DNA from: Lasiodiplodia sp. COLG20
Lineage: Eukaryota > Ascomycota > Dothideomycetes > Botryosphaeriales > Botryosphaeriaceae
Length of the DNA: 64,000 bases
Direction: 5' to 3'
NCBI GenBank assembly: GCA_009801085.1
Contig: VNWV01000045.1
Location: 23,571-87,570, forward strand
Each line of letters opens with the position of its first letter. Within the stretch, counting starts at the first letter, position 1. Positions 1 to 64,000 of the stretch are shown piece after piece. A model generated the notes under the pieces. It worked only from the letters and a program-made list of their open reading frames with translations. It had not been told where the DNA came from and ran no database searches. The translations under genes and the position numbers were made by a program.

Positions 1-390
1 AACGACGATCTCACAGTCGCTGTGACCCACAAACTGATAGGATGTCTTGCTGGCCAAATCCGTACGAATGGCATCGTAGTCGTAAAGCTCGCCATTTACG
101 ACCGCGTGAATGTCATTGTCATGGTCATGGAAGGGCTGGTTGCCAGTCTGGGCGAGGTCGTTTATAGCGAGGCGAACGTGACCGAGTGCTTTGATGAGTT
201 AGTTGGTCTCTCCGCCTTGATAGAGTGTGAAATACTGACCGATGCGTTTATCCGGGCTAATCCATTGGCCACGGGCGTCTGGACCACGGTGCTTGATTCT
301 GTCGAGACTGGAATCGAGATTCAGTTGTAGTTGCTGAAGATTTACCTGTGATGGATCATCTTGATGGATTACGCAGGTTATTCCGCACAT
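1..390 (-). CDS. asparagine synthase (glutamine-hydrolysing), 5' end only
   Basis: The protein starts with MCGI at 390, so the mature enzyme would have the Cys2 nucleophile of class II (Ntn) glutamine amidotransferases. It runs off the left edge of the window. Exons are 390-240 and 188-1; the 51-nt intron has donor GTCAGT, a CTAAC branch point and ends AAAG. After splicing the reading frame gives the family motifs RIKHRGPDA, GHVRLAINDL and VVNGELYDY, all in the expected order for the glutaminase domain. Family knowledge: this domain releases ammonia from glutamine, and a C-terminal ATP-dependent domain (outside the window) makes asparagine or another amide. Fungal secondary-metabolite loci often carry diverged AsnB-like copies, so the substrate cannot be decided from this fragment. 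The identification is firm; the specificity is not. Confidence 0.9.
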
Positions 391-719
391 CTTGTAGGGC
401 CAGAACACATTGATTCAGACACTCTTATGGCGGTTGACTTGTATTCCTGTGTACTCGAATTCATTGTTTATATAGATTGGACAGGCTCGCACTCACGGCG
501 TATGAAAAGCCGAATCTCCGACAGTTTACGTGAGCCACGATGGGGTAAAGAGTTTAAAAGTGCCCGTACGATGCCGGAGACCAAATCAGCACTGTCGAGA
601 AAACTATAATGCGACATTGACTAAACTCAAATGTGATCCGCACGATCCGACCCCGCTGAACGCTATATACTTCTTATTCATATTCGGAAATAATTCCACG
701 GACTGAGGACCATCTCAGT
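391..719. other. intergenic, promoter side of the asparagine synthase
   Basis: This holds the upstream region of the asparagine synthase gene and the 3' flank of the sugar transporter, both on the minus strand. No convincing gene or repeat is seen. Confidence 0.5.
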
Positions 720-2242
720 TTAAGGTTCCGCATGCTCTACATGACGCTTCTCAGCACCCAGCTTCGCTGCAGTTACGGTTGTCGACGCCATTTCCCTTTC
801 GTCATCGGGAACCAGGTGATCCCCAAAAGCTTCTGCAACCTCCTCGAGCGTTCTGTACCGAGTCTCTGCGAAGTTGAACCAAGCCACAACTAGAAAGAAT
901 GATGTGCATCCCACGAATACGTAGTAGTAATTCTCATGGATAGACGATAGTGCGCTCGGACCGGCCTGAGTGACTGCAATGTTGACAATGAAATGAGAAG
1001 CAGCAGCGATTCCCATGACCTTGGCTCTGAGAGCTACGGGAAGCACCTCGGCACCGTAAAGCCATGTGGTGCTGTTGAGGAAGCCGTAGTATGCAACACC
1101 GAACAGGTATATGCCCAGGATGGCGAATCCTTTCCCGACGCGGTTGTCGGTGCCCTGAAATTGACGCTGCATAACGGCCGTGTATATCTCAACGATGATG
1201 ATGCTGGCGAGTCCAATCAGCAAGAGCTTCCGGCGCCCCAGCTGGTCCATCAGGTACTTGAGCGAGATGGTGTTACAGACGAACGCAACTGTCCCGTAGA
1301 CGCCGGTCAGAGCGAGGATGGCCTTGGGACCGACGCCCAGTGACTTGTAGAGCGTAGTCTGGTAATACTGAATCACGTTCACGCCCGTCAGGCTCGTCAT
1401 GGTTTGCACAGCAATCGACACCAGCACGCGCCGGCGAGCCAGCCGCACGGCCTCTGCAAACGACCCCACCTCGCGCTCCATCTCGAAGTGGATTTGCGCC
1501 CGCATCAGCTCGAACTCGGCTTCCAGCTCTTGCGCCGTGCAGCCTCGTCGCGTCTCCGCCAGCGCATCGCGGGCCTCTCCGTCCTTGCCCGCCCTTACGA
1601 GCTGCCGCGGCGACTCGGGCATGAAGGTCGCCAGGCCGATGAACATGATGACGCCCCAGGGGATCTGTGTGGCGAGCGGCAGCCGCCACTGGACGGCGCC
1701 GTATGGCGCATACGAGCAGGCGAAGCCGACCCAGTTGGCCAGCATGGCACCGAAGGAGATGCCCGCACCCGCGATGCCGCCGATCAGGCCACGATCCTCC
1801 GGGCGGCTGATCTCGGACAGGTACATGGGGACGGTGCCGACCATTCCGCCAACGGCGATGCCGGCGATGGTGCGCCCGGCAAGAAACATGCCCATGTTGA
1901 TTGCGGCTGTCTGCAGGGTGACACCGATGGTGACGATGACGCACATCAGCTCCATGAAGCGGATGCGGCCAAGCTTGTCGCTGAAGGCAGTTTGGATGAT
2001 GGAGCCGATTGTCTCGCCCGCGATCTAGGGAGAGTCTTGTGAGTGCGGGATGTCAGGCGCGAGCTGGCGGACCTTACATAAAGCGCGACGACTGCTCCGG
2101 TTATTGCATCCGAGGGATGTTGCATGTACTCTATCCAGCTGTCATGAGCGATGGTTGTGGTGACGATTCCCGTGTCGAAGCCGAACAGTAACGTCCCCAT
2201 CGCTGCCATCAGTGCAATACCAAACGTATACCAGTCAGCCAT
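720..2242 (-). CDS. MFS sugar-porter family transporter
   Basis: Two exons, 2242-2078 and 2024-720, flank a 53-nt phase-0 intron (donor GTAAGG, acceptor TAG) and give 489 residues, normal for a fungal sugar porter. The ATG at 2242 opens directly into the first membrane helix (GTLLFGFDTGIV). Family motifs appear in order: DKLGRIR in the loop between helices 2 and 3, PMYLSEISRPEDRG after helix 4, MPESPRQLV before the central loop, and ETRYRTLEE after helix 12, a variant of the PETKG motif. It should be a plasma-membrane proton-coupled uptake carrier for a hexose or related polyol. The substrate is not readable from sequence. The gene is not obviously functionally coupled to its neighbours. Confidence 0.92.
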
Positions 2243-2947
2243 TGTTGCGTTTCGGGGAACGTTGTTCGCAGAATCGCGACGGTCTATACTCCGGGCCGCG
2301 GTCTAGTAGAAAGATGATGCAAAATGCTATGAAGAGCTCCGAAACGCATTGAATCGCCGAGGCAAGTACAACATTAAATGTATAACAGTCACCATGCCGG
2401 TATGCTGTTAGCGGCAATCCGAACTAGTCTCACTGAGTGGTCTTCCCCGCTTACCCCGCACACACTCCACTTTGTCACTCGTCATCGGGGTGAATTCTCC
2501 CATGCCGTCCCATCAAAAAACAAGATGAATGACATTTGGTAATTGGTGGAGTATGTACTTGATCGGTTAAAAGAGAGATGGATGGGATTGTGCACTCCAC
2601 TCTTTCGGGTCAGAAAGGCCAGTAAACCAACAGAGGAGCGCCTCTACGATTCGGTTTACATGTGGTAGTACATGGAGATAGCCTGCCTTGTTTCATTCTG
2701 TCGAACTAAAAAAGCACGACGCAGTACTGGTTTCAGTAGGTGCTGATAGCCATTAGTAAAATCTGACACATTTAAATGCGTATGGTGTCATGGAGTTTGG
2801 TTCCCATCAGAATTGCCTACACGGTTGCCGTTGAACTCGCAAGCTTTAGAAAAGCAATCTACAATATAATACATTAAGTTCATATTATTTACATGAACAA
2901 TCTCATCACCCGAGCCACAACCGTGTTTCCCCCTTACACAAACGCTA
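2243..2947. other. intergenic, nothing convincing
   Basis: This contains the promoter side of the sugar transporter and the 3' flank of the broken secreted-protein gene. Short open frames here show no family resemblance. Confidence 0.4.
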
Positions 2948-3327
2948 TTAGTCGCTCTTAACGTAAACGCAGTCAATCGTCTGCTCCTTCTTAGTGCAGG
3001 CGTGTAGTGCCTGCGTCATAGCCCAGCGCGAGCAACCCGCTGGAGTCATGAAAGACATGTGCGCTTGGCCGTTGGCGTCGCGATCGCATCCCCAGCCGGT
3101 AACGATTGATCCGCATCGACCGCGAATATTGTCGAGGCAACCGCCGCCACACTGCTTGTTGTAGTAGGCGTCGTTGTCGAGATAGACATCCCATTTGCTG
3201 GCCATGATCTCATAGTTCGAGGTGTTAGGGTTAGTTAAAGCTTCGTGTCGCTTTGGACATTAGGGGTGATTGGGCTGGCAATGGCGCCGGCGGCGAGGAC
3301 GAGGGCAGTGATGAGTGAGGCGTGCAT
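2948..3327 (-). pseudogene. small secreted Cys-rich protein, frame-broken paralogue of the gene at 5354
   Basis: The start at 3327 encodes a typical secretion signal (MHASLITALVLAAGAIAS) like that of the intact paralogue at 5354. The frame then stops at 3237. The conserved body, recognisable by DVYLDNDAYYNKQCGGGC and LDNIRGRCG, lies in another frame that is open from about 3260 down to the stop at 2948. No credible intron (donor, branch point, acceptor) joins the two, so a single-base indel near 3235-3262 is the simplest reading. The C-terminus also differs: it ends shortly after the shared TIDC and lacks the last two Cys of the paralogue. It could be a sequencing error or an unusual intron, but loss of function is more likely. 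The role is unknown; this kind of protein is often an effector. Confidence 0.6.
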
Positions 3328-4593
3328 GGTTGCGGATGACTGATGATTTTCCAGGTCGAGGATGCTCAGCCAGCTTACCGTTTTCCAAATGTCTGAGAGT
3401 TGAAAGTGAATTAGGGTTAGTGGAGTGATTGTTACTTCAGAGGACATGGCAGACTTTCATTTATACAAGATATCTACTAGGTACAAAGCATTCTCCTGTT
3501 TCCTACGAGTGGAGTCTCTTTGAAGCTCGGGCTGTTGGTGAACTCGGACCGCGGGGGCCATAAAGCTTGGGCCGTTGAAGGATTCGGGGTATGGGGGCCA
3601 ATTACAAGTGGGCCTGTCGATCTACGACTGAAAGCCCGAGAACCTTACTGCTGAGCCTCATTTACTCGCTTAGATCTCTACCGTGTAAGCACCCCAAATA
3701 ATTCTCCAACGCTGTAGAAGCCCTTGTTGAGTAACTGGATGCTTGTCCAACTCTTTGCACCTGCTCACAGCCTATCAGAACCTCGCTTTGCTTCCTGTGC
3801 TCGCCAAGGTCGGCTCACGGATCACACTGTGGACGAAATGACCGCGCTAACACCGAGGTGCCTTAGGGCAACGTTTTTCCCCACGCACCAAAACGGGTAT
3901 CTCCGCAATCCGCAATAGGATACCGCCTATCCAGACCCCAAATTACTGCTACGTAGACGGCCATCCCTTTGCTCTGCTTCATGATGAAGAGTTTTTCTAA
4001 TAATACCGAGGCACTGATCTCCCTATGAATACGCGTTCTGCCGCCCCACCCACCACTGCTTCCTTCAAGACCTTTGAGAGATATTACCGGTTTGCCGTCC
4101 GTCAATCATACTTGAAAGCGTAGGTACTTGTAGATCCCCTTTGCTACCTAAGACGGCAGGAATTTCTCCTTCGAATTCCAAGGCACTCGGCAAAGACGCG
4201 GTGAGCCGATAGCTCCGAAAATACCGATTCGTTGACGGTAAAGTAAAGCCGCAACAATACGAAAGTATCTGTGCAGTGAAAATTGCATGCTGTACATGAT
4301 GTGTAAGCGTTGGGGGTTGGACCTCGGCGACTTGCGTGTGCTACTCATGTCCCCCCCATTTTCCGATTGTGTGCTACGTCACCGTGTGGTATCAACGATT
4401 TGTGCTAGAAAATGCCGAATTGCTTAACCCCTTTCCCCCTCTCTATAAACGGCACTCTTGCAATTCGGGCCGAGTGGTGTTCCTGCCTCACGGCTTGAGC
4501 GTATCTTGCCCAAAGCCAGCCCAGCACAACAATCCTCCGGCTATACCATCAAACAATCCTATAGACCGTTTGAATCCTTCGAGATCTCAGCGC
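3328..4593. other. intergenic; short imperfect direct repeat at about 3539-3614
   Basis: No gene is convincing here. A G-rich unit of the form CGGGGGCCATAAAGCTTGGGCC near 3550 recurs in altered form just downstream, as GGGGGCCAATTACAAGTGGGCC, both ending in GGGCC. The rest is featureless. Confidence 0.35.
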
Positions 4594-5002
4594 ATGAGAA
4601 CGACTCGTACAAGAAGCGGATGTCTGACTTCCCGTCGACGTCAAGCCAAAGTAAGCCCCCACGTGCCTTACCGATATCAGCACCTAAAATACATATTTAC
4701 TATAGTGCGACGAGGGGAAGCCGCACTGCAACGCTTGCATCAGAATTCACCTGGAATGCGACAGCTACGATGAGCCGTTTGTATTCCGCGATTTTACAGC
4801 GGTTGTGAGCGAGGAAGTAATCGCAGTCGAGGCGAGGCAATGGGCAGCAGTTCGATCAGACCAAGCGTCTGACGTGAATCAGGGGCAACCATCACGGTCC
4901 GCGTCAATTTTGAAACCGGCTTTGAGCCACGCGCCCCACTGCAGCGCAGAGACTGGACCAACTGGGGCCCCTCATTTTCCTCCAACAGTCGGTGATGTTT
5001 GA
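4594..5002 (+). pseudogene. truncated Zn2Cys6 regulator remnant with a lost zinc ligand
   Basis: ATG 4594 opens a 19-codon exon (4594-4650). A clean 55-nt intron (donor GTAAGC, acceptor TATAG) follows, and a second exon runs 4706-5002. The joined 117-residue product carries a fungal binuclear zinc cluster with Cys at 10, 20, 27, 30 and 37, but the second ligand, expected at position 13, is Ser (SGCLTSRRRQAKCD). There is no downstream regulatory domain; the frame ends 99 codons into exon 2. Part of exon 2 (about 4842-5003) is repeated at 5974-6109. I read it as a decayed, truncated regulator gene. A short functional DNA-binding protein is unlikely with five ligands. Confidence 0.65.
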
Positions 5003-5353
5003 GGCCATTAGTGGGAAACAGCTCTGGCAACTACGAGAGAATGTGTAAGCGTCCGGATGCACGGATGAAGACTTACCAAAAAGGGATTAGGATTACCTTA
5101 AACGGCTGGCGTGGTCGTATGTTCCTTGGTCAATGCTCAATCCTCTCGCAACTTATCGAGGCCCACTTTGGGGGCCACGACTTACCTAATTATTTTCATC
5201 AAGTATATATAAAGCCTCGTGCCTTGCAACCACTCATCAACTCACCACTAAACTCCAACAAAAGATTTAAGCACTCAGCTACAGCAACGTGAGCATTCCC
5301 ACCGCTTTTGCCACGAGCCATTCTCACAACTTCAACTCTAGTTATCCGCAGCC
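5003..5353. promoter_or_regulatory. upstream region of the intact secreted-protein gene, with TATA-like site
   Basis: A TATATATAA stretch lies at about 5205-5213, roughly 145 nt before the ATG at 5354, followed by an A/C-rich leader of the kind seen before fungal start codons. No other gene is seen. Confidence 0.4.
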
Positions 5354-5755
5354 ATGCACGCTTCAGCACTCCTCATCCTCGCCATCGGCACCCTTGGCGC
5401 CATGGCCGGCCCGATATCCAGCAGCCCCAACCATCTTGTCCGCCGCGAAAACAAATGCAAGAGCTTGCAAAGCGCCTCGGACATTAAGTGGTCCATCTAC
5501 CTCGACAACGACCCGTACTACAACAAACAGTGCGGCGGCGGCTGTCTCGACAACATCCGGGGCAGGTGCGGCGTCGTCACCTCGTGGGAGTGCTCTCGCG
5601 ACGGAAACAACCGAGGCCACATGACCTTCTTTACGACGATCGGCTGCACCGATTACGACATGACGCAGGCTCTGCACGCGTGCACCAAGGGGGAGCAGAC
5701 AATTGACTGCAGCGCCTCGTGCATCAATTGCCAAATTGAGGATGGGTTTCCTTAG
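5354..5755 (+). CDS. small secreted cysteine-rich protein (effector-like), intact copy
   Basis: A single exon encodes 133 residues. The N-terminus is a clear secretion signal (MHASALLILAIGTLGAMAG), followed by a short pro-region ending in LVRRE, a possible Kex2-type dibasic site. The mature part has ten Cys, including CGGGCLDN, GRCG, HACTK and a C-terminal SASCINCQ, which predicts a disulphide-stabilised extracellular protein. A frame-broken inverted paralogue sits at 2948-3327. I do not recognise a named family and assign no biochemical function. Small size, signal peptide, many Cys, tandem duplication and a repeat-rich neighbourhood are typical of fungal effectors or antimicrobial proteins, but that is inference. 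Confidence 0.8.
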   Translation: MHASALLILAIGTLGAMAGPISSSPNHLVRRENKCKSLQSASDIKWSIYLDNDPYYNKQCGGGCLDNIRGRCGVVTSWECSRDGNNRGHMTFFTTIGCTDYDMTQALHACTKGEQTIDCSASCINCQIEDGFP

Positions 5756-5973
5756 GTAGTGCTGTTGTTTTTGTTGATAGGAGATGATCAATGTACATAC
5801 AAAGTTTCTGATCTACCGAGTGTAGAGTATGCTGTTGAGTTGAGTTGAGTTGAGTTGCATTTATTTACCCTGACCCATCGCCCTAAGCGATATGCACAAT
5901 TTGAGCTCATCACCATCTTCAGTCTTCGCGGGGGGATCTTTTTGGCTGATGTCAGAAAGAGTCGCTCTCAAAT

Positions 5974-6109
5974 TGGGCAGCAGTTCGATCAGACCAACCC
6001 TGTGATGTGAATCAGGGGCAATCACAGATCCCGCCAATTTCGAGAGCAACTGTAAGCCACGCGCCCCACTGTAGCACTAACTAATTCCAACAGTCGGTGA
6101 AGTTTGTGC
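5974..6109 (+). repeat. partial second copy of the 4842-5003 segment
   Basis: The stretch beginning GGGCAGCAGTTCGATCAGAC is shared with 4842-5003, as are TGTGAATCAGGGGCAA-type and CCACGCGCCCCACTG blocks and the closing ACAGTCGGTGA. The two copies bracket the intact secreted-protein gene. The second copy has internal deletions and mostly transition differences. It corresponds to the C-terminal coding part of the decayed Zn2Cys6 remnant. Confidence 0.75.
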
Positions 6110-6516
6110 TTCGGCAAACGAACACGCATCCCACTGGAAGAACAAAATCCTCCCACAGTTGTCAAGAGCATTTCGACATGTCCTCGGAATGCCCCCATTT
6201 GCATGGTCTGTCATTGACCTTCACACAGCCCACAGGCTAATAACCCAAATCCATGACTTCATCTATTGGGGTTAAGTTGAGTTTGAGGGTGCTCACAGCA
6301 AGGATATTGGTGGTAAATGTGGGCAGTGCTGTAGCGCATGGCTGTGGGCAATATAGACGCCGTGCCAAAGGCCTCTTCATGTACCGCAGCAGCAGCAGCA
6401 GTGGGGGTAGTGATGGGGGTAGTGATGGCGGCGGCGGAGGGAGAGTCCTGGTTCCGGTTCTGGGGAGAGTGATAGCGGCGGCGGCGGGAGAGTCGCTAGG
6501 AGATGGTGGCCTCGCT
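6110..6516. other. no gene; CAG and GGTAGTGATGG microsatellite-like tract
   Basis: About 6381-6480 holds CAGCAG repeats, then repeated GGGGGTAGTGATG and GGCGGCGG units. No reading frame resembles a protein family. Confidence 0.4.
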
Positions 6517-6573
6517 CGCCTGACCTACTGGGAAGCCCTAAAATTCCCGCCGGGCTTCCCAGTAGGTCAGGCG
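6517..6573. repeat. perfect 22-bp inverted repeat (foldback)
   Basis: Arms at 6517-6538 and 6552-6573 are exact reverse complements around a 13-nt loop; the left arm begins CGCCTGACCTACTGGG. There is no T-run, so it does not look like a terminator. It is one of several perfect foldbacks in the repeat-rich flanks. Confidence 0.9.
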
Positions 6574-6847
6574 ACCGGTGGCTAGAAGATCAGTGTGCAT
6601 TTCAAAGGCATGTTCGTGACAAGTACCACCTATTTTCTGGATACAGGCGGGTAAAATCAACATGCTGGAGCACGGCGATTTTTAAACCTGAGGGAAGCTT
6701 AGATCACAGCGGAGGCGGCCGAGGGACGGGCGCTGGGAAATGGTGGCCTGGCTCACACGATCCACTACAAATTCATGAATTACGTCATCAACTCCCTTCG
6801 TTTCACCGTGTCAACACCGGCGTAGTTCCTGGTGTTGTTTTTGCTGC

Positions 6848-6994
6848 GGAAATTGCAATTGCGCGGCCCCAGGGACAGTCCCGCTGGAAGTCACTTGACT
6901 CGGAAATACATACCGCCCCGGGCACCGCGCCGGGCCGGGGCACCGAGCCGGACCGAGCCGGGCAACGACCGGGAGCCGCGCAATTGCAATTTCC
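6848..6994. repeat. 147-bp element bounded by 19-bp inverted repeats
   Basis: GGAAATTGCAATTGCGCGG at 6848-6866 recurs as its exact reverse complement at 6976-6994, and imperfect complementarity continues a few bases inward. The interior is GC-rich (GCCGGG/GAGCCGG units). It could be a MITE-like element, but I see no clear target-site duplication. Confidence 0.7.
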
Positions 6995-7139
6995 AACGGG
7001 AGTTGCTAACGGGCGAAGCGACGGCTCCGACGAGTATGACCATAAATGTCGCGGCGGCCTCGACTCGCAGGACGCCACTGAAATAGATGGCGTGTCGGGC
7101 GGAACGGTCGAGAGATCGCGCTCTCGCCTTTCGAACAAT

Positions 7140-7700
7140 GAACCGAGTCCGCGCGGGAGAGCGCATCGAGGGCGAGTCCGCGCGGAAGCGGGTCCGGCTG
7201 GGCAGCGCATCGGAAGCGGGGAGTCCGCGCGGGAGCGAGTCCGCCTGGGCGAGAGCGCGTCGAAAGCGAGTCCGCGCGGAAAAGAAAACGCGTCAGGACG
7301 AGTCTGCGCGGAAAAAAACGCGTCAAGAGCGAGTCTGCGCGGGAAGAACGCGACGAAAGCGACTCTGCGCGGAAAAAAAAAAAAAAAACGCGTCGAGGAC
7401 GAGTCTACGCGAAAGCGAGTCCGCCTAGGCAGCGTGTCGGGAGCGAGTCCGCCTGAGGGAATCCGCGCGGGAGCGAGTCCGCCCGGGAGAGTTCGCCCAG
7501 GAGACCGCATCGAGCGCGATTCCGCCTGGGTAGCGCGCCAGGAGTGGGTCCGCGCGGGAGACCGCATCGAGAGAGACGAGTCCGCCGCCTGGGCGATTCC
7601 GCGCGGGGGACCGCATCGAGGGCGGGCAGCGCGTCGGGAACGAGTCCGCCTGAGGGAGTCCGCGCGAGAGACCGCATCCAGGGCGAGTCCACGTCTCGTG
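7140..7700. repeat. degenerate GC-rich minisatellite (GCGAGTCCGCGCGGGA-like unit)
   Basis: A unit near GCGAGTCCGCGCGGGA, alternating with GAGCGCATCGAG-like units, is repeated dozens of times with substitutions and spacing changes. An A16 run interrupts it near 7373. The high GC content leaves long open frames on both strands; these are by-products of composition and show no protein-family features. Confidence 0.8.
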
Positions 7701-7959
7701 AGGCGGCGATCCGCTTTCGACGCCCTGCCGCGAGAGGGCGCGCGGACTCGCTCTCGATGCCTTGCCGCGAGACGGTGGCACTCGATGACCACCTCGCCAT
7801 CGTCTTCGTCTTCATCCCGGTCGCTGCAGCCCGTCGGAAGGAGGAGATCGTCTTCGCGGCGGTCAGACTTCTGCTGCTTCACGCATCTCACGCATCCTCT
7901 TCCTATTCAGGCACTCAGACTGTCTCCTCCTATTTAGGCACTCAGGCATCAGTTTTTGA

Positions 7960-8290
7960 CCACCTCGTCTCCGACCTCCTCCCCACCAGGTGTCGGTGGC
8001 AATTTATACCCTTGGGCGAGAGGGCGTGTCCGATTGGGCCGGTGCACCCTCGTCCCTGCCGTTTTGGGCAGTTTGGTTGTGGTTGTTGGCCGCCTCCTCC
8101 CCGACCTACCACCCCTGGGGGGGGGGGGGGGGAAGACGTTTTTTTAACCTGAGGAAGTGAGGGGAACGGCCGGCGGATTTTTTGCCCGGGCTGCTGCCTG
8201 CGCGGAGGACCTGGCGGGAAGGTGGGCGCCGTGACTGCCCTGGAGATGTTGCTGCCTGCGCGGACGATGTGTAGGGAAGGTGCGCCTGCT
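7960..8290 (+). repeat. dispersed repeat R1, copy 1
   Basis: Blocks such as TTTTTGACCACCT, CCCACCAGGTGT, AATTTATACC, the TGTTGGCC..CCTCCCCGACC region and GCTGCTGCCTGCGC recur in the same order at 58690-58960 and partly at 50549-50690. This copy contains a G16 run at about 8110. No intact gene is present. Confidence 0.7.
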
Positions 8291-8583
8291 GCCCTGTTGC
8301 ACGTGTTGAATTTGTGCCAACTCGGCGTCCCATCTCACCACCTGCGCAAAGGCAACGGTGCGATGGCCCTCAAGGTGACTTTGGAGTCGTCTGCGATGTC
8401 CGACGTGGAGAGACAATCGTCAGTCGTGTGGTCGGCGAGACGCAAGGCTCGGGATTGGAAGAAATTTGAGGTGTTGTTCCACCCCAACCCAATGCAACCA
8501 CGAAAAGTCGAGTTTTTTTCGTGCAAATTTTTTTCTGGCTTTCTAAACGACCCTTCGTTAGATATATTCATTTGCATCGTAAT

Positions 8584-8744
8584 GCGACCGCTATATTTTA
8601 TGTTGTGTTGATGGAAGTCCTGATGGCGATGATTTGGCGTTTCTCGCTTAACGCGGGTCGTGCCGTCCCGCTGCCCTTGCGCCGCATCAAGCGAGGAACA
8701 CCATCAGGACTTCCATCAACACAACATAATATATAGCGGTCGCA
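8584..8744. repeat. foldback element with 43-bp arms, part of dispersed repeat R2
   Basis: Arms 8584-8626 and 8701-8743 match at 42 of 43 positions as reverse complements. They begin GCGACCGCTATAT and contain TGTTGTGTTGATGG. The same core, preceded by GCATCGTAATGCGACCGCT, occurs at 59090-59145 and, truncated, at 60494-60513. On the minus strand, R2 sequence continues outward to about 8900 and aligns with 58965-59090 and 60370-60490. Confidence 0.85.
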
Positions 8745-8899
8745 TCGGGATACAACTTTGAGGAACTTGTTGGAAAGGTATAAAGAGCCCACAGAAAAAT
8801 TTTCGTGAGCAAGGCTACATGTTTGGTGGCGATGTTGGGGTGGATATGGAGGGGGGGTCAGAAAATCAGCAGCCTTTCTGCCGCCCCGCCCCCGCCGCC

Positions 8900-9702
8900 T
8901 CGCCCCCGCTGCTGCTGCTGCTGCTGACGACGTGCGCCGCAATGGGAAAGTCTGATGGCCTCGCTGTTCCAGTTCGTCCTGGGCGGCGGGCTGTTTCATC
9001 GCCTGGTCGTCGTGGTGTCGGTCGCCATGTCGGTCGCCGTCACCGAGGTCGCGAGCTTGGCGCCCACCTGGGCAGCCCCGCCCCGCAGACGATGACGACC
9101 GGTCCGCCGCGCAGACGATGAACGGTCCGCCGCCCCTGCTGTGTCTGACCGTGCAGCGCCTCGCCCCGCCGTCGCTGAAGCCCATCACCGCCATCGCCGA
9201 CCTGGTCTTCGCCGGCCTATCGACCAACTACATCGTCGCCATGTCGCTGCGCGTCGCTTCGCCAGCCTTCCGAATTGCTTTTGGCGCTCTCTTCGTTTTC
9301 GCGTCGCATCCGCTACACAACATTGCCCGCCACTCCCGGATCTCGAGCCCCCAAGCTCCCCTCCACTGCTGCCGACGACGTCAACGTCGCGCAAGAAGCG
9401 CGCCCGCCCGCTCCCAGTCGCTGCACGAGCATCACCATGCCAATGACTCGTCGCCTCGGTCATGCTGCTTGTCACGGCCACCCCGCTCAACTCGCCGTCG
9501 CCTTTGCCATGGGCGATCCCGCCAATAACTAATTCTCCGCCGTGCGCCGCTCCTTCTCCGCCGTGCGCCACCCCCCTCCGCCCCCGCCCCTGCTCTCGCA
9601 CCCGCTCACCTCGACGCAGATCATGATGCAGAACACGGGCTCCACCGTCGTCTGCCCCGTCATCCTAGCCGCCGCCCGCGACAGCGTTGTTCCCTTTGCC
9701 TC

Positions 9703-9703
<1 letters not shown>
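8900..9703. other. GC-rich decayed sequence, no supportable gene
   Basis: Overlapping open frames on both strands reflect GC content. A + strand stretch at 9118-9300 has coding-like hydrophobic periodicity, but I cannot place it in a family. Confidence 0.3.

Positions 9704-9761
<58 letters not shown>
9704..9761. repeat. 58-nt poly(T) tract
   Basis: There are 58 consecutive T on the plus strand (poly(A) on minus), far beyond chance. It may be the 3' tail of a retroposed copy lying to the right on the minus strand, or a simple slippage tract. No target-site duplication was recognised. Confidence 0.9.
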
Positions 9762-9763
<2 letters not shown>

Positions 9764-10189
9764 CAGCTTTCAAGCCTGCAACCACACTCATTTCGTCGGA
9801 CACAGAGCTCGATGATGAGGCGGAGCAGACGATCGTCGTCGCCGTTCGACCAATACGGCCGTCGTGCCGCCCGCGTCGCAGAACTCGATGGGTGGTGAAG
9901 ATCAGCCCCCGATCCCACCGAAGCTCCTGAACAGGTTACTACACGAGGGCTTCCAAGACGAAGAAATGCGGATAGGGAAAGAAGCAATGGCGGTGGCAAG
10001 CAAGTCACAAGTACGTTGAGACGTTCGTGCGCGAGGCGCTCGCGCGGGCCATGTACGAGCGGGAGGAAGCAGACCACGACGAAGGCGGTGGTGTTCCCAA
10101 ACGACCAACACGGCCGTCGGAAACGGTGCGTCGACCTCGAACGCCGTCGTTGGAAAACACCACCGCCTGTTTTGGGATCCCGGACCATG

Positions 10190-10340
10190 GCCCCCGCCGT
10201 CCATCATCTCATGGCCATGCGCCGTGGCAACCTGTCCTACGGGCCCTGGCAACTGTATGCTTCCCTGCTCGTCCCCTTGAATGCCATTGGTCTGATCATC
10301 CACAGCTCCGTCTTCGTCGCCATGCTGATCCCGCATAGTC
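10190..10340 (+). pseudogene. possible membrane-permease fragment
   Basis: A + frame reads RRGNLSYGPWQLY followed by a hydrophobic stretch, VPLNAIGLIIHSSVFVAMLI. This is reminiscent of the YGPW/GRW-then-helix segment near the end of fungal amino-acid/choline permeases. Frames on either side are not consistent with a full gene, and an imperfect foldback (about 10084-10165) lies just upstream. Weak call. Confidence 0.3.
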
Positions 10341-11200
10341 CTACCCGGTCTCACGCCCGCAAACATGTGCGCCCCTCTCCGTCTCCGCCCCACCTTCCCA
10401 GCTTGGACCTGCAGTTGACTCGTTGGTGCCAGGAATTACTCGTGCGTCATGGCGGATGGATAAGGGCATCCGGATCGGACGCCTTTGGCTGGTGCCAGCA
10501 ACCACTTCAAGAGCAAGCTCGCGAGTGTGATGCGTCATCAGGGTTCGTTGGTGATTGAGGGCCAGGACGAGGCGTCTGGGGACGATGACGTGGGTCTGAG
10601 AAAGGTTGGTTACCTAATCGTGCTGGAGACGCCTGTCTCTGCTGACAGTGTTGATGGAGAACGCATTGCGACAGGACGTAGAATTGGAGCTTAGTGACAG
10701 CCATAGGCCGACGACTTATGAATACTTGTTTCCTTCTCGCCTTTTCTCGCGCCTGTTCATGTGCATTCTATTTATTCCCTTTTTGGCCAAGTGACCCAGA
10801 GAAATTTCACCGTGGCTAACTTCGACGTAGTAGCTGTCGTGCCGGTGTCAGCAGTTATAATCGTCAAGGGAAGGGAGGACGCCGACGCGGTTTTTGATGC
10901 TTCCTCTCGGGTAGCCTAATAATACACCACCCCCTCACTGCCATTACAGGTTGAGCCGGAGGAAACGACCACGAGGGGCGGGAGTCGAGATTCGTCTTTA
11001 GCTAGGGGACTGTCGGACTCCGACCTCGTCGTGTGGCACTACAACCAAGGTCATTCTTACATGCTGCTTATTGCGCTACCGCGTCATCTACCCTGCAGGG
11101 CATGACCATCTGCGGGTGCGCATTGCGTCAGGGGAGCATCCGGATCCGGGATGTTTGACGCCTCGCAACTCATCACCAACATACAATAAACCTCTTTCCC
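10341..11200. other. no gene recognised
   Basis: Short open frames only, with no motif and no splice pattern. It is part of the left repeat-rich flank. Confidence 0.3.
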
Positions 11201-11283
11201 CTCGCCTTCGCCATCGGCCTCTCTTTTGCGCATGATGCCGACGCGGGAGAGTAAAAGCATCATGCGCCGGTGGCGAAGGCGAG
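11201..11283. repeat. compound hairpin, 13-bp outer and 11-bp inner perfect arms
   Basis: CTCGCCTTCGCCA (11201-11213) pairs with 11271-11283, and GCGCATGATGC (11228-11238) pairs with 11257-11267, making a nested imperfect foldback. Confidence 0.8.
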
Positions 11284-11678
11284 GAGCAAGGAAATGTCGT
11301 CGGTAGCTTCTACGTAAGTGGACCCGAAGACTTCTCAACAGACAACTGTTGACTCGAGTGGCCTGCAGCGGATATTCACCTATGCCGACCGTGCTGTGCG
11401 GGCTCTCAATTGTCTCGCTTTCGTTGCGGCGCTTGGGAGCGGTAGTCCACTAGGATTAATTATTTGATCTTTGGAAAATTCGTGACAATCTTCAACAACT
11501 TTGTATTGAGTAGTTCTAGTCCTGCCGAGTTCGGATTAGAACTGTCCTGGTGGACGTGAGTATGCCGCCATCGCCGTGACAGGGCTTCTGCTGCTGAATC
11601 TTAACCGGATGGCCTGATTTTTGTCTACTTGTTTGCCGCCAAGTTCGTGCAAACCCCAATAGCTGCTGCTAGTACCTA

Positions 11679-12040
11679 GAGGAACTTGATGCTTAGGGCC
11701 TTGGTCGTAATCTCAGCGTCCGCCATCCGCACGACCAAGGCCCTAAGCATCAAGTTCCTCGAGTACACGCTTCGCCAAGATATGAGTTTCTTCGATAAGG
11801 ATGAGCTCAGCTCCATTTCCATTAATTTTCTTACCAACCACGGAATATCGGAGAGATTGGGCCTGCTCTTCCAGGGCCTATCAACTGTCACGACCTTGCA
11901 TTCTCCGTCCATCAGAAATTGACGCTGATCACAACCGCCCGTCATGAGGAAAAAGACTTCAGCACGGTCGACCCGGAGCGCATGAGCGACCAGGACATCT
12001 GGCCAAAGGTAGCGTCCCAGAGTAACGCAAAGAAAACGTA
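11679..12040 (+). pseudogene. ABC-transporter fragment headed by a 30-bp perfect inverted repeat
   Basis: The + frame from 11731 reads KALSIKFLEYTLRQ, then DMSFFD and GISERLGLLFQGLST. This is characteristic of the first transmembrane domain of fungal full-size ABC-B (MDR/Ste6-type) exporters. The frame breaks near 11920, and a later QKLTLIT continuation is out of frame. There is no nucleotide-binding domain. The coding bases 11731-11760 are repeated exactly in reverse complement at 11679-11708, a 22-nt loop away, so the 5' end is a foldback made of its own coding sequence. It is a dead fragment. Confidence 0.7.
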
Positions 12041-12095
12041 TCAATTCTTAAATTGCTAGCTACCTTGGCGTTCCAAAATGAGTCCACGCATGCCC

Positions 12096-13502
12096 CTACG
12101 AATAAAAGAGAACATTTCCTTCAAACAACCTCCGTGCCGTCCTGAGAACAACAGCCGACACGATCTCCGTGCCTTGAACACCGCAACTTTGTTCGATTTC
12201 GACGGCGAGAAGGCCACGTGCGTGCCCAATTCGAACGGTTTTCTTCTCCGCCTTGGGCTTGTTGCGACCCTGACCAGGTGACGGCGTCCTTTCAGGAGTG
12301 GGCAGTGTGGCGGCAGACATGATTCGGTTGGGCACAGTGCCGCTGGTAACTGCCGCAGCGCCTAGGCAGACTGCTCCAGTCAGTTGGAGACTTGGGTGCA
12401 GTTTTCCCATGCTGAATGCAGCAACGTGTAGGTCGGCCGTTGTGGAATCATCCCGGGAATCCCACAATGGCACTGCTGAGACGATGGCGACCTTCGGTGT
12501 ACCTTGAGTCACTGCTGCAGCCTTTGTGTCGGTAGATAGACCCATCATTACTGCACCCACCCTTCGAATGTTCTCGATGACGCGCAGGAATTCCAGAGAA
12601 TGCGGATCCTGTGACATGAACTTCCGGGGCAATGTTGAGGCGTCGATGAAAATAAATGGGTTAGCGGCGTCCACCAAGCTTGCTGTTACGGAAAGGTCTT
12701 GGCCTTCAAGGTGAATGACGTCCGTTGAGTTGCCGGTAGGAAGAAGAGATCCGGTCATGCTTCCAGAGGGCTCCAGAAATGCGACACGCACCATGCTCCC
12801 TGTACCCTTAACACCGTCAATTCTGAAATCGCCATCCTCTTTGTATTGTCCAAGTTCGTCAACGTCCACAGTGGCCACCAAAAGACGGGAAGTATTTGTG
12901 TTGAGAATCCGGATATCGACCTGCTGAGATATCAATATCGTAAAAGCTTTAATAAAGGCCACAATGCTTACAGTATCCTTCCCTTGCTCTACTCTTACCA
13001 TACCCTCGTCGAGAGCAAATGGTCCGACCCCGGCTGCCATGTTTCCGCAATTTCCGCTAAAGTCAACAGTTGTTTTTCCAACCCCCACCTGTCCAAAAGT
13101 ATACTCGACGTCGATTCCTGGCACAGTCGATTTTGCAACCACAGCCACCTTTGATGTTGTGGACGTAGCACCTCCTACGCCATCAATCTGCCTTGGGTCA
13201 CCGGCTGCTGAGCCCATCGCCGCAAGCAACGGTACGGTCCAATCTTCCATGCGAGATGGTAGATGTTCGCGCCGAACGAAAAGACCTTTCGAGGTTCCTG
13301 CCCTCATTAGAACGGCCGGAAGCCGCTGACGCCTTCGCTGTCTGTGCATCATAGCTGGTGCTGTATCCATGCTATGTTGAAGCAGGGTCTGCATAGAGCG
13401 CTGATGGAGTGCTGGTAATAGGATTTGCTTCAGGGAAATCGGGATAGAACGAGTAATAAAGCTGCTTGACCGCGATGGTAAAACACTGCTCCGCACAAAC
13501 AT
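12096..13502 (-). CDS. PrpF-family isomerase (aconitate / methylaconitate / oxalomesaconate type)
   Basis: One exon. I chose ATG 13502, giving 468 residues, because the first ~40 residues are then Arg/Ser-rich with no acidic residue, like a mitochondrial presequence; an upstream in-frame ATG at 13538 is possible. The body starts LPAVLMRAGTSKGLF and carries SGNCGNMAAGVGPFA, the PrpF signature with its conserved Cys, and ends with RIGHARG and RTARRLFEG. PrpF proteins shift double bonds in tricarboxylate-like substrates: 2-methylaconitate isomerase, 4-oxalomesaconate tautomerase, and the aconitate delta-isomerase of Ustilago itaconate synthesis. The neighbouring mitochondrial carrier, MFS transporter and regulator favour a tricarboxylate or aromatic-acid pathway. 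Two palindromic CCGCGG sites lie just upstream. Confidence 0.9.
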   Translation of the reverse strand: MFVRSSVLPSRSSSFITRSIPISLKQILLPALHQRSMQTLLQHSMDTAPAMMHRQRRRQRLPAVLMRAGTSKGLFVRREHLPSRMEDWTVPLLAAMGSAAGDPRQIDGVGGATSTTSKVAVVAKSTVPGIDVEYTFGQVGVGKTTVDFSGNCGNMAAGVGPFALDEGMVRVEQGKDTVSIVAFIKAFTILISQQVDIRILNTNTSRLLVATVDVDELGQYKEDGDFRIDGVKGTGSMVRVAFLEPSGSMTGSLLPTGNSTDVIHLEGQDLSVTASLVDAANPFIFIDASTLPRKFMSQDPHSLEFLRVIENIRRVGAVMMGLSTDTKAAAVTQGTPKVAIVSAVPLWDSRDDSTTADLHVAAFSMGKLHPSLQLTGAVCLGAAAVTSGTVPNRIMSAATLPTPERTPSPGQGRNKPKAEKKTVRIGHARGLLAVEIEQSCGVQGTEIVSAVVLRTARRLFEGNVLFYS

Positions 13503-13593
13503 GCTTACGAGTTGGAAACCAATGTATTTAACGGGCATATTTAAAGTACAAAGACCCACCTTCGCCAGAGTGTTTCTCTCTGTCGTAGTAGCA

Positions 13594-13642
13594 TCCCGCG
13601 GGAAAGACGGGAGCACTTCTGCACTTGGGCTCTCCCGCGGGA
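13594..13642. promoter_or_regulatory. two TCCCGCGGGA palindromes upstream of the PrpF gene
   Basis: Exact 10-bp palindromes TCCCGCGGGA occur at 13594-13603 and 13633-13642, 39 bp apart, about 90-140 bp upstream of the chosen ATG. Their CCG/CGG half-sites fit Zn2Cys6 binding, and the next gene encodes such a regulator. The core CCGCGG recurs in the promoters at 16355-16375 and 17799-17824. Binding is inferred. Confidence 0.5.
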
Positions 13643-13880
13643 AGCTATATTGTGGGGTAACTCGGCACGAAAATATTGTTTCTCGTGGCAACGTTGGCCC
13701 CATCAAAGAGACGGAAAGAATGACGAGATGACTACCGGAGACAATAAATATTATTTCAGGACTCCAATAGCGCAGAAAACATTTTGGGTAAAAAGAATAC
13801 TTTCGAGAAGGTCGTTGTGATTGCTCAGGTTGCAGCTATTCTTTATTTTGACATGGGATTGTCTCGTGTCAGATCTAGTT

Positions 13881-16262
13881 TTATTCTGGGAAAAAGAAGT
13901 TGTCCAGCGCGGAGCCGTTGAATCCAAAAAGCATGTCGTCTGTGGGGAAGTCATCCCGTCTGTGCTGCTGAACAATCTGAGCATCGAGACCAGCAGTGTT
14001 GCCAGAAGACACAATGTCCAAGAAATATGAAGGATCATTCAACAATTCCCCAGAAACGCCGGATGCTCTTTGGCCGGGAACAAAAGTCTCGAGTATTGCG
14101 TCAATGTCCAAAGCAAGAGAATGATCTGCAAGCGAATTCCTGTTCTCTTCCGGCTGTCCTGGTGGCCCATTGGCAGTGTCTGTATCAACGCGGATTTCAT
14201 CCCCAGTGTCAACGTCAGGGTGTGATTGCTGTGGAAGCACAACTCCAAGCCGTCTCATCAAATTCCTTATGACCAAATTTGCTCTTCGAACTGCCCAGTT
14301 TGTCTCTTGATTTTCCTCAAAAACGGCCAGGCACGTTCCAAGACTTGCATGTGCTTCAGATCCCGGCCCTTGCTTTGCCGCGATGCGAACGTGTATGGTA
14401 GCGCTGACGTACGTAGCGTACGATATCAGGTAAGGTGCCCTACGAATTGAGAACACCTTATCGTACGCCTGCAGAATCCTGACGAGTTGGGTGGCAGCAG
14501 TCGCACACTCCAAGAATGATGATCTGGCAAATGAGCGACTGTGCAAATGCCCACCTACAACGAACGGGCGATGTAGTAATATACGAAGGACATTGTACAT
14601 GGCCCTGCAGACGGTTGTTAACATCTGCGAATGAAGCCTGAGGAGCATGCTTACATCAAGGACAGCACGTGCGGGGGTGGCGTTTGCTCGGATTCGTTCA
14701 AAGGATCAAAATTCAGATGTGGCGGAAGGTCATGTTCCCAGCTTTGCAGGCGTTGTTGGAGACTCTCGAGCATTGTCGATAGTTCTGATGGATTCCTATC
14801 AAAGCTTCGTTCTGCATAGATGCAATTGAGAATATCGCTCATTATGATGGAAAGTTTGCACAGGGCGGCAAATGTGGAGACACTGTGTGCCGGATGGCCA
14901 GGGTAAGAGCACGAATTGTCCGGTGAGTACGCAAAAGGGAACCACTGCTCGAGCTCCTCGTAGGTATCAAGAAATAGGATCGGAACGCGGGTATCTGCTT
15001 CTTGCAGAGTCACTGGGCGGCCTTGATACAGACTTTGGATTCTGTCCACGACTAATGGCAGGCATCAGCGACGAAAAATGTCACACGTGCACGAACACAT
15101 ACCAAAAGCCCCCCAGAAAACACGGCGGCGGATTTCAAGATCCTCATCGGAGAATTTCCCTGGTTGGTCTGGAGAGTACACATGGATTCCGAGGTCGACT
15201 ATCATGCGGAAGGCAATTCCCGAGTACAACCAAGCGGCGCTCCTCTCATCACCAAGGGCAAAAAGCGAGTTTGTCATGACCAAAAGAGCCTGAATGGTTG
15301 TGACTTTACTGCAGTTGAGAGCAGGGCCAAGGAGCTCCTTCACTCGTTCCTTGAACCGCCAGCCAGAAGTCCTGACGTCCGTCGGGTCGCTGCGGACCTC
15401 AAGTCGAGGGCTGAATTTGGAGGCACCGAAGTAGATGGCATTGAGAAGGATTTTCGAGAAGTACGGCCCATTGCATGCCATGTCACGCATGAATGCAGGC
15501 CGGTACGTCAGAAGAAAAGAGTGGTGCTGTCTGTTCCAATGCAAGTGGAGCAGATGCTGCCCAAGGTCAGGGTCTACGCCATCGAAATCCAGCTTCCCGC
15601 GGGTGAAGTTGATGGCTTCCATTTGACCTACAGCGGCATTAGCGATGCTTTCTTCGCACCTGGGTGGAGTTCCCACGCTGCTTGGCAGCCTCGGCAACCA
15701 GGCCCGCCTCCACCCAAGCTCTTGGCCGGCGGGGGCTTCGCTCAGGTCGGTCGCCTTCTTGGGCGGTCTCGTCAAACAATGCGCTGGTGCGGCCATGGTA
15801 TGTTGAAATGCCGTTCGGCGACGACACGAGCCGGGAAAGAGAACCGGACGCAGGGGTACTATCAGACGGGAGCGAATGCCGCGTCTCGGTTAGACCCTCT
15901 GATTGCCGTGGCAGCGGACTGCGTGTTTGATCGGCAACGTGTGGCGAAGGTTGCTTCCCGCGGGAGCGCTTGCTGGGCCGCGGATGTTGGCTGTGGGTCA
16001 GTGCTTTCGGAACTTGTGAAGCTTTTCCGCAGTGTCTCCTCACCTTGCAGGTGCGCCTATGGGCTCATACACGCAGTCCCGATTGTACGTCTGGCAATTG
16101 ATGCACGCTGGACGAGTCGCGTTGCATTTGATCTGTACTCGTCGTTGGCTTTGGGCCGTTGAAACGGAAAGAGGACCGAACCTTTCGGGCACGGCAGAAC
16201 GAACACGCCTCAGACACGCGCGTTCTGCCTGAGCCTCCCCGGCGTCGATGCTGTGTTGCCAT
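13881..16262 (-). CDS. Zn2Cys6 transcription factor with fungal-specific TF domain
   Basis: Six exons (16262-16182, 16132-16044, 15990-15677, 15627-15103, 15051-14655, 14604-13881) with five 49-53-nt introns keep one frame and give 709 residues. The zinc cluster has Cys 20, 23, 30, 37, 40 and 47 in perfect C-X2-C-X6-C-X6-C-X2-C-X6-C spacing, with RARKIKC spanning the first splice. It is followed by TYHGRTSALFDE and a middle-homology domain (KLDFDGVDPDLG, HWNRQHHSFLLTYRP, RRVFWGAFVVDRIQSLYQG, ILLHRPFV). This resembles NirA/XlnR-type proteins, but I would not name an orthologue. It is a nuclear activator or repressor, divergently transcribed from the mitochondrial carrier, and probably controls the 12-22 kb cluster through CCGCGG sites. 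Confidence 0.93.
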
Positions 16263-16440
16263 GGCACGAGGGTTGCGGGTGAGCGGGAGGGGAAGGTGGA
16301 GAAGGTGAAGAAAAAGACGGGCCGCGAGCTTTGAGAACGGGAAGGCCGGACGGGCCGCGGAAGCTGACCCCGCGGCTGCGCCTCATGACTAATATATCAC
16401 CGTGGACATTATCCGCTCTGGCTGAGCTGCCAAGCACACC
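16263..16440. promoter_or_regulatory. bidirectional promoter with two CCGCGG palindromes
   Basis: Only 178 bp separate the regulator start (16262, minus) from the carrier start (16441, plus). CCGCGG occurs at 16355-16360 and 16370-16375. Autoregulation by the adjacent Zn2Cys6 protein is a reasonable inference. Confidence 0.5.
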
Positions 16441-17497
16441 ATGTCCGCCCAAGTTCAAACCAACCCTGTTGCTGCCCCGGAAAAGGCCCTTTCTGCAAAA
16501 AATGTGCCCTCTATCTCACCTTTGACTTCTTTAGTTGCGGGAGGAATCGCTGGCAGTGTTGAAGCTGCGCTAACTGTAAGTGGTCCTTGAAAATCTGGAG
16601 ATTGTCCTCTCATCCGTAGTCCTCAAGTATCCGTTCGAATTTGCGAAAACGCGGGCACAACTGAGCAGCTCAACGTCCTCCCGCAACCCCTTTGCGGTCC
16701 TCATTCAGACTGCGCGCAATGATGGCGTATCTGCGATATACACTGGCTGCACAGCTCTAATTCTCGTAAGTCAATTCCATTCGTTAACTTCCGAACCTAC
16801 TTTTTTTCTCACTCCATCAGGGGACAGCATTGAAGGCAGGCGTCCGTTTCCTGTCTTACGATTCAATCAAGCGCATCCTTGCCGACGAGAGTGGCAGGCT
16901 CAGCCCCTCGCGTGGCCTTTTTGCCGGCATGTTCGCTGGTTGTGTCGAGAGTGTAATAGCAGTGACGCCAACTGAGCGGATCAAAACGGCGCTGTAAGTG
17001 CATGCCTTTTGACGGATTGAACCTTCTTTTACTTACTATACTTCAGCATCGATGACCAGCGAGGAGCAAGACGTTTCCAAAGTGCTCTGCATGGTGCCAG
17101 GACCTTTGTGGCTGAGCGTGGTTTCCGCGAGCTATATCGTGGGCTGGTCCCCACCACCGTGAAGCAGTCGGCAACCTCCGCAGTACGCATGGGCTCATAC
17201 AACATTATCAAGGAGAAAATCGGACGTTATGAGCCACTCAATCAGACTATTGCTTCGTTCACGGCTGGAGCTCTAGCTGGCACCATCACCGTATACGCGA
17301 CGCAGCCATTTGACACAGTCAAAACACGCTCACAGAGTACAGGAGGGGCCACTATCTCTGATGCACTCCGAGGAATCTATCTGTCAAGCGGTGTGCGCGG
17401 CTTTTGGAGTGGAAGTACGATGCGTTTGGGAAGACTCATGCTCAGTGGTGGAATTGTCTTCGCTGTATATGAGAAGGTCGTAAGCCTTTTATCATAG
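16441..17497 (+). CDS. mitochondrial tricarboxylate (citrate)-type carrier
   Basis: Four exons (16441-16575, 16628-16765, 16821-16993, 17047-17497) give 298 residues, the usual size of a mitochondrial carrier. The first intron would end in AAG, a less common acceptor, but it is required to restore YPFEFAK. The three repeats each carry the PX[DE]XX[KR] signature: YPFEFAKTR, TPTERIKTALIDD and QPFDTVKTR. The second and third are typical of the citrate/tricarboxylate (CTP1/Mtt) branch. It should exchange citrate, cis-aconitate or related acids across the inner mitochondrial membrane. Next to a PrpF isomerase and an MFS transporter it recalls the mitochondrial-carrier genes of itaconate clusters (MttA, Mtt1). 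Confidence 0.9.
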
Positions 17498-18045
17498 ACT
17501 GCAGTTTCACGTCATCCGACCGGTCTATGTTTAATATGAATACAACTGAAATGATCATTGCAAATTGCCAAAGTCTATCCTGGAGAAAATGTGCTATGCC
17601 GTACGTTTGAATGGAAAATTTCCCCATGGAAGTTTCGGATGCCCGCAACTCGGATAAATGTCTATCATCAACTGTGGCCCGTCTTGTTAAACGCGTCGTC
17701 ATAGTGCTCTGGAAGTGCATGAGGCAACTAGTATCTGTGGTGTTGAGCGTGAAGTTCCCCAGAATCATTGCGACTGGACTGCTACGCCGCATGCTCATCC
17801 GCGGGAAAGCCTGGACACCCGCGGGAAGGATTTCCTCCACAATCCCAACCCGTTACCAAGACGAGCCACTTAGTTCGACATTTACCGACCCCGCGTTCCC
17901 AGATTCTTGCCCCGCATCGGCTTCTTGTCCAAGTTCTGGAATATTTATAGGGTCACCTGGATATAATTTTCTACACTTTTTGAGGTATGCTTGCACGGTC
18001 AATTCATCTCTGCAACGCGTAGCCATTTTCTCACGCACTCTCAAC
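17498..18045. promoter_or_regulatory. intergenic region with two CCGCGG sites upstream of the MFS gene
   Basis: TCCGCGGGA at 17798-17806 and CCCGCGGGAA at 17818-17827 lie about 220-250 bp before the MFS start. This repeats the paired arrangement seen before the PrpF and regulator/carrier genes. An open frame from about 17611 across the region shows no family features. Confidence 0.5.
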
Positions 18046-19772
18046 ATGACCGACAAGGCCGATCCACCTTCCGGAGAGATGGACGAGAAGAGTATTCAGG
18101 TGCTTCATCAAGAGACCAAGCCAAACGACCTTACGCTCGCCGAGAAGATTCAGGCCCGATACGAAACTTTACGAGGATTGTCGAAATCGGAGATGGACGC
18201 ACTGAATCGTCAAGTGCGGAGGAAGCTTGATTGGAGACTCATGCCATGCATCACTCTAATGTTTCTCATGAAGTAAGTACTTCGGCGAACTACGTCTTGT
18301 ACACGGCAGATTGCTTACAACATTCAGTTATCTGGATCGCATAAATGTGTCCAACGCCCGCCTCGCAGGGCTGCAAGAAGATCTGCACATGTCAGACACT
18401 GTTTGGAACACGGGTATATCGACATTCTATGTTGGCTACCTCGTTGGGCAATTGCCCGGTAACTTGTGGCTAGCAAAGTCCAATCCAGGCAAGGTGCTTC
18501 CGACAATGGCGCTTGCCTGGAGTGTTGCTACCATATGTATGCCAGCAGTCACAAGGTAAGCTGCCTGCCACCACATTTGGGCCCAGAACAACAGCCAACT
18601 AAATCTGTTCATAGCGGTGCTGGATTTGCTTTATGTCGGTTCGCGACGGGGCTTGCTGAAGCTCCATTCTTTCCAGGAATTACACTGAGTAAGACGGCTG
18701 TCTCCTTGCTTTGTAGCTACCTTTGCATAAATGCTGATTCCTCTAGTGACGTCTTCATGGTACAACAAAGAAGAGAATCCAACTCGAATGGCCATATGGC
18801 ATGCCGGAAATACCATCTCGAACATCATCTCCGGCTTCCTCGCTGCTGGTATTTTGATGAACATGGAGAACACTCTTGGTCTTCACTCATGGCAGTGGAT
18901 GTTCATCATTGAAGGCGGTGCCTCAATCTTGGTCGCTCTGTCTGGATTCTTGCTCTTGCCTGACTGGCCGCACAACACAAAGTGGCTGAGCGAACAGGAG
19001 AAGGAGATGGCTCAGTACAGAATGCGGTTGTCAAATGGTGACCAGGATGAATCCCAGGGTGGAACTTGGGCTGGAGTCAAAGATGCTGTCAGAGACCCAT
19101 TCACGTGGTACTTTTGCGGCATGCATTTTGCTCTGATAACGGCACAGAGCTTTAAGGATTTTCTCCCTTCTGTAAGACTCTCAGGCATGACTCGTCTACG
19201 CATTAGTACTGACTGTGAATCAGATCATTGAAACGTTCGGATTCGACACTCTCAAGACATACTTGGTGCAAGCACCGCCTTATGCCATTGCATATGGAGT
19301 TGCGTGTCTACTTGCCTGGACATCTGGCCGCATGCAAGAGTCTTGCTGGCACATTGTGGTTCCTATCGGCCTCAGTGCTGTCGGGACTGCGGTTCTGATC
19401 TCATCCCTCAATGTCGGCGCTCGGTACTTTGGCATCATTTTGCTTATCAGCGGAACTTACTCGGGACTCAACCTCCAGCTATCCTGGGAAACGACACTTG
19501 TGCCCGCACCGAGGAGCAAGAAGGCAGCTCTCATCGCGATTGCGAACTGCATTAGCCAGACCAGCCATTGGTTCAGCCCTTACTTCTTCCCAACTTCACA
19601 GGAGCCGTACTACCGCCTTGGCGGTGGGTTGATTTTGTTCGGCTGCTTGGCCACTGCAGTACTCTCATTCTTGATTAAGCTACGTGCCAAGAAACTCAAC
19701 AGATTACTCGACGAGGCTGAAGGATGGTCAGAGCATTCCGAGGGCGAGCGTGGCTGGAGATTCAGTTACTAG
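18046..19772 (+). CDS. MFS transporter, anion:cation symporter (Dal5/allantoate permease-like)
   Basis: Five exons (18046-18272, 18328-18555, 18615-18688, 18747-19171, 19224-19772) with phases 2, 2, 1 and 0 match and give 500 residues. The hydrophilic N-terminus ends in RRKLDWRLMPC, then NYLDRINVSNARLAGL, SSWYNKEEN, LPDWPHNTKWLSEQEK and YSGLNLQLSW follow, all standard for the ACS family (Dal5, Tna1, Vht1 type). It is a plasma-membrane carrier for an organic anion. Within this cluster it could import or export a carboxylic acid; ACS members are mostly importers. The substrate cannot be read from sequence. Confidence 0.92.
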
Positions 19773-19774
19773 AA

Positions 19775-19875
19775 AAGGTTCAGAGAAACTCTGCCTCAGC
19801 CAGCTTTTGAAATGCCTCGAGTCTTAGGATGTTGAAGTCCGCCGTAAGCAACGTGACAGGGTTTCTCTGAACCTT
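19775..19875. terminator. 15-bp inverted repeat just after the MFS stop codon
   Basis: AAGGTTCAGAGAAAC (19775-19789) is exactly reverse-complemented at 19861-19875, with a 71-nt loop, starting three bases after the stop codon. It could form a stable 3'UTR stem. A terminator role is only a guess. Confidence 0.4.
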
Positions 19876-20672
19876 GAGCTAGTCGTACTCGATCATGACA
19901 TTACCCGTCACAATTGAGTCGAAACGTCCTTCACCCCAACGTCGGTGAACATTGAATAGCACAGCTAATGGAACCACACACGAAGAAGAATTGGAGGGAA
20001 ACTTTGATGCCAGGCGCTCCGACATGGCGCCTTTCAAGAAGCGGTTCTGCGTAACAGGACTGGAGAAGTCAAATTTGGGCGGTATTCCCAGAGGTCAAAC
20101 ATTAGTTAATTCATAGTATACGTTCACGACTAATTTCGCCATCTATTTATTGTTCACGAATTCAGAAGCAGACAATTCAAAATCCTGAAGCTGCTGCGAG
20201 GCTACAAAGGAAGGATTCTCACGTGTGAAATATTCTTGCTGTACCCCTTTTGACTTTTGATATTTGTATCGGATTGTTCGTGATACCTCCGACAGTGCGG
20301 TTCTTTGCCATGCCGAGAACTGCCCACTGTAACTGTACATAGCTGCGGGCATATTACAAATCTCTCCAACGTCTTGGAGACACGTCCGTGGAATTGCCTC
20401 TGGTCTAAGTGGCGGAAACTCCTTTAGAGTTTCGGAAGAACGCAAATGCCCTGGGGATCCCCTGCATCGCCCTGTTCGCTCTTTTCGCTTTATTCGCGTT
20501 ATTCGCTCTATTGACCGAGGGACTTGAATGCTATGCAGAATTATCTTCATTCCGGTATTCCGGCCATCGAGTTTAAATAAGTGGGAAAGTAGCCACATCT
20601 TCTCATCCGTGCCGAACAACTTTTCAATCGTTCTTGATCTCAAGACCCGATCTCTCCAGCAAGACAACAGTC
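19876..20672. other. intergenic, promoter region of the FAD monooxygenase
   Basis: Holds imperfect TTCGCTTTATTCGC-like repeats at about 20475-20515. A minus-strand open frame at 20143-20667 has no recognisable domain and overlaps the likely promoter. No CCGCGG site is seen here, unlike the other promoters of the cluster. Confidence 0.4.
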
Positions 20673-22172
20673 ATGCCTAGCCTCGAGCAAATGGAAAAGG
20701 CGCAAGTCATCATCGTTGGTGGCGGAATATCCGGTCTGAGCCTGGCGCTGATGCTCGAACAACTTGGAATCTCGTACTTGTTGCTGGAGGCGTACTCCAG
20801 CCTTACGAAGCCTGTCGGCGCCCTCATCGCCCTCAACCCCAATGGTCTCCGAATTCTGGATCAGCTTGGCGTCCTCCCGGACATCAATGCCATCGCCACG
20901 CCCTTGCTACGCCACGTGGTGATTGACGGTGAGTCAGGAAAGCGCATCACCGACTTGTCCTTTCCTGGGTATATGCGCGCGCGCCACGGTTACGAAACGG
21001 CATTTCAAGCTCGACATGAGGTAGTCGTTGCACTGAAGCGAAACATCAAGTCCAAGGAGAGACTGCGTACAGGCAAGAGGGTGGTCACAGTCAACCAAGA
21101 CGAAAAGGGCGCAACGGTGTACTGCGAAGACGGGTCGAGATATGGAGCGCAGATGGTGGTTGGGGCGGATGGAGTGCACAGTGTTGTGCGTCGCGAGGTG
21201 TTGAAGATGGTCAAGGAAAAGGACGCAAACTTTGAAGGCGCCGACAGTACGCTCGCCATTTCTACAATATAGTTTCACGGTGCTGATCCAATTTGTTTTA
21301 CAGTTGTCCGCTGCGAGTATGGCACCGTGTTTGCCATCGCTAACCCCTCTGAGCACCTCCAGCCGGGCGATGGCTATTCCTTCCAGCGGAATCGCTGTAA
21401 TGGTGGTGTTGTCTGCGGCCGTGACGGCTGTAACTATCTCTTTTACCACTTCCGTCGTCCTGGCCCTTACGATGTCCCCGTTGAGGAGTTACCTCGCATG
21501 TCTGCGGCTGAGGTGGAAGAGCGCTGGGCTGAGATGCTGCCACGGCGCGTCAGCGAAAGCGCCGATTTCACCTTTGCCGACCTGCTGTCTGCTGGCACCA
21601 CTTCCAAGGGTGGGTCGGTTCTGCCGCACTTCACTCTTCCCAAGTGGTACGATGGCAGGATCATGGCCATGGGCGATGCTGTTCACAAGCTCAACCCCAT
21701 GACGGCGCAGGGCGGCAATAATTGCATCGAGACCGCCGCAGCGATTGCGAACCACCTCCACGACACACTTGCACGGCATAATATTCCCTTGCTGCAGCCC
21801 CAGTGGCCACCAAAAGTTGTCGAGGAGATATTTGCTGCCGTAGAGCAGGAACGGATGCCCCGCGTTACCGGCCTCGTTCAAGAGTCCCAGGAGCTCCAGT
21901 ACACATTCTCTTGGGATACGTGGTGGTATAAGATTGTGGCCAAGTACTTGTTCCCCCGCATGAACAAATCGAAGATCGCCGACGCTTCTTCCAGCAGCAT
22001 TGTTGGTGCTGTCACATTGAAGGGAGACAGGTGGGAGGTCCCGCATCCCAGAGACCACATCGTGCCGTGGGATGACGAGGCGTTTGGGAAAGGATCTATT
22101 AGTTTTTTCCAAGCAGTAGCGGCGATCATTGCAATCACATGTGCGGTAGTATGGGGCAAGAGGAATCATTAA
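20673..22172 (+). CDS. FAD-dependent monooxygenase (PaxM / salicylate-hydroxylase-like)
   Basis: Two exons, 20673-21246 and 21304-22172, join in phase 1 to give 480 residues. ATG 20673 is the first real ATG of the frame. The dinucleotide-binding motif VIIVGGGISGLSLALM lies at residues 12-27, a GADGVHSVVRR motif in the middle, and MGDAVHKLNPMTAQGG is the second FAD-contact motif of group A flavin monooxygenases. A hydrophobic C-terminal helix (near FFQAVAAIIAITCAVVWG) suggests a membrane anchor, as in PaxM-type enzymes of fungal terpenoid pathways. It would hydroxylate or epoxidise a hydrophobic or aromatic substrate with NAD(P)H and O2. Membership in the PrpF/carrier cluster is by proximity only. 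Confidence 0.9.
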
Positions 22173-23261
22173 GAAAGGTACAATGTGGCGCCAATACAGA
22201 CACTATCTGTCATGGTAGAATCGCTGCTATGTGATGCAGAATGTATGAGTCCCTTATCGTAGCTTCTTAAGAGTAAGAAACGGCTGACGAATGAAGTCTG
22301 TGCTCATTCCTCGTTCAACTTGGAAACTCAAGATGGGGTTAAACCAAGGAAGAGCATTGGGGTTAGTGTTATCACAGAGAGGGAGTGATCTATGAAAAAG
22401 TGCGTTTTAGGGAATTTAAATCTGTGAGACTTGAGAGAATAGTGAGATCGTAGTAAAAAGAATTTGAAATTCTCCTATTTTTCGATTCCTGTTCTTTTCA
22501 CATGTGCACGTCCTTCCAAACATGAACATGCAACTCCCCAGACGGATTCCCCAACACTCACCGCGTGTGCACGCCCCACCAACACCTATTCTCATCAGGA
22601 TTCAGGGTTGATGAACAGCTCTTAAATATACGGCCTCTCCAACAATAGACATGAAGCGCCGCGCAGCCAACGCGGCGTCGACGGGAGTGTAGAAAACGGT
22701 ACATGTGGCCACGCTAGCGATCATTATGGTCGTTATTGTCATCCATATGAAAGCTTGGGAGACAGGATCGGGAGTTTCGAGTGATAGCGGCGGGAGTAAG
22801 GCCAGCGGAAATGCATGGCTTTTCCGGTGGTGAAGATAGTAGGGACAGGAGCGGGATGGAATCAGACGGACGGAAACTGGTGGTGTGGCGGCGTATCTGG
22901 ACCGGCCAGCCTCGTTCCCACCGTGTTTCTGCAGGTCAAATGGACTGGCAGCCGACTGTCCAAGCACTCAGGTGCGGACAACCAGTGTACTCTTTTGTTG
23001 TCGACTAGCAGTCTCCAAATCTGGCTGTCTAGTGTAGTGGTCGGCCTGCACGCTCACAGTGTTAAGATGCTTAAAAGTGCTGAGCAATCTCTTGCATGCA
23101 CTCAGAGGGAGTAAAATGCTTGTTAGGTCCCGTTGTTACTGTCAAGGTAGTCTTCGATGTCGCGCATAGAGCTGGGGAGGCTGCAGGTCAAAATGGAGGA
23201 TGCATAGAAACAATGCGTATTTCGTCGCCGTATCCTGGGGCATGATTGGATCGGAGAGACT
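22173..23261. other. 1.1-kb intergenic, nothing convincing
   Basis: A minus-strand open frame (22602-22967) has one hydrophobic segment but no family match or splice support. Otherwise featureless; 3' flanks of two convergent genes. Confidence 0.4.
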
Positions 23262-24676
23262 CTATTTGGGTTTGCTACTACTTTTGCTTCTTAACAAGTA
23301 CGCTGAAGCTGTAAGAATAAAAGAACCAAGAAGCATCACAACTCCTCCGAAGATTTGTGCGTAGAGATAACTACCGTGTCCCACAGCTATTAGACGAGCC
23401 GCAATGGGTGGGCCAGCCAAACACGGAATACTAGAAACCGTAAAGATGAGCCCCACCCTACTTCCCGCTTTACTCAAATCTTGCAGAGCAAACAATCCAG
23501 CGGAAGCTGGAAATTGGCTTTGAACAGCATTTGCAAAGAAACCGTAAAACGCAGCCCAAATCATCAACCCGGCTCGTGAGCTGACGCCGATCCAGCACAG
23601 GAGCATGATACCAGAAAGAGCGACGAGAGGTATGAATACAAGCAGAGGGCCGAAGTAACGATCGGCAAGGATCGCGGGCGCCACACGTCCAATGACCCCA
23701 ATGCCGTTCATTACAAGCAGCAGAACCAATGACTCTCGTTGCGTGTAATCGAAGTACTGTCTTGAGTAGGTATTAATCTGTTGTGGTGAATACTGTGGTC
23801 ATGACGAACGGATGCGGATGAGACTTACAAAGAAGTAGGCAAAGTATAGGCCCCAAAGCTCGATGAAACAACCGATAGTAAAGAGCGTGAATGGAACCTC
23901 CTTGAAAGCGCGAATTTCAATGAGCGCCCCCAGCTTTCGAGGTGGGATCCGAGTCCGTGTGACTAGCACGATATAGATGCTGTTGATTAGCATTACCAAT
24001 GCCATGACTCTGACTGTCCACGGGAAGCCTATCGACTGTAAGCATGAATAGGCGATGGCTGGGAAGATCATCCCGCCCGTAGCTGCTCCGCAGGCGGCCA
24101 AGGAGACGGCCATCACCCGTCGCCGACTGAAATAGGTTGAGAGTAGCGATATGACTGGCGAGAACAGGATTCCGTGGCCCAGCCCGCTACACAGGCCTTG
24201 TGCAAGGAAGATCTGCCAAAAGTGGGTGGCGAATGAAGTCAACGTGGCTCCGAGGACCTGCAGAGAACATCCTAGAACCAGGATGGCTTTGAAATAGCCG
24301 GCATCGAGGGCGCGTCCAGACACGGCTCCAATCAAGAAAACAAGGAACATTTGGAAAGAGCCAATCCATGAAGTTTGCTCAGAGTGGATTCCGAGCTCGT
24401 CAACGTAGTAACGCTGGAAAAAGCCGAACCTGCGAGACCCAGTGGCTTAGTACGTCTTGGCTGTATCACTTCAACTGACACTTAATCTTACGAGGAAATG
24501 TAGCCCCAGCAGTTCAGGACAACCAAATGCGCAGCAATCACCTGTGACCATGCTTGCAGTCCGCCATCTGGAACCTGGGCTGTGTCAGAAGTCTGGGCGG
24601 GAACACCTTCTGACGGTGACCTTGTGGCCGAGGCTTTCTCTGCGTCTGTTTCATGAAGAGGGGAATTTGTTTCCAT
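23262..24676 (-). CDS. MFS transporter, monocarboxylate-porter (MCT)-like
   Basis: Exons 24676-24492, 24429-23829 and 23777-23262 (introns of 62 and 51 nt, both canonical) give 433 residues. The hydrophilic N-terminus leads into VPDGGLQAWSQVIAAHLVV, the PDGG[xxW] hallmark of fungal MCT-type porters, followed by SFGFFQRYYVDELG and about twelve hydrophobic segments. ATG 24676 is chosen because an upstream start in frame is only a GTG. Its promoter (24677-25393) is shared with the first isocyanide synthase, divergently. In fungal metabolite loci this family often exports the product; that role is inferred. Confidence 0.9.
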
Positions 24677-25393
24677 GTTCAACAGCACATGAAAGACTTG
24701 CGCAAAAGCCGAAGTCGACCGGGCTTGCGGTCAACGTGTAAAGACTTTAGGAAAGAAGCTAGGCCTGGGTTGATGTGTAGGCATGCGCGGTACTTGTTTC
24801 TCGTAAGCGACAACTTATTCAACATCCCTGCAACCACAATACGGGACATAAATCACACCATCGCTATCTCAGCATTTCTTATCGATTTTTTCGTATAGAT
24901 TAGCGTACATCCTGTGGCGACCTTCTTAAACTGTCTATTGTTCCCGGTCTCCCGCGAAGATCCCCTGCTATACCGGCGTAACGCATCGGGGAACCGGCTA
25001 ATATAACAATGACATGATAGGTCGGTAGAGGAAAAAGTCGAGCGAACACGTTGCGGCCAACCTTTTAAGTGGGCCATCGGTTCGGCGGAAGAATGCCGAC
25101 GAACGCCGTGGGGAAGGGTGCTTTACGCTGCTTTACCGCAGCTGCTCTAGCATATACGTGGGTTCGCGTGACGGAGCTCTCCGATTACACTCTCGTTTTA
25201 CTATCATTGCCAAGGGATAACCTCCCATTATGACGCATCGGGATTTCTGAATGAATCGACGGTTCGGAGATGTTCCTGGACTGGTTCTTCGCTCAAACGA
25301 CCCTGTTGCTTTCCACACTGTGGGCGTGGTAAAGATATAAAGAAACACGAAAGGGAATCGGGAATCGTTCGAAGTTCATACCCAGACAATCTC
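24677..25393. promoter_or_regulatory. 717-bp divergent promoter between MFS and isocyanide synthase A
   Basis: Both flanking genes start outward from this region. AAGATATAAAG at about 25332-25342 is a TATA-like site some 50 nt before the ATG at 25394. No repeated motif was picked out with confidence. Confidence 0.4.
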
Positions 25394-26693
25394 ATGGACT
25401 TTTCCGGGACTCAAAGAAGCCGGTCCGACAGCGGCTATCATCCTTCCCTCTCCGATACCACCCGTCGTGTCCTTGAGATACTCGAAAGTTATGGAATGCA
25501 CGAGAAAAGCCATTCGATGCCGGAGCAGCACGGCTGGCTGGGGAGAGCGACATTCGGTCCCATCATCGAAACGCATGTCTCAGCAGGAAGGATAATCCCA
25601 ATGGTGCTGCCCTCATTTCCCTGGAAAAGCATCAACAGAGTGGACAAGGTCCTCGGGACGGAGCCAGACCTTGGGGAAGAGCTGGCTCTGGCAAGGATCA
25701 ACGATCTCTGTCGATGTGTACAGCAAGTCCATGCTCCTGGGGCATTCGTCGTTATCGCCACTGACGGCCTTTGTTACAATGGTATGCATCTGATCCGATC
25801 ATTCTGCCAGAGCAACACTTAACATTGCAGATATTCTCGGTATACCTGACGAAGATGCCTGGAACTACGGATCCGCAATTCGGGCACTTGCAAGAGAGCG
25901 TGGATATTCATGCATCAAGTTCTCTCGATTGATGAATCTGGTCGGACTTTACAGCGAGCCGGACATATCAAAGGAGAAGTACTTGGAGCTCTGCGAGCCA
26001 GCTCGAAGACAGCTCGCCTCGACCTATGGCGACCCCAGTTTTGACGCCGACGCGTTTCTGAAGACGGACGAGGATTACATGCGCACCTACCTGGGCTACT
26101 CTAAGTTTTTGACCAAAGACCTGGCGTACAGTCCAGTCGTAGCCTCTCTTCCAAGCCGCAAGAAATTCAAAGCACTTGTAAAGGTTATTGGAAAGGAAAT
26201 GATTGCCGGCGGTGTTGTGAGTCCAATTGATGTTTTATTGAACCCAAGGGAATTGCTAATTAATATTCAGGCATATGCAAAATTAATTCGCAAAGTTTAT
26301 CCTGACTATGTCCGCCTCTCGATACACCCTTCTTCTGGCGCAACCAAGCTCTCAGTCCCTTTGATTCCGCAAACAAAGGGGTTTTCAATGTCTCCATGGA
26401 ACTGTGCGATTGCCATTTCTACGTGTGGTGCATTCAAGACTGCTCACGTGTCGGACTTGCGAGACTCGCATGATTTGGTTTTTAAACACGGACGACCCTA
26501 TTGCTTCAGGGAGAGGTCGCCACTATTTGACTGGGATGCGAATGTCGAGATGGACCATCATTATGGTGGGGTCCTCATAATCAGGAACCCCGATGGTGCG
26601 AAAAATGCCAAGTGGGAGCTCGGCGACCAGGATCGGAAACGGCTAGTGGCTCTAACACTGCTGCATAACCGGGTGGAACTGGAAGGGTTTTGA
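25394..26693 (+). CDS. isocyanide synthase A (DIT1/PvcA family)
   Basis: Exons 25394-25781, 25831-26216 and 26271-26693 give 398 residues. The family core [19 protein letters not shown] followed by [17 protein letters not shown] is unmistakable for DIT1/PvcA (Pfam PF05141-type) proteins, and the later [18 protein letters not shown] and PWNCAIAI blocks also fit. Family knowledge: bacterial PvcA/IsnA and fungal XanB/CrmA-type enzymes turn an amino acid into an isonitrile, while yeast Dit1 makes formyl-tyrosine. The second intron (54 nt, GTGAGT...TTCAG) is a multiple of three and stop-free, so its retention would add 18 residues in frame; the paralogue has an intron at the same site, which supports splicing. 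Tandem with a second, diverged copy. The substrate is unknown. Confidence 0.9.
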
Positions 26694-26786
26694 TGCAGGG
26701 CATGCCAGTGGATATATATAATCTTCCAATAGACAGCAATTTGTGAATATTTTCAGTTTCCCCCGCTCCAGCTTTTTACACCCGCG

Positions 26787-28053
26787 ATGACATTTGAAGA
26801 GCCCGCCCGAGACATTGTTCCAGACGTTATTGACATCCTGCGGCGTTTCTCTCACCATGTAACTGATGATCCATCTCGTGAACCCGAAGTCTTTGGTAGC
26901 ACCACCCGAGAGAAACTTCGATCCTTCATTTCCCAGGCGAAGCCAATCATCTTAGTCCTCCCGGCATTTCCCTGGAAGAATAGGAACCTGGACAAGGTCA
27001 TCGGCCGCCACCCAGATCTCGGCGAGGAACTCGGCCTGGCGCGCCTCAACCACGTCTGTGAAGAAATCCGGAAGGTTTACGTACACGGCGCATTACTGCA
27101 CCTGATTGCGGATGGCCCTGTGTACAATGGTAAGCCTGCACGAAGAGACGCCCTTGAATGTTACTCTCTGCTAAGAAACGTATATCTAAAAGATCTTCTC
27201 GGAATTCCGGACGCGGAATATTACGAATACGGGCTGCAACTTCGAGCTCTTGCGGGCAAAAAGGGCTTTGGGAGTATCAAATTTCTGCGGCTGCCGGACT
27301 TGTTCCAAGATGGAAACAGCGACGAAATCTCCAGAGAGGACTACCTGTCCTCTGTTCCCTCGTGGCGCGCCCGCTTGGAAGCAGATTTCCTTCGTGCCGA
27401 CTTCGACGTCGACCGGGAAGTACTGAAGAACGAAGATACGCGCCTTACATACCAGGGATATGTCCGGTTGGCAGAGGAAGATCTGAAATGGGGCGTCCAG
27501 TTTGATGGGAAGAATGTGGAGCACACAGAGGCATACACCGCGGCTGCTCAAGACGTAGCCAAGGGCATGATCCGACGATTGATCGTACGTAGCAATCCCA
27601 TGTTTGCAGCAGAAATATACTTACATCACTCAGGCATACGAAGCTTTGATTAGTAGGAAGTATGAAACGGCAATACGACTGTCCATTCACCCGTCAACAG
27701 GGAAGAATAAGGTTTCCATTCCACTGCTTCCATGGGACGGAAAATCAAGAGGAACTCCATGGCATTCCAGTGTCGCTCTTTTGGCAGATGGCAAAGTTTG
27801 CACAGGCCTCTCTAAAGAGTTTCGGGAGGTGTACGACTTGGTAATACAGGACGGGGTGCCGTATTACTTTCGGGAGAAGAGTGCTCTTTTTAAACTTGAC
27901 GCTGACATTGATATCGGATATGAGTATGAGGGGCTAGTGCTGGCAGCAAGTTCTATAGCAACTCCTCAACTGACCGAGAGTGATAAAGAGAAACTGGCAG
28001 AGCTCATCATCCGGTTTCGAAAAGTGAGGACATTGGGGTTCAATTCAGCATAG
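26787..28053 (+). CDS. isocyanide synthase B (DIT1/PvcA family), tandem paralogue
   Basis: Exons 26787-27129, 27193-27584 and 27634-28053 give 384 residues. The core ILVLPAFPWKNRNLDKVIG and HPDLGEELGLARLNHVC parallels gene A, and both introns sit at homologous places in the same phases (after the conserved YN, and before AYxxLI). It starts only 93 bp after the stop of gene A, in the same direction. The two proteins have diverged strongly, for example around residues 140-240, so they probably act on different substrates or on successive amino acids rather than being recent duplicates. This is a putative cytosolic isonitrile-forming enzyme. No fused NRPS or dioxygenase domain is present. Confidence 0.9.
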
Positions 28054-28221
28054 TATGAGTAGTTCTTGCAAGCCTTTGAAGAAGCACCTTTGTTTAGCTT
28101 TATACCTTCAGCTGAGTACGGGCTTTGAATCTTAGGCAACTTTCAAGTCTTGCCCATATGTTCGCATATCAATTAAACGTCTGGGAAAGTATATGCAGAG
28201 CGGAATGAAACTCTATACGCC

Positions 28222-30755
28222 TCAGCGAATACACCACTTTATTCCCTTGACTAGAAAGCCAACGGGTATGGGACCACCACTCTCTTCCACGAAGCGACGG
28301 AAGTCAAATGTTCCTGCTGCCCTCCTCTCCGACCAGCGTTCATCTACCACTTGTGAGACACTCCCGAAGTCAACACAGAGCCGCGGCTCAGAAGGAGCAT
28401 CGGCCGACGAAGTGACAAAGACAGCAGCCGAGGACATTTCGGCACGGTTCTCGACTCCGAGTATCAGAGCCTTCCGGCCATGGCGGCGCAGCGAAGGTTC
28501 CGCAGACCATGAGGCACCCAGACTTCCAGCCTCTTTAACAATCAAAAGGCCATTGATGGGCGCACCAGCCTCCACCAATCGATCGCCAGCGCTCAACGTT
28601 GTGTCATCGGTCAGAACCATCTCTTGCTCGTCGGAAAAAATGATGCCGTCCAGCGTCAGCTCGAGTCCAGCGGGTGTGAGGACCCCCTGCTTCATCCGCT
28701 GGGTAGAAAAGCAAGACCCCAGGAATGAGCGCGGGGCCCACGTGAAATTCGGGATGGACAGTCGCGGTGTAGGCGAGAACAGGATATTTGACGGAATCTC
28801 GCGCATGCAACGCAGAAGCTGGACCATGCGCGCGTCAGCGAGAGCATCTTCGGTCATCATGCTGCCATCACCGCCAACCTCGAGCAGGGGCCCGGGATCC
28901 AGATCCAGCAAGCTGGCAATGCACAGGGTCTCGTCGGACCTGCGGCTCGTTGATCGATGAGCCAGTGCTCCGAAGATTGATCCGAGCTCCACTTTCGTTG
29001 TGGGACCCACCTTCCGCAAGGTTTTCATGAAGTTGCAGGCCTGGTTGCTAACCATGCTTCCTCTCTGTGAGACTTGAGCGGCCGCCGTGCATCCAAGAGT
29101 GTGAAAAATATCGTCCATGTCGAGCATGCTGAGATATGACCCATCGCCTCCAAAGACGAGGTACACCCGCTTCGCCAACAGGCTTTCTTGCAACGTCCAG
29201 AGGCGGCCACTCCAGGGGGATGACAATATCTGCGCGAACATCAGAAAGGCAGCCGGGTCCATTGGATTCAGGCACTCGTCAGTGATAGGCGTCCGCATGA
29301 GGGTCGTGTCGAGGACCAGGGAGAGCTGTGCGTCTTGGTAGGTTTGACGCATACGCCTGATAGCCTGCTTTCGAAGTTCTTTCGCATCTGGCTGGACGGG
29401 CACGCAAAGGGTATCCATCCAAAACCACTGGTTGTCTTTGGAAAGATCATACACGCTCCCGTCCCATGAGTCTGTCGCAATGTGGTGGCTGGCCATGTTG
29501 ACGAGCCCTTGAATCCTTGTGAGCTGGCACATCGGAAGGGTGTTTTCGTTTGGATTGCCCAGCCCCTGTGACCAGACCTGGACAGCAGTGAGCCAACACG
29601 CTTGAGACGCCCTCTCAGGACGTGGTAAGTTTATTCAGCACTTACGTGTGAGATTGCAGTATAGAGGCGATCAGGTGAAGCCTCTTGAACCTCAAGCTTC
29701 CAAAGCTCATGGCCATGCTCGGCCTCCCTCGGAACGAGACGACAGATGGGAATCCCACCGCTTTGCAGCACCGACTCGATAGCTCCAGGCGACGCGTATA
29801 CATTGGAACAGGAGTACTCGGGGCCCAGATGTCGAACTTGATAGTCGTTCGTGTCTACTTGGGACAACTCGCATGCCTTGTCGCTACAGTTAGAGTGGTC
29901 GGCGGGCTTTGATACAACTCCGAGAAGTTGCATGAGGCGTTCAAACTGGGCGTCTCGTTTATCCCTGCCCGTGATTTCGCGCCAGTGAGTGAACAGAGCA
30001 TAGCGGAAATCACTGGAAGAGCTCCAAGTCACAATCTTGCTGATGACCGACGGACACCATCCGACCTCAGTCATCAACTGGTTGAACTGGTTGTCAATTT
30101 CAGTGACACGAGAACGTAGTGTTCCAAATTTGACCGGTCCACGCAGAGGTAATTTCCGAAAGGTATCATGGCAGACCATGACAAGAGCGGATAAACAATG
30201 CTCGATAGACAATATTACCGGAAATGCCACACGTCGTATCTCATCGACGGCTTCTGGGTCATCTCCAAATTCCCTGTAAAGCTGACTGCAATGCGTTGAG
30301 AAGCTCTCAATGGCGTGATGGAATATCGAGTTTAATTGGCTCTCCAGGGCATCTTGCTGCGCAGGAGTCATCTCCTCAAGAACTACGCGCCTGAAAGCCT
30401 GAAAGTACTTTGGAAGCTCCTCTGTGCAGAGTCGAGGATCATCAGGTGGCCGCCCTTCGTAATTCTTGACATCGTCAACCGGGAATTCGACTCCAATGAG
30501 CCCGAGGACCGTCGTGTATAGCCCAACGAAGATCCACTGCTGCAGACATCGTGCAAATGCGGTTGGATTGGGCGCTAGAAAGTAATGCTGATCCCGGAAA
30601 ACCAGGGTTATAGATGATGCCGACTCCACTTCGAAGACGCCAAGGCGAGAATTCCAGCGACCCGGGTATCCGAAGAAATCACCGCCGTCGAAGTCGTCGC
30701 CTTCGATGTATGGGACACCGATCCTGCTGCTCCCAGTGTATGGTATGTGATCCAT
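28222..30755 (-). CDS. HET-domain (heterokaryon incompatibility) protein
   Basis: Exons 30755-29646 and 29577-28222 with a 68-nt intron give 821 residues. The intron interrupts the HET motif: RLYTAISH | VWSQGLGNPNENTLPMC. FWMDTLCVP and the ARRMRQTYQDAQLSLVLD-like block (actual IRRMRQTYQDAQLSLVLD) follow, so the HET domain spans about residues 364-480. The 360-residue N-terminal part is not a known domain to me; the long C-terminal part includes GRLWTLQE, usual in this family. ATG 30755 is preferred to a far-upstream in-frame ATG because it begins MDHIPYTGSS near the annotated-type start of such proteins. HET proteins trigger cell death in non-self recognition. Its place beside the isocyanide genes may be coincidental. 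Confidence 0.88.
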
Positions 30756-31323
30756 GAGCCAAGAATTGTGATGCGTGGAGCCTGAAGAGCAGTGTCGAGT
30801 TAAGCGAGGGATAAATGTAAACGATGAAGGAGGGGCTGCTATATATATTGCCTTCAAGTAGGCATGGCATGCGTAATGACGTCGAGTAAGCGCAATGCTT
30901 ACCTGCTTTTGATTCCAGCCTATCACGGATGACCACGTTCTTGGGGGCGGAAAGTATTAACTCTCCTACTTTTAGGCAACAACCTCAAAGCGAAATACCA
31001 TCTACTATTGCAGGTGAGACGAATATCTTGCTGAAAGCTCATAGTCAAGCGTTTTTGCTTAAGGCTCGTGACTCACACCGCCGCATCAAATAAAAGCTCG
31101 TTTCAAGCAGGCGGTCGCGGCAATGAGCATGGCGCTGCCGAAAACACGGCTACTACTGAGGTCAATAGAGCGCGGCCAATCCTCATTCAATCTTTCCCGA
31201 ACCTTTCAGCGCGCAAAATGATTTATTGACAAGGGTACTCTACACCTGCTGAAAGCTATATATCGGATCGTTGTAACGGGCGCGCCGCGCGCCTTTCGGC
31301 GAAGCGTGTCTGACCTGGTGGTG
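30756..31323. other. intergenic, nothing seen
   Basis: Promoter side of the HET gene and 3' flank of the alcohol dehydrogenase. No gene or repeat was recognised. Confidence 0.4.
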
Positions 31324-32479
31324 CTACGGGAAACGGATCCAGACTTTGATTTCCTCGTGCTCATCAAACCGAGCGTAGTACTCGGGCGCCTCTTCAATGG
31401 AGATTTCGGACGTGGTGATAAAGTGAGGGCTCGCCCGGCCGCTGGAGATGAGGTCCACAAGCTGCCTCGCTAGAGGCTTCGGATCGACAACACCGGCCCG
31501 GAAGCCCAGGTTCTTCGTGAAGAAGTCTGAGAGAGGGAGGCTGATGCTGTTGCTCATAGGCTGAGCTTCAGTGCCGTTCGTCTCGAACCAGAGCCCGACC
31601 TGCCCCATACCACCCTGCGGAGCCGTCACCGCGATCATGTTCCGCACCACAATGTCCTGCTCGATGTCCCCCTGGGCGTTGACCGCCTCATAGCCCACGC
31701 AGTCGACGGACCGAATGACGCCCTGTGGCTCGTATGCGAGAATATGCTCGACCGGGTCGGATTCGTAGAAGTTGATCGGGATGGCGCCAATCGAAGCAGC
31801 GCGTTCGAGCCGCATGGGCACGCGGTCGACTGCATACACCTTTGAGGCGCCACGCAAGATGGCTGAGTAGGCTGCGAGCAACCCGACCGGGCCCGCTCCG
31901 AAGACGGCAACCGTGTCTCCTGGCTCAAAGCCAGACCAGTCGATAGCGCGCCAAGCGGTAGCGAAGATGTCGGAAACCGTCACGTAGTCTTGTTCGATCG
32001 TAGAGTTCGTCGTGTTTGCGGTCAGAGGGATCGGGATCAGGCTGTCGTCGGCATACGGCACTCGAACGTACTCCGCTGGAGTCGAGTGATGAGTATCTTT
32101 TGCCTTCGGCACAAGGGGGTCTCTTACCCTGCATTCCTGCAATAGCGCCCATTGCAGCATACGTTGGCTCCATCTGAAAGTGGCCCGAGGCACCGATATC
32201 GGGGACGACAACATAGTCGCCCACGGCCAGCGATGACACAGCGTCGCCAATTTCGGCAATGTATCCAACGGCTTCGTGGCCCATGTACTGCGTAAAGTCG
32301 CCTTGAATTCCATGGTAGGTATGGAGGTCAGAACCGCAGATAGCCGAAGTGGTGATGCGCACGAGAGCATCTGTTGAATTTTGAATCACAGGAAGGGGGA
32401 CATTCTCAACAGACATCTGATAAGGGATGGCGTTATAAACGACCGCCCGCATCGTGGCGTTGAGCGCACTGAGTGCCAT
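31324..32479 (-). CDS. zinc-type (medium-chain) alcohol dehydrogenase
   Basis: Exons 32479-32128 and 32075-31324 around a 52-nt intron give 367 residues. The catalytic-zinc region reads TSAICGSDLHTYHG and YMGHEAVGYIAEIG, and the NAD(P) fold carries FGAGPVGLLAAYSA. The stretch where most relatives have four Cys for a structural zinc (after GDYVVVPDIG) has none, so this protein appears to bind only the catalytic zinc. It would oxidise an alcohol or reduce an aldehyde or ketone. It is transcribed away from the GRE2-like gene, with about 750 bp between the starts. A role in the isocyanide locus is possible but unproven. Confidence 0.9.
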
Positions 32480-33231
32480 TCTGAGGATAGTTGTTCAATG
32501 GAATTCCGAACCGCTGAGATGTTGACAATGAAGGAACAGGCACACATTTGCTCAGTATTTATTTCTCTCATCTCGAGATGCAGAATGCCGTGACACTATA
32601 AACCCCCTATAGCCCGCAGATATTACATCACGTTATCTGATTTTGTACCTTCTCGATTTTGAAAGATAATGACGTGTCAGGCGAGCTGCACCAAGCACAG
32701 TAGAGGCCTTCGCGCAGCTTTGTCTAATCTAATAATGACGTTTATCTCGTGTGATGTTGTTAGAGGTCTTGGTTGATGGAGAATATTCGAGATAAAGATC
32801 TTGGCTAGCATATGTTACAATAAAGATCCGACGTCCGAGTGCTTTAGGCTAGATTCTCTTGGCACGGCGGGAGAAAATCTCTCCATGACGGAGGAAAATC
32901 TGTCCGCGGCGCAGCAAATACCTTGAGAATCGTCTAAGCCACACCCGGCAATCGACTGATGCTCCACATTGCTCATTTCGCTGAGATAGTTCGCCCTGCC
33001 TACTCCACAGCACCACTGGAGTTAAACTCTAAATCCCGTCGAAACGCCGTCTACGAAACGGAGACTCCAATATGCTGTCCGCTTATCACCGTGATAGAGT
33101 TAGAAGGGCCGACTGAATGAGGTGCTTTTAAAAACATTGCCCCGTCTCGTATGCCGAAATCTACTGAACGAACACGCTTTGAGAAGTCTGTGCTACCTAC
33201 GATACCATCTTCTGTCAACACGATTTGCAAT
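32480..33231. promoter_or_regulatory. divergent promoter region of two oxidoreductases
   Basis: Serves the alcohol dehydrogenase (minus) and the GRE2-like reductase (plus). It is AT-richer than the coding regions, and an imperfect repeat GAGAAAATCT / GGAAAATCTGTCC occurs at about 32870-32905. No gene is seen. Confidence 0.4.
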
Positions 33232-34377
33232 ATGACCCGAGTGTTGCTTACTGGAGGGAGTGGCTTCATCGCCACTCACGTCCTCAAGGTTCTCCTTGAA
33301 CGCGGGTGAGTGTCTCCGGGCTCAGAGCATCAATAGTGAAGTTTTGACCATGCCTATAGCTACTCGGTAGTCGTCACTGTACGCAGTGAGGCGAAGGCAA
33401 ACAGCATCAGGTCCGTCCATCCCGAATTTGGGAAGGATAAACTCGATTCTGTTATCGTCAAGGACATCGCTGTGGAGGGTGCTTTTGATGAAGCGGTGAA
33501 GTCCGACCCACCGTTCGACGTTGTTATCCACACCGCCAGCCCTTTTCATTACAACGTCACCGATATACAGAAACAGCTGTTGGATCCTGCGATCATTGGC
33601 ACGACCGGCATTCTGAGGTCGATTCAGAAGCATGCTCCTACTGTTAAGAAGGTAGTAATCACGTCTTCGTTCGCCACAATCATGAATCCATTTAAAGGCG
33701 ATTGGCCCGAGCACACGTACTCGGAGAGCGACTGGAACCCCCTCACACCGGAGCAGGCGTTGGAAAATCCTTTTGCTGGTTACGCAGGTAAGCACGGTGA
33801 AGAAAGGAAGTGAAAGGCTTTACCACATCAGATGCTAAAAGACGAAATGCCTATAGCTAGCAAAGCCCTCGCCGAGCGCGCAGCCTGGGACTTCGTCGAA
33901 AAGGAGAAACCCAACTTCTCTCTTACCACCATGTGCCCTCCTTGGGTGTTCGGTCCCGCCCTCCAAGAAGTCCAGTCCTTCGACACTCTCAACACCTCGA
34001 ATCAACACATCGCGTCATTCCTGCTGGGCAAGTACAAAGACGAGATCCCGCCCACCCCCGTGTTCCTATGGGTCGACGTACGCGACCTTGCCATGGGCCA
34101 CGTTTTGGCAGTGGAAAAACCAGATGCAGCCTCCAAGAGGTTTTTCTTCGTAGCCGGATACTTCACGAACAGAGGCATTGCGGACATCCTCAGGAAGAAC
34201 TTCTCCCACTATGAGAGCAAGCTGCCCTCTCAGGAGGTGCAAGGCGGGGGCTTCCCAGCCGGTGGATTGTACAAGATCGATAACACGCGGGTTAAGGAAG
34301 TGTTGGGAATCGAGTTCACGCCGCTCGAACAATGTGTAGTGGACACTGCCAAGTCTTTCAAGGCTCTTGGCCTGTGA
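33232..34377 (+). CDS. NAD(P)-dependent reductase, extended SDR (GRE2 / dihydroflavonol-reductase-like)
   Basis: Exons 33232-33305, 33360-33787 and 33857-34377 give 340 residues. The N-terminal Rossmann motif is LLTGGSGFIATHVL, with HTASPF after beta-4. The catalytic YxxxK (YAASK) is created exactly across the second splice junction, which supports the model. WVDVRDLAMGHVLA near residue 240 is typical of GRE2/methylglyoxal-reductase-like extended SDRs. It reduces aldehydes or ketones in the cytosol. It could tailor a metabolite of the neighbouring isocyanide genes. Confidence 0.9.
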
Positions 34378-36214
34378 ATGATTGGCTCGCTATCTCTTGT
34401 AGCTAGTTAGGCATTGTTACAGGATCAAAGCCACGGTGTTGTTTCAAGTGTCACGACCGAGGCCATCGGCACTGTGCTGCTGCAAGCAACTCTACTACAT
34501 GCATTTGAATTCCCCCTCCCTGAAAACCTCTGGAGAACTCCGTGAACATTTTAAGCACCTGGTTTGGTTTTCGTGTTCGGCGGATTGCGAATCGCCGAAT
34601 CCCGACAGGCGCTTGCAGTTGCATACGGGGAGGTGCTTACAGCTGCATCCCGAAAGGCGCTTGCAGTTGCCCATGTTGCACACTACATATAATGCTAATT
34701 GTGTAGGTTAAAAAAGATAAGCCGCGGCTTCAAATAATTGGCTAGAAATTATGGGCACACTCTCGCGACTATGCCGTTATTGAACAAGATGCGTTGCAGA
34801 ATACGCACGGACCCCGTGTTGGTGGGCGTCGGCAACTGTCACGGCATCTCCCATTATTGCACCATGCCGAGGAAAACCGATATTCGGCCGCTGGGGTGAA
34901 ATTCTATTCAAAGGGGATATTGGGAAGGTGTGGAGCGAACGGGGTGAGTTACGAGCAATTCTTCCTTGGAGCGGTGCACTCGCTTTGCTGTGTAGTCTGA
35001 CATGGCCATCCAGCACATCACCAAAATGACGGCATCTGTCAGAGGCACAGGATCCGTCGTTACGGCCGTAAACAAGTATCATCCGCGGCTGGTATACTTT
35101 GATTACATCGATTTGACGCTTGCATTAGGAAGAGGCTTATCGTATGCAATTTTCACGCACACATCGTAGTGGGCAAGAGGACAACGCGTTGGTGCAGAGC
35201 AGTCAATTTCAGATGAGCTGCCGGAGTGAGAACTTCACCTGCACCATCGCTAGACATACAGACGTCCACACGAGAGCGGCAGCCCAAGATGAGCAGGGTC
35301 CAAGAAACACTCTTTTAGAAGTGCAGACATGGTTGCGTGGGTCAAGTGCCCCTTGTGGGGCGGCGAAGGGGTAGAGCCTCATGGAAAAGACGTGTTTTTC
35401 GGTAAGCTGGCGGTGGAGGTGGGTTGAATAGTGACATCAGGTGGTATGACAACTTCGAGAGTGCGTTGTGTAGAAGTACCCGATCCAACCAAGCTTAGCT
35501 AACTGTGGCAAGCATAACCAACAGGGTGATCCAATACATGCCAAAGGGAGACGGAGCGAGAAGTAGGAGTGAAACGGAGCAATACCGAGCGGTAGAAATG
35601 GGGAGGAGTGATGAAGAGAGGGAGACGAAGGAGAAGGGAACGTGTTCGTATTTTTGCGCGCGAAGCAGGCAGTACAATGCACAAATTTTAAGAACCATTT
35701 ATGCGTTCATGAGTTCTGGTAAGACGCTCCTATGCAATGCCTTGTTGAGATATTGATCAAGTTGTGCAATCACGTAAAGTTGTCAGGTGATCGAGGCTTG
35801 TTGCATACATACCTGGATAGATATGCACGCAAAAATCTCCCTCAATAGCAAGACAGACTTCTTGGCGTTTCTGCTGAGGGAGCATCGGAATTTCTGCTGA
35901 AATAATGCTAATGGTAATCCCGTCAGCAGAAACTCATTGTCAAGTATTGCTAGTTGTGGACCGCTATTCACATTGCAGAATGAGATAAAGTCTTCTTTTT
36001 AAGTCCACGACGAATGCAAGCAGCAAACCTATCCTACATGGAACCCCCCGCCAACAACTCTCAATGGAATGAATATAAGACAAATTTCGCTTCCGAACTG
36101 CATTTCTCGTGGCTTAAGACGCACTAAGCTTGGCGCCTTTGGCTTGGGTGTCGTGCGGATCAGCTCGTAGAGTGGGGCTCCTATATAAGAGCAGTCCTCG
36201 ACATGACTATATCA
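34378..36214. other. 1.8-kb intergenic with a small tandem repeat at about 34600-34672
   Basis: Three degenerate copies of a ~24-nt unit near GGCGCTTGCAGTTGCATCCC lie at 34600-34672. The rest has no open frame with protein-family features. Confidence 0.45.
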
Positions 36215-37528
36215 TTAAGCAAATACTATCGATACATCGGCCAATTGTAACAGACCCACGAATTGACTAGTGTATTGGCAATTGAACGGAAAGTCGTATG
36301 GGTGAGTCTCCGGAGTCAGCCAACCTTGAGTGTTCCTCACGATCTGAACCTTGACAAGATGGGGAAAGCAGTTTTCTTTATGTCGCGCAAGACCAGAGAG
36401 CCATTCGAATAACTCTCTTGCTTCCGCACTTGGCGCACAGGTTTCTTCCTCATCGTCGAGTACTTGGAACCAGGGGAAATCCACCTCGACGTGCAAGATG
36501 AGCTCCTCAAGCGAAAGTGGCAAACGTGTGTGGACCGGAGGATTACGGGCTTCATTCGTTAGAGAATACTCGTCTGAAAATTGCATGAGCATCGCTAGTG
36601 GTATGTTCAGCCGTCGTAGCTTCGAGAATGACTGGAACGCCTCTTCCTGGAGAGGCTCAAGATCGGAAAAGACGTCAGAGTATGATACGCTAATGTATAG
36701 ATCCTCGAGGCTGCGCTGTACTGCTTTCACAGTGCCCAGAATCTTGGACATCGTGAGGCTGCCGTCACCGGAGTCATACGCGTAACGGTTGAGGCCGTCG
36801 GCTATGGCAACCGAGAAGTGAAGCACCTGCAAGTCCGTCGGCCATCTGAGAAGATCGGCTACCTCCTCGCTCAGGGGCCCGCAGTCGGTGAATGCCAGTC
36901 GGGTCACGTTGGATGTTCCAGGCTGATGACAGTCGAGTGGGACGGGGCAGTTGAGACGGAGCATGGAGACAATCTCCACGGACTTCACTGTCTGAATTTG
37001 GAAAAGCTTCAACAGCTGAGAGAAGTCCGGGTTCTTGTGGAGGCAGCCAGTGACGGGTACTGTCAGCGAACTGAGCTGTGGTACAGTGAATGGAACTGCC
37101 GAATCCAGCCGCGGGATGGAGAGGTGGAGATTGTGCAGTGACGCAGACTCAGAGAGCATGGCGGTAACGTGTTTGACCACCTCATCATGCTGACTGTTGG
37201 CGTCGGTGATACTTTTCGGAAGCTCGTCCCAGGCGTGTGGATTTCCATGGTTCCAGCGAAAGCAGACACGTTGAACAGCGGAACGCCAGCCGGCCCACGT
37301 CAGTAGAGTGTCGCGGAATAGTGTCAAGTTGCCAATACTCGTTCCAGCGTGGCAACGATGAGGAACGGAGCCGCTACGGTATGAAATGTCGCGAAAGAGA
37401 GCCTTGTGCGCCTCTGTACAGCAGGTGCGAGAAACAAGGGCAAGTGCCTTCAGTGTTGGCGGCGAACAGTACTGAGTGACATGAGCCCATATCTCGGGAG
37501 GAAGTTCAAGCCACGGATGAGATGACAT
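36215..37528 (-). CDS. F-box protein
   Basis: A single exon from ATG 37528 encodes 437 residues. A longer in-frame start at 37627 is possible but adds a low-complexity leader. The N-terminus, WLELPPEIWAHVTQYCSPPTLKALALVSRTC, is a standard F-box (LPxEI...L..L..VS), followed by leucine-rich-like stretches without clear repeats (LSSLTVPV, LRRLNIPLAML, LSLEELILHVE). F-box proteins recruit targets to SCF ubiquitin ligases through Skp1; fungal genomes carry many with unknown targets. Nothing in the context suggests the target. Confidence 0.85.
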   Translation of the reverse strand: MSSHPWLELPPEIWAHVTQYCSPPTLKALALVSRTCCTEAHKALFRDISYRSGSVPHRCHAGTSIGNLTLFRDTLLTWAGWRSAVQRVCFRWNHGNPHAWDELPKSITDANSQHDEVVKHVTAMLSESASLHNLHLSIPRLDSAVPFTVPQLSSLTVPVTGCLHKNPDFSQLLKLFQIQTVKSVEIVSMLRLNCPVPLDCHQPGTSNVTRLAFTDCGPLSEEVADLLRWPTDLQVLHFSVAIADGLNRYAYDSGDGSLTMSKILGTVKAVQRSLEDLYISVSYSDVFSDLEPLQEEAFQSFSKLRRLNIPLAMLMQFSDEYSLTNEARNPPVHTRLPLSLEELILHVEVDFPWFQVLDDEEETCAPSAEARELFEWLSGLARHKENCFPHLVKVQIVRNTQGWLTPETHPYDFPFNCQYTSQFVGLLQLADVSIVFA

Positions 37529-38922
37529 GGCGGTTGAAGTTACAGGAGGATCGGGTGTTGGAGAGGCTTTGAAGTAAGGAGCGTTGCTGTAAGGGATGGG
37601 GACAAACGAAAGGTTTTTGTTGCGCACAAAACAGCCTCATCGCCTGACCTATTCTCCGGATTCCTGCACGCTAAAGACAGAATTCGGGGCCAGAACGCCG
37701 TCGCGACGAGACAAAGCCCTGCATCATTTCCCGTGTGCGACGTGGCCAATCAGAAAAGCTCCTTCGACAAATGCGGGGCTACGGAGCTGTTCAGCCACAG
37801 CTACGGTGGAACTGCATGGAGCGGAATGCGGGATTTCAAGCTCACGCTAAAATCGTCGTACCTGCATCCTATCCATATCACAGCATATGATGTAAGAGCC
37901 CAGCTCTCCCGATCTCACGCCGCTAAAGATATTATGTCCGGCTTACGTTGGTAGTTTGTTTCAATGTATGGTCGTGAATTCAAGTCTTAAATGCGAATAA
38001 TCACGTCTAGAGATTGGATTAAAGTGCCTGTGCAGAAGTAATTGGCGACCTTTGCGAAGGTTACACTTAGAGGGACAAATCCTTGTGTCCTCCGCTGCGA
38101 CCCGATCCCACAGGATCAATGCAACGTGGAAGTCAGCCCCCTCTGTTTCTAGAACAGTATCCGTTTCCGTCAAGCAATACACCCGGTAACACTAAGCTTA
38201 CGTCCACCTTGCCTCACGTCGGTTAAATATTTAGCCAGCAGTTTGAATCGGGTAAACACGACAAAAAGATGAATAAAATCTGTTATTTAAGTAGTGTATG
38301 AGAACTATGGAAGACCTCTCTTATTAAGAGCCGTGATAATGAAAGACGCCGTCTCTAGTGGGCCGGAGTTGGAAACCAAGTAACTCAGTGGTTTTGAATC
38401 AGTCATGATCAGGATATTACCGTCGCCTGGACTAGTAATCCACGTTGGCAGAATTGGATTGAGGTGGCTGCTCAGAAGCTGTTCAAACAAAATTCCTTAC
38501 TACAATGAGACCTACTCGGGCCCAGAAAAAGTCTTATATGACAGCCGAAGATTTAGTTTGTGCCATCTTTACTGGGGATAATCTATGCCTGAAATGGACT
38601 CAGTCAGGCTCCGTTCAGCTTGCAGTACACTTCTGTGGTGGTCGAAGTGCAACAAAGGTGACTTGCACACGAGAAATCTTTCTTTCGTATCACCAACGAA
38701 AGATACCTTGTCACAATCCTATGGAAAGGTTCCAACAATCCTTTTCAAATGTTCCTCCCTGGTCATGACGGGGTTGTATTAAAACGGCAAGCTTCTCCCC
38801 AAGTTTGGCCGTTATCCAACGCATGCAGAATACTCTTTTGGCCTCGATCCCCACATCAACTGGTTCATTTGAACAGTTTGGACGGTTCAGACAGCCTCTT
38901 CTCGGCTGCCTAAACTATCCTC
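37529..38922. other. 1.4-kb intergenic, nothing convincing
   Basis: Short open frames only. It contains the promoter of the F-box gene and the upstream region of the Ser/Thr-rich gene. Confidence 0.4.
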
Positions 38923-41900
38923 ATGGCCTTCCTTTTTACTGTACTTCCCCCCGCAGTCTCGGGCCAAGCCTATGACGCATCTTCCTCGCGTCATATGACG
39001 GAATATGCAAACCCGAGCAGTACAATTTCGACCTTTGCCTCGTTCACTTCACATGAATCCTACCAGATGAGTTCGAGCCCCATAGAGGACACGACTTGTA
39101 CACACTCTTCATTTTTTACGGATTGGATAAACTCCGATGAGGCTGTCACCTCCGACACTTTCATAGTAAGCAACCCCACCGCTTCAGTTTTTGAATATGG
39201 TTCAAAAGAAGCTCTTATCGTCACACTGGACACATCCACTGAAAGGGCCGCCGCCAATTTGTCACTTGAACCTTCTCCGGGTTCAATCTCAGCTGTTATC
39301 TCTGACGCTTATCCAACAGACCACCCCCGCTTTGTCTTTTGGATCGGACTCGAGGGCAGGTTCTGCTCCTGCCTCGAGCACATCTATCGAACCCCACATG
39401 ACGAGCATTGTCCTCGATGGGACTACCACTACTTTGTTCTTTGGTTCTTATTCGAATTCAGCGTCCGGATCTATTGTTTTTCCTACCCCAAGCTCGACTT
39501 CCACCACTGATGGCTTCATGACAATCCTCGGAACTTCTGGGGAAGTCACTCCTGTGGCCAGCTCGACTGCCGATACAGATGGCTTTACGCCGAGTCCATC
39601 ATTCATCACCATGACAGACAGTGTAGTGTCTACGACAGACACTGGGGCAACCATTCCCCTTACAGCCACGTCAATTGCTGAGACAGATGGACCTGAGTTG
39701 AGCCAATCATTGACCACTACGGAGGATGGTGGAGTATCTGTTAGAGATGGTGGTGAATTTACAACTGATGGTGCAACATCCGCAGCAGACGGTGGAGCGA
39801 CTACGACAGAGAATTCAGTGTCTTCAACAGATATTGCAACGTCTACCATAGACACGGAGCCAGTCATCTCTTCCACACCCAACTCGGTTCCTGAGACGGA
39901 TTTTCCAGTTACGGCTAGTTCGACATTCAACACGACGGGAGATAGTGGAGCATCTACGACAGACGTTGGGTCAACCATTCCTCCAGCAGATACCTGGACT
40001 GTCGGGACAGATTTACCTGCCACGGCTGTCTCATCATCCATCTCCGCGGCAGACAATGGAACATCTACGACAGATGCACTTCCTACGGATAGTTCGATTG
40101 TTGGAACAGATAATCCATCCACGGCCAGTTTATTATTTACCACCACGGCAGACGTGGGAGTGTCTATGACAGAAAATGGGACAGACAGTTCGTTTATCGG
40201 TACAGATGTCTCAACCACGGGTAGCCCATCGCTCACAACTACAACAAATGCCGAGACTTCCACGACAGACGTTGGAGCTTCTACGACAGACGCTGGAGTT
40301 TCCACAACACACGCATTTCCTACGGAGACGCATCAACATTCTACGGCTCAGACAGGGCAAGGATCTGACAGCGGTGTTATCCCAACTACGGCTAATCCTG
40401 GACCAGTTACTACCCCTCCTATCAGCCCCACTACAACCTCGAGTGTAGTTAATATACCCCCGATTGTGATAACAGCCAGCTCTGCTTCGACGCAGGGTCT
40501 CGGCACAATGGATGGTAGTGTGAACACGAACACGCATATCACAACGACAGACTCGGAGGGTCACGAAACTGTAGTTCCCGTTTTATGGAACTGTTTCTTC
40601 TGCGGAGGCGCCGGTCTTGCACTCTGGGGGTTTGGGCCTGGACTTGGTGTGTTCACCTGGCCGCCGGGACCGTCATTCACCGGTTTACCACCAGTCACCC
40701 TCGACAAGGACAACAATCCCTCCGTAGAGTCATCGACCAGGCAGCCTAGCCCCACAACAGAGTCCTGCACCAGCCCGACTACGGCTCAGAAGTACTATGA
40801 TACTTGCTATGTCGCGGCAACGTCGGGACTAACAGCAACCACGACCTCTTGTGACACCTCGATGTTCCTTGCAACAGGCTGCGATGTGACCCCTACTACA
40901 ATGACCATGGCTACCTTTACTAGCACGGCAACTGCTACGTGCTGGCAGTATTCCCTTACTGGGGACCATGTTCCCCCAGGAAATGACGATACGACAGACC
41001 CTACTCTCGTAGATCCCATCGGAGAGATTGAGGAGGCCAGAAAGAGGAGTATTGCTGGGCGAATTGCGTATGAGGTTTATGAGCGAACTCCGAACCCCAG
41101 TAAGTGAACAAGTGCGGCTTTGGCCTTTTTTCGTAAACATGTTTCTCACTGTACTCACATTGGTAAAGCCTCATGAGCCTCCACGGCTTTGCTGCTGCAA
41201 TGTTCTACAAGTGCGATATTATTGATCAATTCTGACTATTTTTAGATAATATACTAGTGAAACGTGCCATTTCATGGAGCATTTTTGGTGCTTGCAATGT
41301 TGGCATGTCTATCACTCCTCCTCCATGGCCAAATTCGGGCCAATTTCAGAACCAAAGGCTTATAAACGACGGTATGGTGAACCAAGACCAGTGGTGGTAT
41401 CTTGTAGAGCAGAGGAGCTGTCCTGAGGTATCGGAAATCAGTTGGCAGGGCCAGTACCTCAAAAGCAAAGCAGACCAGCGCAAGGTTAATGTCGACCATG
41501 CTTGTAAGTCACCCTTGCGACGATAAACAATATCTTCTAATCAAACATTCAAAAAGATGAGAAAGCTCTACCTGCTCAATTCCTGGCAACTCTATTCGAC
41601 GAAAATAATCCGGATGACTGTACAACTTTTACCGATCTCTTCGCCAACACCCCAGATGGCAACTACCCCAGCGGCTGGACTCCAGGCAAACAACAAGGCG
41701 ACCCGAATAAAGCGGGGCAGTCCCGACTACAGTCATTGTTCAATATTGTGCCCAACAAGCTCAACTACAACTTTATCGGTGTCGACATTGGTGTCAATGG
41801 CATGAAAGGCGCTTTCTTCAACCCCAATATCCAGGGCGTCCCAAATCCCAAGGACACAAACAGCGACGAAGACATCAAGACGAACCTCAACCTGTGGAAC

Positions 41901-43051
41901 CTGATAGGCATGACAATCGACTTCCTGACGGACTTTGATGCCGTACATAGGGTTTTCAACGCTGGTCAGAAGGAAATTTATGGTGGATTTGTGCGGTTCG
42001 ACGAGCTTTGGACTGGATGTTATGCCATGAACTTTGCAGAAGTAGGCATTCCGGACATACTTTCGCTTCACCACACTGACTCAATCCGCAGCGGTACAAG
42101 GAATTCGTGACAGGCCTACTGAGCACCAATGTTGCTTCCATCCAGCAATACGCCAGCTCAGTCTCCAACTCACTTGTGAAACTCGCAACAACTACTGATG
42201 AAAACGGCGAGCCGAACATTTACTATACGGCTATGTAAGTTGCGGAACACCTCCTTCAAAAAGCCTTACAACATGCCAACTCTTGCAGTTCCAACCTTGA
42301 AGCGAAGTATGCACCCGCCACTTTGTCCTTTCCCACAGATTCCTATCTCCAGTTCCCAGACACGACCGCGAAAATCAAGAAGCGCCAAGAATGCACAATC
42401 ACGTCAGGACCGTCCACTGCTGCATCCGTTTCGGCGACCACAACATCAGCTCCGTCAACTCTAGACAATAGTGCCGCCAGCGCCAGTGCCTCAGCATCCG
42501 CCGCTTCAGGATCTGCCGCATCTGAGTCCGCAGCCTCAGCATCTGCAGCCTCCGCATCCGCCGCTTCTGCATCAGCTGCTTCAGCATCTGCCGCCTCCGC
42601 CTCCGCCGCCGCAGCCAGCGCCAGCGCCGCGGCCGCAATCGCCAACAAGGCCAACTGCTACCTATGGGACGACGCCTCTCTCGCGTACGCAGTGCAAGTG
42701 ACGCCGATCGACGGGTGGACGACAGGCGACAACGGCAAGTCGCTGAAGAACGAGGAGAAGGGGTGCGGGGCGCTGACGTTCTGGCACTGGGGCACGTGGT
42801 CCAACGGCATGCAGTGGGCGACGTTCGAGCTGCCCACGTGGATCAAGGCCGGGTGCGTGGAGCGCGCGATAGCGAGCGCGGGCGGGCCGAGCGGGCTGAA
42901 GTGCCATGGGATGGGGTGGTTTCATGGGAGGTATTTGCGGGAGGATGGGACGACGAGGGGTGGGGAGACTGGGGGTGGGGATGGTGAGGCGGAGGCGGAG
43001 GAGGCGGCAGCGTCGATGTTGCCGCTTGCGGTGCCAGATGGGCCGTTATAG
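38923..43051 (+). CDS. large secreted Ser/Thr-rich (mucin-like) protein, multi-exon
   Basis: The start at 38923 gives a short secretion signal (MAFLFTVLPPAVSGQA). A long Thr/Ser/Asp-rich region follows (TTDGAT, STTDVG units), then a conserved-looking block WNCFFCGGAGLALWGFGPG, Cys-rich segments (TCYVAATSGLTATTTSC), a possible Kex2 KR site and a globular C-terminal region. Supported exons: up to 41099, 41246-41503, 41557-42041, 42092-42234 and 42289-43051. Between 38923 and 41099 the frame changes near 39290-39340. I find no good intron there; a donor at 39165 (GTAAGC) with an acceptor at about 39329 would work but removes coding-looking sequence, so a frameshift is possible. About 1,270 residues. 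No catalytic domain recognised; a cell-wall or adhesive role is inferred. Confidence 0.7.
42459..42645 (+). repeat. Ala/Ser-coding minisatellite inside the last exon
   Basis: A run of GCATCTGCCGCCTCC-like 12-15-nt units encodes an uninterrupted ASASAAS-type tract of about 60 residues. It lies between KKRQEC and the C-terminal globular part (NCYLWDDASLAYAVQV). Its length is likely variable between strains. Confidence 0.85.
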
Positions 43052-43543
43052 TAGCAGGACATCTGTTAGGGTACATGAGGGTAATACGGTGATAAGCTAT
43101 ATGTCGTAGCTAGTGGAACAAATATTCAAAGGATATAGTGAGAAAGGGTACCACTGCCATAGCCACCCAAGTGAATAGAGAAAGAGGAAAACACCTAGGT
43201 TTCAGATCAATTTCTCAAACCACCCTGCGGGCTACGTCTATCTGGAATCCGGCGTCCATCCGCGGAAGCACATCCAGGTCGGCCCATTCAACGACACTCT
43301 ACCTAGGCATGGAAGCGCTCTGGCCCAGCTCGCCTGCTGCCATGTCCATGTTGACTGTGGTAGCGTGGTATGATGGTGGAAGAGAGTTGTGAGAGGCGAA
43401 GGTAATGATAACGTGTCTGCGAAGAGGACCAAATCTGATATTCAATTTGGGGACGGGACTGGGAACGATGCAGGACTGTCGCATTGCATAGCGTGGATGA
43501 CAACACTCCATCCCGCTGCTTGAATCTGGACCTGTGTATAAAC

Positions 43544-45480
43544 CTAGTAGGTCTTAGGCGGAAAGAGTAGTTCGTAGTCTTCCTTTAGCGGTCGAATGAC
43601 ATCGTTGAAAAAACGCTTGCGAAAGCCGTCATTGGAAAGCTCGTAGTCGTACGTGTCCGAATTGGGGTGGAGGCATTTGGCAACAGCATTTGCATACCTA
43701 GGCGTCTCATTTGCCTGAATCTCTTTCGTCAACCGCTCGGCAATAAGGTATTTCGCCCAGAAATCGCCTTTCTCCACATCCTCGGGAGTCTGTAATGACG
43801 AAAGTGTCGCGCTGTAGGCAAGTTCTAATAGGGCGATTCCGAGAGCGTATAGAGTTTCATTTTTGACCAGAGGAATATCCTTCACCGCGTAGTCGTCTTG
43901 AGTGCGGCCTTCAGGGTCGAATACCTCTGTTACGTAGATTGCGGACGTTTCCTCGCTATGAAAGTATATGTCTCCAAGATTCCAATTTCTGCCGAGCCAA
44001 GGAGTGTCGTGAAGCTGTAATACCGCCGAGGCAAGCGTCAAGGCAAGTGTATACCTGTATTGTCAATGTGTAAGCAACATCTTGCATATGGTGCAATCCG
44101 ATCAACTCACCTCTCCCTTGTACTCAAGCTGGCTCTGTTCTTTCGGCGGAAAACCTCTTGAAGTGGAAGAAGAGTCTTCGCTACGGGGGACTGCGTGTCG
44201 TGTATATGATAGCACCAGTCCTGGATTCTGAGGAATCCAAGACACTCCGTTGGCTGGTGCTGAGAGAGGGAGCTACACAAATCGGCAATCTCACGGGTGT
44301 GACTGCAGGCGTGGTGTTGAAATTCGCTCTTTTGCGCAACAAGGATATCTGGGGCGGCAAATTGCGGTTTCTTCTTCGGTTTGTCGAGCGGAGGCGATGG
44401 TGGAAAGGTATTCATCCTATGTGTCTTACGATCAGACTAAACACGTGATGCACGGCCTTGACGAGACGTAGAAAGAGATGCAGCAATTCGGCGTGGACAG
44501 ATGACAGGTCATGCAAAAGGAAGCGAAAAGGACGCGCTTACGATGGGGGTAGGGCTGGCGCCCAGACAACAGTTACATCTCGCCAGCACAAATCTCTCAA
44601 GTTCTGCGATCTGCCATGGTCGAGCGAGAAGGAGAGGTTGAGCTTCTGACTGGTCTCGCTGCTCCCAGGAGGATGCAATCGGAGCTTGGCACGATGGGTA
44701 TGTGATGGACAGGGAAGATGCCACTGTGTGTGCAAGGTGCGATGAATGCGGTGGGCGTGGCCGCGGGTGGCGCACCACTGAGAGAGCGGAAAACGACCAT
44801 GTCGGTCGCTCTCCAGGCTGAGGGCGCCGTGTATCAAGTCGTGGAGCTGGCGGACGTCGCTGTAGATTTCGGCGCAATTCCGCTGGTGCTTTGCGGCATT
44901 GAATCCACCCGCAATTCGGTAGCGCCAGGACGCAAAGAACTCTTTGCGGCGCTCCTCGTCAGCAACGTTGTCTTGCATAAACGGTGGCTGTGGATGCGCC
45001 CGTCAGCATGCATCCGATACCCACACCGCTCTGCTCACCGTCAGATCATCCTGCAGCCTCAGCTTTCTAGCCATCAGAGCGAGTCTCTTCTGCACACGTT
45101 GCAGAGCCTTGTGGAACGTGCCAAAATCCTCGTTCCCAAGGCGCCGACGCAAGGCCTCAGCCAGGTCACTGCTTTCCCAGCCTATGTTGTGTTCCACCAA
45201 GTCTCGAAACTGCGCGTCTGGAAGTGCTAGTCCCCTTAGGAGCAGTTCGCACGTCTGCCTGAACAGTGACATGCTGACCATGAGCTGCACTTGAAGGTCG
45301 AGGAACACGTTCTCGTATTTAACCATCGCTTTGATTGTCGACACCTGCAGCCGCTGAGGTCAGCCATGGTGCCAGTCAACGAGATCCTGTGTTACTTACG
45401 CCGTCAGCATATTGGCCGAGTGCGGCGGTAGCCAAGGGGATGCTCCCCAGGACAACCCCGACAATCTCCAGGCCAGACAT
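43544..45480 (-). CDS. DUF7580-domain protein (fungal incompatibility-associated family)
   Basis: Five exons (45480-45400, 45344-45039, 44987-44542, 44416-44111, 44054-43544) give 549 residues in frame. The N-terminus, MSGLEIVGVVLGSIPLATAA, leads to a helical region (VLQVQL-like segment in FLDLQVQLMVSMS), and the C-terminal block reads LTLASAVLQLHDTPWL and LGIALLELAYSATLSSL, which I recognise from the fungal DUF7580 family. Members commonly sit with HeLo, kinase-like or ankyrin proteins of fungal non-self recognition. The intron 44417-44541 is long (125 nt) and might hide a small exon; the others are 51-56 nt. It starts 171 bp from the divergent C2H2 gene. The biochemical role is unknown. Confidence 0.78.
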
Positions 45481-45651
45481 TCCAAGTTGTTGTTTGTTGG
45501 CACGGCTACCCCGCTCCGATGCCACCTGTCGCCTCGTCTTGGCATTAGGCAGAGTGGGGCCTTAATAACGACAGCCGATATCTCGCGATAAGAGACTGAT
45601 CAGCATAGCAACAACGGAGCCTCAAGCATCTTTCCCCCTCTACGGAGAGCC
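45481..45651. promoter_or_regulatory. 171-bp divergent promoter
   Basis: Separates the starts of the DUF7580 gene (minus) and the C2H2/UBA gene (plus). So short a shared region suggests co-expression. Confidence 0.4.
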
Positions 45652-48600
45652 ATGTCGCTCGCAGAGCATCACGTAGCTTGCTACGAGGCATTCCAGAGAG
45701 CCTGTGCTATCTCAGACGGCGGCGAACCTTCCGAATTGCCAGATCAGTTCGACAGGTACAAGCTATGGGCAGGCAACGTCGGTGCTGCTCATTCTGGCCA
45801 CACATACACACTATCCTTGGACTACAGACTCAGAGAGGCATCTTTCTACAAAGAACAAGTGTCCCGGCTTCTCGTCATCCTTTGCCGTCATCTTAACAAA
45901 GCAGCTCAACTTCTAAGTGGAGAGAGGACTCCTTTCGAGGAATTTCCGTCGGACAGGAGACTAGACAACACTGATTTCTCACCTAATGGGGCAATAATCC
46001 CCTTCTCCCCCGAAGCGAACGACTCTTCTTGGGAAATCTCATCAGACTCTGAATCAGACGCATCATTCCATCCACCTCCTCAGCGGTTCCAGTCGAGCCG
46101 ACCGGCTACTGGTGAAGAGGACACAGAGCTACTCGCCAATTCTACATCCAGTGAAGGCTTGCAAGAACTCCCTCAAACTTTGGAATCAATCAAGTTGACG
46201 GTTGCGAGTCTCTTCAAATTACCAATCCGCAGGCCAGCTCCGGTGGATAGGCTGAATGACCGAGCCACAGATGAAACATCATGCTTCCAGCCGTTCGACG
46301 CCATGTATATCAAAGACAAATTCCCGGGCCTGGAGGAGCAATTAGCGACGCGTCTGGGGAGCATGATCACCCAGCGTCGGCAGCTTCTACTCTATCGCAA
46401 ACGGCACTGGCAGCACCTTCGCACAGATTGCACAGAGGGGAGCTCCACTTTCCATGTAAATGGGGAACATGGCGGCCCCCAACGGACTATTGGAAATGGG
46501 GATGATACTGGTAGCGTCATGCGGTCTTCGACGGGAGAGGAAAGCCGTCATGATAGAAGCCGCATCATAACAACCTCCAAAGCCACGACGCTAAACATCA
46601 ATAATGGACCACGGCTACATCTGGATCATCTGGAACATCTTTCCGTAACACCCATCGGCCAATCAGTGACGGAGACTTCAATTCAAGCAAGCGAACATAC
46701 ACGTCAGCTTCGGCTGAATGTGCCGCCAAGACCAAAGGATCCCTTCGGACCCCCAAAAGACTGTTTTCAGTGTCCATATTGCCACCTAGTGCAAGTGATC
46801 TCGTCGGAGCGTGCATGGAGGTGAGCTTAAACTGTGTATGCAGTGGAACCGTCCAGTGCAATGTTCTAGAAAGCAGTTGCTAACCTTGTTTTACAGAAAG
46901 CACGTTATAGCAGATCTCCAACCATACGTCTGCACCTTCCTGCACTGCAACCTTTCGGACCATTTCTTCGAAAGTCGGGAGGCATGGTATGAACATGAAA
47001 CCGAGAATCACCGGGTGGAACTCTTCTGCAACACTTCTGGCCACCCCTCATACACAAACCAGCCCGATTTTGAAGAGCATATTCGGATGCATCATGGTGC
47101 TGATATAGCCGCAAAACTTCCAGCGTCGCTTTTTGGCATGTTTAAGAGGCCTCTGAGGGCTTCCGAAATGACGTGCAACCTGTGTTTCAGAAAGACCACA
47201 AGTCTCAAGAGTCACGTCGCGCGGCATTTGGAACAAACCTCCTTGTTCGCTGTGCCGAGGGCAGATTACTCCAACAGCGATGAAGACCTCAACCAAGGCT
47301 CAAATGTAGCTCAGGACAATGCTCAAGAGTCTGACATAGAGGATCTGGACGTCGACGATCCGCAAATACGAAGTACTTGGGACACAGACAGCCAAGCATC
47401 TAAGTTGGACGAGGTACCTCCACCAGGCAACGGTACTGAACACGAGATGCCAGTATGGGAGAGCTTGGAGTTGGAGCAGCCTGAAGTCCCTGACACTGAA
47501 GGAGTTATTTGGGATACTGTGACAGACAAATTTGCCCAAGCAAGAAGTGGACTTGCGGAGGCCGCACCGCCAGGATTGGTTCCTGCTGGGGCTGATCAGA
47601 AGCTTTCGAGCAATCTGAACGGTCAGCCAACTCCCAGAACCCGATTCCAAGAAGCCATAAAAGCAATCATTGCGCTTCATCGGCACCGCAAGATGAAACG
47701 TACGAGGGGTGGACTCCAAATGGCCAACATGATTATCATTGACGCAACAGGTGGTCACCCGTCACAAAAGGAATCAGTGGAACGCATGAATGAACTCGCA
47801 ATAATGTTTGCGCAAAGGTTCGCGGACTACCGGCCAATATTGAGAGTTGTCGACAAGGATACAGGGATCCTTAGACTTGAAGCAGTCGAGGAAGCCATTC
47901 GAGATGTATTGTCCCATCACGGACCCGAGAGTATGCTGGGGATATTCATCATGGGCCCACCTGAAGCTGCGGTCGAAGTGATGCAAACCTCAAACACACG
48001 CAGGTCGCTCGCAGAAATCCTTTTCAAATTCATCTGCAGAGAGGTACAAGGCAAAGGCGCCGACATAGGTGTTCACTTCGACTCCGGCAACCCCTGGGCC
48101 GCTCCAACAGTCGCTGCAGAGCCGATATTCAAGATGGAAGCCGATGCAACCAAGGGCTTGGACGAAGCGGAATGGACCTTCCCCATTCTTGTTGCTTGTA
48201 GGCCACAGAGCAGCACTCCCATGTCTCAAGCAGCCACTTTCACCGCCTCGGCCGTGTCTGCCATTTTCAAATTGATTGAGAAAGGTCGAACCTACATGCT
48301 ACGAGATTTTCTCGACGCCACGATTGCCGAGTTGCCTAAAGGCCAGAAGATAATCTGGCTTGGGCCGGATAGAGAGCGCTTAGCATACACGGTCCAGTTC
48401 ACTCCCCGCACGATACGCACCGCCTCCATGAACCTTCCTTCTTCCCGATCCGCCCACATCACGATTCTTCTAGTCAATTTTGCCTGTACGGCATGGCTTC
48501 TCGCCTTATACCGACGGCGCCTATCCCGATACACCCCTCTCTCTCGTCTGATGACAACTGAGCCAATCGGCGAGACCGCGAATGCCTCACCGGCAATAAG

Positions 48601-49006
48601 CCCGCTCAGATCTACGGAGCTAGCCACGCTTGCGTTTCAAAAGTGGAGGCTCATATCACGCATCCGACGCCTTAAGGAGAGGCTGCTTCAGACACGCGTT
48701 CTCTTCCTCTGGCGAATGAGCTTGGCAAACGGGTCAGCAAGTGACACCGGAGTGCCAGGTGTTGGAGCGGCCGATGGAAGCTGTAGCGGCGAGGGCGAAG
48801 CATCTTACTATCCACAAGGTAGAAACGGTACTGCTTCCCGTGCTGATGTTGATTTCACACTTCCGTTGGCAGAAAAGGCCGTTGCCAGGGTCGTTGAACA
48901 GGGTTTCTCGACATCCGAGGCTGAGTTCGCGTTGGTACACACACGCTCCCAAGATGGACAGATCAGCGTTGAGCGCGCCTTAGACTTTCTTAATGAACTT
49001 TCTTAA
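45652..49006 (+). CDS. large C2H2-type zinc-finger protein with C-terminal UBA-like domain
   Basis: Exons 45652-46820 and 46897-49006 (76-nt intron) give 1,092 residues. The intron splits a fungal C2H2-like array: FQCPYCHLVQ before it and YVCTFLHC, ELFCNTSGHPSY, HIRMHH and MTCNLCFRKTTSLKSHVARH after it. This arrangement is known from fungal proteins annotated as acuF-like C2H2 finger proteins, often beside NLR-type genes. An acidic region, a module containing MIIIDATGG and GIFIMGPPEAAVEV, a single hydrophobic stretch (ITILLVNFACTAWLLALY, about residue 910) and a C-terminal EKAVARVVEQGFSTSEAE...LDFLNEL follow; the last looks like a UBA domain that could bind ubiquitin. The function is not known. 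Frame and length are firm. Confidence 0.82.
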
Positions 49007-49199
49007 GGGCTGGTCGGTGTCGAGCGTTAAATCCTTAGTAGTTGGTTTGGGTAAATATCGTGGTAAGAATTGCTGTGTTTTTAATGTACTGCGAGAATGC
49101 AAGGCTTTTACGCTATTTTGACAATCCACCGAGTCACGTCTTATGATATTGTATATGCATTCATCCGACGTTACTTCAACATGTTAGAAAATTATTATT

Positions 49200-50165
49200 T
49201 TATTCTTTAATAGAGTGGATACTATTACTCGAAGAAGTAAATACTACTAGAACAGCGGCACACGCTGCACCAGCCGTAAAGAGCTCAAGCGTTCTTACCT
49301 TTGTGAATATAGAAAGAGTTAAAAGAAAAGCCCCGGACGCTAGAACTATTGTAACCAGCTTACTAGACCCATTTGAGAGGCAATACAGAATTATGACTGG
49401 AACAAGTAGTATAAGAGTTGTCAGCCAAGTCATTATCCCACGACTTAGCCGGGAAACATTTAGACCAGAGATAAAAATATTGTCATCAGAAGTCGATCCG
49501 CCTCCTTGACTACGGCCAACGTAAGAAGCGTACTTGCTTTCTTCTTATCGCGTTGCTTTTAGGCATTAATGCACAATGGACACTTACTTTACGGCAACAG
49601 CTGCCGAAAAATATAATCACATCCTCAACAACACCCTCGATTCTGGTCATAGCATGATCGACCATACCAGTAAGATTTAAAGGGTCGTCATGCTCTTCCA
49701 AGTAGGCAGATTCCAGTCTTGAGATGCTGGATGTTCCTTAGACCCAACTCTTCAAACTTTCAATATCCCGCGAGCTCGCTGCCGGAAAGGATAGCGCCTG
49801 GTGAGAGTCCGACATCAGAGCATCTATTATCCACCGTAAAACGTCAGTTCAAGTGATTGCGCACTGTCGATTCATAAGGACTAAATACCGTAGTCTTTTA
49901 AGCCATCCTTCAGTTGTGCCAGAACCTGCTTTCGGGCGACATTTGCATCTCTTCTACTGCTTCCGAGAAAAAGAACACAGTCCCCGCTTGCATCAATCTG
50001 TTGGAGGTCCGCTTCCATCCTGGCAACTTCATCCTGTTGCAGGAGCAGTAACCGCATACGAACTTGGCTGAAACGGCGAAAATTCCGAAAGGCTGGGTGT
50101 GCAGAGATACAATTCGTGTAGCGAGGGTATCCCGGTGGCTGTATATTCACTGGTACTTGTAAAGA
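49200..50165 (-). pseudogene. DUF6594 membrane protein, disrupted
   Basis: The N-terminal signature PPGYPRYTNCISAHPAF, RRFSQVRMRLLLLQQDEVA and FLGSSRRDANVARKQ is typical of DUF6594. A good 65-nt intron (49824-49888) leads into LSFPAASSRDIESLKSWV, then an in-frame TAA at 49738-49740 precedes a family-like continuation (SISRLESAYLEEHDDPL). The last part, MTWLTTLILLVPVIILY to AAVLVVFTSS, carries the usual C-terminal membrane helices, but the splice joining it does not keep frame. No ATG starts the first exon. The TAA is most simply a C-to-T change. It is a broken, 5'-truncated copy of a family common in filamentous ascomycetes. Confidence 0.7.
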
Positions 50166-50225
50166 TATCGAACGGTACAAGATCGGGGGCAAAGTGCACT
50201 AAACTATGGACTTACGGGGCGTTAC

Positions 50226-50556
50226 GTTGACAAGCCGGAATTCAATGTTTATCGCCATCCCGACCGGCAAGACCTGGCATGACAGGGAGACCAGAAGACC
50301 CACGACTTCTACTCCCTTGGCGTTGTTGTGCTGGAGATAAGCCTGTGGCAGCGCGCCATTGAGATGGTGGTTGATCCTCGAAAAAGGGAGCAGGGCTTGA
50401 CCGTTCGCTCCATGCAAGAGAGGCTTCTGGCACCGCTATCTGATCATCGCCTTGCATACTACGCCGGAAAAGACTATGAAGAAGCGGTGAAGATGTGCTT
50501 GACGGTGGACTTTAGAGTTGATATGGATGACAGAGCGGAGTCGCAGCTGGCACTTC
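50226..50556 (+). pseudogene. C-terminal fragment of a kinase-like fungal protein
   Basis: The + frame from 50226 reads NVYRHPDRQ, an in-frame TGA at 50280, then HDFYSLGVVVLEISLWQRA and DYEEAVKMCLTVDFRVD. This is the tail of the protein-kinase-like domain found in fungal HeLo-associated proteins (YRHPxRQ...HDxYSLGVVLLEIGLW). It has no N-terminus, and the C-terminal end stops exactly where dispersed repeat R1 begins. It is clearly a dead fragment; the stop is again compatible with C-to-T change. Confidence 0.7.
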
Positions 50557-50690
50557 AATTTATACCTGGAGGGGAGGGGGACGGCGGATCCGTAACCTGA
50601 GCTGCTGCCTGCGCCAATTTGGCAGGTGGTGGTACTGCTGCCTGTGCGGATTTGGTAGGTGGTGTCGTCGCGACTGCCGCACTCGAGGCT
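50549..50690 (+). repeat. dispersed repeat R1, partial copy 2
   Basis: Shares TTATACCTGGAGG-like sequence, GGGGGACGGCGGATC, GAGCTGCTGCCTGCGC and GGCAGGTGGTG with 58866-58955. It interrupts the kinase-like fragment. Confidence 0.75.
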
Positions 50691-50929
50691 GATGCCTGAC
50701 GCGATGGCCGCCATCGTCGTTCGCAACTGTGTTCGGGAACAACACCCGAGGCTCTTCGCGTTGAGGCCGCCAGCACGAGAGACCACAAAGAAAGCGCAAC
50801 CCGAGCCGCATCCCGGCAATGACGACGTGTTTTCCAAAATGTTTCCTGCGCGACCTTCTTCACTCCCCACCAACCGAAACACTCCCACCTCAACGACATG
50901 ACTTTTTTTTGTTCCCGACCGCGTCCACT

Positions 50930-51460
50930 GCCCGACATGCGCCCAAGAGGGCCAGAGGCAAGAAGGCCCGACGACAGGACTGGGCTACCCGAATCAGATT
51001 TAAATTCCCGTGGAGATGGGTGGCATGGAAGATGACCTCACGCAAGAGGGAAAGAAGTCGTAAGTTTTGACCTCCATCCAAGTGGGACCACATCTCTTAC
51101 CTATTCCCAGGCCGGTCATCATCCTCCTCCTCCAAGACAACCTTTGCGATTGCGGCATTTTTGTGTGTCTGTACTTCGAAAAGTTCATCAACGACGCCGA
51201 CAATTTTGTGCATAAGATCTTCCGCCGGGAAATGGAATGAAGAAGAAAGAAGGCCAGAGGCAAGAAGGCCAAGCAAGCCAAGGCCAGAGGCAAGAAGACC
51301 AAGCAAGTCTGGGTCGAAGAGGCAAGAAGAAGGCGAGAGGCGCCAGCTCCCAAGAAGGCCAGAGGCAAGAAGGCCAAGCACGTCAAGGCCGAAGAGGCTG
51401 ATTCCAAGGAGAACGAGGTTGCTGCGGATGAAGAGGGAGAGGCGCCAGAGTAGTTAGCTC
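50930..51460 (+). repeat. AAGAAGGCCAGAGGC minisatellite (Lys/Arg-rich)
   Basis: AAGAAGGCCAGAGGC and AAGGCCAAGCAAG-like units are repeated at 51246-51400, with one outlying copy near 50950. In one + frame they encode KKARGKKAKQAKARG-type basic sequence. No complete gene surrounds it; it may be the tail of a decayed histone-like or ribosomal-type basic protein. Confidence 0.6.
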
Positions 51461-52300
51461 GTGTAATGAGAGATTACGTCATCAAGCATCACTGTTTCGT
51501 TTTCATTGCACGGTAGTGTTGACCGAAATCAGCGCATCGATGAACCATGACATGATGTCCTGGTGTTGCATGACACTTTCGCCCACCTGACGCGCACTGC
51601 GCGCTCGACACGCTCCACCCGACCGAACATCCACGAAAGCTCCTCTTTCCTGCGAGAACTCTTGCCTTTGAGTTCAACCATGCATCGAGTCATCGCCATG
51701 GTCGAAAGGAGCGCCAGGCTCGCTGCCAAACGCGCGCCCCGCGCCTGACCCCACCAACTTTCGATGGACCATGAACATCTCCGGTCGCAAACCCCAGTTC
51801 AGCCAGGCAAGTCCCCTGCAAGTCCCCTGCACCCCTCTTACTCGCTGACAACATTCGCAGAAATCATTGTCATCACCATCCAAGCGAGCCCGCCGCGATT
51901 CCACCGCTCCGTCCGTCGAGGTTACCCGTCCCGCGCCCGCTGCCGGACCGCCCGCCGTTCCTTTGGCCGCGCGTTTCGCCACACCAACGAACCTCACAAT
52001 GTTGTGGATCTGGAACGGACAGCGTCTGGATGAGTGAAGCCAAGGGTACCATGGAGAGACTTGTCTACCGGCTCGAATCCAGTGGACGCACCCGGGTAGC
52101 AACCAAGCTGGGTGCGGCACCCGTCAGTGACAAGTCTTCGCATCGGGACAGGAACGCTAACTCCTTGTCGGTGTCCAGTCACTGCTCGCCTCCCGGGGTC
52201 TGGGCATCGGCTTCGTGCTCGATGGCTTCGCAACCACCACTCACCACGCCGTGGATGATTTGGGTTATTCCCCGCCTGGTCGAACTCCCGGCCGTCTGTC
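51461..52300. other. decayed coding-like sequence, not assigned
   Basis: At about 51773-51882 a GCAAGT...CTGAC...GCAG arrangement looks like a GC-AG intron (donor GCAAGT). It is flanked by frames reading GRKPQFSQ and KSLSSPSKRARRDS. I cannot name a family. Confidence 0.3.
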
Positions 52301-52304
52301 TCCC

Positions 52305-52840
52305 CATGGTCTGCCAGGATGTCGGCCACCGTGCCCGTGACTGCAAGCGGGAGCGTCCTGACCCGTATGCCCGTCGCAACTGCAAGAAGCATGGCCACAG
52401 CTCTCGCGACTGCCCGGAGTCTCGTCACTCTAATTCCCTAATACCAAAAGCCCACCCAGGCCCCAACCCGGCAACCGCTCCCCAGCTTCCGAACAAAGGA
52501 GACGCACGCAACGAAGAGATCACTGGAGGATGAAGACGACGAGGATGATTCTCTTTGTCTTTGGATGAAGCATGGCCACAGCTCTCGCGACTGCCCGGAG
52601 CCTCGTTCTGCTGAGGGAGTTGAATGTCGCAAGTGCCATGAGAGTAAGCCACGCCGAACCTCTCTTCGTCTTTGCTTTCGCTAACCAATTGTAGTGGGTC
52701 ACTTCTCCAACGAGTACTCCGACGCCTCTGAGATGCAACGGTGGTGAAGAGGGCCACATGCCCAAGGAGTACGACAAGCCACGCGTCATCAAGTGCCGCA
52801 ACTGTGGTGAAGAGGGCCACATGCCCAAGGAGTCCGTATT
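52305..52840 (+). pseudogene. zinc-knuckle (CNBP/Gis2-like) gene, decayed
   Basis: Successive CCHC-like units appear: CQDVGHRARDC, CKKHGHSSRDC, KHGHSSRDC, CRKCHE + VGHFSNEY (across a plausible 58-nt intron, donor GTAAGC), CNGGEEGHMPKEY and CRNCGEEGHMPKES. Every unit lacks at least one of the four zinc ligands; several losses are Cys-to-Tyr, i.e. TGC-to-TAC. One ~38-nt block (AAGCATGGCCACAGCTCTCG) is duplicated at 52388 and 52567, and GAAGAGGGCCACATGCCCAA is repeated at 52747 and 52809. The parent family binds single-stranded nucleic acid. Frames are also broken between units, so this is a pseudogene. Confidence 0.75.
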
Positions 52841-53079
52841 GTGTTGCGGTTTAGGGAGGATGTGGCTCAGTAGGGATGAAGGCGCATGCTCTTCTTTCTG
52901 GATAAAGGGGAATGTTTTTTTTTTTTTTTCTGGATCCACACAAAGGAAACTCATTCTAACTAATCGATTGCTATGGATGGGGACCACTGCCAAATATACA
53001 TGTACAGACTAGCCATTACCGTGCCAATCCCCAATCGTGCCTCCGCCGAGCCTGACCTCTCAGCTGTAATCCTCCGCCG

Positions 53080-53275
53080 GCGCTACATTGGCATCGGCAT
53101 CGGCATCGGCATCGGCATGATCCTCGGGCTCGCCCTGGTCGGCAAGCTGTCGGACGCCACGCTGCGCAAGGTCAAGGAGTCGGGCGGCGCCGTGAAGCCC
53201 GAGCACCGCCTGCCGCCTGCATCCCCCCGGCCTCCTCATCTACGGCTGGACCACCGAGTACAATGTGATGTTCTC
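53080..53275 (+). pseudogene. MFS transporter fragment with ATCGGC hexamer run
   Basis: Five GGCATC hexamers at about 53092-53118 encode an IGIGIGIG helix. MILGLALVGKLSDATLRKVK and KPEHRLPP then follow, the loop between helices in fungal drug:H+ MFS carriers (…YRLPP). After RLPP the frame must shift by one base (C-run at 53225) to read PGLLIYGWTTEYNV. Only this piece remains. Confidence 0.6.
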
Positions 53276-53904
53276 CGGCGGTCGCCGCAAGGCACATCCA
53301 TTCCACCGAGGCTACTCTCGCGCGTGCTTGGCAACACCCCGGTGGAGTGGTGATGAATTGCAATGCCTTGCTTGTCGCAGCGCCGTTATTACTCTCTTCC
53401 GACATGGCGGACCGAATGGTGGAGATGCTGGGACTTTGTCATTCGGTGGTTCTGAAACGGAATTGAGGTTGACGATGCGGAGACGAGACAGAACAACGTA
53501 CGCATACAATTGGTAGTACATGCGTCATCTATACGTATCGATGCGTAAAAAAGAAATCCTACGCCCACCCAGCAGTAATGATCTTCTGAACTCAACGAAA
53601 TCGTGCCATCTTTGGTCATGAATCGTCGCGTGCTGTTGTTGTCGTAACATTCGTGAGCTTCGTGGATGATGCTTAGCTGCCGAACGAAGAAAGCAGAAAA
53701 CAAGAATAAACAGACTAGGAAGAAAAGGCAGTAGTTAAGAAAAAAAGAAATAAAAAAAAGCCCGGAAAAATAAGAAACTAGAGCCCTAACCGATTATTTT
53801 CCGCCTATTCTGAATATGTTGGAGATAAATGCTATTGCGAATGTTTCCCATTTAGCGGTTTGTCTCTTCTGTTTGCTTTTTTTTGTAAAAAAAAAAATAG
53901 TAAT
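53276..53904. other. no gene; AT-rich with A-runs
   Basis: Mostly non-coding, with A-rich tracts at about 53740-53765 and 53880-53900. Confidence 0.35.
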
Positions 53905-53997
53905 ATATGTGGGTACGTGAAGCTATCGTCCGGACGTGTATGTATAATTATTAATTCGACATTTTCGTCCGGACGATAGCTTCACATACCCACATAT
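53905..53997. mobile_element. MITE-like inverted-repeat element, copy a
   Basis: Left arm 53905-53936 and right arm 53966-53997 are 32-bp reverse complements with one mismatch, around a 29-nt AT-rich centre (ATTATTAATTCGACATTTT). The inner arm is GAAGCTATCGTCCGGACG. The same arms recur at 59540-59634, 63487-63571 and 63689-63775, plus half-copies. No coding capacity. Confidence 0.8.
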
Positions 53998-54916
53998 GGT
54001 ATATTAGCGAGACCATCCCTTTCCTTACATTTCGAAAATTCACCGTACGTGAGGAGCTGCTGGTGGTGGTGGTGATGGCAGAGGCTGTGGGAAGATGTAA
54101 ATTTTGGAATACGAAAACCCCAGTGTGTGAGGGTGCGCCCAGAAACCCATGACACAGCAAATATCGCCATGGGAAGTGGCGCCTACGCGCGATTCCCCTC
54201 CGAAACACAACCGGTGACCATGTGCCCTCATAACAAACACCGAGAATTCCGATGGGAGTCCACAGCATACCTTTTATATCGAGCAATTCAAATCCCGCGG
54301 ACGAGCCTACGCATCGATGTCGTCGACAACGAACAATCAGACCGAGCGGCCTTCACTCACGTGTGGAATTGTAGCACTGGATGAGTGGCATGAACGATGT
54401 GTGGGTTGCCATTCAACACGATATCATTGATATATCATGACTAAGACCTTCCACCGTCTGATCACTGCTGGAGTCCTGCATGCCGTGCCTTTTGTGCTGT
54501 CGCGATGGCTTGTCCATCGGCAGTGCTGTGCTCTCTTCGTTCGTCGACGCATTGGTCTCTTGGGTGGGAGTCGAAGCCGACTGGGAGAGATTGCACCCTT
54601 GAACCGCTATGACATCACCAGTTTTGCGACGCTTCATCTTCTCGTCCCACGCCGCGTCGTCTCACGTCTGGGTGCGGGTCGGGCCCGAGCGGGGCGTTGT
54701 GTGCTGGTGTGATGGGGAAGCCGCGGGAGGGGGAGGGGAAGGGAGAGAGAGAGGGAGAGAGGGGGAGGGGGAGGATGAGGAGGAGGGAGGAGGAGGGAGG
54801 AGGAGGGAGGAGGGGGATCGCCGCGCAGGCTGGTGAAGTAGCAAAGGTAGTAGCCTATAGGCGAGCAACTGAGATTGCGCCGATTGTGTAAAGGTCACGC
54901 TTTGCCGTCTTCTTAG
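53998..54916. other. no gene; purine-rich low complexity at 54718-54825
   Basis: A GGGAGGAGG/GAGAGAGGGAG tract at 54718-54825 is simple sequence. Other open frames show no domain. Confidence 0.5.
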
Positions 54917-55610
54917 GCATTACCGAGTCGGGTTTCTCAACGGTCGATCGTGTAGATCTTGAGCGGCTAGGCTTCGGGACGCATCTCTCTTTTAGTAATT
55001 TAATCGCAAGATCATCGCTATTTAGTAATGGTTTTCTATACCTTCTTAACCTTGTAATTGTTTCGGAAATGATGTGGGTGGTTGGCGACGTGCCCATCGA
55101 GGGTTTAAATGCGGCTGGACAACAGTGCTCTTCATCAGGGCATTACCGAGTAGTCGGGTTTCTTAACGGTCGATCGTGCAGATCTTAAGCGGCTAGGCCT
55201 CGAGACGTATCTCTCTTTTGGCAATGGTTTCCTGTGCCTTCTTGGCCTTGTGATTGTTTCGAAAACGATGCGGTTGGGAAGTGAATGATCGGCGACGTGC
55301 CCATCAAGGGCTTGGATGCGGCTGGACAACAGTGCTCTTCATCAGTGATTTCGACAAGAACAACCATAGCGGGAAGGGGTGAGCTCGTACTTTGGTTGGA
55401 AGAATGGGTGAGGGTGGAAGAGCGAAGATGATCGCTATCGTGCAGATCTTGAGCGGCTAGGCCTCGGGACGTATCTCTCTTTTGGCAATCCGATCGCAAG
55501 ATCATCACTGTTTAGCATATCGCTGGAGTTGGTTTCTTGTGCCTTCTTGGCCTTGTGATTGTTTCGAGGGTGGTCGGCGACGTGCCCATCAAGGGCTCGG
55601 ATGCGGCTGG
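54917..55610. repeat. three tandem copies of a ~170-220-bp segment with RIP-like differences
   Basis: Copies lie at about 54917-55137, 55140-55347 and (partial, after a ~90-bp unrelated stretch) 55438-55610. They share AGATCTTGAGCGGCTAGGC, ATCTCTCTTTT and CGACGTGCCCATC. Copy 1 reads CTTAACCTTGTAATTG where copy 3 reads CTTGGCCTTGTGATTG, i.e. CA-to-TA on the opposite strand. Nearly all differences seen are transitions. Confidence 0.85.
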
Positions 55611-55817
55611 CGCGCCTGGAAGACTTCGGTTGGAAGAACGGGTGAGGGTGGAAGAGGGTGGAAGAGCGAGGACGGGAAGACGCGTCTCTGCGGCGTGCTG
55701 GCCAAGAAGTTGCCCGAGCCAGGCGCGGTTGCTGCCCGAGCCAGGCGCGAAGGCGGCGAAGGCGGAAGGCGGCGAAGACGGCAGGCCGACCGAACCTCGA
55801 CGCGAGCGCGCACCGGC

Positions 55818-55903
55818 GACACCATCCCGTCGATCGCGCGAAAGCAGACGCGACTGATCCAGGTCATCCATCCAGCACGGAACGTGATCGACGGGATGGT
55901 GTC
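55818..55903. repeat. 18-bp perfect inverted repeat
   Basis: GACACCATCCCGTCGATC (55818-55835) is exactly reverse-complemented at 55886-55903, with a 50-nt loop. Confidence 0.85.
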
Positions 55904-56783
55904 GCGACCGAGGCGCCGCCTTCGACCAGACAGACCACAAGTAGGATTTTACGAGGTTTGCCACCCGATCACAGATGAAGTCATGAGCCGGCGAGGTTGA
56001 CCCGAACAAGGGCGGGAAGTCGTGCTGCCTGGAGCCATCTCTTGCACCCTCCTCCAAAATCACCACAACCCTCCAAATCTCGCAACATCATACGCCACAC
56101 CACCAGAATGGCCCTTCCCAGGCGCCCCGCCGCCACCATCGAAACGCCAGTTCATCCACCGTCCTCTCCCTTCATCATGCTGGACGACGACGGTCTCAAC
56201 CCCGGCCAGATGAAGCTGAACGTCAAACACGAGATGCCCGTCGTCCTCCCCGTCGAGGCCTCCTTCCGAGTGACGCTGAGGGCATTTGCAGACGTGGATT
56301 CAGGACCTTGCTTTGGGCTCCGCTTGGAAGCTCTCTTTGGCGGACGGGACCAACAGCCTTGCCCTCCGACCAAGCGCCGTCCAGGTCTGCAGGCAATGTG
56401 GAGGTGACAGTGTCACACGTACTGCGTTCCTTCGCCAACGCCATCCCCTCCACAAGGGCCCCGTCGCCACCATCGAGCTTGACGCAGGCGAGGGCAAGCC
56501 GCGCCTCGTTCTGTCGGTCCCGCGCGCGGTGCTCATGAGGAGGGTAGCTGGTGGGATGGGGAACAGGAGAGCAGATCCATCGGTCGCACGTCGTCTTCAA
56601 CAGCTTCCGAAGATGCAACATACGTGCGGGGAATTGAGACGGCTCTAATGCCTCCATCGGAAATTCTTGGGGAGGGGGGAGGGGCAGAGAATAAATGCGA
56701 CAATTTTGGCGGCGTCTGTAGTCAACTCCACAGTATCATCTACCGTTTTCACTCGAGACCCTTTTCTCTCTTCCTTTCTCGCT

Positions 56784-56826
56784 GCAGCAAAACCCGACGG
56801 GAACAGTTCCCGTCGGGTTTTGCTGC
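56784..56826. repeat. 43-nt perfect palindrome (21-bp arms, 1-nt centre)
   Basis: GCAGCAAAACCCGACGGGAA plus C (56784-56804) is exactly reverse-complemented at 56806-56826 around a single A. It has practically no loop. Confidence 0.95.
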
Positions 56827-57309
56827 CCTCGGACATGGCTTGGACGAGAAGTGAATCGCCACCAATTCCCAACGTTCGGCCGCCGCGCCGCTGTGTGATT
56901 TGACGTCTCCATCCGGCATTAGGGTGATCGACCGTCCGCGGGGCGTCGCCGATGACGGTTTACGGCAACGACGCGCGTCTTATTGGATGTCTGATCAAGT
57001 TCGAGCTAACGCCAACGGGCATTTTGATCCCCATCCATCCTGACTCGTGTAGCCTCAAACTTGATCCCCATCCATCCTTCCTCGAAGCCCGGTTCAAGAC
57101 CAGGTCATCAGCGAAAAAGAATTGGTCTCAATGTGCTGGCACACCGGAAACAGCGCTGAGTGGGTGGCTAACTGGGTAACTACTACAAAGCGAGGGGCTC
57201 GAGACGTGCGCAATCGAGCCTCCGCATCCATGTCGTCCACCGTGTCGATGGAGAGTTGAGCATTTTCTCCTCCGAGTCCTTCATGATGTGTCGATGGAGA
57301 GTTGAGCGT

Positions 57310-57394
57310 CAAATGAGACCGTGTAGGACCTGCGAGTGCCTATTCGATTCCCTAATTGCCGACGTTACTCCTTGCACCTACACGGTCTCATTTG
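57310..57394. repeat. 18-bp perfect inverted repeat
   Basis: CAAATGAGACCGTGTAGG (57310-57327) is exactly reverse-complemented at 57377-57394. A direct repeat TGTCGATGGAGAGTTGAGC (57242 and 57290) lies beside it. Confidence 0.9.
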
Positions 57395-57794
57395 ATTATG
57401 GTTGGCACGACTTGAGGTTTGGTGGAGCAAGCTGACGGAATGCGAGAAAGAGACGGCGGGCTGTTGACACTGCTGTGCGAGGTTGAGAAAGTGTCGAAGC
57501 CGGTAGCGTCAGCGGGGTGATGAAGGAGCAGGACTGACGCAACGAACTCTCAAGTGAACTCGCTGCCCCGGTCCGCGTCGCAACGCGCTCTCCACCAAAT
57601 AAATCTCTTGGATACTCTTGAGCGGCGCGTTGCGGCGAGGCCTCCTTCAGTGAGTGACGCTGAGGGCATTTGGGCTCCGCTTGAACGCTCTCTTTGGCGG
57701 ACGGGGCCAACAGCCTCCCCCTCCGACCAAGCGCCGTCCAAGTTTGCAAATCTCCAGCCAGTCCGCTCTGTTATCTCGTGTTGAGGGGAGGTGG

Positions 57795-58689
57795 CCGGGG
57801 TTGAGACCGTCGTCGAAGATGTGAACCTCTGCGTTGGCGGATCGAGACGCCCGGATCCACCGTCCTCCCGCTTCATCAAAGCCATCCAAGTGGATGCGCG
57901 AAAATGTCCAGCCACAGCCCTAATTCTCCGTGATCTTGCTGCCGTTGCTGACGATCGTTCTTCCGCGAGCTTTTCCGCAAATATCTGCTTTCGAACAGAA
58001 GGGACGATCGCGTTCGGAATTCTTCGGGACGCTCGGTCGGATGGAGTATGGAAGGGTCGTGACGATGGCCGGATGGAGTATGGAAGGGTCGTGGTCGGGC
58101 TGCGGGCGTGGACGAAGACGATTGGTAGGGACCGCGATGACACTGCAAGTTGCTGCTGTCAGTGACCGCGTAGACAAATCCCGGTGCACCAAGTGGGGAA
58201 GCGCCTTTGCTCACCGCTATTCGCAGAAAATATGTCGCCTCGATGGCTGAGCCGCCTGGAAGCTGCTCATGCGTAATTTTGAACGCGTCGGACGACGAGG
58301 GGAATGGATGCCATGTTGCTCGGCGCGCATGAGTGACAGAGAGGGAAGGGGTGGGATTGCGGTGGCGCGAAAGGAGTGCCTGGTTGTGTCCCCAGTGACG
58401 ATTCTTGGCGTAGGGTCGCACGCTGGCGGCCTCGCATGTCATGACCGCACACCATCGCCGCACTCCGTTGAATCCAAACGCCGCCAACGGACGGGAGGAT
58501 CAGTAGGCCGTTGCATCGCGAACGACTCGGAGGCGAAGAACGCGGCGAACAACGAGCGAGCGAGCGAGCGGTGAATAAACGAACGAACGGGCGAACGAGC
58601 GGAGACGAACAAGGCGGCGAATTAGTCCCGCCATGGTTCCACTGGCCCGACATGCTGCTCCAAAAACACCCTCCTCTCTCTATTCAGAC
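57795..58689. other. decayed, no supportable gene
   Basis: Contains a direct repeat GGATGGAGTATGGAAGGGTC at 58037 and 58071 and a GAGCGAGCGAGC run near 58555. Open frames on both strands are compositional. Confidence 0.35.
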
Positions 58690-59170
58690 ATTCTCAGGCA
58701 TCATTTTTGACCACCTTGTCCCCGACCTCCGCCCCACCAGGTGTGCGCAGGAATTTATACCTGCTCGCATTTGTCATCCAAGTTGCTGCCTCGTTCCCGA
58801 TCAGGCAGTTTGGGAGAAGTTGTTGGCCTCCTTCTCCCCGACCACCGCCCCTCGGGGTATCCATCTCAATTTCTACCTGGAAGGGGGACGGCGGATCTGT
58901 TAACCGAGCTGCTGCCTGCGCAGACTCGGCAGGTGGTGCTACCTGGGCGGATCTGGCGGGGGCCGCTGCTTTTCTGACACCCCCATTTGTTATTCTGACA
59001 CCCCTGTAGATATCCACCCCAATTCGCCGCCAAAAAATGCAGTTTTGCTTAGGCAACTTTTCTGAAGCCTTCTAGAAGTTCTTCAAAGTTGCATCGTAAT
59101 GCGACCGCTCTTTATTATGTTGTGTTGATGGGAAGTCCTGATGGTGTTCCTCGCTTAAGGCGGGCCGCGC
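58690..59170 (+). repeat. dispersed repeats R1 (copy 3) and R2 (copy 2) in tandem
   Basis: 58690-58960 aligns with 7960-8290 (TTTTTGACCACCT..., AATTTATACC, GCTGCTGCCTGCGC). It is followed by 58965-59170, which aligns with the minus strand of 8584-8900 and with 60370-60515 (ATATCCACCCCAA, CGCCGCCAAA, AAGTTGCATCGTAATGCGAC, TGTTGTGTTGATGG). Confidence 0.75.
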
Positions 59171-59449
59171 TTTGGCAGACCCTCCTGCCCTGCTGGAGTT
59201 ACCATAATTAGTTTAGCGTCGCGCGGCTGCGCAACGTCAGCTCTTCGCCGCGCGCAAACGCCAAAATACCACAGGGAAATAACCCTAATGTCGTTCCCAC
59301 GCTTGGTGGATTACGGAAGCGGCGGCGAGGAATCAGGCGATGAGACGGGTGAACGCCGAGCCAGCGGTCGAACAGCTTCGTTGGAACGCTACTACAGGTT
59401 TCAACCACCACTTCTTGCTTAATAATGCAGAGACGACGATAAGACTAAC

Positions 59450-59690
59450 TAATTCGACATTTATATCCGGACGATAGCTTCAAATACCTACGACACGTAT
59501 TCTTTTCTAGGTTTATTTTTTATAAAAAAAAAAGTGACGACATATGGGTAGGTAAAGCTATCGTCTAGATGTATATATAGAATTAAAAATTCGACATTTG
59601 CGTCCGGACGATAGCTTCAACTACCCATATATGTCGAATTATTAATTCGACATTTTCATCCGGACGATAGCTTCAAGTACCCATGGTATG
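59450..59690. mobile_element. MITE-like inverted-repeat element, copy b plus two half copies
   Basis: A full element at 59540-59634 (left arm GGTAAAGCTATCGTC, right arm CGTCCGGACGATAGCTTCAA) is flanked by right-arm-only copies at about 59452-59485 and 59641-59685. The central ATTCGACATTT motif is kept in each. Confidence 0.8.
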
Positions 59691-59699
59691 AGTAAAAAG

Positions 59700-59970
59700 A
59701 ATATACGCTAGCCATCGGCTGTACGCTAGGTTGCGTCGCTGCTCGAAAAGTTCGCTGGTGGTGATGGGAAAAGGCGAAGTCGCGAAATTCTGGGTTACGG
59801 TACCAATTCACGTTGACTTGTAACCCGGTGGGCGACACAGGCAATGACTTCCACGACCTCCACGACCTCCACGACCGCCGCCTGCGCCGCCAACCCAACC
59901 TGACCTGGGCTACACGCACGATCTAATATAACCAAGAACGGCGTGCATCCGCAATTCGCTGTTTAGATAC
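59700..59970. repeat. segment shared with the right end of the window
   Basis: CGCTAGCCATCGGCTGTA and GGTTGCGTCGCTGCTCGAAA..GCTGGTGGTGATGG at 59706-59770 recur at 63796-63813 and 63911-63950, immediately beside MITE-like copies in both places. Confidence 0.75.
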
Positions 59971-60026
59971 GCCCTCCACCAAAGTGACCGTGGCTTGCAA
60001 AATCCGCGGTCACTTTGGTGGAGGGC
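59971..60026. repeat. 20-bp perfect inverted repeat
   Basis: GCCCTCCACCAAAGTGACCG (59971-59990) is exactly reverse-complemented at 60007-60026 with a 16-nt loop. Confidence 0.95.
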
Positions 60027-60369
60027 GAAGTTGCACGGCGAGTAATACACTGCCGCGTAGCCCTAACTTAAGCCCGGCGGCCCACTCCGTGCCATGTCCC
60101 TAAAATTAGGGAGTGGAAAACGGTGCGTGTAAAAGTTCAGACGAAAAGATCGCGAGGCGCCCGCAAGCGAGCACCTGCCCTCCCCGCAGCTTGGCAATCC
60201 AGGGTCCACCAACAAGTGCTACACCCCTTCGCGCAGTTTTCTTAAACTCCCGAAAACGGTAGATGCTGCGGGTTTGACCGTTTTAAGCCCCTGCTATTCT
60301 TCGCGCTAGGTGTAGCACTTGTCGGTAACCGTCTAACCGTGGTTAGAAGTTCGATCTGCCCAAACCCAG

Positions 60370-60640
60370 ACACCGGCCGCTGCTTTTCTAACCCCCCCTC
60401 TATATCAACCCCAACATCGCCGCCAAACATGCAGTTTGGCTCACGTAAATCTTTTCACAAGCCCTTTACACCTTTCTTATACTTTCTACAAAGTTGCATC
60501 GTAATGCGACCGCTGCGCATTATAATTTTGTTCTCACACACCAGTCTCTCACTTCAACCTCTCACTTCAACCTCTCACTTCAACCTCTCACTTCAGCCTC
60601 CCACTTCAGCCTCCCACTTCAACCTCTCACTCCAATCTCT
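60370..60640 (+). repeat. dispersed repeat R2, copy 3, followed by a CTCACTTCAACCT tandem array
   Basis: 60370-60515 matches R2. About eight 12-13-nt units of the form CTCACTTCAACCT follow at 60546-60640 with T/C variants. The array lies just upstream of the coiled-coil pseudogene, so R2 may be the promoter part of that gene family. Confidence 0.75.
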
Positions 60641-60864
60641 CACACCTCACCTTGCGTTTGTTGCGTCGGGCCACTTTCTCCGAGTAAGTCAATCCTTTCT
60701 TCACTTGGTCACGGCACCACGATGCTAACGCATGCCTTGGTACCACACAGGTGCCACAATGGCTCCAGGAATCCCCAATGACGGAGCGTGAAAAGGAAGA
60801 GGCCGAACTTCGGCCCCTCGGGGTTGTTGTATAAACCACTCTTACCAAACGACACGGGTTTCCC

Positions 60865-61616
60865 GTGCCGAAAGCATCGCTCGCCAGGCAGAAATTGATG
60901 CCCGTTTGTCCAAGCTTCGTTCCCGTCGTGATCCCATAACCGAGCAGCGCGATGAGGCTCGTCGCCTCGAGCTAATTGCTTCCCAAAAGGCGGCCGAGGA
61001 TGAACATGCCCGCGTGAAGGCTGAGCGTGTCAAGTTTGAGAAAGAAAGAAGAAGAGGAGCGCCTCCAACGTGAGAAGGAGGAGGCCGAGCGTCTTCAGCG
61101 TGAGAAGGAGGAGGCTGAACGCCTTCAACGTGAGAAGGAAGAAGCTGAACGCCTCCAGCGTGAAGGCTGAGCGTGCCAAGCGTGAGAAAGAAGAGCAGGA
61201 GCGGATCAAGCGCCAGAAGGAAGAAGCAGAGCGTCTCCAACGTGAGAAGGAGGAGGCTGAACGCCTTCAACGTGAGAAGGAAGACGGCCTGAGCAAGATC
61301 CAGACCATTGGAGCTCCAGAAGAGCATCGAGGAGTCTACGATCCGCCAGCAGCGAATCTCCAACGACATGGTTGCCAAGAAGAGCGAGATCAGCTAGGTT
61401 CAAGAGACCTTGCAACGCGTCCAGCTCGAATTCCAGGAATTGCAGGATGCAGAAGTCTCTATCACCGCCAATCTCCCCGCTCCCGACCCCGTCTCCATCA
61501 CTGCCAAGCTCGAGGCAGACAACAGAGAGTGCGATGAGCTCCAGACAGCCAGTGAGCAGATCATTGAGCGCGCCTCCACTTTGCGGAAGGAAGTTGGGGA
61601 GTTGTTGAGGTAAGTT
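60865..61616 (+). pseudogene. coiled-coil protein gene, decayed
   Basis: The frame at 60865 reads SIARQAEIDARLSKLRSRRD and a long charged helix, then breaks at about 61050 (extra A in GAAAGAAAGAAG). EEAERLQREK units follow in another frame and break again near 61165. The last part, ISNDMVAKKSEI to VQETLQRVQLEFQELQDAEV and TASEQIIERASTLRKEVGEL, contains an in-frame TAG at 61395-61397 (probably from CAG). No ATG is evident. The parent would be a long cytoplasmic coiled-coil protein of unknown role. Confidence 0.7.
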
Positions 61617-61735
61617 GACTCATTTCCGACGACGCAACTTCAAGATTCACCTAACATCTCTCACAGATCACACGCCTTTTGTACTATTAGATTTTTCAAA
61701 TGTATCTCACCTTTGTTCTCTCCACCCTACGTGCT

Positions 61736-61866
61736 CTCTGCCACCCGTGATTTGTGCCACCTGTGATTTTTGCCACCTGTGATTTTTCCCCTCCCGCTTG
61801 ATCTTCCGCACGTGGGCCACGCTCCAACTCTTCGCCACGACGCCCGACCGAGCGGGAGGGGAAAGA
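61736..61866. repeat. GCCACCTGTGATTTTT triplet repeat and a 14-bp inverted repeat
   Basis: GCCACC(C/T)GTGATTT units occur three times at 61741-61787. TTTCCCCTCCCGCT (about 61787-61800) is reverse-complemented at about 61852-61865. Confidence 0.7.
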
Positions 61867-62750
61867 TGGCGAAGCCGAACGTCATGGCGGAGAGAAGGAA
61901 GGTGCAGGCCGGAGGGGAAAGATGGTGGCGGAGAGTTGGCGCGGCGATGGAAGGGCGCTGGACGGCGAAGAGAGGCTTAGTCGGAGCTCTCGCGGTGGTC
62001 GCGTTGACGACAACGAAGCTGACTGTCCGGGTGAGAACACAGGTGAGAGAATTGGCCACGTGCGTGCCTTTGACGCATCCATGGCCTTGCCACGGTCGCT
62101 GACTATCCAGGCGGAGTCAGGATCCGACTATAACCACCACATCCAGCTGCCACCCGGCCGCCGGCACCAGCTTGGCCGCCGCCGCCGCCGCGCCGCAGGC
62201 GACGATAACGAAGCTGAGTGCGCACGCCGACCGCCCTCTTGCTGTCCCTGTCGTACACGATCTCCAACACGCGCACCCAGCTTCGTTGTCGTCGCCATTT
62301 GCCTGTAGTTGCTTTCTCAGATTCCGCCCCGTCTCCGTCCAACGGCCCTGCTGATCTAGCGGGCGTTCGTTGCTGCAATTCTCAGATTCCACCCCGCCAC
62401 TGCTCGCGTAATCTGCAGCAACAGCAACAAGGTGGCGGGTCAGCTCTATTTCTCTCATCCTCTCACCTCACCTCTTCTTCCTCGAGCGGTCATCTACGCT
62501 ACGGAAAGCACAAGCGACCGGCACGACAAGCACCTTAGCAACAAGCACGGCAAGCACCTCGCAGTTCAACACCGACACTCCAGAACAGTTTTCAGTGCGT
62601 ACGGCAAGCAGTTGAACTGCGGCTTCGCTGCTTCGCGCAGTCCAGTGGAGAGGGGGGACTCTTGTTGGCAGGCGCGATCCCCGAGGGGGTATTTGGTGCT
62701 TTCTTTCGGGTAGCTCAATACAACACCCGTTCACCTCCTCATTTTCGTGC
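61867..62750. other. no gene supported
   Basis: GC-rich, overlapping frames on both strands without motifs. Part of the right repeat-rich flank. Confidence 0.3.
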
Positions 62751-62761
62751 ACCAGTCTCAC

Positions 62762-62970
62762 CGCACAGCAGACTCTACCGACTGGCTTGGCACGGCGCTC
62801 GCAGCCACCGTTGACCCCGCGTGGGAACCCAGCCTCCCGACAACATCCACTCAAACACCCACCCGAACCGCCATGGATGCCAAAGGGTTCACCATAGCGG
62901 ACTCTACCGACTGGCTTGGCACGGCGCTCGCAACACCGTTGACTCCGCGTGGGAACCCAGCCTCCCAACA
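62762..62970. repeat. ~72-bp direct repeat, spacing about 130 bp
   Basis: GACTCTACCGACTGGCTTGG, CACGGCGCTCGCA and CGCGTGGGAACCCAGCCTCC occur in order at about 62770-62838 and 62900-62969, with a few substitutions (CCCC/CTCC) and one short indel. Confidence 0.85.
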
Positions 62971-63486
62971 GACAGCAGGTCACCAGGTCACGGATAACCG
63001 AGCCCGTCTGGCACAGCGCTCGCAATACGCTTGACCCGGCATGGGGCTTTTCGGATCCGGGCGCGACACGACGACCGTGGAAGGCAGAAAGGCATGCTCG
63101 GTCCGACACGGGATTCTTGGTTTGGAAGAGAGGCTGCAAGGTATGAACGTCATGCGAAATCCCCACCACGATTCTACGTATTCTGACCGACCTCGCGCAG
63201 GACTTGGCAGGATCAGAAGCTTCCCTTCCGCCCGTAACAGTCCACCGACCACGAGCCATGCATCACCGAGGACCTGTCTTTTTGAAGCGTGGCGGAAGAT
63301 ACACCGAAGGACCGCAAACCAGGATACGAACAGAGTACCGTTGGGACGGATGAACAACTGCTACAAGAGAGCTGGTAACCTAACGTATACATTGTCATGT
63401 TTCTACAGCGGAGTCGTTGAGTGGTTGTGTAACTGGGGTTCACTGGGTGAGTTCGAGTCGTTGAGAGAGTCCATATTATCAAAGTT

Positions 63487-63571
63487 CGTGGGTACCTGAA
63501 GCTATCGTCCGGACGTTTTTGTGTAATTATTAATTCTACATCTACATCCCGACGATAGCTTCAACTCCCCC
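63487..63571. mobile_element. MITE-like inverted-repeat element, copy c
   Basis: The arms CTGAAGCTATCGTCCGGACG and (altered) CCCGACGATAGCTTCAA flank ATTATTAATTCTACATC. Confidence 0.75.
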
Positions 63572-63688
63572 CTTAAGTCATATATATACCATAAGCTGCT
63601 AGGGTGTTGGATACGTCGGCTTCGTGATTTTGCAGGATTAATGTGTGCTTTTTTTTTTTTCAAATTTTTCTTCTTCCCGATTTCAACG

Positions 63689-63775
63689 CGTAGGGAGCTG
63701 AAGCTATCATCCAGATGTATATGTACAATTAAAAATTCGACATTTGCGTCCGGACGATAGCTTCAACTGCCCATG
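63689..63775. mobile_element. MITE-like inverted-repeat element, copy d
   Basis: The arms CTGAAGCTATCATCCAGATG and CGTCCGGACGATAGCTTCAA flank an AATTAAAAATTCGACATTTG centre like that of copy b. Differences in the left arm are transitions. Confidence 0.75.
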
Positions 63776-64000
63776 ACATGAGCAAAAAGAATCTACGCTA
63801 GCCATCGGCTGTAAGAGGGGACTGTAGTCGTCGACGCATTGGCGGCGGCCATTGTGGTGGTGGTGGTGCGGAAATTGTTCTTGGAAACTGATTCAAGTAG
63901 CGGTCGGCGTCTGGTTGCGTCGCTGCTCGAAAAGGTGGCTGGTGGTGATGGAAAAAAGGCGACGTTCCTCACCGGATGGACGGCAGATAGACGAAGATCA

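Follow-up and report, generated by a model that had tools for sequence, protein, structure and literature searches.

A tandem pair of single-domain isocyanide synthase genes in Lasiodiplodia sp. COLG20, one lacking two near-universal residues of the family

Isocyanides are metal binders and potent bioactive groups, and the reason some fungi keep two side-by-side isocyanide synthases (ICS) lacks an explanation. In the family reaction, a carbon of ribulose-5-phosphate is joined by condensation to the nitrogen of Tyr or Trp (PMC7949033). According to a survey of fungal clusters, single-domain ICS make up 31% of fungal ICS, and the GCF 1 clusters contain two single-domain ICS backbones that fall into two clades, for which an ancestral duplication was suggested; GCF 1 is distributed discontinuously across taxonomic groups, species without GCF 1 contribute a small clade that falls between its two clades, and about 60% of all ICS clusters include an MFS gene (Nickles et al. 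2023, PMC10153163). The icsA/icsB cluster of Aspergillus fumigatus is described as having two ICS genes without canonical synthases such as NRPS or PKS (Lim et al. 2018, PMC5974471). The locus presented here resembles icsA/icsB in having two ICS genes in one cluster, but by the same description IcsB has its ICS part fused to a dioxygenase, and the two A. fumigatus genes, AFUA_4G01370 and AFUA_4G01420, are non-adjacent by number, unlike the present pair. A double synthase is therefore already known in fungi, and an altered first copy, ICS1, is what this locus adds to it. In the literature found, which was covered as titles and abstract openings with subscription papers mostly outside, there was nothing on this pair or on an altered ICS, and the ICS1 variant did not come up.

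The window, a stretch of 64,000 nucleotides on contig C40 of the genome assembly (43.5 Mb, 88 contigs), contains two complete PF05141 genes head-to-tail on the + strand, ICS1 (25394-26693) and ICS2 (26787-28053). In the spliced models, made from the sequence, ICS1 encodes 398 aa in three exons. Exon 1 (25394-25781) begins with the ATG at 25394 and is followed by a 49-nt GT..AG intron in phase 1 (25782-25830); exon 2 (25831-26216) carries Gly256 where the family has Arg; intron 2 (26217-26270) is in phase 0; and exon 3 (26271-26693, through the stop codon) carries Asn302 for the family His (SPWN vs TPWH). Being 54 nt long, in frame and stop-free, intron 2 can escape a gene finder; it is supported by the absence of the insertion from the Neofusicoccum protein model P0001. 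ICS2 encodes 384 aa, also in three exons (26787-27129, 27193-27584 and 27634-28053, the last through the stop codon), which are separated by introns of 63 nt in phase 1 (27130-27192) and 49 nt in phase 0 (27585-27633). The family Arg is kept as Arg243 in exon 2 and the TPWH His as His289 in exon 3. The stop of ICS1 and the start of ICS2 are separated by a 93-bp spacer (26694-26786), and this intervening stop codon and spacer rule out a read-through fusion of the two genes. TATATA (26713) and CCAAT (26726) occur in the spacer as simple pattern matches only, and ICS2 may have its own promoter there. The database models of two ICS2 orthologs, P0121 and P0122, are truncated near intron 2 (263 and 284 aa), so ICS2 is easily overlooked or misannotated in relatives.

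Both proteins score far over the curated PF05141 cut-off of 26.4 bits: 278 bits for ICS1 (E 1.2e-82, profile positions 1-270 of 273) and 271.1 bits for ICS2 (E 1.4e-80, positions 2-267 of 273). They are 34% identical to each other over 382 aligned positions (E 8e-75), and the introns of both are in phase 1, then phase 0. An earlier note on this DNA had described two adjacent head-to-tail DIT1/PvcA genes 93 bp apart, strongly diverged and with homologous intron positions and phases, and had asked for a PF05141 search; the coordinates, orientation and spacing, the introns and divergence, and the family membership are all borne out by these results. Predicted structures of two homologs, P0001 and P0134, rather than of the window proteins themselves, match the PvcA-like fold (3e59 and 9dh4). 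With Foldseek, PvcA and PIsnA (PDB: 3e59, 9dh4, 9dhm) share the fold of the ICS homolog models over ~300 residues at 24-27% identity. Scores are far under the PvcA equivalog cut-off, and the places of Gly and Asn in ICS1 are taken in PvcA by Arg and His (chain positions 236 and 282 by count along the alignment). Dit1 and the XanB-type ICS-TauD proteins belong to the same Pfam family as ICS1 and ICS2, and the genome has elsewhere one gene resembling each of these types. Pfam detected no TauD domain in either window protein, and neither gene is a fusion of the XanB type.

A PF05141 profile search of the genome found two further loci, on contigs C78 and C3, both of which adjoin P450 genes; on C40, no P450 turned up among the 92 of 354 candidates scored. 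The C78 gene (C78:2098000-2107999; 578 aa as modelled) has a divergent P450 alongside by Pfam and looks like a dit-type, Dit1-like locus, a call made from gene arrangement. The C3 gene (C3:609391-619390; 637 aa as modelled), near the contig end, is an ICS-TauD fusion with a P450 alongside. ICS1 is 32% identical to the C3 protein vs 34% to ICS2. In the C3 gene model, both introns lie at the same places as in ICS1 and ICS2 (SDGxxYS^D and KQMIARGK^CYA), so the shared introns belong to a wider fungal branch and do not date the duplication. They were rejected as proof of a tandem duplication and are a weak mark of it.

The age of the duplication was instead read from trees. Homolog searches found 188 proteins with ICS1 and 173 with ICS2, the best 120 of each were used, and the 219 distinct proteins together with the four own-genome proteins made up an alignment of 223 rows. 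A 91-row tree contained 87 listed homologs and the four own-genome proteins; for a 77-row tree, 14 long-branch, outgroup and own-genome rows were left out. In the 91-row tree, an ICS1 clade (22 rows, 95/92) and an ICS2 clade (20 rows, 100/100) are sisters (91/92), and in the 77-row tree the ICS1+ICS2 pair forms one side of a branch with 100/100. By source species names, each clade contains Eurotiomycetes, Sordariomycetes and Botryosphaeriaceae. Both window genes group with Penicillium/Talaromyces proteins, ICS1 at 99/86 and ICS2 at 85/83, and in the ICS1 clade Pleosporales (Bipolaris, Alternaria, Boeremia) stand with Sordariomycetes. The clade composition and the shared grouping of the window genes imply an old duplication, after which both copies seem to have moved as a unit. 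That the Botryosphaeriaceae genes group with Penicillium/Talaromyces rather than with Pleosporales could reflect either horizontal transfer or hidden paralogy. Two long-branch proteins, P0034 (Neofusicoccum, ICS1 clade) and P0150 (Macrophomina, ICS2 clade), stand apart, which suggests a second, older type of ICS1/ICS2 genes. Like GCF 1, the window has two single-domain ICS genes and two clades from one duplication, and the pair fits the GCF 1 kind by its published description, as opposed to by sequence (PMC10153163). The intermediate clade of that description did not appear among the 91 rows sampled here.

We then looked for similar pairs in other fungi. The database holds no genomic context; as a linkage proxy, we used equal size of the longest contig per protein cluster, comparing 35 ICS1-type, 30 ICS2-type and 65 other ICS proteins and the best 16 of 120 listed homologs of a monooxygenase encoded near the pair. 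Twenty-one ICS1-type and 19 ICS2-type proteins were typed by their place in the 91-row tree and the rest by similarity. Seven ICS1-type/ICS2-type pairs came from contigs equal in size; between proteins of these two types and the 65 other ICS proteins there were no equal-sized contigs. The Fusarium decemcellulare pair has neighbouring locus numbers (g5974/g5975) on a 20-kb contig and the Penicillium brevicompactum pair close ones (010673/010676); the other five pairs are on contigs of 0.25-6.6 Mb and may or may not be adjacent. Pairing of the two types thus occurs in several fungi, with no generality implied beyond the seven pairs, since 28 ICS1-type and 23 ICS2-type proteins have no equal-sized-contig partner. 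Together with the sister clades, these pairs support the old duplication proposed in the earlier note. Among the matches listed, ICS2 is 93% identical to a Lasiodiplodia theobromae protein over 65% of its length, and the 120 include no close ortholog from either Neofusicoccum or Macrophomina; the only listed Macrophomina protein of the ICS2 clade is the divergent P0150 (46%), on another contig. This makes an obligate pair less likely, provided the gene is not simply missing from the annotation of those fungi, and ICS1 may act without ICS2 there.

The residues of the two window proteins differ from each other at positions where the family hardly varies. The position of ICS1 residue 256 is Arg in 218 of the 221 other rows, and Gly is common to the remaining three: P0001 (Neofusicoccum), P0002 (Macrophomina) and a close relative, P0003. 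At ICS1 302, the TPWH His is present in 211 of the 217 other rows with a residue; Asn is also found in P0001, P0002, P0003 and P0150, and the other exceptions are P0058, with Asp, and P0122, with Phe in a model that extends into an intron. ICS2 retains both the Arg and the TPWH His. P0150, which has the same Asn, is a long-branch protein of the ICS2 clade. The nearest matches listed for ICS1 are P0002 and P0001, at 80% and 77% identity. On this alignment, the two changes are common to Botryosphaeriaceae orthologs of ICS1 in three lineages, and the copy is retained.

The number of changes is a poorer guide than their identity. At 27 near-invariant columns, defined without the Botryosphaeriaceae pair, ICS1 has four deviations (R256G, H302N, L102I and Y113H), P0001 and P0002 have three each and ICS2 has none; the 83 other full-coverage rows have none (72 rows), one (10) or two (1), a count that favours these rows because they help define the columns. 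Once the near kin of each row were excluded, three or four deviations were also seen in 8 of 84 other full-coverage rows, and we therefore dropped the idea that ICS1 is an outlier by number. The diverged C78 and C3 proteins have no deviations in the 27-column test, and four and none, respectively, with near kin held out; none is at the Arg or His position. What is unusual on the alignment is which residues changed, namely one Arg and one His conserved in bacteria and fungi alike. ICS1 departs here from the near-universal family pattern.

On balance, we favor the view that the window holds an ancient single-domain synthase pair of the GCF 1 kind, in which ICS2 would be canonical and ICS1 altered in catalysis. 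ICS2 is probably a canonical synthase, which would condense an amino acid, through its amino group, with ribulose-5-phosphate into an isocyanide. ICS1, judged from the model of its ortholog, would keep the fold but without Arg256 and His302, and because it has neither of these near-universal residues, it is most likely catalytically altered: slower, acting on a different substrate or no longer a synthase. The altered copy would have been kept in three lineages, and the product may be exported by the divergent MFS transporter. The Arg and His are placed by alignment and might line the active site, and ICS1 would look alike if it had changed its substrate while staying active. A further-reaching proposal is less likely than not: that ICS1, having lost the two residues after the ancient duplication, is no longer a usual isocyanide synthase and was retained as a regulatory or structural partner of ICS2, or as an enzyme that uses the fold for another reaction. 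If ICS1 is altered as predicted, a natural variant kept in three lineages, here beside a canonical copy, offers a test of the purpose of a second synthase and could tell which residues isocyanide chemistry needs.

Alternatively, in line with the inference of the earlier note, both proteins could be active isocyanide synthases that use different amino-acid substrates or place two isocyanides on one scaffold. ICS1 does keep the remaining invariant polar residues tabulated, and both the Arg and the His are intact in 19 of the 21 ICS1-clade rows of other fungi. Different substrates would suit a Ser-to-Asn change after the invariant Lys, at an otherwise near-universal position. The Asn occurs in 24 rows, all of ICS2 type: of the 29 rows from P0121-P0150 that have a residue there, 22 carry it and seven keep Ser, and P0153 and P0155, which have the mark, are outside the tree with ICS2 as best match. 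Against this reading, ICS1 of the window lacks the Arg and the TPWH His present in nearly all other rows, and the searches described below, partial for P450, found no TauD or P450 to join or tailor two isocyanides; we regard it as rather unlikely.

We consider it improbable that ICS1 is decaying toward a pseudogene under relaxed selection. Such a course could account for the change of two near-universal residues in three lineages, and the window gene has additionally changed Tyr113 to His, a substitution found in neither P0001 nor P0002. However, the reading frame, splice sites and length of ICS1 are intact, its identity to P0001 and P0002 is still 77% and 80%, and, at 0.32, its stem branch in the 91-row tree does not exceed the 0.47 of the ICS2 group. 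Both changes are also common to several genera and hence old, which ill suits simple decay.

Divergent from ICS1 lies an MFS transporter gene (23262-24676, - strand; ATG taken at 24676, introns modelled in part), separated from it by 717 bp (24677-25393) with a TATAAA at 25336. It is possible that this gene belongs to the cluster, and its protein may export the product. Partner domains were sought by Pfam along contig C40, where no TauD (24/24 candidates scored) or DJ-1/PfpI (4/4) was found, nor any P450 (92/354) or AMP-binding domain (14/118) in partial searches; none of the four was present in the 33 of 129 window ORFs scored. The earlier report of no NRPS or 2-oxoglutarate dioxygenase partner holds within this scope, by TauD at 24/24 and AMP-binding at 14/118 candidates scored. 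Its claim that the locus differs from described fungal loci is not supported, as single-domain ICS and GCF 1 double-ICS clusters are described in PMC10153163.

A motif scan for P450 and AMP-binding proteins over the window and 10 kb upstream gave no match but was set aside because the strict P450 motif misses the C3 P450. A relaxed motif finds it, and its one window match at 13880 (+) was taken as chance because of the opposite ORF run at 13881-14705 (-). The MacA/Mac1 copper-response motif TKTGCTCA has 5 matches vs 5.6 expected, none between the MFS gene and ICS1 or between ICS1 and ICS2, and copper-response sites were rejected as evidence. The window contains no doubled TTAGGG repeat of the telomeric kind.

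Upstream of the MFS gene, an FAD-dependent monooxygenase is encoded at 20673-22172 (+ strand, 480 aa), its best match being named paxM by the source. The protein has a hydrophobic stretch near its C terminus. Contigs of its homologs (best 16 of 120 listed) were not equal in size to any ICS1-type or ICS2-type contig, and the monooxygenase was dropped as a conserved ICS partner; it is possibly a lineage-specific neighbor. One homolog, P0232 (Colletotrichum tofieldiae), is from a contig of length 5,468,471, as is P0044, an ICS outside both types, but a contig of this length is too long for the equal size to show linkage. A larger pathway, in which this monooxygenase would tailor the isocyanide and an upstream transcription factor and both MFS transporters would take part, is very improbable: the genes neighbor one another on one contig and the two best monooxygenase matches listed are both from Lasiodiplodia (93% in L. 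theobromae and 84%), but the best of the 120 listed from outside the genus is 46%, there is no contig link to either ICS type among the 16 homologs compared, and the PrpF and mitochondrial carrier genes further upstream look metabolic. Downstream of the pair, Pfam identified a HET-domain gene, a zinc-binding dehydrogenase and an epimerase-like gene. Further upstream, at 12096-19772, a PrpF-like gene, a fungal transcription factor, a mitochondrial carrier and an MFS transporter stand in a row, perhaps as an organic-acid gene set.
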